Part shown: positions 1 to 24,344 of the stretch, piece by piece
Position numbering within the stretch: the stretch's first letter is position 1
Layout: each line of letters begins with the position of its first letter
DNA from: a virus
Direction: 5' to 3' (one strand)
Length of the DNA stretch: 24,344 nt
IMG/VR virus record: IMGVR_UViG_3300023703_000808
Coordinates: 1 to 24,344 of that record
Position numbers and translations under genes: made by a program
The notes under the pieces: generated by a model
What the model saw: only the letters and a program-made list of their open reading frames with translations
What the model was told of the DNA's origin: nothing
Database searches by the model: none

Positions 1-323
1 CTGTCCCCAGAGCATGAACACTCAAGCGGTGAGTGAGTAATAACCGCCGCAAACAGGGGCTTCTACGGTGTCTCCGGGCTGACCTGTTCGTTTGGCCCAC
101 GAGACGGGCCTTTATCCAAGATGAATGAGCACTTGATGTCATACCTGCCGCCGACTGACGGCAAGCGGAGACAGCAGAGCTGAACAAACCGCCTTCGAGC
201 GTTCATTCGTGTTGGTTAAGTCTGACTCGCGCAACCCACAGTTGCGAAAGAGATGGCAGGGTGAGGGGTTCCTCGCCGCCAACAACCCAAAAATTCTAAA
301 AATCGGCTCCGCCGATAAACGAT
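1..323. other. Non-coding leader upstream of the terminase genes
   Basis: No convincing gene lies in these 323 bases. The first forward-frame stops are at 34-36 and 38-40, so the tail of an upstream gene could end there. The only forward ATG-led frame of note (121-183) encodes 20 residues. Several short inverted repeats are visible: 94-98 with 106-110 (followed by TTTAT), 260-266 with 271-277 (one G-U pair), and 302-307 with 311-316. I see no tRNA and no clear sigma70-type promoter. Because it lies directly before the small terminase gene, it could hold a packaging-recognition site or a late leader, but that is inference only. Confidence 0.5.
302..316 (+). promoter_or_regulatory. Hairpin just upstream of the small terminase start
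   Basis: A perfect 6-bp inverted repeat, ATCGGC then TCC then GCCGAT, ends seven bases before the ATG at 324. No purine-rich Shine-Dalgarno sequence is visible in that gap, unlike most genes in this window. The hairpin may influence translation initiation or be part of a protein-binding site. The role is unknown. Confidence 0.3.
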
Positions 324-635
324 ATGGCAACCAAAAAATCCACCAAGGAAGCGATTAGCGCTCGTCGCGAACAGCTTCGGGCGGAACATGCGGACGCTGT
401 GCGTGAAAAGATTCAGACGACTGAACTGGTCAACACACTTCAAGGCTTTGCCCTCGGTACGTCCAAAGTGAAGATGACTGGTACTCGCTTGAAGGCCATT
501 GAGATGTTGCTGGATAAGACTGTCCCCAACCTCGCTTCCATTAAACACGAGGTCGAGGCTAAGTCCGTGACCTTCTTAATTGACACCACCTTCGATGAGC
601 AACAACAGCCTGATTCGCTACCGACCTCCGGGTAA
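324..635 (+). CDS. Terminase small subunit (probable)
   Basis: This 103-residue protein sits directly before the large terminase, the usual position of the DNA-recognition subunit of the packaging motor. Residues 1-35 are rich in Lys, Arg and Glu and look helical. The segment TRLKAIEMLLDKTVPNL (about residues 54-70) resembles a helix seen in many small podovirus proteins encoded at this position. The C-terminal 20 residues are polar and probably disordered. The small subunit would bind the packaging site on concatemeric DNA and load the large subunit. No clear Shine-Dalgarno precedes the ATG. The 3' end overlaps the large terminase start by about 40 bases. The family call rests mainly on position and size. 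Confidence 0.7.
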   Translation: MATKKSTKEAISARREQLRAEHADAVREKIQTTELVNTLQGFALGTSKVKMTGTRLKAIEMLLDKTVPNLASIKHEVEAKSVTFLIDTTFDEQQQPDSLPTSG

Positions 636-2040
636 GGTAGCCGCCGCCTTTCACCATTCCGAAGCCTTTGTGCGCGGATTGAAGGGGCCAGTGGGTTCCG
701 GTAAGTCTTCGACGTGCTGCATGGAAATCATGCGCCATACCTTGAAGCAGAAGCCACACAACGGTGTGCGCCGCGCGCGCTGGGCTGTCATCCGTAACAC
801 CTACCCAGAACTCAAGTCCACGACTATTAAGACGTGGGAGAACTGGTTCAACTCCGACATCGCGCCGATGAAGTGGGACACACCCATCACATCGACCATC
901 AAGATTAAGGACTGTGGTGACGGCAACGCTCTGGAACTCGAAGTGGTGTTCCTCGCTTTGGACAAAGCCTCAGAGACCGGCAAACTGCGCTCGCTTGAGC
1001 TGACAGGTGGCTGGATTAACGAAGCGTCCGAAGTACCAAAGGAAGTGTTCGACATGCTGACTCAGCGTGTTGGCCGCTATCCGCCCAAGACAATGGGTGG
1101 CCCGACTCACCCCTGTGTGATTCTGGACACCAACCCTCCAGACGACGACCACTGGTACTACAAGTTCGCCGAAGAAGAGACCCCTGATGACTGGGCATTC
1201 TTCGACCAACCCGGTGGATTGATTCGGATGCAGGAAGGCGAGCAGGTCTGGTACGAACCAAACCCGCTTGCAGAGAACATTTTCAATCTGACTCAGGGGT
1301 ATGACTACTACCTGAACATGATTGGCGGCAAGACTGACGACTGGATTAAGATTTTCGTTCTTGGTCAGTACGGCACGACTGCTGATGGCAAGCCTGTCTA
1401 CCCTGAGTACAACGACAAGATTCACGTTGCAAGCGAAGAGCTTGAAGTCAACCCACACCTTCCAGTCTATTTGGGCTGGGACTTTGGTTTGACCCCAGCG
1501 TGCATCATTGGACAGATGACTGCCAAAGGGCAGCTCGTCATCCTTGATGAGCTTGTTGCTGAGGACATGGGCATTCGCCAGTTTGCTGGTGAGGTTGTGA
1601 AACCTCTGCTGATGAACAAATACGCTGGTTGTAGATTCGAGTCTGTTGGCGACCCTGCCGGCGTCTCTCGTTCTGCAACAGATGAGCGCACCTGTTATCA
1701 GGAGCTGCTCGAAGTCGGCATCGCCTCAGAACCTGCCGACACAAACGATTTCATTCCCCGACGCGAATCTGTCGCGTTCTTCCTCACTCGCATGGCGGGT
1801 GGCGAACCGGGGTTCCTGTTGTCTCCCAACTGCCGGATGCTCCGAAAGGGGTTGATTGGTGGGTATCGCTACGAACGACTGAAAGTTGCTGGTGAGCGTT
1901 ACCGAGACCGACCTGTGAAAGACCGATTCAGTCACCCCCATGACGCCTTGCAGTATCTCTGCATGAAGGCTCGTGGCGGAAACCAGAAGTCTGTTCGCGC
2001 TCGTTCTATTGGGAAGGCTTCATCAAGAGCTTGGACTTAA
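595..2040 (+). CDS. Terminase large subunit (ATPase/nuclease)
   Basis: This is the 481-residue packaging motor. The Walker A loop GPVGSGKSS is at about residues 31-39. A Walker B-like strand with its acidic residue is at GGWINEAS (138-145). A coupling motif, LDTNPP, is at 177-182. The C-terminal RNase H-like nuclease has the expected acidic residues in WDFG (D296), GDPAG (D353) and HPHDALQY (D450). It cuts concatemers and pumps DNA into the prohead through the portal. An in-frame TTG at 580 would add five residues (MTPPS), but I prefer the ATG at 595. It overlaps the small subunit gene, which suggests translational coupling. The portal gene follows after four bases. The domain order is intact with no sign of a frameshift. 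Confidence 0.97.
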   Translation: MSNNSLIRYRPPGKVAAAFHHSEAFVRGLKGPVGSGKSSTCCMEIMRHTLKQKPHNGVRRARWAVIRNTYPELKSTTIKTWENWFNSDIAPMKWDTPITSTIKIKDCGDGNALELEVVFLALDKASETGKLRSLELTGGWINEASEVPKEVFDMLTQRVGRYPPKTMGGPTHPCVILDTNPPDDDHWYYKFAEEETPDDWAFFDQPGGLIRMQEGEQVWYEPNPLAENIFNLTQGYDYYLNMIGGKTDDWIKIFVLGQYGTTADGKPVYPEYNDKIHVASEELEVNPHLPVYLGWDFGLTPACIIGQMTAKGQLVILDELVAEDMGIRQFAGEVVKPLLMNKYAGCRFESVGDPAGVSRSATDERTCYQELLEVGIASEPADTNDFIPRRESVAFFLTRMAGGEPGFLLSPNCRMLRKGLIGGYRYERLKVAGERYRDRPVKDRFSHPHDALQYLCMKARGGNQKSVRARSIGKASSRAWT

Positions 2041-2044
2041 AACT

Positions 2045-4060
2045 ATGACCGATGTTTATCAGGCAGCCGCACCCGTCGAAGCCGACGTGAGTGCCGCCCA
2101 AACTCCGGGCGTGGATAACTCCGACATGATTGCGTCTGGAATCTCTGGACACATCACATCGTGCTGGAACAAGGCAAAGTTCGCCAAACAGAAAATCACT
2201 GAACGTCTGCTGTCGTGCGAGCGCCAGCGTCGTGGCGAATACGACCCTGATAAAGCTGTCGATATTGCACAGACTGGCGGCTCGGACATCTTTATGATGA
2301 TTACCGACGTGAAGTGCGCTGGTGCAAAGTCTTGGATTCAAGACGTGATGCTCCAGAACTCGCGCCCGTTTGACCTTGAGCCAGCTCGTGAGCCTGAGCT
2401 TCCTCCCGAAGTGAAGCTCTCCATCATCGACTTCGTTCGCCATGAGGCAGAAGCCTATGTAATGGCTGGCCAGCAGCTTCATCCCGAAGCGTTCCGCACC
2501 CGCATGGGCGAGGTTCACGACGAGATTCTGATTCGCATCCGCGAAGAGGCCAAGCTGACCGCAGAGCGCATGGCCAACGTCATCGACGACCAGCTCAATG
2601 AGGGTGGATTCCACCGCTCAATGCAGGATTTCATCGACGACTTCGTGACCTATCCAACAGCCGTGCTCAAAGGCCCGTCTGTTCGCAAGAAGAAAAAGCT
2701 CCAGTGGGGGCCAAACTTCGTGCCAATCGTCACGAATGATTTCTTCCGTGAAGTCGAGCGCGTCAGCCCATACGACATTTTCCCAAGCCCCAACGCTTCG
2801 GATGTCGATGATGGCTACCTGATTCAGCGCCACAAGCTGACGGTCAAGACCTTGGAGTCCATGAAGGACGTTCCGGGCTACTCGAATCACGAGATTGACC
2901 AAGTGCTTGAGCGCTACGCTGGCAAAGGTTTCCGCTACTTTGAGTACGGCGACCAACAGCGTGACAACTTAGAGGGCAAGTACCACTCGCGCCTCTACAA
3001 CGACAACATCATCGAAGCCCTAGAGTTCTGGGGGCCAGTGATGGGCGAGATGCTCATCCAGTGGGGCATGAAAAACGTAGACCCTCGTGCGGTTTACGAG
3101 GTGAACGCTTGGCAAATCGCCGGTTTCACTATCAAAGTCGTGCTCAACCCAGACCCCTTGGGTGAACGTCCCTACGAAATCGCCTCTTGGCGCAACATCC
3201 CCGGTGCATTCTGGGGTACGGCGCTGCCAGAGGTGATGAAGGACGTGCAAATCATGTGCAACGCTTCGGCGCGAGCACTGGCCAACAACATGGGTATCGG
3301 CTCCGGCCCCCAAGTTGAAGTGGCTGTGGACAGATTGGCTGACGGTGAAGACCTGACGCAGATGTACCCGTGGAAAATCTGGCAGACAACCTCTGACAAG
3401 ACGGGCGGCAACCAACCGGGTGTCCGCTTCTTCATGCCTGAGATGAAAGCTGCCGAATTGATGGGCATCTACAACCAGTTCGCAAAGCAAGCCGACGAAG
3501 TGACGGGTATTCCGAACTACGTCTATGGCGGCTCAAGCGGTTCTGGTGCAGGTCGCACTGCATCTGGCCTGTCTATGCTGATGGACAACGCTGCCAAGGG
3601 CATCAAATCTGCCGTGTCCCAAGTGGACAAGGTGGTTGAGATGGTTGTGCGCCGGTTCTACATCCACAACATGATGTATAACCCCGACCAGTACATCAAG
3701 GGCGACTTCAAAGTCATTCCCCGTGGTGCTATGGGTCTGTTGGCGCGCGAAGCCATCCAAGTTCGACGCAATGAGTTCTTGGCTGCCACCAACAACCCTG
3801 TTGACCTCAACATCGTTGGCCCAGAAGGGCGTGCATATCTGTTGCGTGAATTGGCCAAGGGTCTCCAGATGGACACCGACAAGCTGGTTCCGACTGTTGA
3901 AGCCATGCGCTTCAAACAGAAACAGATTGCCGATGCAATCGCGGTTGTTCAGCAGCAGCCACAACAACAGCAGCAGCTTGCAGCGCCAGCGCCAGAGGGT
4001 GCAGCGCCAGAAGGCCCACCTCCCGTCAACACAGTTCAACCTCAACAGGCAATCCAATGA
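2045..4060 (+). CDS. Portal protein (head-to-tail connector)
   Basis: This 671-residue protein has the length and composition of the large portal proteins of short-tailed phages. A long N-terminal region with several charged helices is followed by a core. The Gly/Ser-rich stretch YGGSSGSGAGRTASGLSML, at about residues 492-510, is typical of this group. The C-terminus is low-complexity and Gln/Pro/Ala-rich (from about residue 633), probably disordered or inside the capsid. The portal forms the ring vertex through which terminase pumps DNA and on which the tail is built. A GTG at 1973 would extend the frame but lies deep inside the terminase gene, so the ATG at 2045 was chosen. It overlaps the next gene by an ATGA junction at 4057-4060. 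Confidence 0.93.
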   Translation: MTDVYQAAAPVEADVSAAQTPGVDNSDMIASGISGHITSCWNKAKFAKQKITERLLSCERQRRGEYDPDKAVDIAQTGGSDIFMMITDVKCAGAKSWIQDVMLQNSRPFDLEPAREPELPPEVKLSIIDFVRHEAEAYVMAGQQLHPEAFRTRMGEVHDEILIRIREEAKLTAERMANVIDDQLNEGGFHRSMQDFIDDFVTYPTAVLKGPSVRKKKKLQWGPNFVPIVTNDFFREVERVSPYDIFPSPNASDVDDGYLIQRHKLTVKTLESMKDVPGYSNHEIDQVLERYAGKGFRYFEYGDQQRDNLEGKYHSRLYNDNIIEALEFWGPVMGEMLIQWGMKNVDPRAVYEVNAWQIAGFTIKVVLNPDPLGERPYEIASWRNIPGAFWGTALPEVMKDVQIMCNASARALANNMGIGSGPQVEVAVDRLADGEDLTQMYPWKIWQTTSDKTGGNQPGVRFFMPEMKAAELMGIYNQFAKQADEVTGIPNYVYGGSSGSGAGRTASGLSMLMDNAAKGIKSAVSQVDKVVEMVVRRFYIHNMMYNPDQYIKGDFKVIPRGAMGLLAREAIQVRRNEFLAATNNPVDLNIVGPEGRAYLLRELAKGLQMDTDKLVPTVEAMRFKQKQIADAIAVVQQQPQQQQQLAAPAPEGAAPEGPPPVNTVQPQQAIQ

Positions 4061-4407
4061 GTACAGCAGCACGCAAAATCAAACCAGCCAAAAAGGGCGT
4101 AATCCCTGCTGGCTTCGCCAACGGCGGCAAAGTGGCAAAGCCTTTTACGGGCAAAGACACCAAGGCCGAGGAAGTGGCGGAAGCCAAGGCCGTCCGCTCC
4201 GGCAAGCTGACCCCAAAGCAGTACGCCAGCAAAGAGCAGGTCGAAGAGAAAAAAGAAGGCGAGAAGAAAACTCCCGCCAAGAAACTCGTCGCGACTGGCA
4301 AAGCTCTGGCTTCTGGCAAGTTGTCTGCTGACAAGTACGGCTCAATGGCAAAGATGGCCAACGGCGGCAAGGTTGCTGCCAAAGGCTCCATGAAGAAAGG
4401 TTGCTGA
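4057..4407 (+). CDS. Lysine-rich small protein with paired NGGKV motifs
   Basis: This 116-residue, very Lys/Ala-rich basic protein starts by ATGA overlap with the portal gene. It has a mirror-like layout. FANGGKVAKP is at residues 20-29. A Lys/Gly segment, KAVRSGKLTPKQYAS, is at 44-58, and a variant of it, KALASGKLSADKYGS, is at 82-96. MANGGKVAAKG then follows at 100-110. The only cysteine is the last residue. There is no signal peptide or membrane segment. Its place between portal and scaffold suggests a virion or assembly accessory, possibly DNA- or capsid-interior-binding given the charge. Related NGGKV/ADGGKV motifs occur in the 241-aa and 364-aa proteins here. I do not recognise a characterised function. 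Confidence 0.75.
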   Translation: MSTAARKIKPAKKGVIPAGFANGGKVAKPFTGKDTKAEEVAEAKAVRSGKLTPKQYASKEQVEEKKEGEKKTPAKKLVATGKALASGKLSADKYGSMAKMANGGKVAAKGSMKKGC

Positions 4408-4408
4408 T

Positions 4409-5134
4409 ATGGCAGAAGTACCAAGCTGGCAAAAACAGAACATGGCCAAGAATGGCGGCGCATCGGCTCCTAGCCAGATGAACCCAAAGCTGATGCCATC
4501 TGGCGCATCGGCTGGCCTTCACAAGAAGATTGCAGCTCCCAGCTTCGGCATGGGTGGCTTGGTCTCTGGTGGCAAGAAGGTCGCCAAGTTTGCTGACGGC
4601 TCCGAGGGTGGCGTGTCCGCCTCTCCTCAGTTTGACATGGGCGAGTTCGCTGGTGTTGACAAGGCTGTCTCTGACATGGCTTCCGGCCCAGACGCTCTGG
4701 CCAAAGAGAACTATGACGGCTCAACCCAAGAAAAGGTTGCGACGAACGATGAAGTTCGTGCCGCAGCCGACGAGGGTGCTGCCAAGCCTCAGTCATTCAA
4801 AGAAGCATTTGCCGAAAACCGCAAGGCTGGCAACAAAACCTTTGAGTACAACGGCAAGAGCTTCACCACAGACATCGCAACTGCGCGCGCAAATCGCACA
4901 GATGCCGAGAAGAAACAGGAAGCACGTTCTGTTGTCGCCAAGTCACTGACCAGCAAACCCGTTCGCGGCGCTGACTTTGACCCAGACAGCATAGACAACT
5001 TCTCAGGCAGCAAGCCAGCTCCAAAGGCTGCTACCGCTCAACCATCCACAGCAGCACGAGTGGTTCAACCCCGTGGCCGTGGCGTGATTGATACCAGCAA
5101 CATCGACCCGGTAACTCTGTTGCCACGTCGCTGA
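4409..5134 (+). CDS. Conserved phage protein with FKEAF...YNGKSFTT motif
   Basis: This 241-residue protein starts two bases after the preceding stop. It has a Gly/Ser/Lys-rich N-terminal half, in which FGMGGLVSGGKKVAKFADG (46-64) echoes the NGGKV motif of its neighbour. A short ordered segment spans about residues 129-157, with FKEAFAENRKAG followed by TFEYNGKSFTT. Similar segments recur in small proteins of podovirus structural modules, where they are usually unnamed. The tail is rich in Pro/Ala/Arg and probably disordered. Its position between portal and scaffold suggests a virion component or head-assembly factor. The function is not established. It overlaps the next gene by TGATG. Confidence 0.75.
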   Translation: MAEVPSWQKQNMAKNGGASAPSQMNPKLMPSGASAGLHKKIAAPSFGMGGLVSGGKKVAKFADGSEGGVSASPQFDMGEFAGVDKAVSDMASGPDALAKENYDGSTQEKVATNDEVRAAADEGAAKPQSFKEAFAENRKAGNKTFEYNGKSFTTDIATARANRTDAEKKQEARSVVAKSLTSKPVRGADFDPDSIDNFSGSKPAPKAATAQPSTAARVVQPRGRGVIDTSNIDPVTLLPRR

Positions 5135-5367
5135 TGCTGAAACACCCCGACAAACGAGTCCTCAGCGCCCTTGCAGGGCTTGAGGGCAACGAGAACTTTG
5201 AGACCGTGAAACGATGGCTTGAAGAATCACTGCAAGACCTGTACTACAACGGCGTCAGAACCAAAGATGAGTCGCTCTCACGTTGGTCGCAAGGCGCTGC
5301 ACAGGCTGTTGGTGACTTCCTCAACACAGCCAAGAACTCACAAGAGTCTCTCCGCAAATCGCGGTAA
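5134..5367 (+). CDS. Small conserved phage protein, unknown function
   Basis: This 77-residue protein starts by a TGATG overlap with the previous gene. The sequence looks compact and helical (VLSALAGLEGNENFETVKRW, then SLQDLYYNG and GAAQAVGDFLNTA), with no membrane segment or Cys pairs. Small proteins with a similar pattern sit between portal and scaffold genes in related phages. I do not recognise a function. Coupled translation with its neighbours suggests a role in head assembly. Confidence 0.65.
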   Translation: MLKHPDKRVLSALAGLEGNENFETVKRWLEESLQDLYYNGVRTKDESLSRWSQGAAQAVGDFLNTAKNSQESLRKSR

Positions 5368-5517
5368 CAGACCATTTTCGTGACGCCACGAAATTGATGC
5401 TGTTAGCAGCATTCGCTGCAAAGGGGCTGGCCCTTAAACCAGCAACCGCTGAACACCGAACGAATCGCTCGAACACCGCGAGGCTCGAATGCGTCCGTCT
5501 CGGCTCACGGAGTAAAC
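5368..5517 (+). promoter_or_regulatory. Intergenic hairpin cluster before the scaffold gene
   Basis: This 150-base gap is one of the longest in the head module. It contains three hairpins in a row: TTTCGTG/CACGAAA with a 4-base loop (5376-5393), ATGCTG/CAGCAT with loop TTAG (5397-5412), and GCTGG/CCAGC with an 8-base loop (5426-5443). Further on, GAACACCG and GCTCGAA each occur twice. None of the hairpins has a U-tract, so these are not classic terminators. GGAG is placed to serve the ATG at 5518. It may contain an RNA-processing site, a late promoter or an operator. No promoter consensus is obvious. Confidence 0.35.
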
Positions 5518-6453
5518 ATGTCATCTACTGCACCACGCGCAGTCTTGGAAGCCGAAGAACGTGCCAACAAGCTGCAAGAAGAACTTATCGCAAACAAGCA
5601 ACAAGCTGCATCTGGGGAGCCTCCTGCTGATAGCACACCTCCTGCGAGTGAAACACCTCCAGTAGAAACGCCGCCAGCTCAAGGCTCGGAAAACCCTGCA
5701 CCCGCGAACGACTCTCAACCTCCGACCCCTGCACAGGGCGAGGATTGGGAACACCGCTTCAAGGTTCTGCAAGGAAAGTACAACTCAGAAGTGCCGCGCT
5801 TTGCACAGGAAAACAAAGACCTGAAATCGAGGCTTGAAAACCTTGAGTCAGAAATGACTCGGTTGAAAGCTACTCCACCTGAACCGCTGGTCAAACAAGA
5901 AGAGATTGACGAATACGGCGAAGGCTTAATCGACGTTGCTCGACGCATTGCTCAAGAAGAGCTTGCGAAAAAGCAATCAGAGATTGACGCCCTCAAAGCA
6001 CAAATCAATCAGATTTCTACCGCGACGACCAACACGGCGAAGAACGACTTTTTCAAATCTTTGAACGCAATCGTCCCTGAATGGGAACAGATTAACGCAG
6101 ACCCAGCCTTCCTCACATGGTTGGATGAGTTTGATGAGTTAGCTGGCGAGACGCGACAAACCCTGTTGAGCAAGGCCGAAGCCGCTCGTGATGCTGCTCG
6201 CGTAGCAAAGTTCTTTGCGTCGTTCAAGAAGACATCTTCATCGTGGGCGGCGAATAGCCAAAGCGCTCTCGAACAACAAATCGTGCCACCGACGAACAAG
6301 GCTCCCGACACGCCCCCTTCAAAGAAGGTGTGGACTCGTGGCGAGATTTCCGAGTTCTATGACCGTGTGCGCCGAGGCGATGTTACGGACGCAGAGGCTA
6401 TCGCCATCGAAGCTGACATCACCGCAGCTTCAATCGAGGGTCGTATTCGATGA
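5518..6453 (+). CDS. Capsid scaffolding protein
   Basis: This 311-residue acidic protein lies immediately before the major capsid gene, the canonical scaffold position. After a short helix, residues 31-74 are Pro/Ala/Glu-rich and disordered. Residues about 76-118 and 137-168 are predicted coiled coils (for example FAQENKDLKSRLENLESEM). The C-terminus is a basic helix-turn-helix-like segment, WTRGEISEFYDRVRRGD (about 272-288), ending EGRIR. This resembles the capsid-binding tail of podovirus scaffolds. It would guide procapsid assembly and then leave. The start has a good Shine-Dalgarno (GGAG). No protease motif is visible. Confidence 0.88.
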   Translation: MSSTAPRAVLEAEERANKLQEELIANKQQAASGEPPADSTPPASETPPVETPPAQGSENPAPANDSQPPTPAQGEDWEHRFKVLQGKYNSEVPRFAQENKDLKSRLENLESEMTRLKATPPEPLVKQEEIDEYGEGLIDVARRIAQEELAKKQSEIDALKAQINQISTATTNTAKNDFFKSLNAIVPEWEQINADPAFLTWLDEFDELAGETRQTLLSKAEAARDAARVAKFFASFKKTSSSWAANSQSALEQQIVPPTNKAPDTPPSKKVWTRGEISEFYDRVRRGDVTDAEAIAIEADITAASIEGRIR

Positions 6454-6485
6454 CCCGCAAATCAAATCTTTAAGAGGTAATTCAA

Positions 6486-7397
6486 ATGTCATTTCCCGTA
6501 GCTTCTGGCCGTACTCAGTACAGCGGTAACTTCATCCCCGAAATTTGGTCTGGCAAGCTCCAAGCCAAGTTCTATAAAACCACTGTTTTCAGCGAAATTT
6601 CCAACAACGATTGGGAAGGCGAAATCAAGGGTCAGGGCGACAAGGTTCACATCCGCACCATCCCCACAATCACCATCAACTCGTATGCCAAAGGCGACAA
6701 CCTGACCAATCAGGTTCCAACCTCTGCTCCTATCGAGCTGTTGATTGACCAAGGCAAATACTTCGCTGTTGTGTTGGACGACGTTGACGCCGTTCAAACC
6801 GACGTGAAGTTGATGGACATGTTTACCAACGACGCCACAGAGCAAATGAAGATTGCCATCGACGCGCAAATCTTGGACGGTGTGAAAGCTGCTGCTGCCA
6901 CTACCAACAAGGGTGCAACTGCTGGTGCAATCTCTGGCAACGTCAACTTGGGTACTGACGCATCTCCCCGCGCCGTGACCAAGGCCAACATCATCGACCT
7001 CATCTTGGATGCCGGTCAAGTGTTGGACGAGCAAAACGTGCCTGAATCTGGTCGCTGGTTGGTCATCCCATCTTGGATGGCTGCCATGATTAAGAACTCT
7101 GACTTGAAGCAAGCCTACTTGACTGGCGATAGCGTGTCTCCCTTGCGTAACGGCAAGTTGGGCATGATTGACCGCTTCCAAGTCTATGTGTCCAACAACT
7201 TGCCCAAGACCGCCGACGGCGACAGCTACTTGTTGGCTGGTACAAAAGACGCGATTACCTTCGCTTCTCAAATGACCAACGTGGAAACTCTCCGCGCTCA
7301 GTCAACTTTCGGCAACATCGTTCGCGGCTTGAACGTGTTCGGTTACAGCGTCATCAAACCAGAAGCTCTGGTGAACATGGTTGCTGTGAAGGGCTAA
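6486..7397 (+). CDS. Major capsid protein (HK97-like fold)
   Basis: This 303-residue protein follows the scaffold gene with a GAGG ribosome site. The N-terminus (GNFIPEIWSGKLQAKFYKTT), the segment GQGDKVHIRTIPTITI, a central acidic loop around VVLDDVDAVQTDV, and the helix plus WLVIPSWMAAMI pattern are typical of the short HK97-fold coat proteins of podoviruses. It would form the icosahedral shell. Leucine is encoded by TTG in most positions, a bias consistent with a highly expressed gene adapted to its host. A strong terminator follows directly, so the head transcript probably ends here. Confidence 0.95.
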   Translation: MSFPVASGRTQYSGNFIPEIWSGKLQAKFYKTTVFSEISNNDWEGEIKGQGDKVHIRTIPTITINSYAKGDNLTNQVPTSAPIELLIDQGKYFAVVLDDVDAVQTDVKLMDMFTNDATEQMKIAIDAQILDGVKAAAATTNKGATAGAISGNVNLGTDASPRAVTKANIIDLILDAGQVLDEQNVPESGRWLVIPSWMAAMIKNSDLKQAYLTGDSVSPLRNGKLGMIDRFQVYVSNNLPKTADGDSYLLAGTKDAITFASQMTNVETLRAQSTFGNIVRGLNVFGYSVIKPEALVNMVAVKG

Positions 7398-7409
7398 TCA
7401 CCTCCGGCT

Positions 7410-7423
7410 GGGGCTTCGGCCCC
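7410..7423 (+). other. Stable UUCG-loop hairpin after the capsid gene
   Basis: GGGGC-TTCG-GCCCC forms a 5-bp all-GC stem closed by a C(UUCG)G tetraloop, among the most stable RNA hairpins known. It lies between the capsid stop codon and the U-tract terminator. It could protect the capsid mRNA 3' end from exonucleases or strengthen termination. Confidence 0.6.
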
Positions 7424-7429
7424 TTGACT

Positions 7430-7462
7430 CCCCACTGAGGTTTTCCTCGGTGGGGTTTCTTT
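7430..7462 (+). terminator. Intrinsic terminator after the major capsid gene
   Basis: An 11-bp perfect stem, CCCCACTGAGG with CCTCGGTGGGG around a TTTT loop, is followed by TTTCTTT. This is a textbook rho-independent terminator. It probably separates the head transcript from the tail genes, or attenuates read-through to them. Confidence 0.93.
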
Positions 7463-7476
7463 ACTGAGACACACGC

Positions 7477-7668
7477 ATGACGCGACAAATGAAAAACATC
7501 CGTACCGGCAAGATTGCTGTGTACGACGCTGACCTTGTAGAAGGTGGGCGCTGGGAGGAGTTCTTTCCCCCAAAAGAAAAGCCAGCATTGAAGCTCAAGA
7601 AGCTCAAAGGCACAGGCTCACTTGAAGTTGCACCCGCAGCAGATGCTGCTGCACCTGAAACCAAATAA
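7477..7668 (+). CDS. Small conserved phage protein after capsid
   Basis: This 63-residue protein has NIRTGKIAVYDADLVEGGRW near its N-terminus, a basic Lys/Leu-rich middle and an Ala/Pro tail. Small proteins with a similar 'tGkv..yd..l' start follow capsid genes in many phages. Their function is not established; decoration or assembly roles are possible. The Shine-Dalgarno is weak, and a second in-frame ATG at 7489 could be the start instead. It is the first gene after the capsid terminator. Confidence 0.6.
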   Translation: MTRQMKNIRTGKIAVYDADLVEGGRWEEFFPPKEKPALKLKKLKGTGSLEVAPAADAAAPETK

Positions 7669-7681
7669 CTGAACAACAGAC

Positions 7682-8026
7682 ATGGCAACTTTCCAAGCTA
7701 TCACAGATGAAGCTCGCGTATTGCTCAATGACCAAATCATTGACGCGAACACCATCACTCGATACACGGAGTCCCAGTTGCTTGGCTACGCACGTCAGGC
7801 TCTCGTTGAGGCCCGTCGTGTTCGCCCAGACCTGTTCCTCTCAAACCTCACCGGCGCATTCCCTGCATTCGCGGCAACAGATATTGTTCCGCTGCCAGAG
7901 GAATACCACGTCTGTTTAACAGATTACGTCACTCACCGCGCTGAATTGCGTGACGATGAGTTTGCTGTTGATGGGCGAGCTGCTGGCCTGTATCAAAAAT
8001 TCAAAGCGGGGCTGATGGGCGTATGA
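7682..8026 (+). CDS. Head-tail adaptor-like protein
   Basis: This 114-residue protein has a predicted helical layout: TDEARVLLNDQ, a serine/threonine turn, then LGYARQALVEARRVRPDLFL, the loop DIVPLPEEY, and a closing helix. This matches the small adaptor proteins that dock under the portal in short-tailed phages. The pattern 'DIVPLPEEYHVCLTDYVTHRA' fits the family (LP..y...l.dyv.yra). It is located after the capsid and translationally coupled (GTATGA at 8023-8026) to the next connector gene. It likely binds the portal and bridges to the connector/nozzle. The exact family is not certain. Confidence 0.75.
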   Translation: MATFQAITDEARVLLNDQIIDANTITRYTESQLLGYARQALVEARRVRPDLFLSNLTGAFPAFAATDIVPLPEEYHVCLTDYVTHRAELRDDEFAVDGRAAGLYQKFKAGLMGV

Positions 8027-8673
8027 AGACCTACGAGGCATTCTTTCCCGATGTGCTTCCCGATGTTCCGGGCTGCCCTTCGGATGTGGCAATCCGTGCG
8101 ATTCGCCATGCTGTGATTGAATTTTGCGAGAAGTCGCTGATTCACCAAATCACCCAAGACCCCATCACTCTGCGGGAAAACCTGACAGACTACGACTTAG
8201 ACGCACCAAACGGGTATCGAGTCCAGAAGGTGATGAAGGTTTGGTTCCGTGGTGTTGAGCTTGAGCCAGCCGCTCCAGATGACATCGTGACACCAGATGC
8301 GTATAGCCAGTCTATTGGCGGCTACACACCATCCAAGTCAACCCCAACGGCGTACACACAAAAAGATTTTGAGTCGGTAAGTTTCCTCCCAATTCCGAAT
8401 CAGACGTACACCAACGCTATTACAATGCGTGTAGCACTCGTGCCTCTGCGTGATTCAACACAGATTGAGGATTTCCTCTACGAGCAATGGGGCGAGTCGA
8501 TCGCCTGTGGTGCAAAAGCCCGGTTGATGCTCAATCCCGGCAAACCCTACACAAACCAAGAAGCCGCTGCAATCAATCAAGGTCGCTACATGATGGCCCT
8601 GAATGATGCGCGTCAACGCGCTATTCGCGGCAATGTGCGCTCAGACTTGAGCGTGAAGATGAGGAAGCCATGA
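8023..8673 (+). CDS. Tail connector / tubular protein-like
   Basis: This 216-residue protein overlaps the adaptor gene by ATGA. It starts with a helical segment (VAIRAIRHAVIEFCEKSLIH), continues with a beta-rich middle (YRVQKVMKVWFRGVEL, MRVALVPLRDS), and ends with a helical C-terminus (WGESIACGAKARLMLNPGK). This order of helices and strands is typical of second-ring connector proteins in podovirus tails. It would act between adaptor and nozzle (the 607-aa protein). It overlaps the next gene by ATGA. Confidence 0.72.
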   Translation: MKTYEAFFPDVLPDVPGCPSDVAIRAIRHAVIEFCEKSLIHQITQDPITLRENLTDYDLDAPNGYRVQKVMKVWFRGVELEPAAPDDIVTPDAYSQSIGGYTPSKSTPTAYTQKDFESVSFLPIPNQTYTNAITMRVALVPLRDSTQIEDFLYEQWGESIACGAKARLMLNPGKPYTNQEAAAINQGRYMMALNDARQRAIRGNVRSDLSVKMRKP

Positions 8674-8996
8674 CAGAGAAAATCAAGCTCGTCGCTGGCG
8701 ACAATCGCCCCTACATCAAGCTAACTCTCAGGGATGCAGATGGCAATGCCATCAACCTTGAGAACACCACGGTGCGCGTCTACTTCCGCGCTGTCGGTTC
8801 GGACACAGTTCTCTCAACCATCACCTGCAACATGATTAACGGTGGACGTGACGGCCAAGTGTCGTTCAACTTCACTGGCAACACGTTGGATGTTGAACCC
8901 GGCCCTTACGAGGGTGAAGTCGAGATTGACTTCGGTGGAGAGCTGCAAACCGTCTATGACGTGTTGAAGTTTCAAGTACGTCAACAATTTAACTGA
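8670..8996 (+). CDS. Baseplate-type beta-sandwich domain protein (BppU-N-like)
   Basis: This 108-residue, all-beta protein consists of one domain: KIKLVAGDNRPYIKLTLRDA, an NLENTTVRVYFR strand, GQVSFNF, PGPYEGEVEIDF, and a final strand. The pattern resembles the N-terminal domain of phage upper baseplate proteins (BppU_N family), which attaches receptor-binding parts to the tail. Here the domain stands alone. It begins the cluster of tail and fibre modules. ATGA overlap couples it to the connector gene. Confidence 0.7.
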   Translation: MTEKIKLVAGDNRPYIKLTLRDADGNAINLENTTVRVYFRAVGSDTVLSTITCNMINGGRDGQVSFNFTGNTLDVEPGPYEGEVEIDFGGELQTVYDVLKFQVRQQFN

Positions 8997-9008
8997 GAGG
9001 ATTAACTC

Positions 9009-9446
9009 ATGTCCGCAATGACCGACTTTCTGGAAAACAAACTGATTGACCAGATTTTCCGTGGCCAAAGCGCCCCAGCAACTGCAACCTTGTATGTCGC
9101 TCTGTTCACAGCAGCGCCAAGCGATGCAGCAGGTGGCACTGAGGTTTCGACAAACGGCTACGCTCGCGTGGCTGTGACATCGAGCTTGGCTAACTGGGCT
9201 GGCACACAAAGCGCTGGCTCAACGGTTGCCTCATCTGGCACTGGTGGCCAGACATCGAACAACGCTGCAATCACATTCCCAACTCCCACTGGTGGCGGCT
9301 GGGGTACTGTGACTCACTTCGCAATCTTTGACGCTGCCACTGGCGGCAACATGCTGCTGGAAGGCGCACTGGCAATCGCCAAGACCATCAACGAAGCCGA
9401 CACGGTTTCTTTCCCTGCGGCATCTCTGGCAATCACCTTCGCTTAA
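9009..9446 (+). CDS. Phage tail fibre-family small protein
   Basis: This 145-residue protein matches a common phage tail module. The N-terminal helix DFLENKLIDQIFRG leads to LYVALFTAAPSDAAGGTEV and NGYARVAV. Later come AAITFPTPTGGGWGTVTHFA and IFDAATGGNML, then the beta-rich end. Such proteins are often annotated as tail fibre proteins and probably form a trimeric beta structure at the tail. It has a good GAGG ribosome site. It belongs to the consecutive set of short tail proteins between connector and lysis genes. Confidence 0.8.
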   Translation: MSAMTDFLENKLIDQIFRGQSAPATATLYVALFTAAPSDAAGGTEVSTNGYARVAVTSSLANWAGTQSAGSTVASSGTGGQTSNNAAITFPTPTGGGWGTVTHFAIFDAATGGNMLLEGALAIAKTINEADTVSFPAASLAITFA

Positions 9447-9465
9447 TTTTTGTTCGGAGTGAGCA

Positions 9466-10374
9466 ATGCTTCTAAACGTCACTCCATTAAACAAGGTCGT
9501 CCTTAACGGACGAAGCGGAGAGTTCAAGGGGCTTGCAGGAAGTGTTTCCGCAAGCGCCTCAGTTGCATCAGCGCTAGGCAAAACAGACAGACTGGTTTCA
9601 AGCCTATCCGTCACTGCTGCCACAGCATCTGCTGCAACGATTGGCAAGCGCCTGAGCGCATCAGCCACAGCAAGAGCTACAACCTCGGCATCACTTGGCG
9701 TTGTCAAGAACGAGTCAGCATCTGTCACAGCACGGGCAACGACCACAGCGTCAGCGTCCAAACGAGTGAACATGGCTGGCTCTGCAACGATGGCCGGCAT
9801 GACGGTTGCTGCCGCCAAGGTGAACAAGCTGGTCTCAGCGACAGCCACCGCGCGCGGAACGGTATCTGCCACAGCCAAAGTCAACAAGCTGGTGCGAGCT
9901 GCCGCAGTCGCTGCCGCATCTGTCTCCGTCTCGGCATTGCTGGGCAAGAGGCTGCAAGGCGCACTGACGAGCTACCTGACGACACAAGCAGCCGCCTCGT
10001 TGTCTGTGAACATGAGTGCGAGCCTAAAAACAGACAGTGGCTCACATAGTGAGCTTCTGCTTGAGGCAAACATAGCCGCCAGTCTGTTGGCGTCTGTCAA
10101 CGGTCAGCCGATGGTGTACGTCGAGCGCTCCATCAAATCTGATGGCGTTGTGATTACCGCCTCTGCTGATGGCAAGTTGGTGTTTTCACATCTGGTGAGT
10201 GCAGAAGTCGGCGGTCATTCGTACTTTGAACAATCGTTCACAAGCGTCTTCGCAACTGCGGAGCTGGTGGACACATGGAAGAACCACATCAAGATTGATG
10301 TTGACGCTTCTGTGAAACCAATAACGGCAAGTGCCGAACTGTACTACCCACCGGTTGTGCAGGGCGCACCATAG
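9466..10374 (+). CDS. Ala/Ser/Thr-rich protein with 20-residue tandem repeats
   Basis: This 302-residue protein is dominated by about ten tandem repeats of 19-21 residues. Each has alternating small residues (Ala with Ser/Thr/Val) and usually ends in a basic or Asn residue plus a hydrophobic one: DRL, KRL, VNM, NKL, NKL, KRL, VNM, ANI, RSI, SHL at residues 43, 63, 103, 122, 142, 163, 183, 203, 223 and 243 (KNE occupies the slot at 83). Alternating inward/outward residues suggest short beta strands, so a beta-solenoid or trimeric fibre shaft is likely. The last 60 residues are non-repetitive and beta-rich. A GGAG site precedes the ATG. It lies among tail modules, so a tail-shaft role is inferred. 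I do not recognise a characterised homologue. Confidence 0.75.
   Translation: MLLNVTPLNKVVLNGRSGEFKGLAGSVSASASVASALGKTDRLVSSLSVTAATASAATIGKRLSASATARATTSASLGVVKNESASVTARATTTASASKRVNMAGSATMAGMTVAAAKVNKLVSATATARGTVSATAKVNKLVRAAAVAAASVSVSALLGKRLQGALTSYLTTQAAASLSVNMSASLKTDSGSHSELLLEANIAASLLASVNGQPMVYVERSIKSDGVVITASADGKLVFSHLVSAEVGGHSYFEQSFTSVFATAELVDTWKNHIKIDVDASVKPITASAELYYPPVVQGAP
9595..10074 (+). repeat. DNA encoding the 20-residue tandem repeats
   Basis: This stretch encodes residues 44-203 of the Ala/Ser/Thr-rich protein, eight consecutive units of 19-21 codons. The repeats are clear in protein but degenerate in DNA. Only short pieces are kept, such as GTGAACATG and AACAAGCTGGT, each seen twice. 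This suggests an old duplication under protein-level selection rather than a recent expansion. Confidence 0.75.
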
Positions 10375-10382
10375 GAGCTTTC

Positions 10383-10748
10383 ATGGGTATCAAGTTTTCA
10401 AACAATGCAAGCGCAACGCTGGCAGCGGGTATCAACAACCTTGCAACCAGCGTTTCTGTTTCAACAGGTCAGGGCGCTCTCTACCCGACGCTTGGCGCTG
10501 GCGAATACTTCTACGCCACTCTGGTCGATTCAAGCAACAACCTTGAAATCGTCAAGGTGACAGCTCGCAGCGGTGACTCAATGACCATCGTGCGTGGTCA
10601 GGACGGCACAACGGCTCGCACGTTTGCATCTGGAGACAAGCTGGAAGTTCGACTCACTGGCGCTGGTCTCTCTGCAATTCAGCAAGAGGCCATCGACAAC
10701 ACAACTGCTGCCGTTGGTAGCGCTTTGGCTTTTGCAATCGCCCTGTAA
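10383..10748 (+). CDS. Conserved tail module protein (IKFSNNA..VRGQDGTTA family)
   Basis: This 121-residue protein is a common phage tail module. It starts IKFSNNASATLAAGINN, then has GALYPTLGAGEYFYATLVD, LEIVKVTARSGDSMTIVRGQ and DGTTARTFASGDKLEVRLT. Elsewhere this domain is often found at the N-terminus of tail fibres or as a stand-alone tail protein. It is predicted to be beta-rich and may attach fibres to the tail. It starts after a TAGGAG site nine bases from the previous gene. Confidence 0.78.
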   Translation: MGIKFSNNASATLAAGINNLATSVSVSTGQGALYPTLGAGEYFYATLVDSSNNLEIVKVTARSGDSMTIVRGQDGTTARTFASGDKLEVRLTGAGLSAIQQEAIDNTTAAVGSALAFAIAL

Positions 10749-10757
10749 GGAATCAAC

Positions 10758-11084
10758 ATGTCAAACACTTTTAAGAACTACCCAAGCGCCGGTATCGGCA
10801 CAACTCCTGTTGATGTCTACACCGCTGGCGCTGGCGTCCAAGCAACTGTCATTGGTATGACTGTGGCCAACATCACCGCTGCAAACGTGACTGCCGACAT
10901 CAAAGCTACCGCAGGTGGCGTGACTGTCTACATCGTAAAGGGAGCATTGATTCCACCCGGCGGCGCTCTCGTTCCAATCGGCGGAGACCAGAAGGTTGTG
11001 CTCGAAGCAGCAGATAAACTCACAGTTCAAAGCGATACAGCTTCTGCACTCGACGTTCTGTTGTCCGTCCTCGAAATCGCTTAA
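10758..11084 (+). CDS. Conserved small virion/tail protein, beta-rich
   Basis: This 108-residue protein has FKNYPSAGIGTTPVDVYTAG, ATVIGMTVANITAANVTADI, and LIPPGGALVPIGGDQKVVLE as recognisable blocks. The pattern (a beta-sandwich of about 100 residues) recurs in phage structural modules next to tail fibre genes. It may be a small attachment or decoration domain of the tail. A taAGGA ribosome site precedes it, and the next gene starts 12 bases downstream. The function has not been established. Confidence 0.72.
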   Translation: MSNTFKNYPSAGIGTTPVDVYTAGAGVQATVIGMTVANITAANVTADIKATAGGVTVYIVKGALIPPGGALVPIGGDQKVVLEAADKLTVQSDTASALDVLLSVLEIA

Positions 11085-11095
11085 TAGGAGCGTCT

Positions 11096-11884
11096 ATGTC
11101 ATGGATTGGTAAAAAGGCTGCGGACGTAATCACGTCCGGTCAGCAACTGATTAACGGAACAATTACCGCTGCAAAGTTTGCTGCTGGTGCTGTTGTTTCG
11201 CATCTTGGCTATACGCCAGCAAACAAAGCTGGAGATACGATTCAAAGCGGCGCTTGGCTTGATTATCAGACTGGCGCAGGAGTATCGTTAAAAGGCGTTC
11301 GTGCGATTCCTTTTGGATATGGTGCTCCATATACAGCGCTGCAAATTGGTAACGCATCAGGCAATCAAAACCTATCTCTTGGTGTTGATGTTTCTGCAAT
11401 TACTGGCGGAAATTTTTCTGGCAACGGGAAGGATATTGTTGTACCAAATGCGGTCAACTTTATGATGCCTAATGCAGCCAACACTGATTTCATCAAAGCA
11501 ATGGGTTTTGATACAAACGGGAACCTTCAATTTAACAGTGGGTATGGCTCTGCCGCTGTTGCATATGGTTGCCGCGCTTGGGTGAACTTCAACGGAACTG
11601 GCACTGTAGCTATTCGTGCAAGCGGCAACGTGAGTTCTATTACGGACAACGGCACTGGCGACTACACGGTGAACTTCTCGACTGCAATGCCTGATGCAAA
11701 CTACTCCATCACGGGTATCACTACTGGCTACTCTGCAAGCGATAACGCAGGCGTATCGGTTACAGTTGGAGGAAGCCTTTATACAAGCGCACTTCTTTAC
11801 ACCACTTCTTCTGTTCGCGTATCAGCGGGTAGAAATGGCACCCCACTAGACGGTGGTGTTATCTGCGTCAACGTATTTCGCTAA
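11096..11884 (+). CDS. Tail fibre / receptor-binding protein 1
   Basis: This 262-residue protein has three parts. The N-terminus is helical (MSWIGKKAADVITSGQQLI). The shaft element LGYTPANKAGDTIQ (about 37-50) is common in phage fibres. The C-terminal half carries YGCRAWVNFNGTGTVAIR (157-174) and DNGTGDYTVNFSTAMPDANY, a typical fibre-tip domain. It probably trimerises and contacts the host surface. The DNA is visibly more AT-rich (about 40-43% GC in two sampled 60-base stretches) than the head genes, as expected for exchanged host-range modules. Two small coupled genes and a terminator follow, making a cassette. Confidence 0.85.
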   Translation: MSWIGKKAADVITSGQQLINGTITAAKFAAGAVVSHLGYTPANKAGDTIQSGAWLDYQTGAGVSLKGVRAIPFGYGAPYTALQIGNASGNQNLSLGVDVSAITGGNFSGNGKDIVVPNAVNFMMPNAANTDFIKAMGFDTNGNLQFNSGYGSAAVAYGCRAWVNFNGTGTVAIRASGNVSSITDNGTGDYTVNFSTAMPDANYSITGITTGYSASDNAGVSVTVGGSLYTSALLYTTSSVRVSAGRNGTPLDGGVICVNVFR

Positions 11885-11896
11885 TCAGGAGCAACA

Positions 11897-12307
11897 ATGA
11901 AACGAATCATCTATCAAACACCAGAAGGCGGCGTTGCCGTCATCATCCCGTCCGGCGAGCTGCCAATCGAAGAAGTTGCTCGCAAAGACGTTCCTGCTGG
12001 CTTGCGCTACGCAATCATTGACACAGCAGATGTTCCGTCAGACCGCACATTCCGTTCTGCATGGGAAGTTGAGCACGGCAATCTGAATGACGGCGTTGGC
12101 ATCGGCCAGCAAGCATGGTTCATTGAGCAGTATCAAGCTGAACTCGCAGTCGTGACTGCCGCAGAAGTTCCTGCACGCATGTCTGCCGAAGAGCAAACAG
12201 ACGAGCAGTACGCAGAAGTGGTCGCTCAGTTCGAGGCATCTCGTGCCGCTCGCGTTGAGCAACTGAACAAACAAATCGCAGCAATGCAAGCAGAGGTGGC
12301 AGCATGA
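11897..12307 (+). CDS. Small protein downstream of fibre 1 (possible fibre chaperone)
   Basis: This 136-residue protein starts MKRIIYQTPEGGVAVIIPSG and has AIIDTADVPSDRTFRSAWEV in its middle. It ends in a helical, probably coiled-coil segment (about residues 100-136, ARVEQLNKQIAAMQAEVAA). Proteins with this start are frequent beside phage tail fibre genes, mostly without a name. Position suggests an assembly chaperone or fibre partner. It overlaps the next gene by ATGA (12304-12307), so the two are probably made together. CAGGAG precedes the ATG. Confidence 0.72.
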   Translation: MKRIIYQTPEGGVAVIIPSGELPIEEVARKDVPAGLRYAIIDTADVPSDRTFRSAWEVEHGNLNDGVGIGQQAWFIEQYQAELAVVTAAEVPARMSAEEQTDEQYAEVVAQFEASRAARVEQLNKQIAAMQAEVAA

Positions 12308-12540
12308 TTACGGTCAACATCGACAAAGCCAAAACAATCGCTCACGACGCACGCCGCGCAGCTCGCGCAGCCGAGTTCGCCCCATTGGATGAAGTGATTA
12401 CAAAACAGATTCCCGGCACAGATGTGCAAGCTGTTGAGGCCCAACGTCAATCTGTTCGCGACAAGTACGCAGCAATGCAAACTGCCATCAATGCAGCTTC
12501 GACTGTTGACGGCATCAAGGCTGCAATGCCTCAAGCCTGA
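12304..12540 (+). CDS. Small helical protein of fibre cassette 1
   Basis: This 78-residue protein is almost entirely helical (KAKTIAHDARRAARAAEFAP, then VEAQRQSVRDKYAAMQTAIN), with the loop LDEVITKQIPGTD. Short helical proteins of this kind (N-terminal 'K A K . I . H d . . R') are encoded just after fibre genes in many phages, where they may assist fibre assembly. It is the last gene before the terminator at 12561. There is no membrane segment or signal peptide. Confidence 0.68.
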   Translation: MITVNIDKAKTIAHDARRAARAAEFAPLDEVITKQIPGTDVQAVEAQRQSVRDKYAAMQTAINAASTVDGIKAAMPQA

Positions 12541-12560
12541 TAACGGCAAACACGAACAAG

Positions 12561-12587
12561 GCCAGCCTAGCGCTGGCTTTTCTTTTT
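12561..12587 (+). terminator. Intrinsic terminator between fibre cassettes 1 and 2
   Basis: A GCCAGC/GCTGGC stem with loop CTAGC is followed by TTTTCTTTTT. The tract runs straight into the Shine-Dalgarno GGAGA of the next gene, whose ATG is at 12598. Termination here would limit expression of the downstream fibre relative to the upstream one. Confidence 0.85.
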
Positions 12588-12597
12588 GGAGAATTGA

Positions 12598-13854
12598 ATG
12601 TCCTATATCGGGAATGCACCTGTCGTTCAGGCGTCGCGTGTAACCACTGAGTTGGTTGCCATTGCTGGCCAAACCGACATCTACCCTCTGGGCGGCTACA
12701 CACCGGGCGACTATCTCGATGTAGAGATTAACGGCTCCGCCCTCAAGTCAACAGACTACACGGCAACAGACGGCGTAAAGATTACTTTGGCTGTCGCAAT
12801 GGCTGCTGGTGACGATGTTCGCGTCAAAGCCTTTGGCGTCTTTCAGGTTGCCAACGCTGTTCCTGCAAATGGCTCAGTGAGCGCTACAAAGTTGGATGTT
12901 GCTAGTTCAAATGGCACTGGCGCATCATCTCTGCCGTCCGGAACAACAGCCCAACGCCCATCTTTGCCGTCTACTGGAATGCAACGATACAACACGTCGT
13001 TGAAGCAAATCGAAGCATTCAATGGCTCAGCTTGGGTTGCCGTCGGAGACATGACCTCAACATACTCTGTTGGCTATCTACTTTTAGGCGGAGGTGCTGG
13101 CGGCGGATATTCAGATGGCGGTGGCGGCGGTGCGGGCGGGTTTATTGAATCAACCGCAGTATTGACGGCGGAGACCGTATACGCGATTACTGTTGGTGCT
13201 GGCGGGTCAGCCGGTACGTCTGGCTCAACCAAGGGCGGGAACGGAGTCAACTCATCCTTTGTGGCTATTTCGGCAATCGGCGGCGGCGGCGGCGCTGGCG
13301 TTGGTAATTCTGCAAACTCAGGTGGCTCAGGTGGCGGCGGATGCTACACCTACACGTCAGCGGAAGGTGCTGGCACTTCTGGTCAAGGCTACGGCGGCGG
13401 ACACGGCAACAACTATGTCAGTGGGTCTGGCTCCGCAACTGGCGGCGGCGGAGGCGGCGCTGGCGGTGCTGGCGGTGCTGGTGTTGGTGGTCAAGCTGGT
13501 GTTGGTGGTGCTGGCAAGTCTAGTTCTATCACAGGCTCTGCCGTTACCTATGGCGGTGGCGGTGGCGGTGGTGCATACGCAGGTCTTGGCGGCGCTGGCG
13601 GTGCTGGCGGAGGCGGTCAAGGCGGCGGCACAAGCGGCCCTCAGTTGTTGGGTGGCGCTGGCGCTGCAAACACCGGCGGTGGTGGTGGTGGTGGCGCAGA
13701 CAGTAACAGTGGCGGCGCTGGTGGCTCTGGCGTTGTTGTTCTTTCTGTTCCAACAACTAGGTATAGCGGCATTACAACCGGCTCCCCGACTGTTACAACT
13801 AGCGGAAGCAACACAATCTTGAAGTTCACTACTTCTGGCTCTTACACGGCATAA
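12598..13854 (+). CDS. Glycine-rich tail fibre / adhesin
   Basis: This 418-residue protein combines three parts. The N-terminal domain (about 1-100, MSYIGNAPVVQASRV) and a short module with GTTAQRPSLPSTGMQRYN (about 119-136) are both typical of phage fibres. A long glycine-rich region follows (about 163-381) with runs of five to eight Gly broken by Ala, Ser and aromatic residues. The C-terminal beta segment contains GVVVLSVPTT and ILKFTTSGSYTA. Glycine-rich adhesins of this type (for example the T4-like S16 gp38) pack polyglycine-II helices and present variable loops to the receptor. A receptor-binding tip is therefore the likely role. The DNA is GGC/GGT-repetitive, which favours recombination between alleles. 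Confidence 0.85.
   Translation: MSYIGNAPVVQASRVTTELVAIAGQTDIYPLGGYTPGDYLDVEINGSALKSTDYTATDGVKITLAVAMAAGDDVRVKAFGVFQVANAVPANGSVSATKLDVASSNGTGASSLPSGTTAQRPSLPSTGMQRYNTSLKQIEAFNGSAWVAVGDMTSTYSVGYLLLGGGAGGGYSDGGGGGAGGFIESTAVLTAETVYAITVGAGGSAGTSGSTKGGNGVNSSFVAISAIGGGGGAGVGNSANSGGSGGGGCYTYTSAEGAGTSGQGYGGGHGNNYVSGSGSATGGGGGGAGGAGGAGVGGQAGVGGAGKSSSITGSAVTYGGGGGGGAYAGLGGAGGAGGGGQGGGTSGPQLLGGAGAANTGGGGGGGADSNSGGAGGSGVVVLSVPTTRYSGITTGSPTVTTSGSNTILKFTTSGSYTA
13087..13731 (+). repeat. GGN-rich low-complexity DNA in the adhesin gene
   Basis: This stretch consists largely of GGC, GGT and GCT codons, such as the repeated GGCGCTGGCGGTGCTGGC, and encodes the polyglycine core. The other frames and the opposite strand are open by composition only, so no additional gene is called. 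Confidence 0.85.
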
Positions 13855-13863
13855 GGAAAACAC

Positions 13864-14217
13864 ATGTCACATTTTGCAAAAGTAAACAACGGCATCGTTG
13901 AGCAAGTCATCGTTGCTGAACCTGAGTTCTTCGAAACATTCATTGACACATCACCCGGTCAATGGATTCAGACCAGCTACAACACGCACGGCGGCGTTCA
14001 TGCAAACGGCGGTACACCACTTCGCAAGAATTACGCTGGTGTTGGCTTCACATACGACGCTCAGCGCGACGCATTCATTCCACCCAAACCATTCGCAAGC
14101 TGGACTCTGAGTGAAGATACTTGCCTGTGGAGTGCTCCTGTTGCAATGCCAACAGACGGCAAGCAATACACATGGGATGAGGCGACGACTGCTTGGGTTG
14201 AAGTACCTGCACAGTAA
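13864..14217 (+). CDS. Small protein of fibre cassette 2 (MSHFAKV family)
   Basis: This 117-residue protein begins MSHFAKVNNGIVEQVIVAEP and contains IDTSPGQWIQTSYNTHGGVH, LRKNYAGVGFTYDAQRDAFI, and a C-terminal part SWTLSEDTCLWSAPV...YTWDEATTAWVEV. The last part resembles the tryptophan-rich end of tail fibre assembly proteins. Proteins of this family are common in aquatic phages, usually next to fibre or structural genes. A chaperone or virion role is inferred. It follows the adhesin after nine bases with an AGGA site and is followed by hairpins. Confidence 0.78.
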   Translation: MSHFAKVNNGIVEQVIVAEPEFFETFIDTSPGQWIQTSYNTHGGVHANGGTPLRKNYAGVGFTYDAQRDAFIPPKPFASWTLSEDTCLWSAPVAMPTDGKQYTWDEATTAWVEVPAQ

Positions 14218-14227
14218 CGGACACACA

Positions 14228-14253
14228 CAGACTTGAGCGCAAGCTCTTGTCTG
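14228..14253 (+). other. GNRA-loop hairpin in the 14218-14315 gap
   Basis: CAGAC-TT-GAGC-GCAA-GCTC-TT-GTCTG folds into a two-part stem with a symmetric TT/TT internal loop and a GCAA (GNRA) tetraloop. It lies between the MSHFAKV-family gene and the terminator. It has no U-tract of its own. Possible roles are RNA stabilisation or processing. Confidence 0.45.
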
Positions 14254-14273
14254 TTGTTCCACCAGATTCCAAC

Positions 14274-14300
14274 ACCGACACAAGCTGTCGGTTTTCTTTT
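14274..14300 (+). terminator. Intrinsic terminator between fibre cassettes 2 and 3
   Basis: ACCGACA/TGTCGGT with loop CAAGC is followed by a T-rich tract that includes TTTTCTTTTT, the same tract as the terminator at 12561. The ribosome site TAGGAG for the next fibre gene (ATG at 14316) lies directly downstream. Confidence 0.88.
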
Positions 14301-14315
14301 TCTTAGGAGCTTCCA

Positions 14316-14885
14316 ATGAGCCTTGCTCGTTATCTCTCAAAACTTGCCGGGCTAGTTGGCTCTGATGGCAAGGTTCCTATGTCCGCCCTGAGCGGCATTC
14401 TTGCGAAAGGGCAGCTCCCATCTGGCGCTGTTTTGCAGGTTGTCTCGGCTGTAAAAACTGACACATTTTCTACGACATCTTCGTCAGGTGTTGACATTAC
14501 AGGTCTGTCTGCAAGCATTACACCAACAAGTGCATCAAGCAAAATTTTGATTTTGAGTGATTGTTCGTTTGGTGGAAGCGCTGGTAATGCGGCAGTTCTT
14601 CGGCTTGCAAAAAATGGTAGCGTCATTTACGGCGGGGATTTTTCATCAGGCCGTCCAAACGGACTTGCATGGGGATATAACGGTTCAGACTACAACTTGC
14701 AGAGAAGTGGCGGTGTTTACCTTGATTCTCCAGCCACAACATCTGCGATTACATACAACTTAAAGTTGTCAAACACAGATGGTATAAATGCTGCGTATAT
14801 AAATCGCTCAACGGCTGACAGAGCAGCAACGAATTATGACCTTCGCACGGCATCATCAATTACCCTAATGGAGATTGCGGGATGA
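14316..14885 (+). CDS. Tail fibre / receptor-binding protein 3
   Basis: This 189-residue protein has a helical N-terminus (LARYLSKLAGLVGSDGKV) and GAVLQVVSAVKTDTFST followed by ITGLSASITPTSASSKILIL (about 61-80). A beta-rich tip rich in Gly, Asn and Tyr follows. The 'TPTSASSKILI' signature is widespread in fibre proteins of aquatic phages. The DNA is AT-richer than the head genes (about 40-42% GC in sampled stretches), suggesting exchange. It overlaps the next gene by ATGA (14882-14885). A role in receptor contact is inferred. Confidence 0.82.
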   Translation: MSLARYLSKLAGLVGSDGKVPMSALSGILAKGQLPSGAVLQVVSAVKTDTFSTTSSSGVDITGLSASITPTSASSKILILSDCSFGGSAGNAAVLRLAKNGSVIYGGDFSSGRPNGLAWGYNGSDYNLQRSGGVYLDSPATTSAITYNLKLSNTDGINAAYINRSTADRAATNYDLRTASSITLMEIAG

Positions 14886-15151
14886 ACCACAAAGCAATTT
14901 ACTCTTTATATCCGCAAGTCGCTTCTATTGATGACGAGGATGGTGCATTTGATTCGCAAGGCAATAAAGTCACCATCGACATTGACGCTGTCAATGCTTG
15001 GGTTGACAAAGGCGCATACAGGTCACAACGAGCATCGGAATATCCTCCAGTCACAGATTACCTCGATGCAGTTGTAAAGGGCGACCAAGCTCAAATCGCA
15101 AAGTACATTGCTGATTGCCAAGCAGTCAAAGCAAAATACCCAAAGCTTTGA
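14882..15151 (+). CDS. Small protein of fibre cassette 3
   Basis: This 89-residue protein has an acidic N-terminal half (ASIDDEDGAFDSQGNKVTID) and a helical C-terminal half. The C-terminal half contains RSQRASEYPPVTDYLDAVV and the ending AVKAKYPKL. The 'YPP..dyLDa.vkgd' pattern with a C-terminal 'vk.kyPK' is frequent in small phage proteins encoded beside fibres. ATGA overlap couples it to fibre 3. It likely assists fibre assembly or attaches to it, but no function is established. Confidence 0.72.
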   Translation: MNHKAIYSLYPQVASIDDEDGAFDSQGNKVTIDIDAVNAWVDKGAYRSQRASEYPPVTDYLDAVVKGDQAQIAKYIADCQAVKAKYPKL

Positions 15152-15159
15152 GGTGAGCA

Positions 15160-15471
15160 ATGTTCACTGATGACCAAGGTGTAAAGCAAGAAACGCCAGA
15201 TGAGATTGGAATTGAGCGCAAGCTCGACCTTATTTTGTCTGAGCTAAAAAAGATTGAGACCGCCTTCCCAAGAAACGAAGACGGCTCAACAGACTTCGAA
15301 GGGCATAGGCGTTTTCACGAATCCAAGATTCGCGCAGCGGAAGCTGAGACGAGATTCTGGGAAGAGTTGAAATTGGACATTGCCAAGAAAGGCACATGGG
15401 GCGTGCTCATCATTGTGCTCGGCCTCATCGCTGTTGGACTCAGTGCAAAGTTCGGAATCACAGTGAGGTAA
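15160..15471 (+). CDS. Small single-TM membrane protein of the lysis region
   Basis: This 103-residue protein has a charged, helical cytoplasm-like part (residues 15-78, including SELKKIETAFP and FEGHRRFHESKIRAAEAETR). One hydrophobic segment follows near the C-terminus (about 79-97, GVLIIVLGLIAVGLSAKF). It opens a run of five membrane proteins before the peptidase. It could be an accessory lysis protein or holin partner. A GAGGTG ribosome site precedes the ATG. Confidence 0.7.
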   Translation: MFTDDQGVKQETPDEIGIERKLDLILSELKKIETAFPRNEDGSTDFEGHRRFHESKIRAAEAETRFWEELKLDIAKKGTWGVLIIVLGLIAVGLSAKFGITVR

Positions 15472-15495
15472 ATCATTGACCCGATTAGCTTACTC

Positions 15496-16260
15496 ATGGC
15501 TGCTCAAGCCGCTGCTGCTGCTATACGCAAGGGCTGCGAAATGCTGTCCGAGGGTAAAGCAGAAATCGACAAGTTCAAGAAGACTGCTGAGAAAGCTGTT
15601 GGCGATGCCAAGGCAATCTACAAGGAAGTCACTGGATTGTGGGGATGGCTCACAAGCCTCTTCGGTGGACAGACTAAACCAGCACCTGCGCCAGTATCTC
15701 CAGCACAGGCAGCACCTGCAACAACAGATGCGCCAAAGCCTGTGGCGAAAAAGGCAAATCGCCAACCTGAGCCAGAGCTAAGTTACGAAGAGTACAAAGC
15801 TAAGGCGGTTCACGACATCTTTGACAACCTCAAGATTTTCTTTGAGAACATTCGTCAATTGCGGAAGCATTGCATTGAACTGGAGGAACTCTCCAAGACA
15901 ACAGACAAAGTTGCCGACAGTGCGATTGACCGCATTGAGATTCAGTGGCAAATCAAAGAGATGCAGGGGCAGGTGAGTCACGCAATGATTTACGGCACAC
16001 CTGAGTCGCTTGGTCTGGGAGACCTATACAAGCAGTTCCTCTCGATGTACGACCTCATCCTTGAGGAGCAAGAGGCCGCCAGAATGCTGGCGCAAAAGAA
16101 ACAACGGGATGCAAAGTGGCAACGAGAATTACTTCGCAATCACAGAATCGACAGGGCAGTAGCTACGGCTCTAATCCTGCTGCTAGTTCTGTGGATGTGG
16201 GGCTTTCTACTGTCACTCGGATGGCTCGTGAAGACACACAGTGGTTTGTCATTTGTGTAG
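15496..16260 (+). CDS. Coiled-coil protein with C-terminal membrane anchor
   Basis: This 254-residue protein has a helical N-terminus (AIRKGCEMLSEGKAEIDKFK), the amphipathic/hydrophobic GLWGWLTSLFGG (about 47-58), and a Pro/Ala linker (about 61-90). A long helical region (95-215) and one transmembrane segment near the end (about 226-245, LILLLVLWMWGFLLSLGWLV) complete it. The ATG at 15496 has no Shine-Dalgarno. An in-frame ATT at 15475 lies six bases after GAGG and would add IDPISLL, matching the 'MIDPI' start I recall from similar phage proteins, so the true start may be 15475. It overlaps the next gene. Role unknown; lysis-associated by position. Confidence 0.75.
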   Translation: MAAQAAAAAIRKGCEMLSEGKAEIDKFKKTAEKAVGDAKAIYKEVTGLWGWLTSLFGGQTKPAPAPVSPAQAAPATTDAPKPVAKKANRQPEPELSYEEYKAKAVHDIFDNLKIFFENIRQLRKHCIELEELSKTTDKVADSAIDRIEIQWQIKEMQGQVSHAMIYGTPESLGLGDLYKQFLSMYDLILEEQEAARMLAQKKQRDAKWQRELLRNHRIDRAVATALILLLVLWMWGFLLSLGWLVKTHSGLSFV

Positions 16261-16451
16261 TCGCTCTGTCCTTCGTTCTGTTCCTCGCGCTTCCAGTCTC
16301 CGCACTCATCTACATCGACCATCTTCGCATTCGCGCAGAGGTTCGACAGGAAATCACCAACCTCAAAAAACTTAAACAGCAACTAAAGAAAGACCACGAT
16401 GAAAGAGTTAATTCAAATGTGGATGACGCGCCCAGTAAACCGTCTTACTGA
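16221..16451 (+). CDS. Small membrane protein with coiled coil (spanin-like?)
   Basis: This 76-residue protein has one N-terminal transmembrane segment (about 9-31, FVICVVALSFVLFLALPVSA) and then a charged helix (33-62, RIRAEVRQEITNLKKLKQQL). That layout is shared with inner-membrane spanins, but no outer-membrane lipoprotein partner with a lipobox was found, so the spanin label is only a suggestion. An in-frame GTG at 16116 would give 111 residues, but the added part is polar and overlaps the previous gene fully. The gene overlaps the previous one by 40 bases and the next by 53. Confidence 0.62.
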   Translation: MAREDTQWFVICVVALSFVLFLALPVSALIYIDHLRIRAEVRQEITNLKKLKQQLKKDHDERVNSNVDDAPSKPSY

Positions 16452-16713
16452 GGAAGAGATTGAAGTTCGAACATGGTCGTTTGTAGTTCGCTGCATCACC
16501 ATCATGGTGTTGGGCATCGCATTCGGCATTCTGTATTCCGTTGCATTTGTGCCGGAAGACCAAACGCTTGCGCCAATCGACGCTGTGTTCCTTGAGATTC
16601 TGAAAGCCATTGCCTTCATGGGTGTTGGTGCAATGGGCGCAATCTCTGGCCGTAAGGGTGGAGGCGCAGCCCAACAAGTCCCACAGGGAGAACAAAGTGG
16701 ACAAACTGCTTGA
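16399..16713 (+). CDS. Two-TM membrane protein, holin candidate
   Basis: This 104-residue protein has a charged N-terminus (1-25), then two hydrophobic segments, about 27-51 (VVRCITIMVLGIAFGILYSV) and 61-83 (VFLEILKAIAFMGVGAMGAI). It ends in a Gly/Gln-rich polar tail. Size and topology suit a class II holin or an antiholin. It overlaps the previous gene by 53 bases and the next gene by 17 bases, as in tightly regulated lysis cassettes. A pure membrane-accessory role cannot be excluded. Confidence 0.68.
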   Translation: MKELIQMWMTRPVNRLTEEEIEVRTWSFVVRCITIMVLGIAFGILYSVAFVPEDQTLAPIDAVFLEILKAIAFMGVGAMGAISGRKGGGAAQQVPQGEQSGQTA

Positions 16714-17149
16714 CCTATTAAAAGGCGCTGCACCTGCGCTGGCCACTGCGGTGGCTGGCCCCTTGGGTGGTGCTGCCATCAAAGCCATTGCTGACAAGCT
16801 CGGTGTGCCAGCTTCCATTTCGGAAGTGACTGCTGCGCTGGAAGCAAACCCTGAGCAACTGCTCAAGCTAAAAGAAATCGACGCAAAGAATTTTGAAGTC
16901 GAACAACAGAACGTGACAGACCGCTGGAAGGCGGACATGTCCAGCGACTCAACTCTGTCCAAGAACATCCGTCCTTGCACTCTGATTGCCATCCTTGCTG
17001 CGTACTTCATCTTCGCGATGATGTCTGCATTCCATCTTGATGTGAACGAGTCGTATGTGAAGCTGCTTGGCGAGTGGGGTCAGCTCATTATGTTGGCCTA
17101 CTTCGGTGGCCGCACTGTTGAAAAAGTCATGGAATCACGAGGTAAGTAA
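16697..17149 (+). CDS. Holin of the GTA_holin_3TM type
   Basis: This 150-residue protein starts at a GTG (16697) placed six bases after GGGAG. An upstream in-frame start at 16610 lies well inside the preceding gene and has no such site. The N-terminus MDKLLDLLKGAAPALATAVA and GPLGGAAIKAIADKLG form the first hydrophobic helix pair. A charged helix (55-80) leads to the signature WKADMSSDSTLSKNIRP (77-93). Two more membrane segments follow (94-112 and about 128-142), ending YFGGRTVEKVM. This matches the holin family known from gene transfer agents and many phages, which forms lesions in the inner membrane. Its stop overlaps the peptidase start. Confidence 0.88.
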   Translation: MDKLLDLLKGAAPALATAVAGPLGGAAIKAIADKLGVPASISEVTAALEANPEQLLKLKEIDAKNFEVEQQNVTDRWKADMSSDSTLSKNIRPCTLIAILAAYFIFAMMSAFHLDVNESYVKLLGEWGQLIMLAYFGGRTVEKVMESRGK

Positions 17150-17610
17150 TGAATCTGTCCGAACACTTCACGCTTGAAGAAGCAACGTACTCTGAAACCG
17201 CTGTCCGCATGGGCATCCCAAATCAGCCAAGCACTTTGCAGCTTGAGAACATGAAGCACGCCGCTGCTGGCATGGAACAGATTCGCGCACTGCTAGGCAA
17301 GCCAATCCATGTCAACTCATGGTTGCGCCTTCCTGATGTGAACGTGGCCGTTGGCGGCTCTAAAATCAGCTCGCACATGGATGGTTGGGCAATCGACTTC
17401 ACATCCGCTGGCTTTGGCGACCCGCTTGCTGTTTGCAAAGCAATCGCTGCTGCTGGCATCAAGTTTGACCAGATGATTCACGAGTACGCACGCTGGACTC
17501 ACATCTCGTTTGCGCCAGAAATGCGCGGTCAACAGCTCACCATCTTCCGTCCACAGAACAAGTACGTTGCCGGTCTGTTGACTGCTGACGAGTACGCCAA
17601 ACACTTCTAA
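17149..17610 (+). CDS. M15-type peptidoglycan peptidase (endolysin)
   Basis: This 153-residue protein has the zinc-ligand pattern of M15 D-Ala-D-Ala carboxypeptidase-like enzymes (Peptidase_M15_3 type). H76 and D83 lie in SSHMDGWAIDF, E112 lies in HEYARWTHISF, and H118 completes the set. It also has the preceding VNSWLR motif. The N-terminus (MNLSEHFTLEEATYSETA) lacks a signal or SAR anchor, so export must rely on the holin just upstream. The TAATG overlap (A at 17149) couples the two. It would cleave peptide stems in the cell wall to lyse the host. All catalytic residues look intact. Confidence 0.93.
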   Translation: MNLSEHFTLEEATYSETAVRMGIPNQPSTLQLENMKHAAAGMEQIRALLGKPIHVNSWLRLPDVNVAVGGSKISSHMDGWAIDFTSAGFGDPLAVCKAIAAAGIKFDQMIHEYARWTHISFAPEMRGQQLTIFRPQNKYVAGLLTADEYAKHF

Positions 17611-17627
17611 ACCAGACAGGATTACAG

Positions 17628-19451
17628 ATGTCCGGAATCAAGTTACAGGGCTTTGCTGGTTTCGTACCGCGCCAAAGTCCGTATCTGCTGCAAGAGAGCG
17701 AGGCCCAGAAAGCCATCAACACCAAGCTGTATAGCAATGAGGTTCGTTCTTGGCAGAAACCCGGCGTCATTGACCCACGACGCATCATTGCAGACTATGT
17801 GCCACTGACCATCTACCGCACCATCGGTGCATCTGGTGATGACCTGTGGCTGACATTCAGCAAGGACGTTGACATCGTTCCCGGCCCAATCTACGACACC
17901 GGCTACTCGCTGTACTACACGAACGCTGGTTCTGATGGTTTGCCCAAGAAGACCAACGCTGCACTGGCGTCTGTTGGAGCTGGCCCAAGCTATCCGGGAG
18001 ACTACCTGTTGATGGGCGTTCCATACCCAACGGTTGCCCCAACTGTGGCAGCCTCTGGTGGTTCGGGTACAACCCCTGAGAATCGGGTCTACGTCTACAC
18101 CTACATCTCCGAGTTCGGCACGATTGAGGAGGAGTCCGCTCCATCCCCAACGTCAGCTCAAGTTGTGGTGAATGCTGGCGGCACGGTGACAATCACTGGA
18201 TTGCCAACAACCGCACCCGTCGGCAAGTACAACATCACCAAGAAGCGCATCTACCGCTCTGTCACTGGCAGCAGCTCGACCATCTTCTTGCACGTTGCAG
18301 ATGTTGCGATTGGCTCGGCATCCTACACAGACACTCTGTTGGCTGCAAACCTCGGTGGCGTGCTTCCATCAAGCGGCTGGACTCCACCTCCTGACGGAAT
18401 GCGTGGCTTGGTCAGCATGGCCAACGGCATCATGGCTGGATTTGTTGGGAATGAGATTTATTTCTCTGAACCTTACAAGCCTCATGCGTGGCCGGCACAG
18501 TACGCGCTGTCTGTTGAATATCAGATTGTTGGCTTGGCAGCCTTCGGCTCATCCCTTGTTGTGATGACCAAGGGCAACCCATTCGTCATCACTGGTTCAA
18601 CCCCTGCGGCAATGTCGCAGGAGAAGCTACCGCTGTACGAACCCTGCATCTCGAAGCGCTCCATTGCCAGCGATGAGCAGGGCGCGATGTACGCATCACC
18701 CAACGGCATCATCAAGATTGGCCCCGGTGTCGCCGACAACGTGACCCGTCAACTGTTCACACGCGATGAGTGGAACCTGTACGCCCCAGCAACCATGCTC
18801 GGCGAAGTGCAGGATGGACGCTACTTCCTGTTCTATGAAACAGACAAGGACAAGGGCGGCCTGATTCTTGACCGTAACAACACGGCATCTCCGCTGACAG
18901 AGACCAATCTGTTCGCAACAGCCTTGCACACAGACCCTGTGAACGCGAAGCTGTACCTGTGCGAAAACAGTGAGGTCAAAGGCTGGGACAGTGACCCATT
19001 CAACGGTATGCCGTATGAGTGGAAGTCCAAGGTGTTTGTGTTTCCGCGCCCACTGAATCTGTCTGCTGGTCAGGTTGATGCTGACTTTGAGAACTTGAAC
19101 CCACTGGGTAAGCAAGACCAACTGAGCATCATCGACCACGTTAAGGCGGCGAACAGGGCGCTCTGGGCGTCTGTCTCGAAGTTGCTTGGCAACATCAATG
19201 ACAAGCCACTGAACGACTCGCTGCTCAACAGCTCAATCCTCCAGCCAATCCCTCTGATTGATGAGCGCTTTGTAACGCTTTCGATTTACGGAGATGGTGT
19301 GTTGCGTGCTGTGGTTCACGTTTCGAATCACAACCCGTTCCGCTTGCCATCTGGCTTTAAGTGTGACCGCTGGGAGTTTCAGGTCAACGGCAACATTCCG
19401 CTGCGCTTCATCAAGGTGGCGGAGACATCCAAAGAACTGGCGCAAATCTAA
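17628..19451 (+). CDS. Tail nozzle / stabilisation protein
   Basis: This 607-residue, beta-rich protein has the size and composition of podovirus nozzle (tubular protein B / P22 gp10-like) proteins. The N-terminus is FAGFVPRQSPYLLQESEAQK. The middle has a fibronectin-like insert around YVYTYISEFGTIEEESAPSP (about 154-173) and repeated propeller-like strands (YLLMGVPYP, MANGIMAGFVGNEIYFSEP, RYFLFYETD). The C-terminus ends FRLPSGFKCDRWEFQVNGNI, typical for this family. It forms the distal tail tube through which DNA passes. It is located after the lysis genes rather than beside the connector. It overlaps the next gene by TAATG. Confidence 0.85.
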   Translation: MSGIKLQGFAGFVPRQSPYLLQESEAQKAINTKLYSNEVRSWQKPGVIDPRRIIADYVPLTIYRTIGASGDDLWLTFSKDVDIVPGPIYDTGYSLYYTNAGSDGLPKKTNAALASVGAGPSYPGDYLLMGVPYPTVAPTVAASGGSGTTPENRVYVYTYISEFGTIEEESAPSPTSAQVVVNAGGTVTITGLPTTAPVGKYNITKKRIYRSVTGSSSTIFLHVADVAIGSASYTDTLLAANLGGVLPSSGWTPPPDGMRGLVSMANGIMAGFVGNEIYFSEPYKPHAWPAQYALSVEYQIVGLAAFGSSLVVMTKGNPFVITGSTPAAMSQEKLPLYEPCISKRSIASDEQGAMYASPNGIIKIGPGVADNVTRQLFTRDEWNLYAPATMLGEVQDGRYFLFYETDKDKGGLILDRNNTASPLTETNLFATALHTDPVNAKLYLCENSEVKGWDSDPFNGMPYEWKSKVFVFPRPLNLSAGQVDADFENLNPLGKQDQLSIIDHVKAANRALWASVSKLLGNINDKPLNDSLLNSSILQPIPLIDERFVTLSIYGDGVLRAVVHVSNHNPFRLPSGFKCDRWEFQVNGNIPLRFIKVAETSKELAQI

Positions 19452-19654
19452 TGAAGAAACCAGCCATCCCCGCAATCCGTGGAATCACAGACCGCAGTTT
19501 GTTGAGCGTGCTCACGCCGATGAAGGAGAACATTGAATCCCTCACCGGTGTGCGCGAGGGAATCATTGAAATGCTCCCTGCAACAACAACCGATTTGCCC
19601 ACGATTGTGGGGAAAATTAACGAGATAATCGCGAGGCTTAACGCCCATGACTGA
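19451..19654 (+). CDS. Small conserved virion-module protein
   Basis: This 67-residue protein starts by TAATG overlap with the nozzle gene. It contains PAIRGITDRSLLSVLTPMKE and NIESLTGVREG, then a C-terminal helix (TIVGKINEIIARLN). This 'DR.L..vL..iKEniE.itG.r' pattern is common in small genes downstream of podovirus nozzle genes. The function has not been established; a tail or internal-core accessory is likely. It overlaps the GNAT-like gene by eight bases. Confidence 0.72.
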   Translation: MKKPAIPAIRGITDRSLLSVLTPMKENIESLTGVREGIIEMLPATTTDLPTIVGKINEIIARLNAHD

Positions 19655-20069
19655 AAACCTCGTTATCAGACTTATCCCGACTGATTTAGTCAACCAGTTC
19701 ATCCCGCTTGTGAAGTCTCACATCGAGGGTGCGCTTACCCATGCAGATGTCAGCTTTGAGCAGGTCAAGGTGTTCTTGACCGGTGGAAGTTGGAGTCTGT
19801 TGTTGGTGACTGATGAGGAAGAAAACCTGCGTGGTGCTTACACACTGGCCTATACAAATGGGCCGAATGACCGTGTGGCAACGATTGTCACAGCAGGTGG
19901 CGCTGGCCTTGCGAGCCAATACGCTTTTGACCGTGTTTGCGAAATCGCAAAGTCCAACGGAGCTACAAAAATTCAGGCGTTAGCCCAACAGTCTCAAGCC
20001 CGTCTTTACCGACGTGCCGGCCTTGTTGAAAAAGCAATTCTGATGGAGAAGAAATTATGGGTGGAGTAG
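19647..20069 (+). CDS. GNAT-like acetyltransferase fold protein
   Basis: This 140-residue protein has the layout of the GNAT fold. Strands SWSLLLVTDEEENLRGAYTL are followed by ATIVTAGGAGLASQYAFDRV (about 78-97), where the acetyl-CoA loop would lie. The end ARLYRRAGLVEKAILMEKKL (118-137) matches GNAT motif B. The acetyl-CoA loop Q/RxxGxG/A is imperfect (AGGAGLA), so activity is uncertain. T7 gp13 and related phage proteins in the same position have a similar fold and function in virion assembly. It overlaps the next gene by 13 bases. Confidence 0.72.
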   Translation: MTENLVIRLIPTDLVNQFIPLVKSHIEGALTHADVSFEQVKVFLTGGSWSLLLVTDEEENLRGAYTLAYTNGPNDRVATIVTAGGAGLASQYAFDRVCEIAKSNGATKIQALAQQSQARLYRRAGLVEKAILMEKKLWVE

Positions 20070-21151
20070 TTGATGCAATCTTTGGTGGCGGCGGTGGCGG
20101 CGGTGGCGGCGACAACAACGCAGGTTTGCAAGCTCAAGCTGCGGCCAGCGCTGAGGTAGCGCAAATTCAGCAGCAGACCGCTCGCGAGTATCTGGATTTC
20201 CAGAAGCAGCAGTACGCTGAGTTGAAGCCTTTGGCGGAGAAACTGTCAAGCGCTCAAATCGACCTGATGAATCAGCAGAAGGACATCGCCACAAAGAACG
20301 AGGCGCGTGCTCAAGAGTATTCTGATTACGAAAAAGAAACCTACCGGCCACTCGAAAAGAGTTTGGTCGATGAGGCCAACAACTACGACACGGAGGCCAA
20401 GAGGGAAGAGCTGGCTCGCAAGGGCATCGCTGATGTGGCCACGGCCTACGACGCCCAGAAGAAACAGGCGCTCGCTACTCTGTCCAGTTACGGCATCAAC
20501 CCCAACTCCAACCGTTTTGCTGCACTCAACATGCAGCTCGCACAGAACGAAGCAACAGACAAGGCTGGCGCTGCAACCAATGCACGCTCTCAAGCAGAGC
20601 AGCTTGGTTACGCACGCAAGATGGATGCTGCATCTCTTGGACGCAACCTTGCATCCAATGCTTCCACTGCGTATGGCGTGTCTTTGAATGCCAGCAACTC
20701 CGCTGCATCAACAGGCTCAACAGCTTTGAACACCGCTGGCAACCCCGGTCAAAACATGGGTTCGTCCTACGGCTCATACAACGCACAGCTTGGCAACGCT
20801 GCAAACTCCTACGGCACAGCAGGAAACATCTACGGCTCTGCCTATAAAGCACAGATGGCCGCTGACTCTGCCTCTGCTGCCGGTACAGGTCAGTTGCTCG
20901 GTACGCTGGGTTCGGCTGCGATTATGACTGGCTACGCTGATGGTGGCAAAGTCCACGAAGGTGCTGGCCGAGTGCGCGGCATTGGTGGCCCAGTTGACGA
21001 CAAGATTGACGCCAAACTCTCCAATGGTGAGTACGTCATTCCTGCCGACACAGTGAAGGCCATTGGCGTGAGCAAGCTCGACAAGATTGTGAAGATGACA
21101 CACACACCTGCATCGGTTCAACGCCGTCAGGCTATTTCTGCAAGGGGTTAA
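20057..21151 (+). CDS. Coiled-coil internal virion protein with C-terminal ADGGKV domain
   Basis: This 364-residue protein starts after a strong GGAGAA site. Residues 10-18 are nine glycines, encoded by three exact copies of GGTGGCGGC. A long helical region follows (about 22-180, with QIQQQTAREYLDFQKQQYAE), then a Gly/Ala/Ser/Asn-rich stretch (about 180-285). The C-terminus contains YADGGKVHEGAGRV (about 294-307) and DDKIDAKLSNGEYVIPADTV. That ending recurs at the C-termini of many phage structural proteins. Its placement between the GNAT-like protein and the ejection genes suggests an internal core protein. The precise function is unknown. Confidence 0.78.
   Translation: MGGVVDAIFGGGGGGGGGDNNAGLQAQAAASAEVAQIQQQTAREYLDFQKQQYAELKPLAEKLSSAQIDLMNQQKDIATKNEARAQEYSDYEKETYRPLEKSLVDEANNYDTEAKREELARKGIADVATAYDAQKKQALATLSSYGINPNSNRFAALNMQLAQNEATDKAGAATNARSQAEQLGYARKMDAASLGRNLASNASTAYGVSLNASNSAASTGSTALNTAGNPGQNMGSSYGSYNAQLGNAANSYGTAGNIYGSAYKAQMAADSASAAGTGQLLGTLGSAAIMTGYADGGKVHEGAGRVRGIGGPVDDKIDAKLSNGEYVIPADTVKAIGVSKLDKIVKMTHTPASVQRRQAISARG
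20084..20110 (+). repeat. Perfect 9-bp triplicate encoding polyglycine
   Basis: Three perfect tandem copies of GGTGGCGGC encode nine glycines near the N-terminus of the 364-aa protein. The unit is a multiple of three, so gain or loss of copies keeps the frame. Confidence 0.9.
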
Positions 21152-21153
21152 AT

Positions 21154-22434
21154 ATGAATTTGGGCGCATTCGCTGGCGGTCTCGCAACCGGCATCCAGCA
21201 AGGACAACAGATGGTGTCCACCTATGAGCGTATGCAGGATGAGCGCGACGAACGAGCAGAACGCAAGAAGATGCGCGACGCCCGTGATGAGTTCCAGAAG
21301 CAAATGTCTGATGCTCGCGCACAGTTTGCAACTGGCAAGCTCCCCGGCCAAGAGAACAACCTCGTTGAGCAACCTCAGCTCTCAGCCCCTGAGCAAGCTG
21401 ACGCACAACCACGCACAGCCATTGCACCAGAAGGCACATCTGCTCCAGCACCTGCCGCACCGAATGCAGCAGCGCCAGCGCCAGCAGCACCCGCACAGGA
21501 CGCTTCTGGCAATGTGAACAACATCTTCAAGAACAACGGTGAAGGTCTCTACAAAAACCAGAAGCAAGCCAATGATGCTTACTGGGGTCGTTTGCGTGAC
21601 ATCACTGCCAACTACTACGAGAAGACTGGCCAAGTTGAAAAGCTGACTGGCGTGGACAAGGCAATCAACGAGTGGCGCACTAGCTCATACGATGAGCTTC
21701 GCAAAGCCACGGCTGCCGCCATTGCAACTGGCGACCCCGGCGCGTTGAAGATGGCCTCACACTTGGCTGGGTTGACCGGCCTTGGGATTCAGCTCGACCC
21801 TGCATCTGGCCAGTACGACCCCAAAGCCCAGACATGGAAGGGCGTCAAGGTCATTGGCTCTGACGGCAAGGCATCGACACAGGACATCAGCGCGACCAGT
21901 CTGTTGACCACTATTGGTCAGCTCGCTCCTGAGAAGTTGGTTGAGTGGACTGTTGGCCGCCAAGACAAAGAGCGTCAGTTCACTATCGAAGAGCGCAAGG
22001 CTTCCGCAGAGGAAACCAAAGCTCGCAACAGCGGCATCGCGGCGCAGGAAACTGCACGTCTGCGCGGCATCGCTCAAGAGAACCAAGCTGACTACCGACG
22101 TAGCGAACAAGAGCGCAAACGTGACGCACAGTTCACCACCGAGTTGGAGAACGATTTGTTCCGTGGCAAGAACCCAGAAATGATGGATGACAACCAACGT
22201 GAAGTCATCACCCGCACTGGTTCTTTGGCTCGCAATCTGTACGCTATTCCGGGCAACCAAAGCCACAACGCCGCTACACTTGCTGGCGTGGCTCGCGGCC
22301 TTGGAACAGGCAAGGCACGCCTCACAGAGCTGCCTTCATCTGCACCGCAAGAGCAGCGTGACAACTTCTATCAAGCCGAATACGCAGGAGCAAGAGTGCT
22401 CGTGCCTCGTAGTTTGATTTCCCAGAACAAGTAA
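21154..22434 (+). CDS. Large helical internal virion protein
   Basis: This 426-residue protein starts with a Gly-rich segment (LGAFAGGLATGIQQGQQM) and a highly charged helix (about 25-55, RMQDERDERAERKKMRDARD). A Pro/Ala linker follows (about 75-120). A mixed domain comes next with GLYKNQKQANDAYWGRLRD and AINEWRTSSYDELRKATAAA. A second long charged helix (about 270-330) with alternating Glu/Arg/Lys leads to a small C-terminal domain. The layout resembles the core proteins that podoviruses eject into the cell envelope with the DNA. No lytic or catalytic motif is obvious. An AAGGGG site precedes the ATG. Confidence 0.75.
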   Translation: MNLGAFAGGLATGIQQGQQMVSTYERMQDERDERAERKKMRDARDEFQKQMSDARAQFATGKLPGQENNLVEQPQLSAPEQADAQPRTAIAPEGTSAPAPAAPNAAAPAPAAPAQDASGNVNNIFKNNGEGLYKNQKQANDAYWGRLRDITANYYEKTGQVEKLTGVDKAINEWRTSSYDELRKATAAAIATGDPGALKMASHLAGLTGLGIQLDPASGQYDPKAQTWKGVKVIGSDGKASTQDISATSLLTTIGQLAPEKLVEWTVGRQDKERQFTIEERKASAEETKARNSGIAAQETARLRGIAQENQADYRRSEQERKRDAQFTTELENDLFRGKNPEMMDDNQREVITRTGSLARNLYAIPGNQSHNAATLAGVARGLGTGKARLTELPSSAPQEQRDNFYQAEYAGARVLVPRSLISQNK

Positions 22435-22448
22435 GGAGTGAATCGTCA

Positions 22449-24344
22449 ATGAGTACCGGCATCCTAGGTTTAGAAGACGATGAACTGAACTTGGGTGACA
22501 CGAACCCATCTTCGATTTACAAAACCTTTAACGACGCAAATGCTCAGGTGAACCACAAGGCGGCTGAACTCCGCCTTGGTCGTCCTGTTGAAGACAAGCC
22601 TCAATCTGTTGGCTCTCCTAAGCAGGAGCAGTCATCTGTCATTTCGTACCAGCCACTGTTCGGTGACATCACCGCCAAGCCTGAGACCCAGACAGCCCAG
22701 CCAAAACAGGCTGAGGGTTCAATCGCGTACCAGCCGCTGTTCTCTGACCTCGTGCCAGAGAAGAAGCCCGGCATGTTGTCGCGCATCGGTAGCGCCATTG
22801 ACTCCGGCATCACCTCATTGGCTGGCGAGAACAAGCCTGACGCCTCCAAAGTGGACGAGCAAGGTCTTGCCCAGTACAACGCAGAAGAAGCCGAGCAAAA
22901 CGCTCTGGTGGCAAAACGCCGTCTTGAGCTTGGCACTGACAAACATGGCTATGCCATGAAGTTGTTCGACTCAGCAGCCGCTGGGTTTGGTAGCGCCGTG
23001 TCCGGCACGCTCGAATGGGTGGGTGACTCTGTTGGCTCTGACTCCATCCGCAGCTTGGCTCAGGCTGGCAAGCGCGAGGCTCAAGCCCTGACACCCCGTG
23101 ACCAAGACACCGCACAGAAGTTGGCCGGAGCTGTTGGCTCCATGCTGGCGTTTGTCGCCCCCGGCACTGGCGCAGTCAAGGGATTGCAGTTGGCCGGTGT
23201 GGGTATCAAGGCCGCTCGCGTGGCTGGCGCTGGTGCAGCCGCTCTGATGGAATCTGCTGGCGTTGCCCAAGAGACCTACGAGAAGGCCATGTCTGAGACT
23301 GGCAACAAAGAGCACGCCAATGAACAGGCTTGGAAAGCCTACATGACCAACTTGCCGCTCAACTGGGCGATGAACAAGGTTGGCTTGTTTGGTGACACCG
23401 GCAGCGCAGCCAAGCAAATTGGCATGACCTTCCTGACCGAAGGCGGAGAAGAGGGTGCTCAGAGCTTAATCACCAACAAACTGGGCTACAAGCCGGTGGG
23501 CGAAGGCTTCTCAGAGTCTGTCGCCATTGGTGGCTTGGCCGGTGGCGGCTTCAAAGGCGGCCAGCTCGCACTCCAGAAATACTTCGAAGAGGCAACTCCA
23601 GAACAGAAGCAACAGATTCTCACCGACTTGCGTGAGGATGGCTCTGCCGCGCGCCAACAAGTGTTTGACGCCATGATGCAGGATGAGCGCACTGCCAACC
23701 TGATTAAGTCGGCTGGCATCGAGAGCGCAGAAGACCCACGGTTCCAAGGTCTCGCAATCCAGATTGGCAAACTTGACCGTCAGCTTCAAGAGCTGGACAT
23801 CAAGAGCGCAGAAGAGCAAGAGAAGACGCGCAAAGAGCGCGGCGCTGATGTGCAAGCTGCGTTCGGTGACACAGCCTCCACAAGTGTTGGTGTTGGTACT
23901 GGCGCGACTGAGCCTGTCATTCAGCGCTCATCTGTCACACCCAACGAAGAGACCAAGACACTCGAAGGTGACGCCAAGCCAGCATTGCTCGGCAACGAAG
24001 GCAGCGCCGTGGCGATGTCGCCAGAGGACATGGTTTCAAACCAAGGTGGCTGGCACGCTATCCCATTGCAAATCGACGGCAAGGCTGTGAGCAACAGCTT
24101 TGTATCTCCTAAGTTGGCAGAGACTTTTTTGTACGGCCCTATCAACAAGGAAACTGGTGAGCGCGAGGGTGGTTTCGCAAGTAATGTTGATGATGCTGAG
24201 TTCCAGATTCGCCAAGGCAAGCGCTCGAAAGAGGCTGGTGGTGGTTCGTTCTACTTCATCGAAAGCCGCGAAAAGACTGCCGCAGCTCCCACAGAAAAGA
24301 CTGAGGCCGCACCAGCAGCCGTGGACACTGCAAACAAGAACAGC
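22449..24344 (+). CDS. Large ejection / polyvalent-type virion protein (partial, 3' end missing)
   Basis: This frame is open from an ATG at 22449, preceded by TAAGGAGTG, to the window end: at least 632 residues without a stop. Two copies of the motif YQPLF(G/S)D lie at residues 67 and 94, 27 residues apart. A helical, Gly/Ala-rich hydrophobic region covers about 224-275. A second Gly-rich region (about 324-372) contains TFLTEGGEEGAQSLITNK and AIGGLAGGGFKGG, which resembles phage large polyvalent and ejected proteins. Acidic linkers follow, then a possible domain at about 515-610 (PEDMVSNQGGWHAIPLQIDG). It is likely a multi-domain internal virion protein ejected at infection; enzymatic domains could follow outside the window. 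Confidence 0.82.
   Translation, partial: MSTGILGLEDDELNLGDTNPSSIYKTFNDANAQVNHKAAELRLGRPVEDKPQSVGSPKQEQSSVISYQPLFGDITAKPETQTAQPKQAEGSIAYQPLFSDLVPEKKPGMLSRIGSAIDSGITSLAGENKPDASKVDEQGLAQYNAEEAEQNALVAKRRLELGTDKHGYAMKLFDSAAAGFGSAVSGTLEWVGDSVGSDSIRSLAQAGKREAQALTPRDQDTAQKLAGAVGSMLAFVAPGTGAVKGLQLAGVGIKAARVAGAGAAALMESAGVAQETYEKAMSETGNKEHANEQAWKAYMTNLPLNWAMNKVGLFGDTGSAAKQIGMTFLTEGGEEGAQSLITNKLGYKPVGEGFSESVAIGGLAGGGFKGGQLALQKYFEEATPEQKQQILTDLREDGSAARQQVFDAMMQDERTANLIKSAGIESAEDPRFQGLAIQIGKLDRQLQELDIKSAEEQEKTRKERGADVQAAFGDTASTSVGVGTGATEPVIQRSSVTPNEETKTLEGDAKPALLGNEGSAVAMSPEDMVSNQGGWHAIPLQIDGKAVSNSFVSPKLAETFLYGPINKETGEREGGFASNVDDAEFQIRQGKRSKEAGGGSFYFIESREKTAAAPTEKTEAAPAAVDTANKNS

Follow-up and report, generated by a model that had tools for sequence, protein, structure and literature searches.

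A 20-residue repeat protein as the probable rope of a GP4-type bead-chain fibre

Results

Genes at the locus

The window, which denotes here the whole stretch of 24,344 nucleotides analysed (virus record IMGVR_UViG_3300023703_000808), has genes for a terminase, a portal, a capsid protein (PF25209), adaptors and an internal virion protein, the structural genes of a phage with a short tail. The plus-strand ORF at positions 9009–9446 matches Pfam family PF23140 (Gp80; title 'Podophage GP4 fiber I protein gp80') with an E-value of 2.2e-44 and 151 bits, at a gathering cutoff of 27, and covers the full profile (1–128 of 128). It also matches PDB entry 8jou_a (E 7e-20; profile E 1e-51). Immediately before it lies an ORF (8670–8996, plus strand) for a small Ig-like protein, a candidate for the adaptor that would attach the fibre chain discussed below to the tail; its Pfam matches to Ig-like folds are weak and stay below threshold (Invasin_D3, E 0.0028). 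Directly downstream of the gp80-type gene is the ORF for the repeat protein P0001 (9466–10374, plus strand, 302 aa); a GGAG ribosome-binding site is visible at 9456–9459. In the following, gp80-type proteins are called beads and the repeat proteins ropes.

The next ORF (10383–10748, plus strand) matches 8jov_1 (tail fibre, 18 chains; E 1.6e-21) and phrog_8469 tail fiber (E 1.8e-35), and encodes the domain with which another GP4-type fibre starts, apart from the chain itself. Because the ORF at 9009–9446 matches 8jou and the one at 10383–10748 matches 8jov, the phage of the window carries parts of two GP4-type fibres. A long glycine-rich protein (12598–13854; Pfam Gly_rich_2, E 9.5e-14) is encoded among the fibre genes, and the same domain follows the repeats in gp32 of mycobacteriophage Oline.

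P0001 has a period of 20 residues

P0001 consists of an N-terminal stretch with a conserved motif, MLLNVTPLN..LNG (residues 1–22; 9466–9531), eleven 20-residue repeats (residues 23–242; 9532–10191) and a C-terminal part that ends in ITASAELYYP (residues 243–302 and stop codon; 10192–10374) and that resembles the ends of other ropes in an alignment of C-termini. Autocorrelation of the protein sequence (BLOSUM62) peaked at lag 20 with a z value of 8.6, with z 5.3 at lag 40, while 99% of 1000 shuffles that preserved the composition stayed below 3.6 at every lag. Residues 20–260 alone gave z 9.2 at lag 20, and residues 190–302 taken alone gave no period. Circular-profile alignment counted 11.5 repeats over residues 21–246 (score 308 versus at most 128 in shuffles), so that residues 1–22 and about 247–302 lie outside the repeats. 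The original prediction had placed hinge-like residues at positions 43, 63, 83, 103, 122, 142, 163, 183, 203, 223 and 243; these positions are correct, and the near-constant 20-residue spacing is real. Its estimate of about ten strict repeats holds for the period but not for the count, since there are 11 full repeats, two of them with 19 and 21 residues. The pairs at the hinge positions are, in order, DR-L, KR-L, KN-E, VN-M, NK-L, NK-L, KR-L, VN-M, AN-I, RS-I and SH-L; the residue preceding each hinge position is mostly basic or Asn.

The period is a feature of the protein, because no DNA-level tandem repeat that matches it is present within the gene. The nearest distinct relative (from locus L023) shares 54% amino acid identity with P0001, and the differences between the two genes fall on codon positions 1, 2 and 3 in numbers of 105, 82 and 187. 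This bias, together with a dN of 0.42 and a dS of 1.69 (dN/dS about 0.25), demonstrates that the ORF is a real gene under purifying selection.

Family searches and structure prediction

No Pfam or NCBIfam family was found for P0001 or for other ropes, and no model of these databases covers its period of 20, in agreement with the original note, in which the repeat was not recognised as one of a named family. Among PHROG profiles, P0001 did not match PHROG 19041, which contains BcepIL02 gp56 and GP4 gp81, and hit only phrog_1892 (E 0.25). Searches of phages by tblastn with P0001 or with its C-terminus, and of the PDB by phmmer with P0001, BcepMigl gp57 and GP4 gp81, gave nothing significant, and a rope used as query against viral contigs retrieved only itself.

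AlphaFold2, supplied with 20 sequences, yielded a P0001 model with a mean pLDDT of 41 and a pTM of 0.41. One coil per 20 residues had been predicted; no confident model was obtained, and what can be seen are short strands about every 10 residues, all of low confidence. Foldseek gave no significant match for this model (best E 0.17). Most of the matches were left-handed beta-helix acyltransferases, which we set aside as insignificant and derived from a low-confidence model.

P0001 had been proposed to be a solenoid or trimeric shaft in which each repeat is one turn. In such a self-standing beta-solenoid, as monomer or trimer, each repeat would be a two-strand coil of 20 residues, the whole would be a rigid shaft, and gp80 would sit at one of its ends, base or tip. 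The strict period, the alternating small residues and the strands seen about every 10 residues fit such a fold. The pLDDT is low even though the period is strict and 20 sequences were supplied, and this, with the lack of a significant Foldseek match, leaves the proposal unsupported. Neither the constant link to gp80 described below nor a GP4 fibre I with ten gp80 chains is accounted for by it. The predicted model is too poor to rule against any fold, and we consider the two-strand solenoid unlikely.

Bead and rope were also modelled in one chain, by an artificial read-through translation of locus L027, where the two genes share a frame (TAA read as Gly) and with an alignment that did not include rope-only rows. 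For much of the bead the model was good, the rope part stayed near a pLDDT of 50, and the rope was not confidently docked on the bead. In a Foldseek search this model matched 8jou_a and, with weaker E-values but a probability of 1.00, neck proteins of Bas63 and Sf14. The predicted structures thus favour neither a solenoid nor a rope for P0001; failure of AlphaFold2 to fold a rope alone would be expected of a chain that depends on a partner.

Repeat proteins are linked to gp80-type genes

From 80 fetched gp80 loci, 77 were usable (viral). Of the 77, 63 had an ORF with a 20-residue period near gp80: in 49 it was directly downstream, and in the other 14 it lay at another position of the locus. 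Close relatives are frequent among these loci; after clustering at 90% gp80 similarity such an ORF was present in 23 of 31 clusters. When all ORFs with any strong period in the gp80 loci were considered, 65/75 had their peak at exactly 20. An unbiased set of 80 loci, for which capsid homology was the only criterion of choice, contained 7 loci with both bead and repeat protein, 5 with the bead only, 4 with the repeat protein only and 64 with neither (Fisher p 6e-5, which is optimistic since loci are related). Some gp80 loci in both sets lack a lag-20 ORF.

The exceptions in the capsid-fetched set are informative. Two bead-only loci (L134 and L160) stop with the bead or shortly after it, in two (L147 and L148) the bead matches are marginal, and in L182 two bead genes are followed by a repeat-like protein missed by our filter. 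These tandem gp80-type genes (L182:11340-14669) have the repeat protein downstream and another one, with repeats like LAGANARQDNTSTSGAVTQTHV, upstream. As to the repeat-only loci, L167 is a false positive, the ORF in L154 is on the minus strand, and the repeat proteins of L198 and L203 begin with the motif typical of ropes and stand beside another virion protein family, phrog_3758. There the ropes (L203:5197-7440, L198:3026-4591) adjoin one or two phrog_3758 genes, and gp80 is absent beside them. Comparison of gp80 with this alternative bead revealed no profile similarity (hhalign probability 0.2%). The rope may serve several bead families.

Other arrangements were also observed. In L074, L095 and L098 a single gp80 gene lies between two lag-20 proteins. 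Ropes can carry extra domains: in L077:4481-6181, L080:4472-5932 and L069:3393-4601 they are fused to other N-terminal domains, with a glycine-rich region in L069.

Lag 20 was the best lag of the gp80-adjacent protein in GP4, BcepMigl, BcepIL02, POI1126, phiM5, CRP-4, MEP401, C72C1, DSL-LC06 and ctjtQ328. The phages with this best lag span GP4, phages of Burkholderia, Ochrobactrum, Sinorhizobium, Roseobacter and Methylophilales, and uncultured phages, some signals being weak (z 2.9–4.3). For gp32 of mycobacteriophage Oline lag 20 was a close second. In this phage (L102:4789-6369) the gp80-type gp33, annotated as head protein, follows the minor tail protein gp32, in which lag-20 repeats are joined to a glycine-rich domain. 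No lag-20 ORF was found within the first 50 kb of Alishewanella phage Slicko01, which is mentioned in the study of phage LSH1 (PMC13243795). The bead occurs in about 390 mycobacteriophage records, and its gene is also present in contigs assigned to Proteobacteria, Nitrospira, Verrucomicrobia, Chloroflexi and Firmicutes.

Conserved N-terminus, repeat numbers and virion data

The ropes share the N-terminal motif LNxxx[LI]N, which was present in 29/33 distinct rope N-termini and in 6/508 other ORFs. It reads LNVTPLN in P0001 and LNVAPIN in GP4 gp81, and is also carried by BcepIL02 gp56. The circular-profile count gave 10.6 repeats for GP4 gp81 (lag-20 z 4.3) and 10.2–11.2 for the ropes of BcepIL02, MEP401 and ctjtQ328. 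For another rope, of 434 aa, the count was 19.9, and the longest rope has 1322 aa.

These data also bear on the view that P0001 is a disordered Ala/Ser/Thr linker or spacer that has no specific partner and owes its period to repeat duplication. Its low sequence complexity and the low-confidence AlphaFold2 model would be in agreement with a linker. A period of exactly 20 maintained across very divergent phages, the conserved N-terminal motif, the dN/dS value and the lack of DNA-level repeats remaining from recent duplication all speak against it, and we regard this explanation as highly improbable.

The counterparts of P0001 in BcepMigl and BcepIL02 are annotated as virion-associated, and PHROG 19041 is annotated 'virion structural protein'. 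Mass spectrometry of JC1 virions detected the bead gp53 but not gp54, the gp81-type counterpart; phiM5_18, the counterpart in phiM5, carries no detection mark. Both observations would suit an assembly factor or chaperone that collects gp80 beads on its repeats and is absent from the finished fibre. With about one rope expected for every ten beads, failure to see the rope by mass spectrometry is no surprise, and the virion association annotated for BcepIL02 and BcepMigl argues against a chaperone. We consider this role quite improbable. That P0001 is a fibre component of the virion, as originally predicted, is probable, with genomic context and the GP4 fibre in agreement.

Discussion

PDB entry 8jou has the title 'Fiber I and fiber-tail-adaptor of phage GP4' and contains ten gp80 chains. 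Fibre I reportedly consists of five gp80 dimers joined by an elongated rope protein. The candidate GP4 rope gene is gp81 (L012:2206-3183). A PDB search found no chain with the GP4 gp81 sequence, and the rope gene is unnamed in the accessible parts of the later literature citing GP4. As in the window, the candidate gene in GP4 has a gp80-type bead gene directly upstream, and its product has a period of 20, about 10–11 repeats and an LNxxP[LI]N start. The two proteins are too diverged for BLAST and differ in their C-termini and in their repeats, which are Gly/Asp-rich in GP4 and Ala/Ser/Thr-rich in P0001. P0001 and PHROG 19041 are alike in gene position and period although the profile does not match P0001, and the putative homology is based on where the gene lies, on the period and on the N-terminal motif.

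Based on these data, P0001 is likely to be the rope in a side fibre that is chain-like and of the GP4 fibre I type, with its repeats occupied by gp80-type bead subunits. We prefer a chain occupied by a second protein to a self-standing shaft because of the genomic context and the GP4 fibre. The rope would be an extended polypeptide with its conserved N-terminus probably anchored to the tail or to the small Ig-like adaptor. Each 20-residue repeat would probably form a pair of short, alternating Ala/Ser/Thr strands and end in a Lys/Arg/Asn-Leu/Met hinge. The gp80-type subunits from the upstream gene would occupy the repeats, probably by beta-strand addition to gp80 dimers, with the rope threading through the chain in the virion of the window phage.

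The 10.6 repeats of GP4 gp81 compare to the 10 gp80 chains of 8jou, a comparison based on one structure. The simplest reading of this one structure would be one repeat per gp80 subunit, which makes the rope a length ruler. The number of beads would then follow the number of repeats, about 10–11 here and in GP4 and many more in longer ropes. We suggest, more tentatively and with the case close to evenly balanced, that the 20-residue repeat could be a molecular ruler with one gp80-type subunit per repeat, by which phages tune fibre length between about 10 and several tens of beads through gain and loss of repeats, and that the rope principle could be common to gp80 and phrog_3758 beads and to podophages and siphophages.

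Several known systems are comparable. The whiskers of Felix-O1-type phages (Sf14 gp30/gp31, PDB 9c39; Bas63 connector, 9mt4) have as bead a gp80-like fold that forms dimers, and Felix-O1-type myophages seem to use this fold repeatedly for whisker or connector proteins of the neck. The whiskers of Sf14 contain dimers of gp31, and a copy of gp30 runs as a thread through two of them (PMC11821841). Sf14 gp31 (L216:5791-6123) has 110 aa, a length that fits the chain matched by Foldseek; its TVSHFSLWD resembles TVTHFAIFD of the window bead, with weak profile similarity. The Sf14 whiskers differ from the bead chain in that each has one bead dimer and gp30 lacks 20-residue repeats. The available part of the Sf14 paper does not mention a link to GP4.

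Alishewanella phage LSH1 has a three-gene module (gp34–gp36) like that of the window, in which gp35 is a gp80-like dimer and gp36 has an Ig fold (PMC13243795). A region adjoining gp35 defeats structure prediction and was left unexplained by the 2026 study, whose authors found no predicted complex in the module (PMC13243795). Unlike P0001, this region is part of a larger protein, gp34, where it is joined to an adhesin/lyase-like domain. The neck fibres of Anabaena phage A-1(L), five per virion and anchored on a 15-fold neck ring, are also bead chains and work alike, but they have trimeric beads (gp81, about 14:1:1) and were described without a rope (PMC10966104); the gene name gp80 in A-1(L) is a coincidence.

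The GP4-type bead chain is a known fibre type, while the rope family is so far without a name in Pfam and NCBIfam; the novelty of the rope assignment would be smaller if the GP4 paper already gives gp81 as the rope. Our data tie a large set of 'hypothetical' phage proteins to a solved fibre type and give them a testable role, in which the repeat count would predict the number of beads per fibre. Structure predictors fail on these proteins perhaps because ropes fold only on their bead partner. If the ruler reading is true, the GP4 rope is identified, and the unpredictable region beside the LSH1 bead is perhaps explained as well. Since the bead gene is widespread, the annotation would extend to many genomes.

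Follow-up and report, generated by a model that had tools for sequence, protein, structure and literature searches.

Organisation of the fibre locus

Three short fibre genes in series, each followed by one or two small genes, raise the question of what the small genes do and which part of such a locus is exchanged between phages. We addressed this question for positions 11096–15151 of a complete IMG/VR virus record of 24,344 bases (hereafter the window), which the original prediction had interpreted as a modular receptor-binding array of fibre-plus-partner cassettes that can be swapped at intrinsic terminators or differentially expressed. This interpretation was largely right but mistook the unit of exchange, and it was partly supported: the modular array and a chaperone-like behaviour of the partners found support, while terminator-bounded swapping and differential expression did not.

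Judging by its proteins, the window belongs to a podophage with relatives in the GP4/BcepIL02 group. Its nozzle-type protein (607 aa, 17628–19451) matched the GP4 virion-associated protein (PDB 8jov chain A, E 7.6e-92), and the product of 9009–9446 matched the GP4 fibre I protein gp80 (8jou_a, E 7.3e-20) as well as the Pfam family Gp80; we take 8jou and 8jov to be GP4 structures, in line with this Pfam name. The window encodes homologues of three parts of a GP4-like podophage tail: the nozzle, fibre I (gp80) and the fibre anchor. A search of isolated phages returned no close DNA relative, and a search of bacterial genomes for prophage relatives returned three nozzle matches at 32–34% identity, which are uninformative for the array. 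Among the contigs compared, two (L002 and L003) are further contigs of the window phage and carry the same array, while L004 and L005, mutually identical over 12.9 kb, represent a second phage whose nozzle is 78% identical to that of the window and the overlapping half of whose capsid protein is 98% identical. The nozzle proteins of three further loci (L006, L008 and L012) are 41–64% identical to the window's.

The seven genes of the array all lie on the plus strand and have exactly the coordinates and lengths (262, 418 and 189 aa for the fibres) originally predicted. The slot 1 fibre F1 (11096–11884, 262 aa) has an N-terminal anchor at residues 1–32 (MSWIGKKAAD...) and, at about residues 150–262, a tip (type 1) that belongs to the tail fiber family phrog_11355. 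It is followed by its partner p1a (11897–12307, 136 aa) and by a second, tail-assembly-chaperone-like partner p1b (12304–12540, 78 aa), which overlaps p1a. The slot 2 fibre F2 (12598–13854, 418 aa) combines an anchor at residues 1–99 (MSYIGNAPVV...) with a glycine-rich tip, whose domain matched PF21722 Gly_rich_2 at 52.4 bits (curated cut-off 24.3), and precedes p2 (13864–14217, 117 aa), the partner of glycine-rich tips. The slot 3 fibre F3 (14316–14885, 189 aa) has a short anchor (MSLARYL...) and a type 3 tip; its residues 35–189 resemble the C-terminus of orf22 in PDB 9efk (658 aa, 18 chains; E 3.9e-14), and the start of its partner p3 (14882–15151, 89 aa) lies inside the F3 stop (ATGA). Purine-rich ribosome-binding sites of the GGAG/GGAAA type precede F1, F2, F3, p1a and p2. 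As predicted, the three fibre ends are unrelated, with no similarity found when F1, F2 and F3 were compared with each other.

The intrinsic terminators proposed between the cassettes are real candidates, each with a stem, a T-rich tail next to it and a negative folding z-score: terminator 1 (T1; 12558–12580, plus strand) has a 9-bp stem and a z-score of −2.1, and terminator 2 (T2; 14274–14292, plus strand) a 7-bp stem and a z-score of −4.0. An extra hairpin with a GCAA loop lies 3' of p2 on the same strand (14228–14253, z −3.6). Cassette 3 has no terminator behind it, and an Rfam search for structured RNA between the cassettes gave no match.

The predicted extent covered the fibre cassettes, but the array really starts two genes earlier. 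The first of these, g10383 (10383–10748, plus strand, 121 aa), is a free-standing fibre-anchor domain: its residues 3–110 align with residues 4–110, at the N-terminus, of the GP4 tail fibre, a 439-aa protein with 18 chains in the structure (PDB 8jov chain 1; E 1.6e-21), and in four relatives (L006, L008, L012 and L017) this type of domain is fused to a single longer fibre. The second, g10758 (10758–11084, plus strand, 108 aa), stands directly before the fibres and is a probable docking adaptor of the fibre rack. Of its 96 distinct homologues, 87 have directly behind them a gene whose product begins with an M..IG-type peptide, against a background of 297 among 3371 ORFs; g10758 itself is 79% identical in L005.

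Tips and partners are replaced between related phages

We compared the window with L005, which retains g10383, g10758, the three-slot order and a terminator behind slots 1 and 2. A relative with the same gene order and no exchange had been named as the case that would speak against modularity; in L005 the order of the slots is kept but all three tips and partners differ from those of the window. The breakpoints of DNA similarity fall at window positions 11148, 12583, 12878, 14210–14247 and 15474. Specifically, similarity runs from the upstream DNA to 11148 (codon ~18 of F1), is lost, and returns at 12583, just beyond T1; it then spans the F2 anchor as far as 12878 (codon ~94) and is lost again, apart from 38 nt around the p2 stop and the extra hairpin (14210–14247), which are 84% identical between unrelated flanks, before restarting at 15474, behind the array. 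The F1 and F2 anchors are 59% and 56–57% identical in L005, respectively, with the tip replaced in both.

The 5' breakpoint therefore lies within the fibre gene, after the anchor, and the 3' breakpoint at the partner stop or terminator, meaning that the unit is not a terminator-to-terminator cassette. The expectation that whole cassettes would be gained or lost exactly at terminators thus holds for the 3' junction only. A further observation comes from slots 1 and 2 of L005, where C1q-like tips (48% identical to each other) and partners matched by the XkdW profile (about 81% identical) are carried on two different anchors within one genome. From these comparisons, in which anchors were conserved and tips exchanged, the mobile unit is tip plus partner, extending from just behind the anchor to the partner stop, with the anchors staying in place. 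DNA identities outside the phage's own lineage were about 70–78% at best, so that exchange with anything sampled was not recent, and we rejected the idea that tips had been transferred very recently.

A slot-ordered rack in six phages

A scan of IMG/VR with the single g10758 protein yielded four more phages (L494, L503, L507 and L542). Including the window and L005, six distinct phages thus have anchors in the order 1-2-3 behind g10758, even though capsid and portal proteins, in the three contigs that reach that far (L494, L503 and L507), are only 22–27% identical to those of the window. In the four additional phages the slot 1 anchor reads M[SGA]Y[IL]GTKP (MSWIGKK in the window; summarised as MS[WY][IL]G[KT]K), the slot 2 anchor MSYIGNEP (MSYIGNAP in the window; MSYIGNxP) and the slot 3 anchor M[ST][KN]A[RQ] (MSLAR in the window; M[ST]xAR).

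Behind these anchors the tips change places. Tip 1 with p1a and p1b occupies slot 1 in the window and slot 2 in L494; tip 3 with p3 occupies slot 3 in the window, slot 1 in L494 and L507, and slot 2 in L503; C1q tips with XkdW partners take slots 1 and 2 in L005, slot 2 in L503 and slot 1 in L542; and glycine-rich tips are found in slot 2 of both the window and L507. No other evidence speaks as strongly for anchors as position markers, and for tip plus partner as the exchangeable unit, as this reshuffling of tips among slots on constant anchors. Against it stands the shortness of the slot 1 and slot 3 motifs (8 and about 5 residues). For slot 3, the N-terminus of F3 had no BLAST similarity to the slot 3 fibres of the other racks, and its equivalence is judged from position and a five-residue motif. 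The L494 rack has homing endonuclease genes (GIY-YIG and HNH) at three of its junctions, the window array none; at slot junctions such enzymes could promote tip exchange.

Each tip type is paired with its own small gene

To examine tips and partners on a wider scale, we searched IMG/VR starting from the partners and, in separate scans, from two of the tips, retrieving ~480 loci; as these are mutually related and many were picked via a partner or a tip, the counts that follow are not independent. Across all loci, tip 1 was followed by p1a in 159 cases and by p1b in 5, tip 3 by p3 in 154, and glycine-rich tips by p2 in 92. The only cross-pairing consisted of three glycine-rich tips followed by p3, which may be frame artefacts of GC-rich repeats, and tip 1 fibres were never followed by p2 or p3. 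Viewed from the partners, homologues of p3 came directly after a tip 3 fibre in 79 of 80 cases, in almost all of which the two genes overlap by 1 or 4 nt, those of p2 after a glycine-rich tip in about 70 of 80 (67 of 81 by HMM or composition), and those of p1a after a tip 1 fibre in about 74 of 78, with p1b next to p1a in 67 of 80 p1a loci. The fibres bearing these tips have many different N-termini. The small downstream gene is thus the cognate, tip-specific partner of the fibre in a one-to-one pairing.

The pairing is less complete when loci are selected by their tips, with a partner present behind 56 of the 93 tip 3 fibres and behind 67 of the 98 with tip 1. About a third of the fibres of these two types therefore lack a recognised partner directly behind them, which counts against our preferred explanation; part of this deficit can be explained if tandem fibres, as in the Prochlorococcus phage P-SSP7, share one partner. 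An apparently higher conservation of partners than of tips was rejected as selection bias, since it held in partner-selected loci and was gone or reversed in tip-selected ones.

Partners are probably tip-specific chaperones

The original prediction proposed that the small proteins could be fibre chaperones, and in their pairing, their relation to S74 tips and the affinities of p1b they do behave like tip-specific ones. Fibres ending in the Peptidase_S74 domain ("chaperone of endosialidase"), a built-in chaperone, were followed by a gene from the five partner families in 0 of 40 cases, compared with 379 of 551 for fibres with tips 1–3; for any next gene of at most 140 aa the proportions were 6/40 and 447/551 (Fisher p about 1e-19 and 1e-17, respectively, for loci that are phylogenetically non-independent and a tip set that is partly partner-selected). 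Two slots of the racks themselves, slot 1 in L503 and slot 2 in L542, hold such S74 fibres, each with the next fibre gene immediately behind it. The absence of a partner where the chaperone is built in supports a role of the partners as chaperones in trans.

Comparisons of the individual partner families gave results of differing clarity. In the p1b family, PF16778 (Phage_tail_APC) matched 18 of 42 members at E up to 1 (best 6.5e-5; none for the p1b of the window itself), and every other family matched at most 4 members. Among phage structures in the PDB, the AF2 model of p2 (pLDDT 94) came closest to a 162-residue chain of 7ypx, the length of the Pam3 chaperone gp25, although the match was weak (E 1.1, prob 0.51); a Pfam search with the p2 of the window gave no match. 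The p1a model (pLDDT 95) consists of an alpha/beta domain (residues 1–56) and a helical tail (71–135), for which a fold search returned nothing credible. No homology to known chaperones was found for p1a and p3, and no partner significantly matched a chaperone of known structure. We also considered p3 as a member of the XkdW family (PF09636) and rejected this, with 0 XkdW matches in 34 members and an hhalign probability of 0.5% to the XkdW partners of L005. On the whole, p1a, p1b, p2 and p3 are probably tip-specific trans-chaperones.

Alternatively, the small partners may be permanent structural or receptor-binding subunits of the tip, like S16 gp38 on gp37, so that a cassette encodes a two-protein tip. 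A one-to-one pairing would be expected under this role as well, some chaperones stay attached to the fibre (PMC10579305), and p2 and p1a are modelled as confidently folded, independent domains. However, absence of the partner where the tip has an intramolecular S74 chaperone is the pattern expected of an assembly function, the likeness of p1b to tail assembly chaperones speaks against a permanent subunit, and the nearest phage fold to p2, albeit weakly matched, is a chaperone. We therefore regard the permanent-subunit explanation as unlikely.

Terminators and expression of the array

Candidate terminators at both boundaries could divide the array into three separately regulated transcripts, with different fibres made at different times or in different particles. 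The terminators of L005 (5325–5342 and 6366–6388) occupy the same two positions as T1 and T2 and differ from them in sequence, which argues that T1 and T2 are functional. However, no promoter-like site was found on the plus strand of the window between 8000 and 18000, nor between 4000 and 8600 of L005. Lysis and nozzle genes lie downstream of the array on the same strand, meaning that transcription must pass T1 and T2 or start from promoters that we did not see, and in the racks of L494, L503, L507 and L542 neighbouring genes lie close together or leave no gap at all. An invertible or phase-variable fibre cassette was likewise rejected: we found only two imperfect inverted pairs (22–24 nt), neither of which bounds a cassette. 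Separate regulation of the three fibres, and with it the predicted differential expression, is thus distinctly improbable; with needed genes downstream and no promoter-like site, T1 and T2 may only tune stoichiometry or 3' ends.

Nor do the terminators belong to the exchanged unit. In a strict scan of other phages, a terminator was found behind 0 of 147 p1a, 2 of 96 p2 and 1 of 112 p3 genes, and we rejected the idea that they are part of the cassette; they are lineage-specific.

Finally, it is very improbable that a single slot, whether slot 1 or another, is functional and the remaining ones are relics: L006, L008 and L012 do manage with one fibre gene, but none of the three fibre ORFs of the window is disrupted and each has its partner and a ribosome-binding site, L005 also has three intact fibre ORFs with partners, and slot order is kept in six phages.

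Relation to known fibre systems

The modularity of anchors and tips and the mobility of fibre–chaperone modules are established (PMC9608196, PMC10579305, PMC8262889). The closest parallels differ from the window in instructive ways. The tail fibre of Pam3 consists of gp24 only, which is structurally related to S16 gp38 and has a small tip-binding chaperone, gp25 (PDB 7ypx; PMC9608196). Like the gp24/gp25 pair, the window combines a small one-protein fibre, an N-terminal docking part and a glycine-rich distal tip with a small chaperone-like partner, but the Tfa-like gp25 ends in a helical trimerisation domain, which the 117-aa p2 lacks. In the Alteromonas phages V22 and A5, fibre and chaperone-cap modules are common to distantly related phages, and the chaperones resemble intramolecular chaperone domains (PMC10579305), which fits the mutual exclusion of cis and trans chaperones in our data. 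There, sharing extends to the complete host-recognition module, whereas the family described here moves only tip and partner, onto slot-specific anchors, three per phage. Similarly, GP4 carries a 439-aa fibre on its anchor domain, whereas the window has the free-standing anchor g10383 and then three short fibres. P-SSP7 resembles the window in having serial fibres of the same tip 3 and p3 families, with tips of type 3 at three places in series.

C1q-domain and XkdW genes have been listed in hypervariable regions (metaviromic islands) of marine phages (PMC3909814). In the literature on P-SSP7-type fibres and on such islands we found no report of specific tip–partner pairing or slot-ordered anchors. 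Nor did the literature compared contain a rack with ordered slots and constant docking codes, a one-to-one pairing of tip families with partner families such as the three largely unnamed ones here, or a mutual exclusion with S74.

A probable three-slot rack with exchangeable tips

We consider it quite probable that the locus gives a GP4-like podophage a receptor-binding rack with three slots, built from slot-specific anchors and exchangeable tips that move as one unit with their cognate chaperone or cap. The original prediction of a modular array is borne out to the extent that tips and partners have been exchanged between related and unrelated phages. In the mechanism we propose, g10383 and g10758 would form an attachment collar or adaptors at the tail, to which three short, probably trimeric fibres would dock via slot-specific N-terminal peptides. 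The gene or genes behind each fibre would supply a tip-specific chaperone or cap needed for tip folding, which then either leaves the fibre or caps it. Tip and partner would be swapped, slot by slot in the population, by recombination events that fall between the conserved anchor and the partner stop, and the unchanged anchors would keep each fibre's position on the virion. Three specificities would be presented at once, with all three fibres on one particle, and a wider host range through the tip array is plausible.

More tentatively, and a little short of an even chance in our estimation, different podophage lineages may share a slot-addressed rack in which g10758 reads three different docking codes whose order is fixed, the freely mobile unit being the tip–chaperone pair; p1a, p2 and p3 would then be undescribed fibre-chaperone families interchangeable with S74 acting in cis, and homing endonucleases like those at slot junctions in L494 may contribute to exchange.

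These results offer an annotation grammar for the receptor-binding regions of metagenomic phages (a constant anchor, a variable tip, and a tip-specific partner or built-in S74), and they give a testable function to small families unnamed in the libraries searched (phrog_7759, phrog_9114 and the p1a family). With breakpoints readable from related genomes, the recombining unit of fibre genes becomes directly testable. They also suggest that a phage can hold several receptor specificities and change one slot at a time.

The fibre anchor and its neighbours in related phages

The domain encoded by g10383 (window 10383..10748, + strand), a free-standing fibre anchor in the window phage, was also found fused straight onto a glycine-rich tip plus its partner p2, in loci L129 and L131. 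The group formed by these two loci and L134 carries an additional copy of the anchor located downstream, which in L129 and L134 is free-standing and approximately 117 aa long. Directly upstream of g10383, between it and the gp80-like gene (GP4 fibre I homologue), the window encodes an Ala/Ser-rich repetitive protein of 302 aa (9466-10374); its counterpart at the same position in the relative L006 has 543 aa. A further protein, 140 aa long and with virion genes on either side (19647-20069), resembles a GNAT acetyltransferase, as judged by eye; no homologue of it was found at the equivalent position in the closest distinct phage (L004 and L005).

In the fibre rack of L494, we found three homing-endonuclease-like genes (GIY-YIG/HNH set), located upstream of slot 1 (7324-7866), between slots 2 and 3 (10111-10599) and downstream of slot 3 (11805-12356). 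Tip-3 and p3 fibre genes occur together with a peptidase endolysin in Limnohabitans phage DC33 (PQ492659.1; 39 kb), whose taxonomy line reads Inoviridae; given that such genes typify tailed phages, this label is probably a wrong record assignment.

Fibre ends and partner forms

In L006, the stretch 4522-8727 holds a single g10383-anchored fibre gene; downstream of it lie two 2OG-Fe(II) oxygenase genes, on either side of one for a radical-SAM protein (phrog_1802). The fibre's C-terminal sequence is ...GSNCNCNCCCCC, and among + strand ORFs of at least 90 aa in approximately 560 loci no other had at least 5 Cys within its final 12 residues. This fibre end is possibly subject to enzymatic modification.

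Homologues of p1a, a partner of tip type 1, come in two sizes (loci L208-L287): short (approximately 60-70 aa) and long (at least 130 aa), the latter featuring a helical tail. The helical part absent from the short forms may be supplied by p1b, the other partner of this tip.
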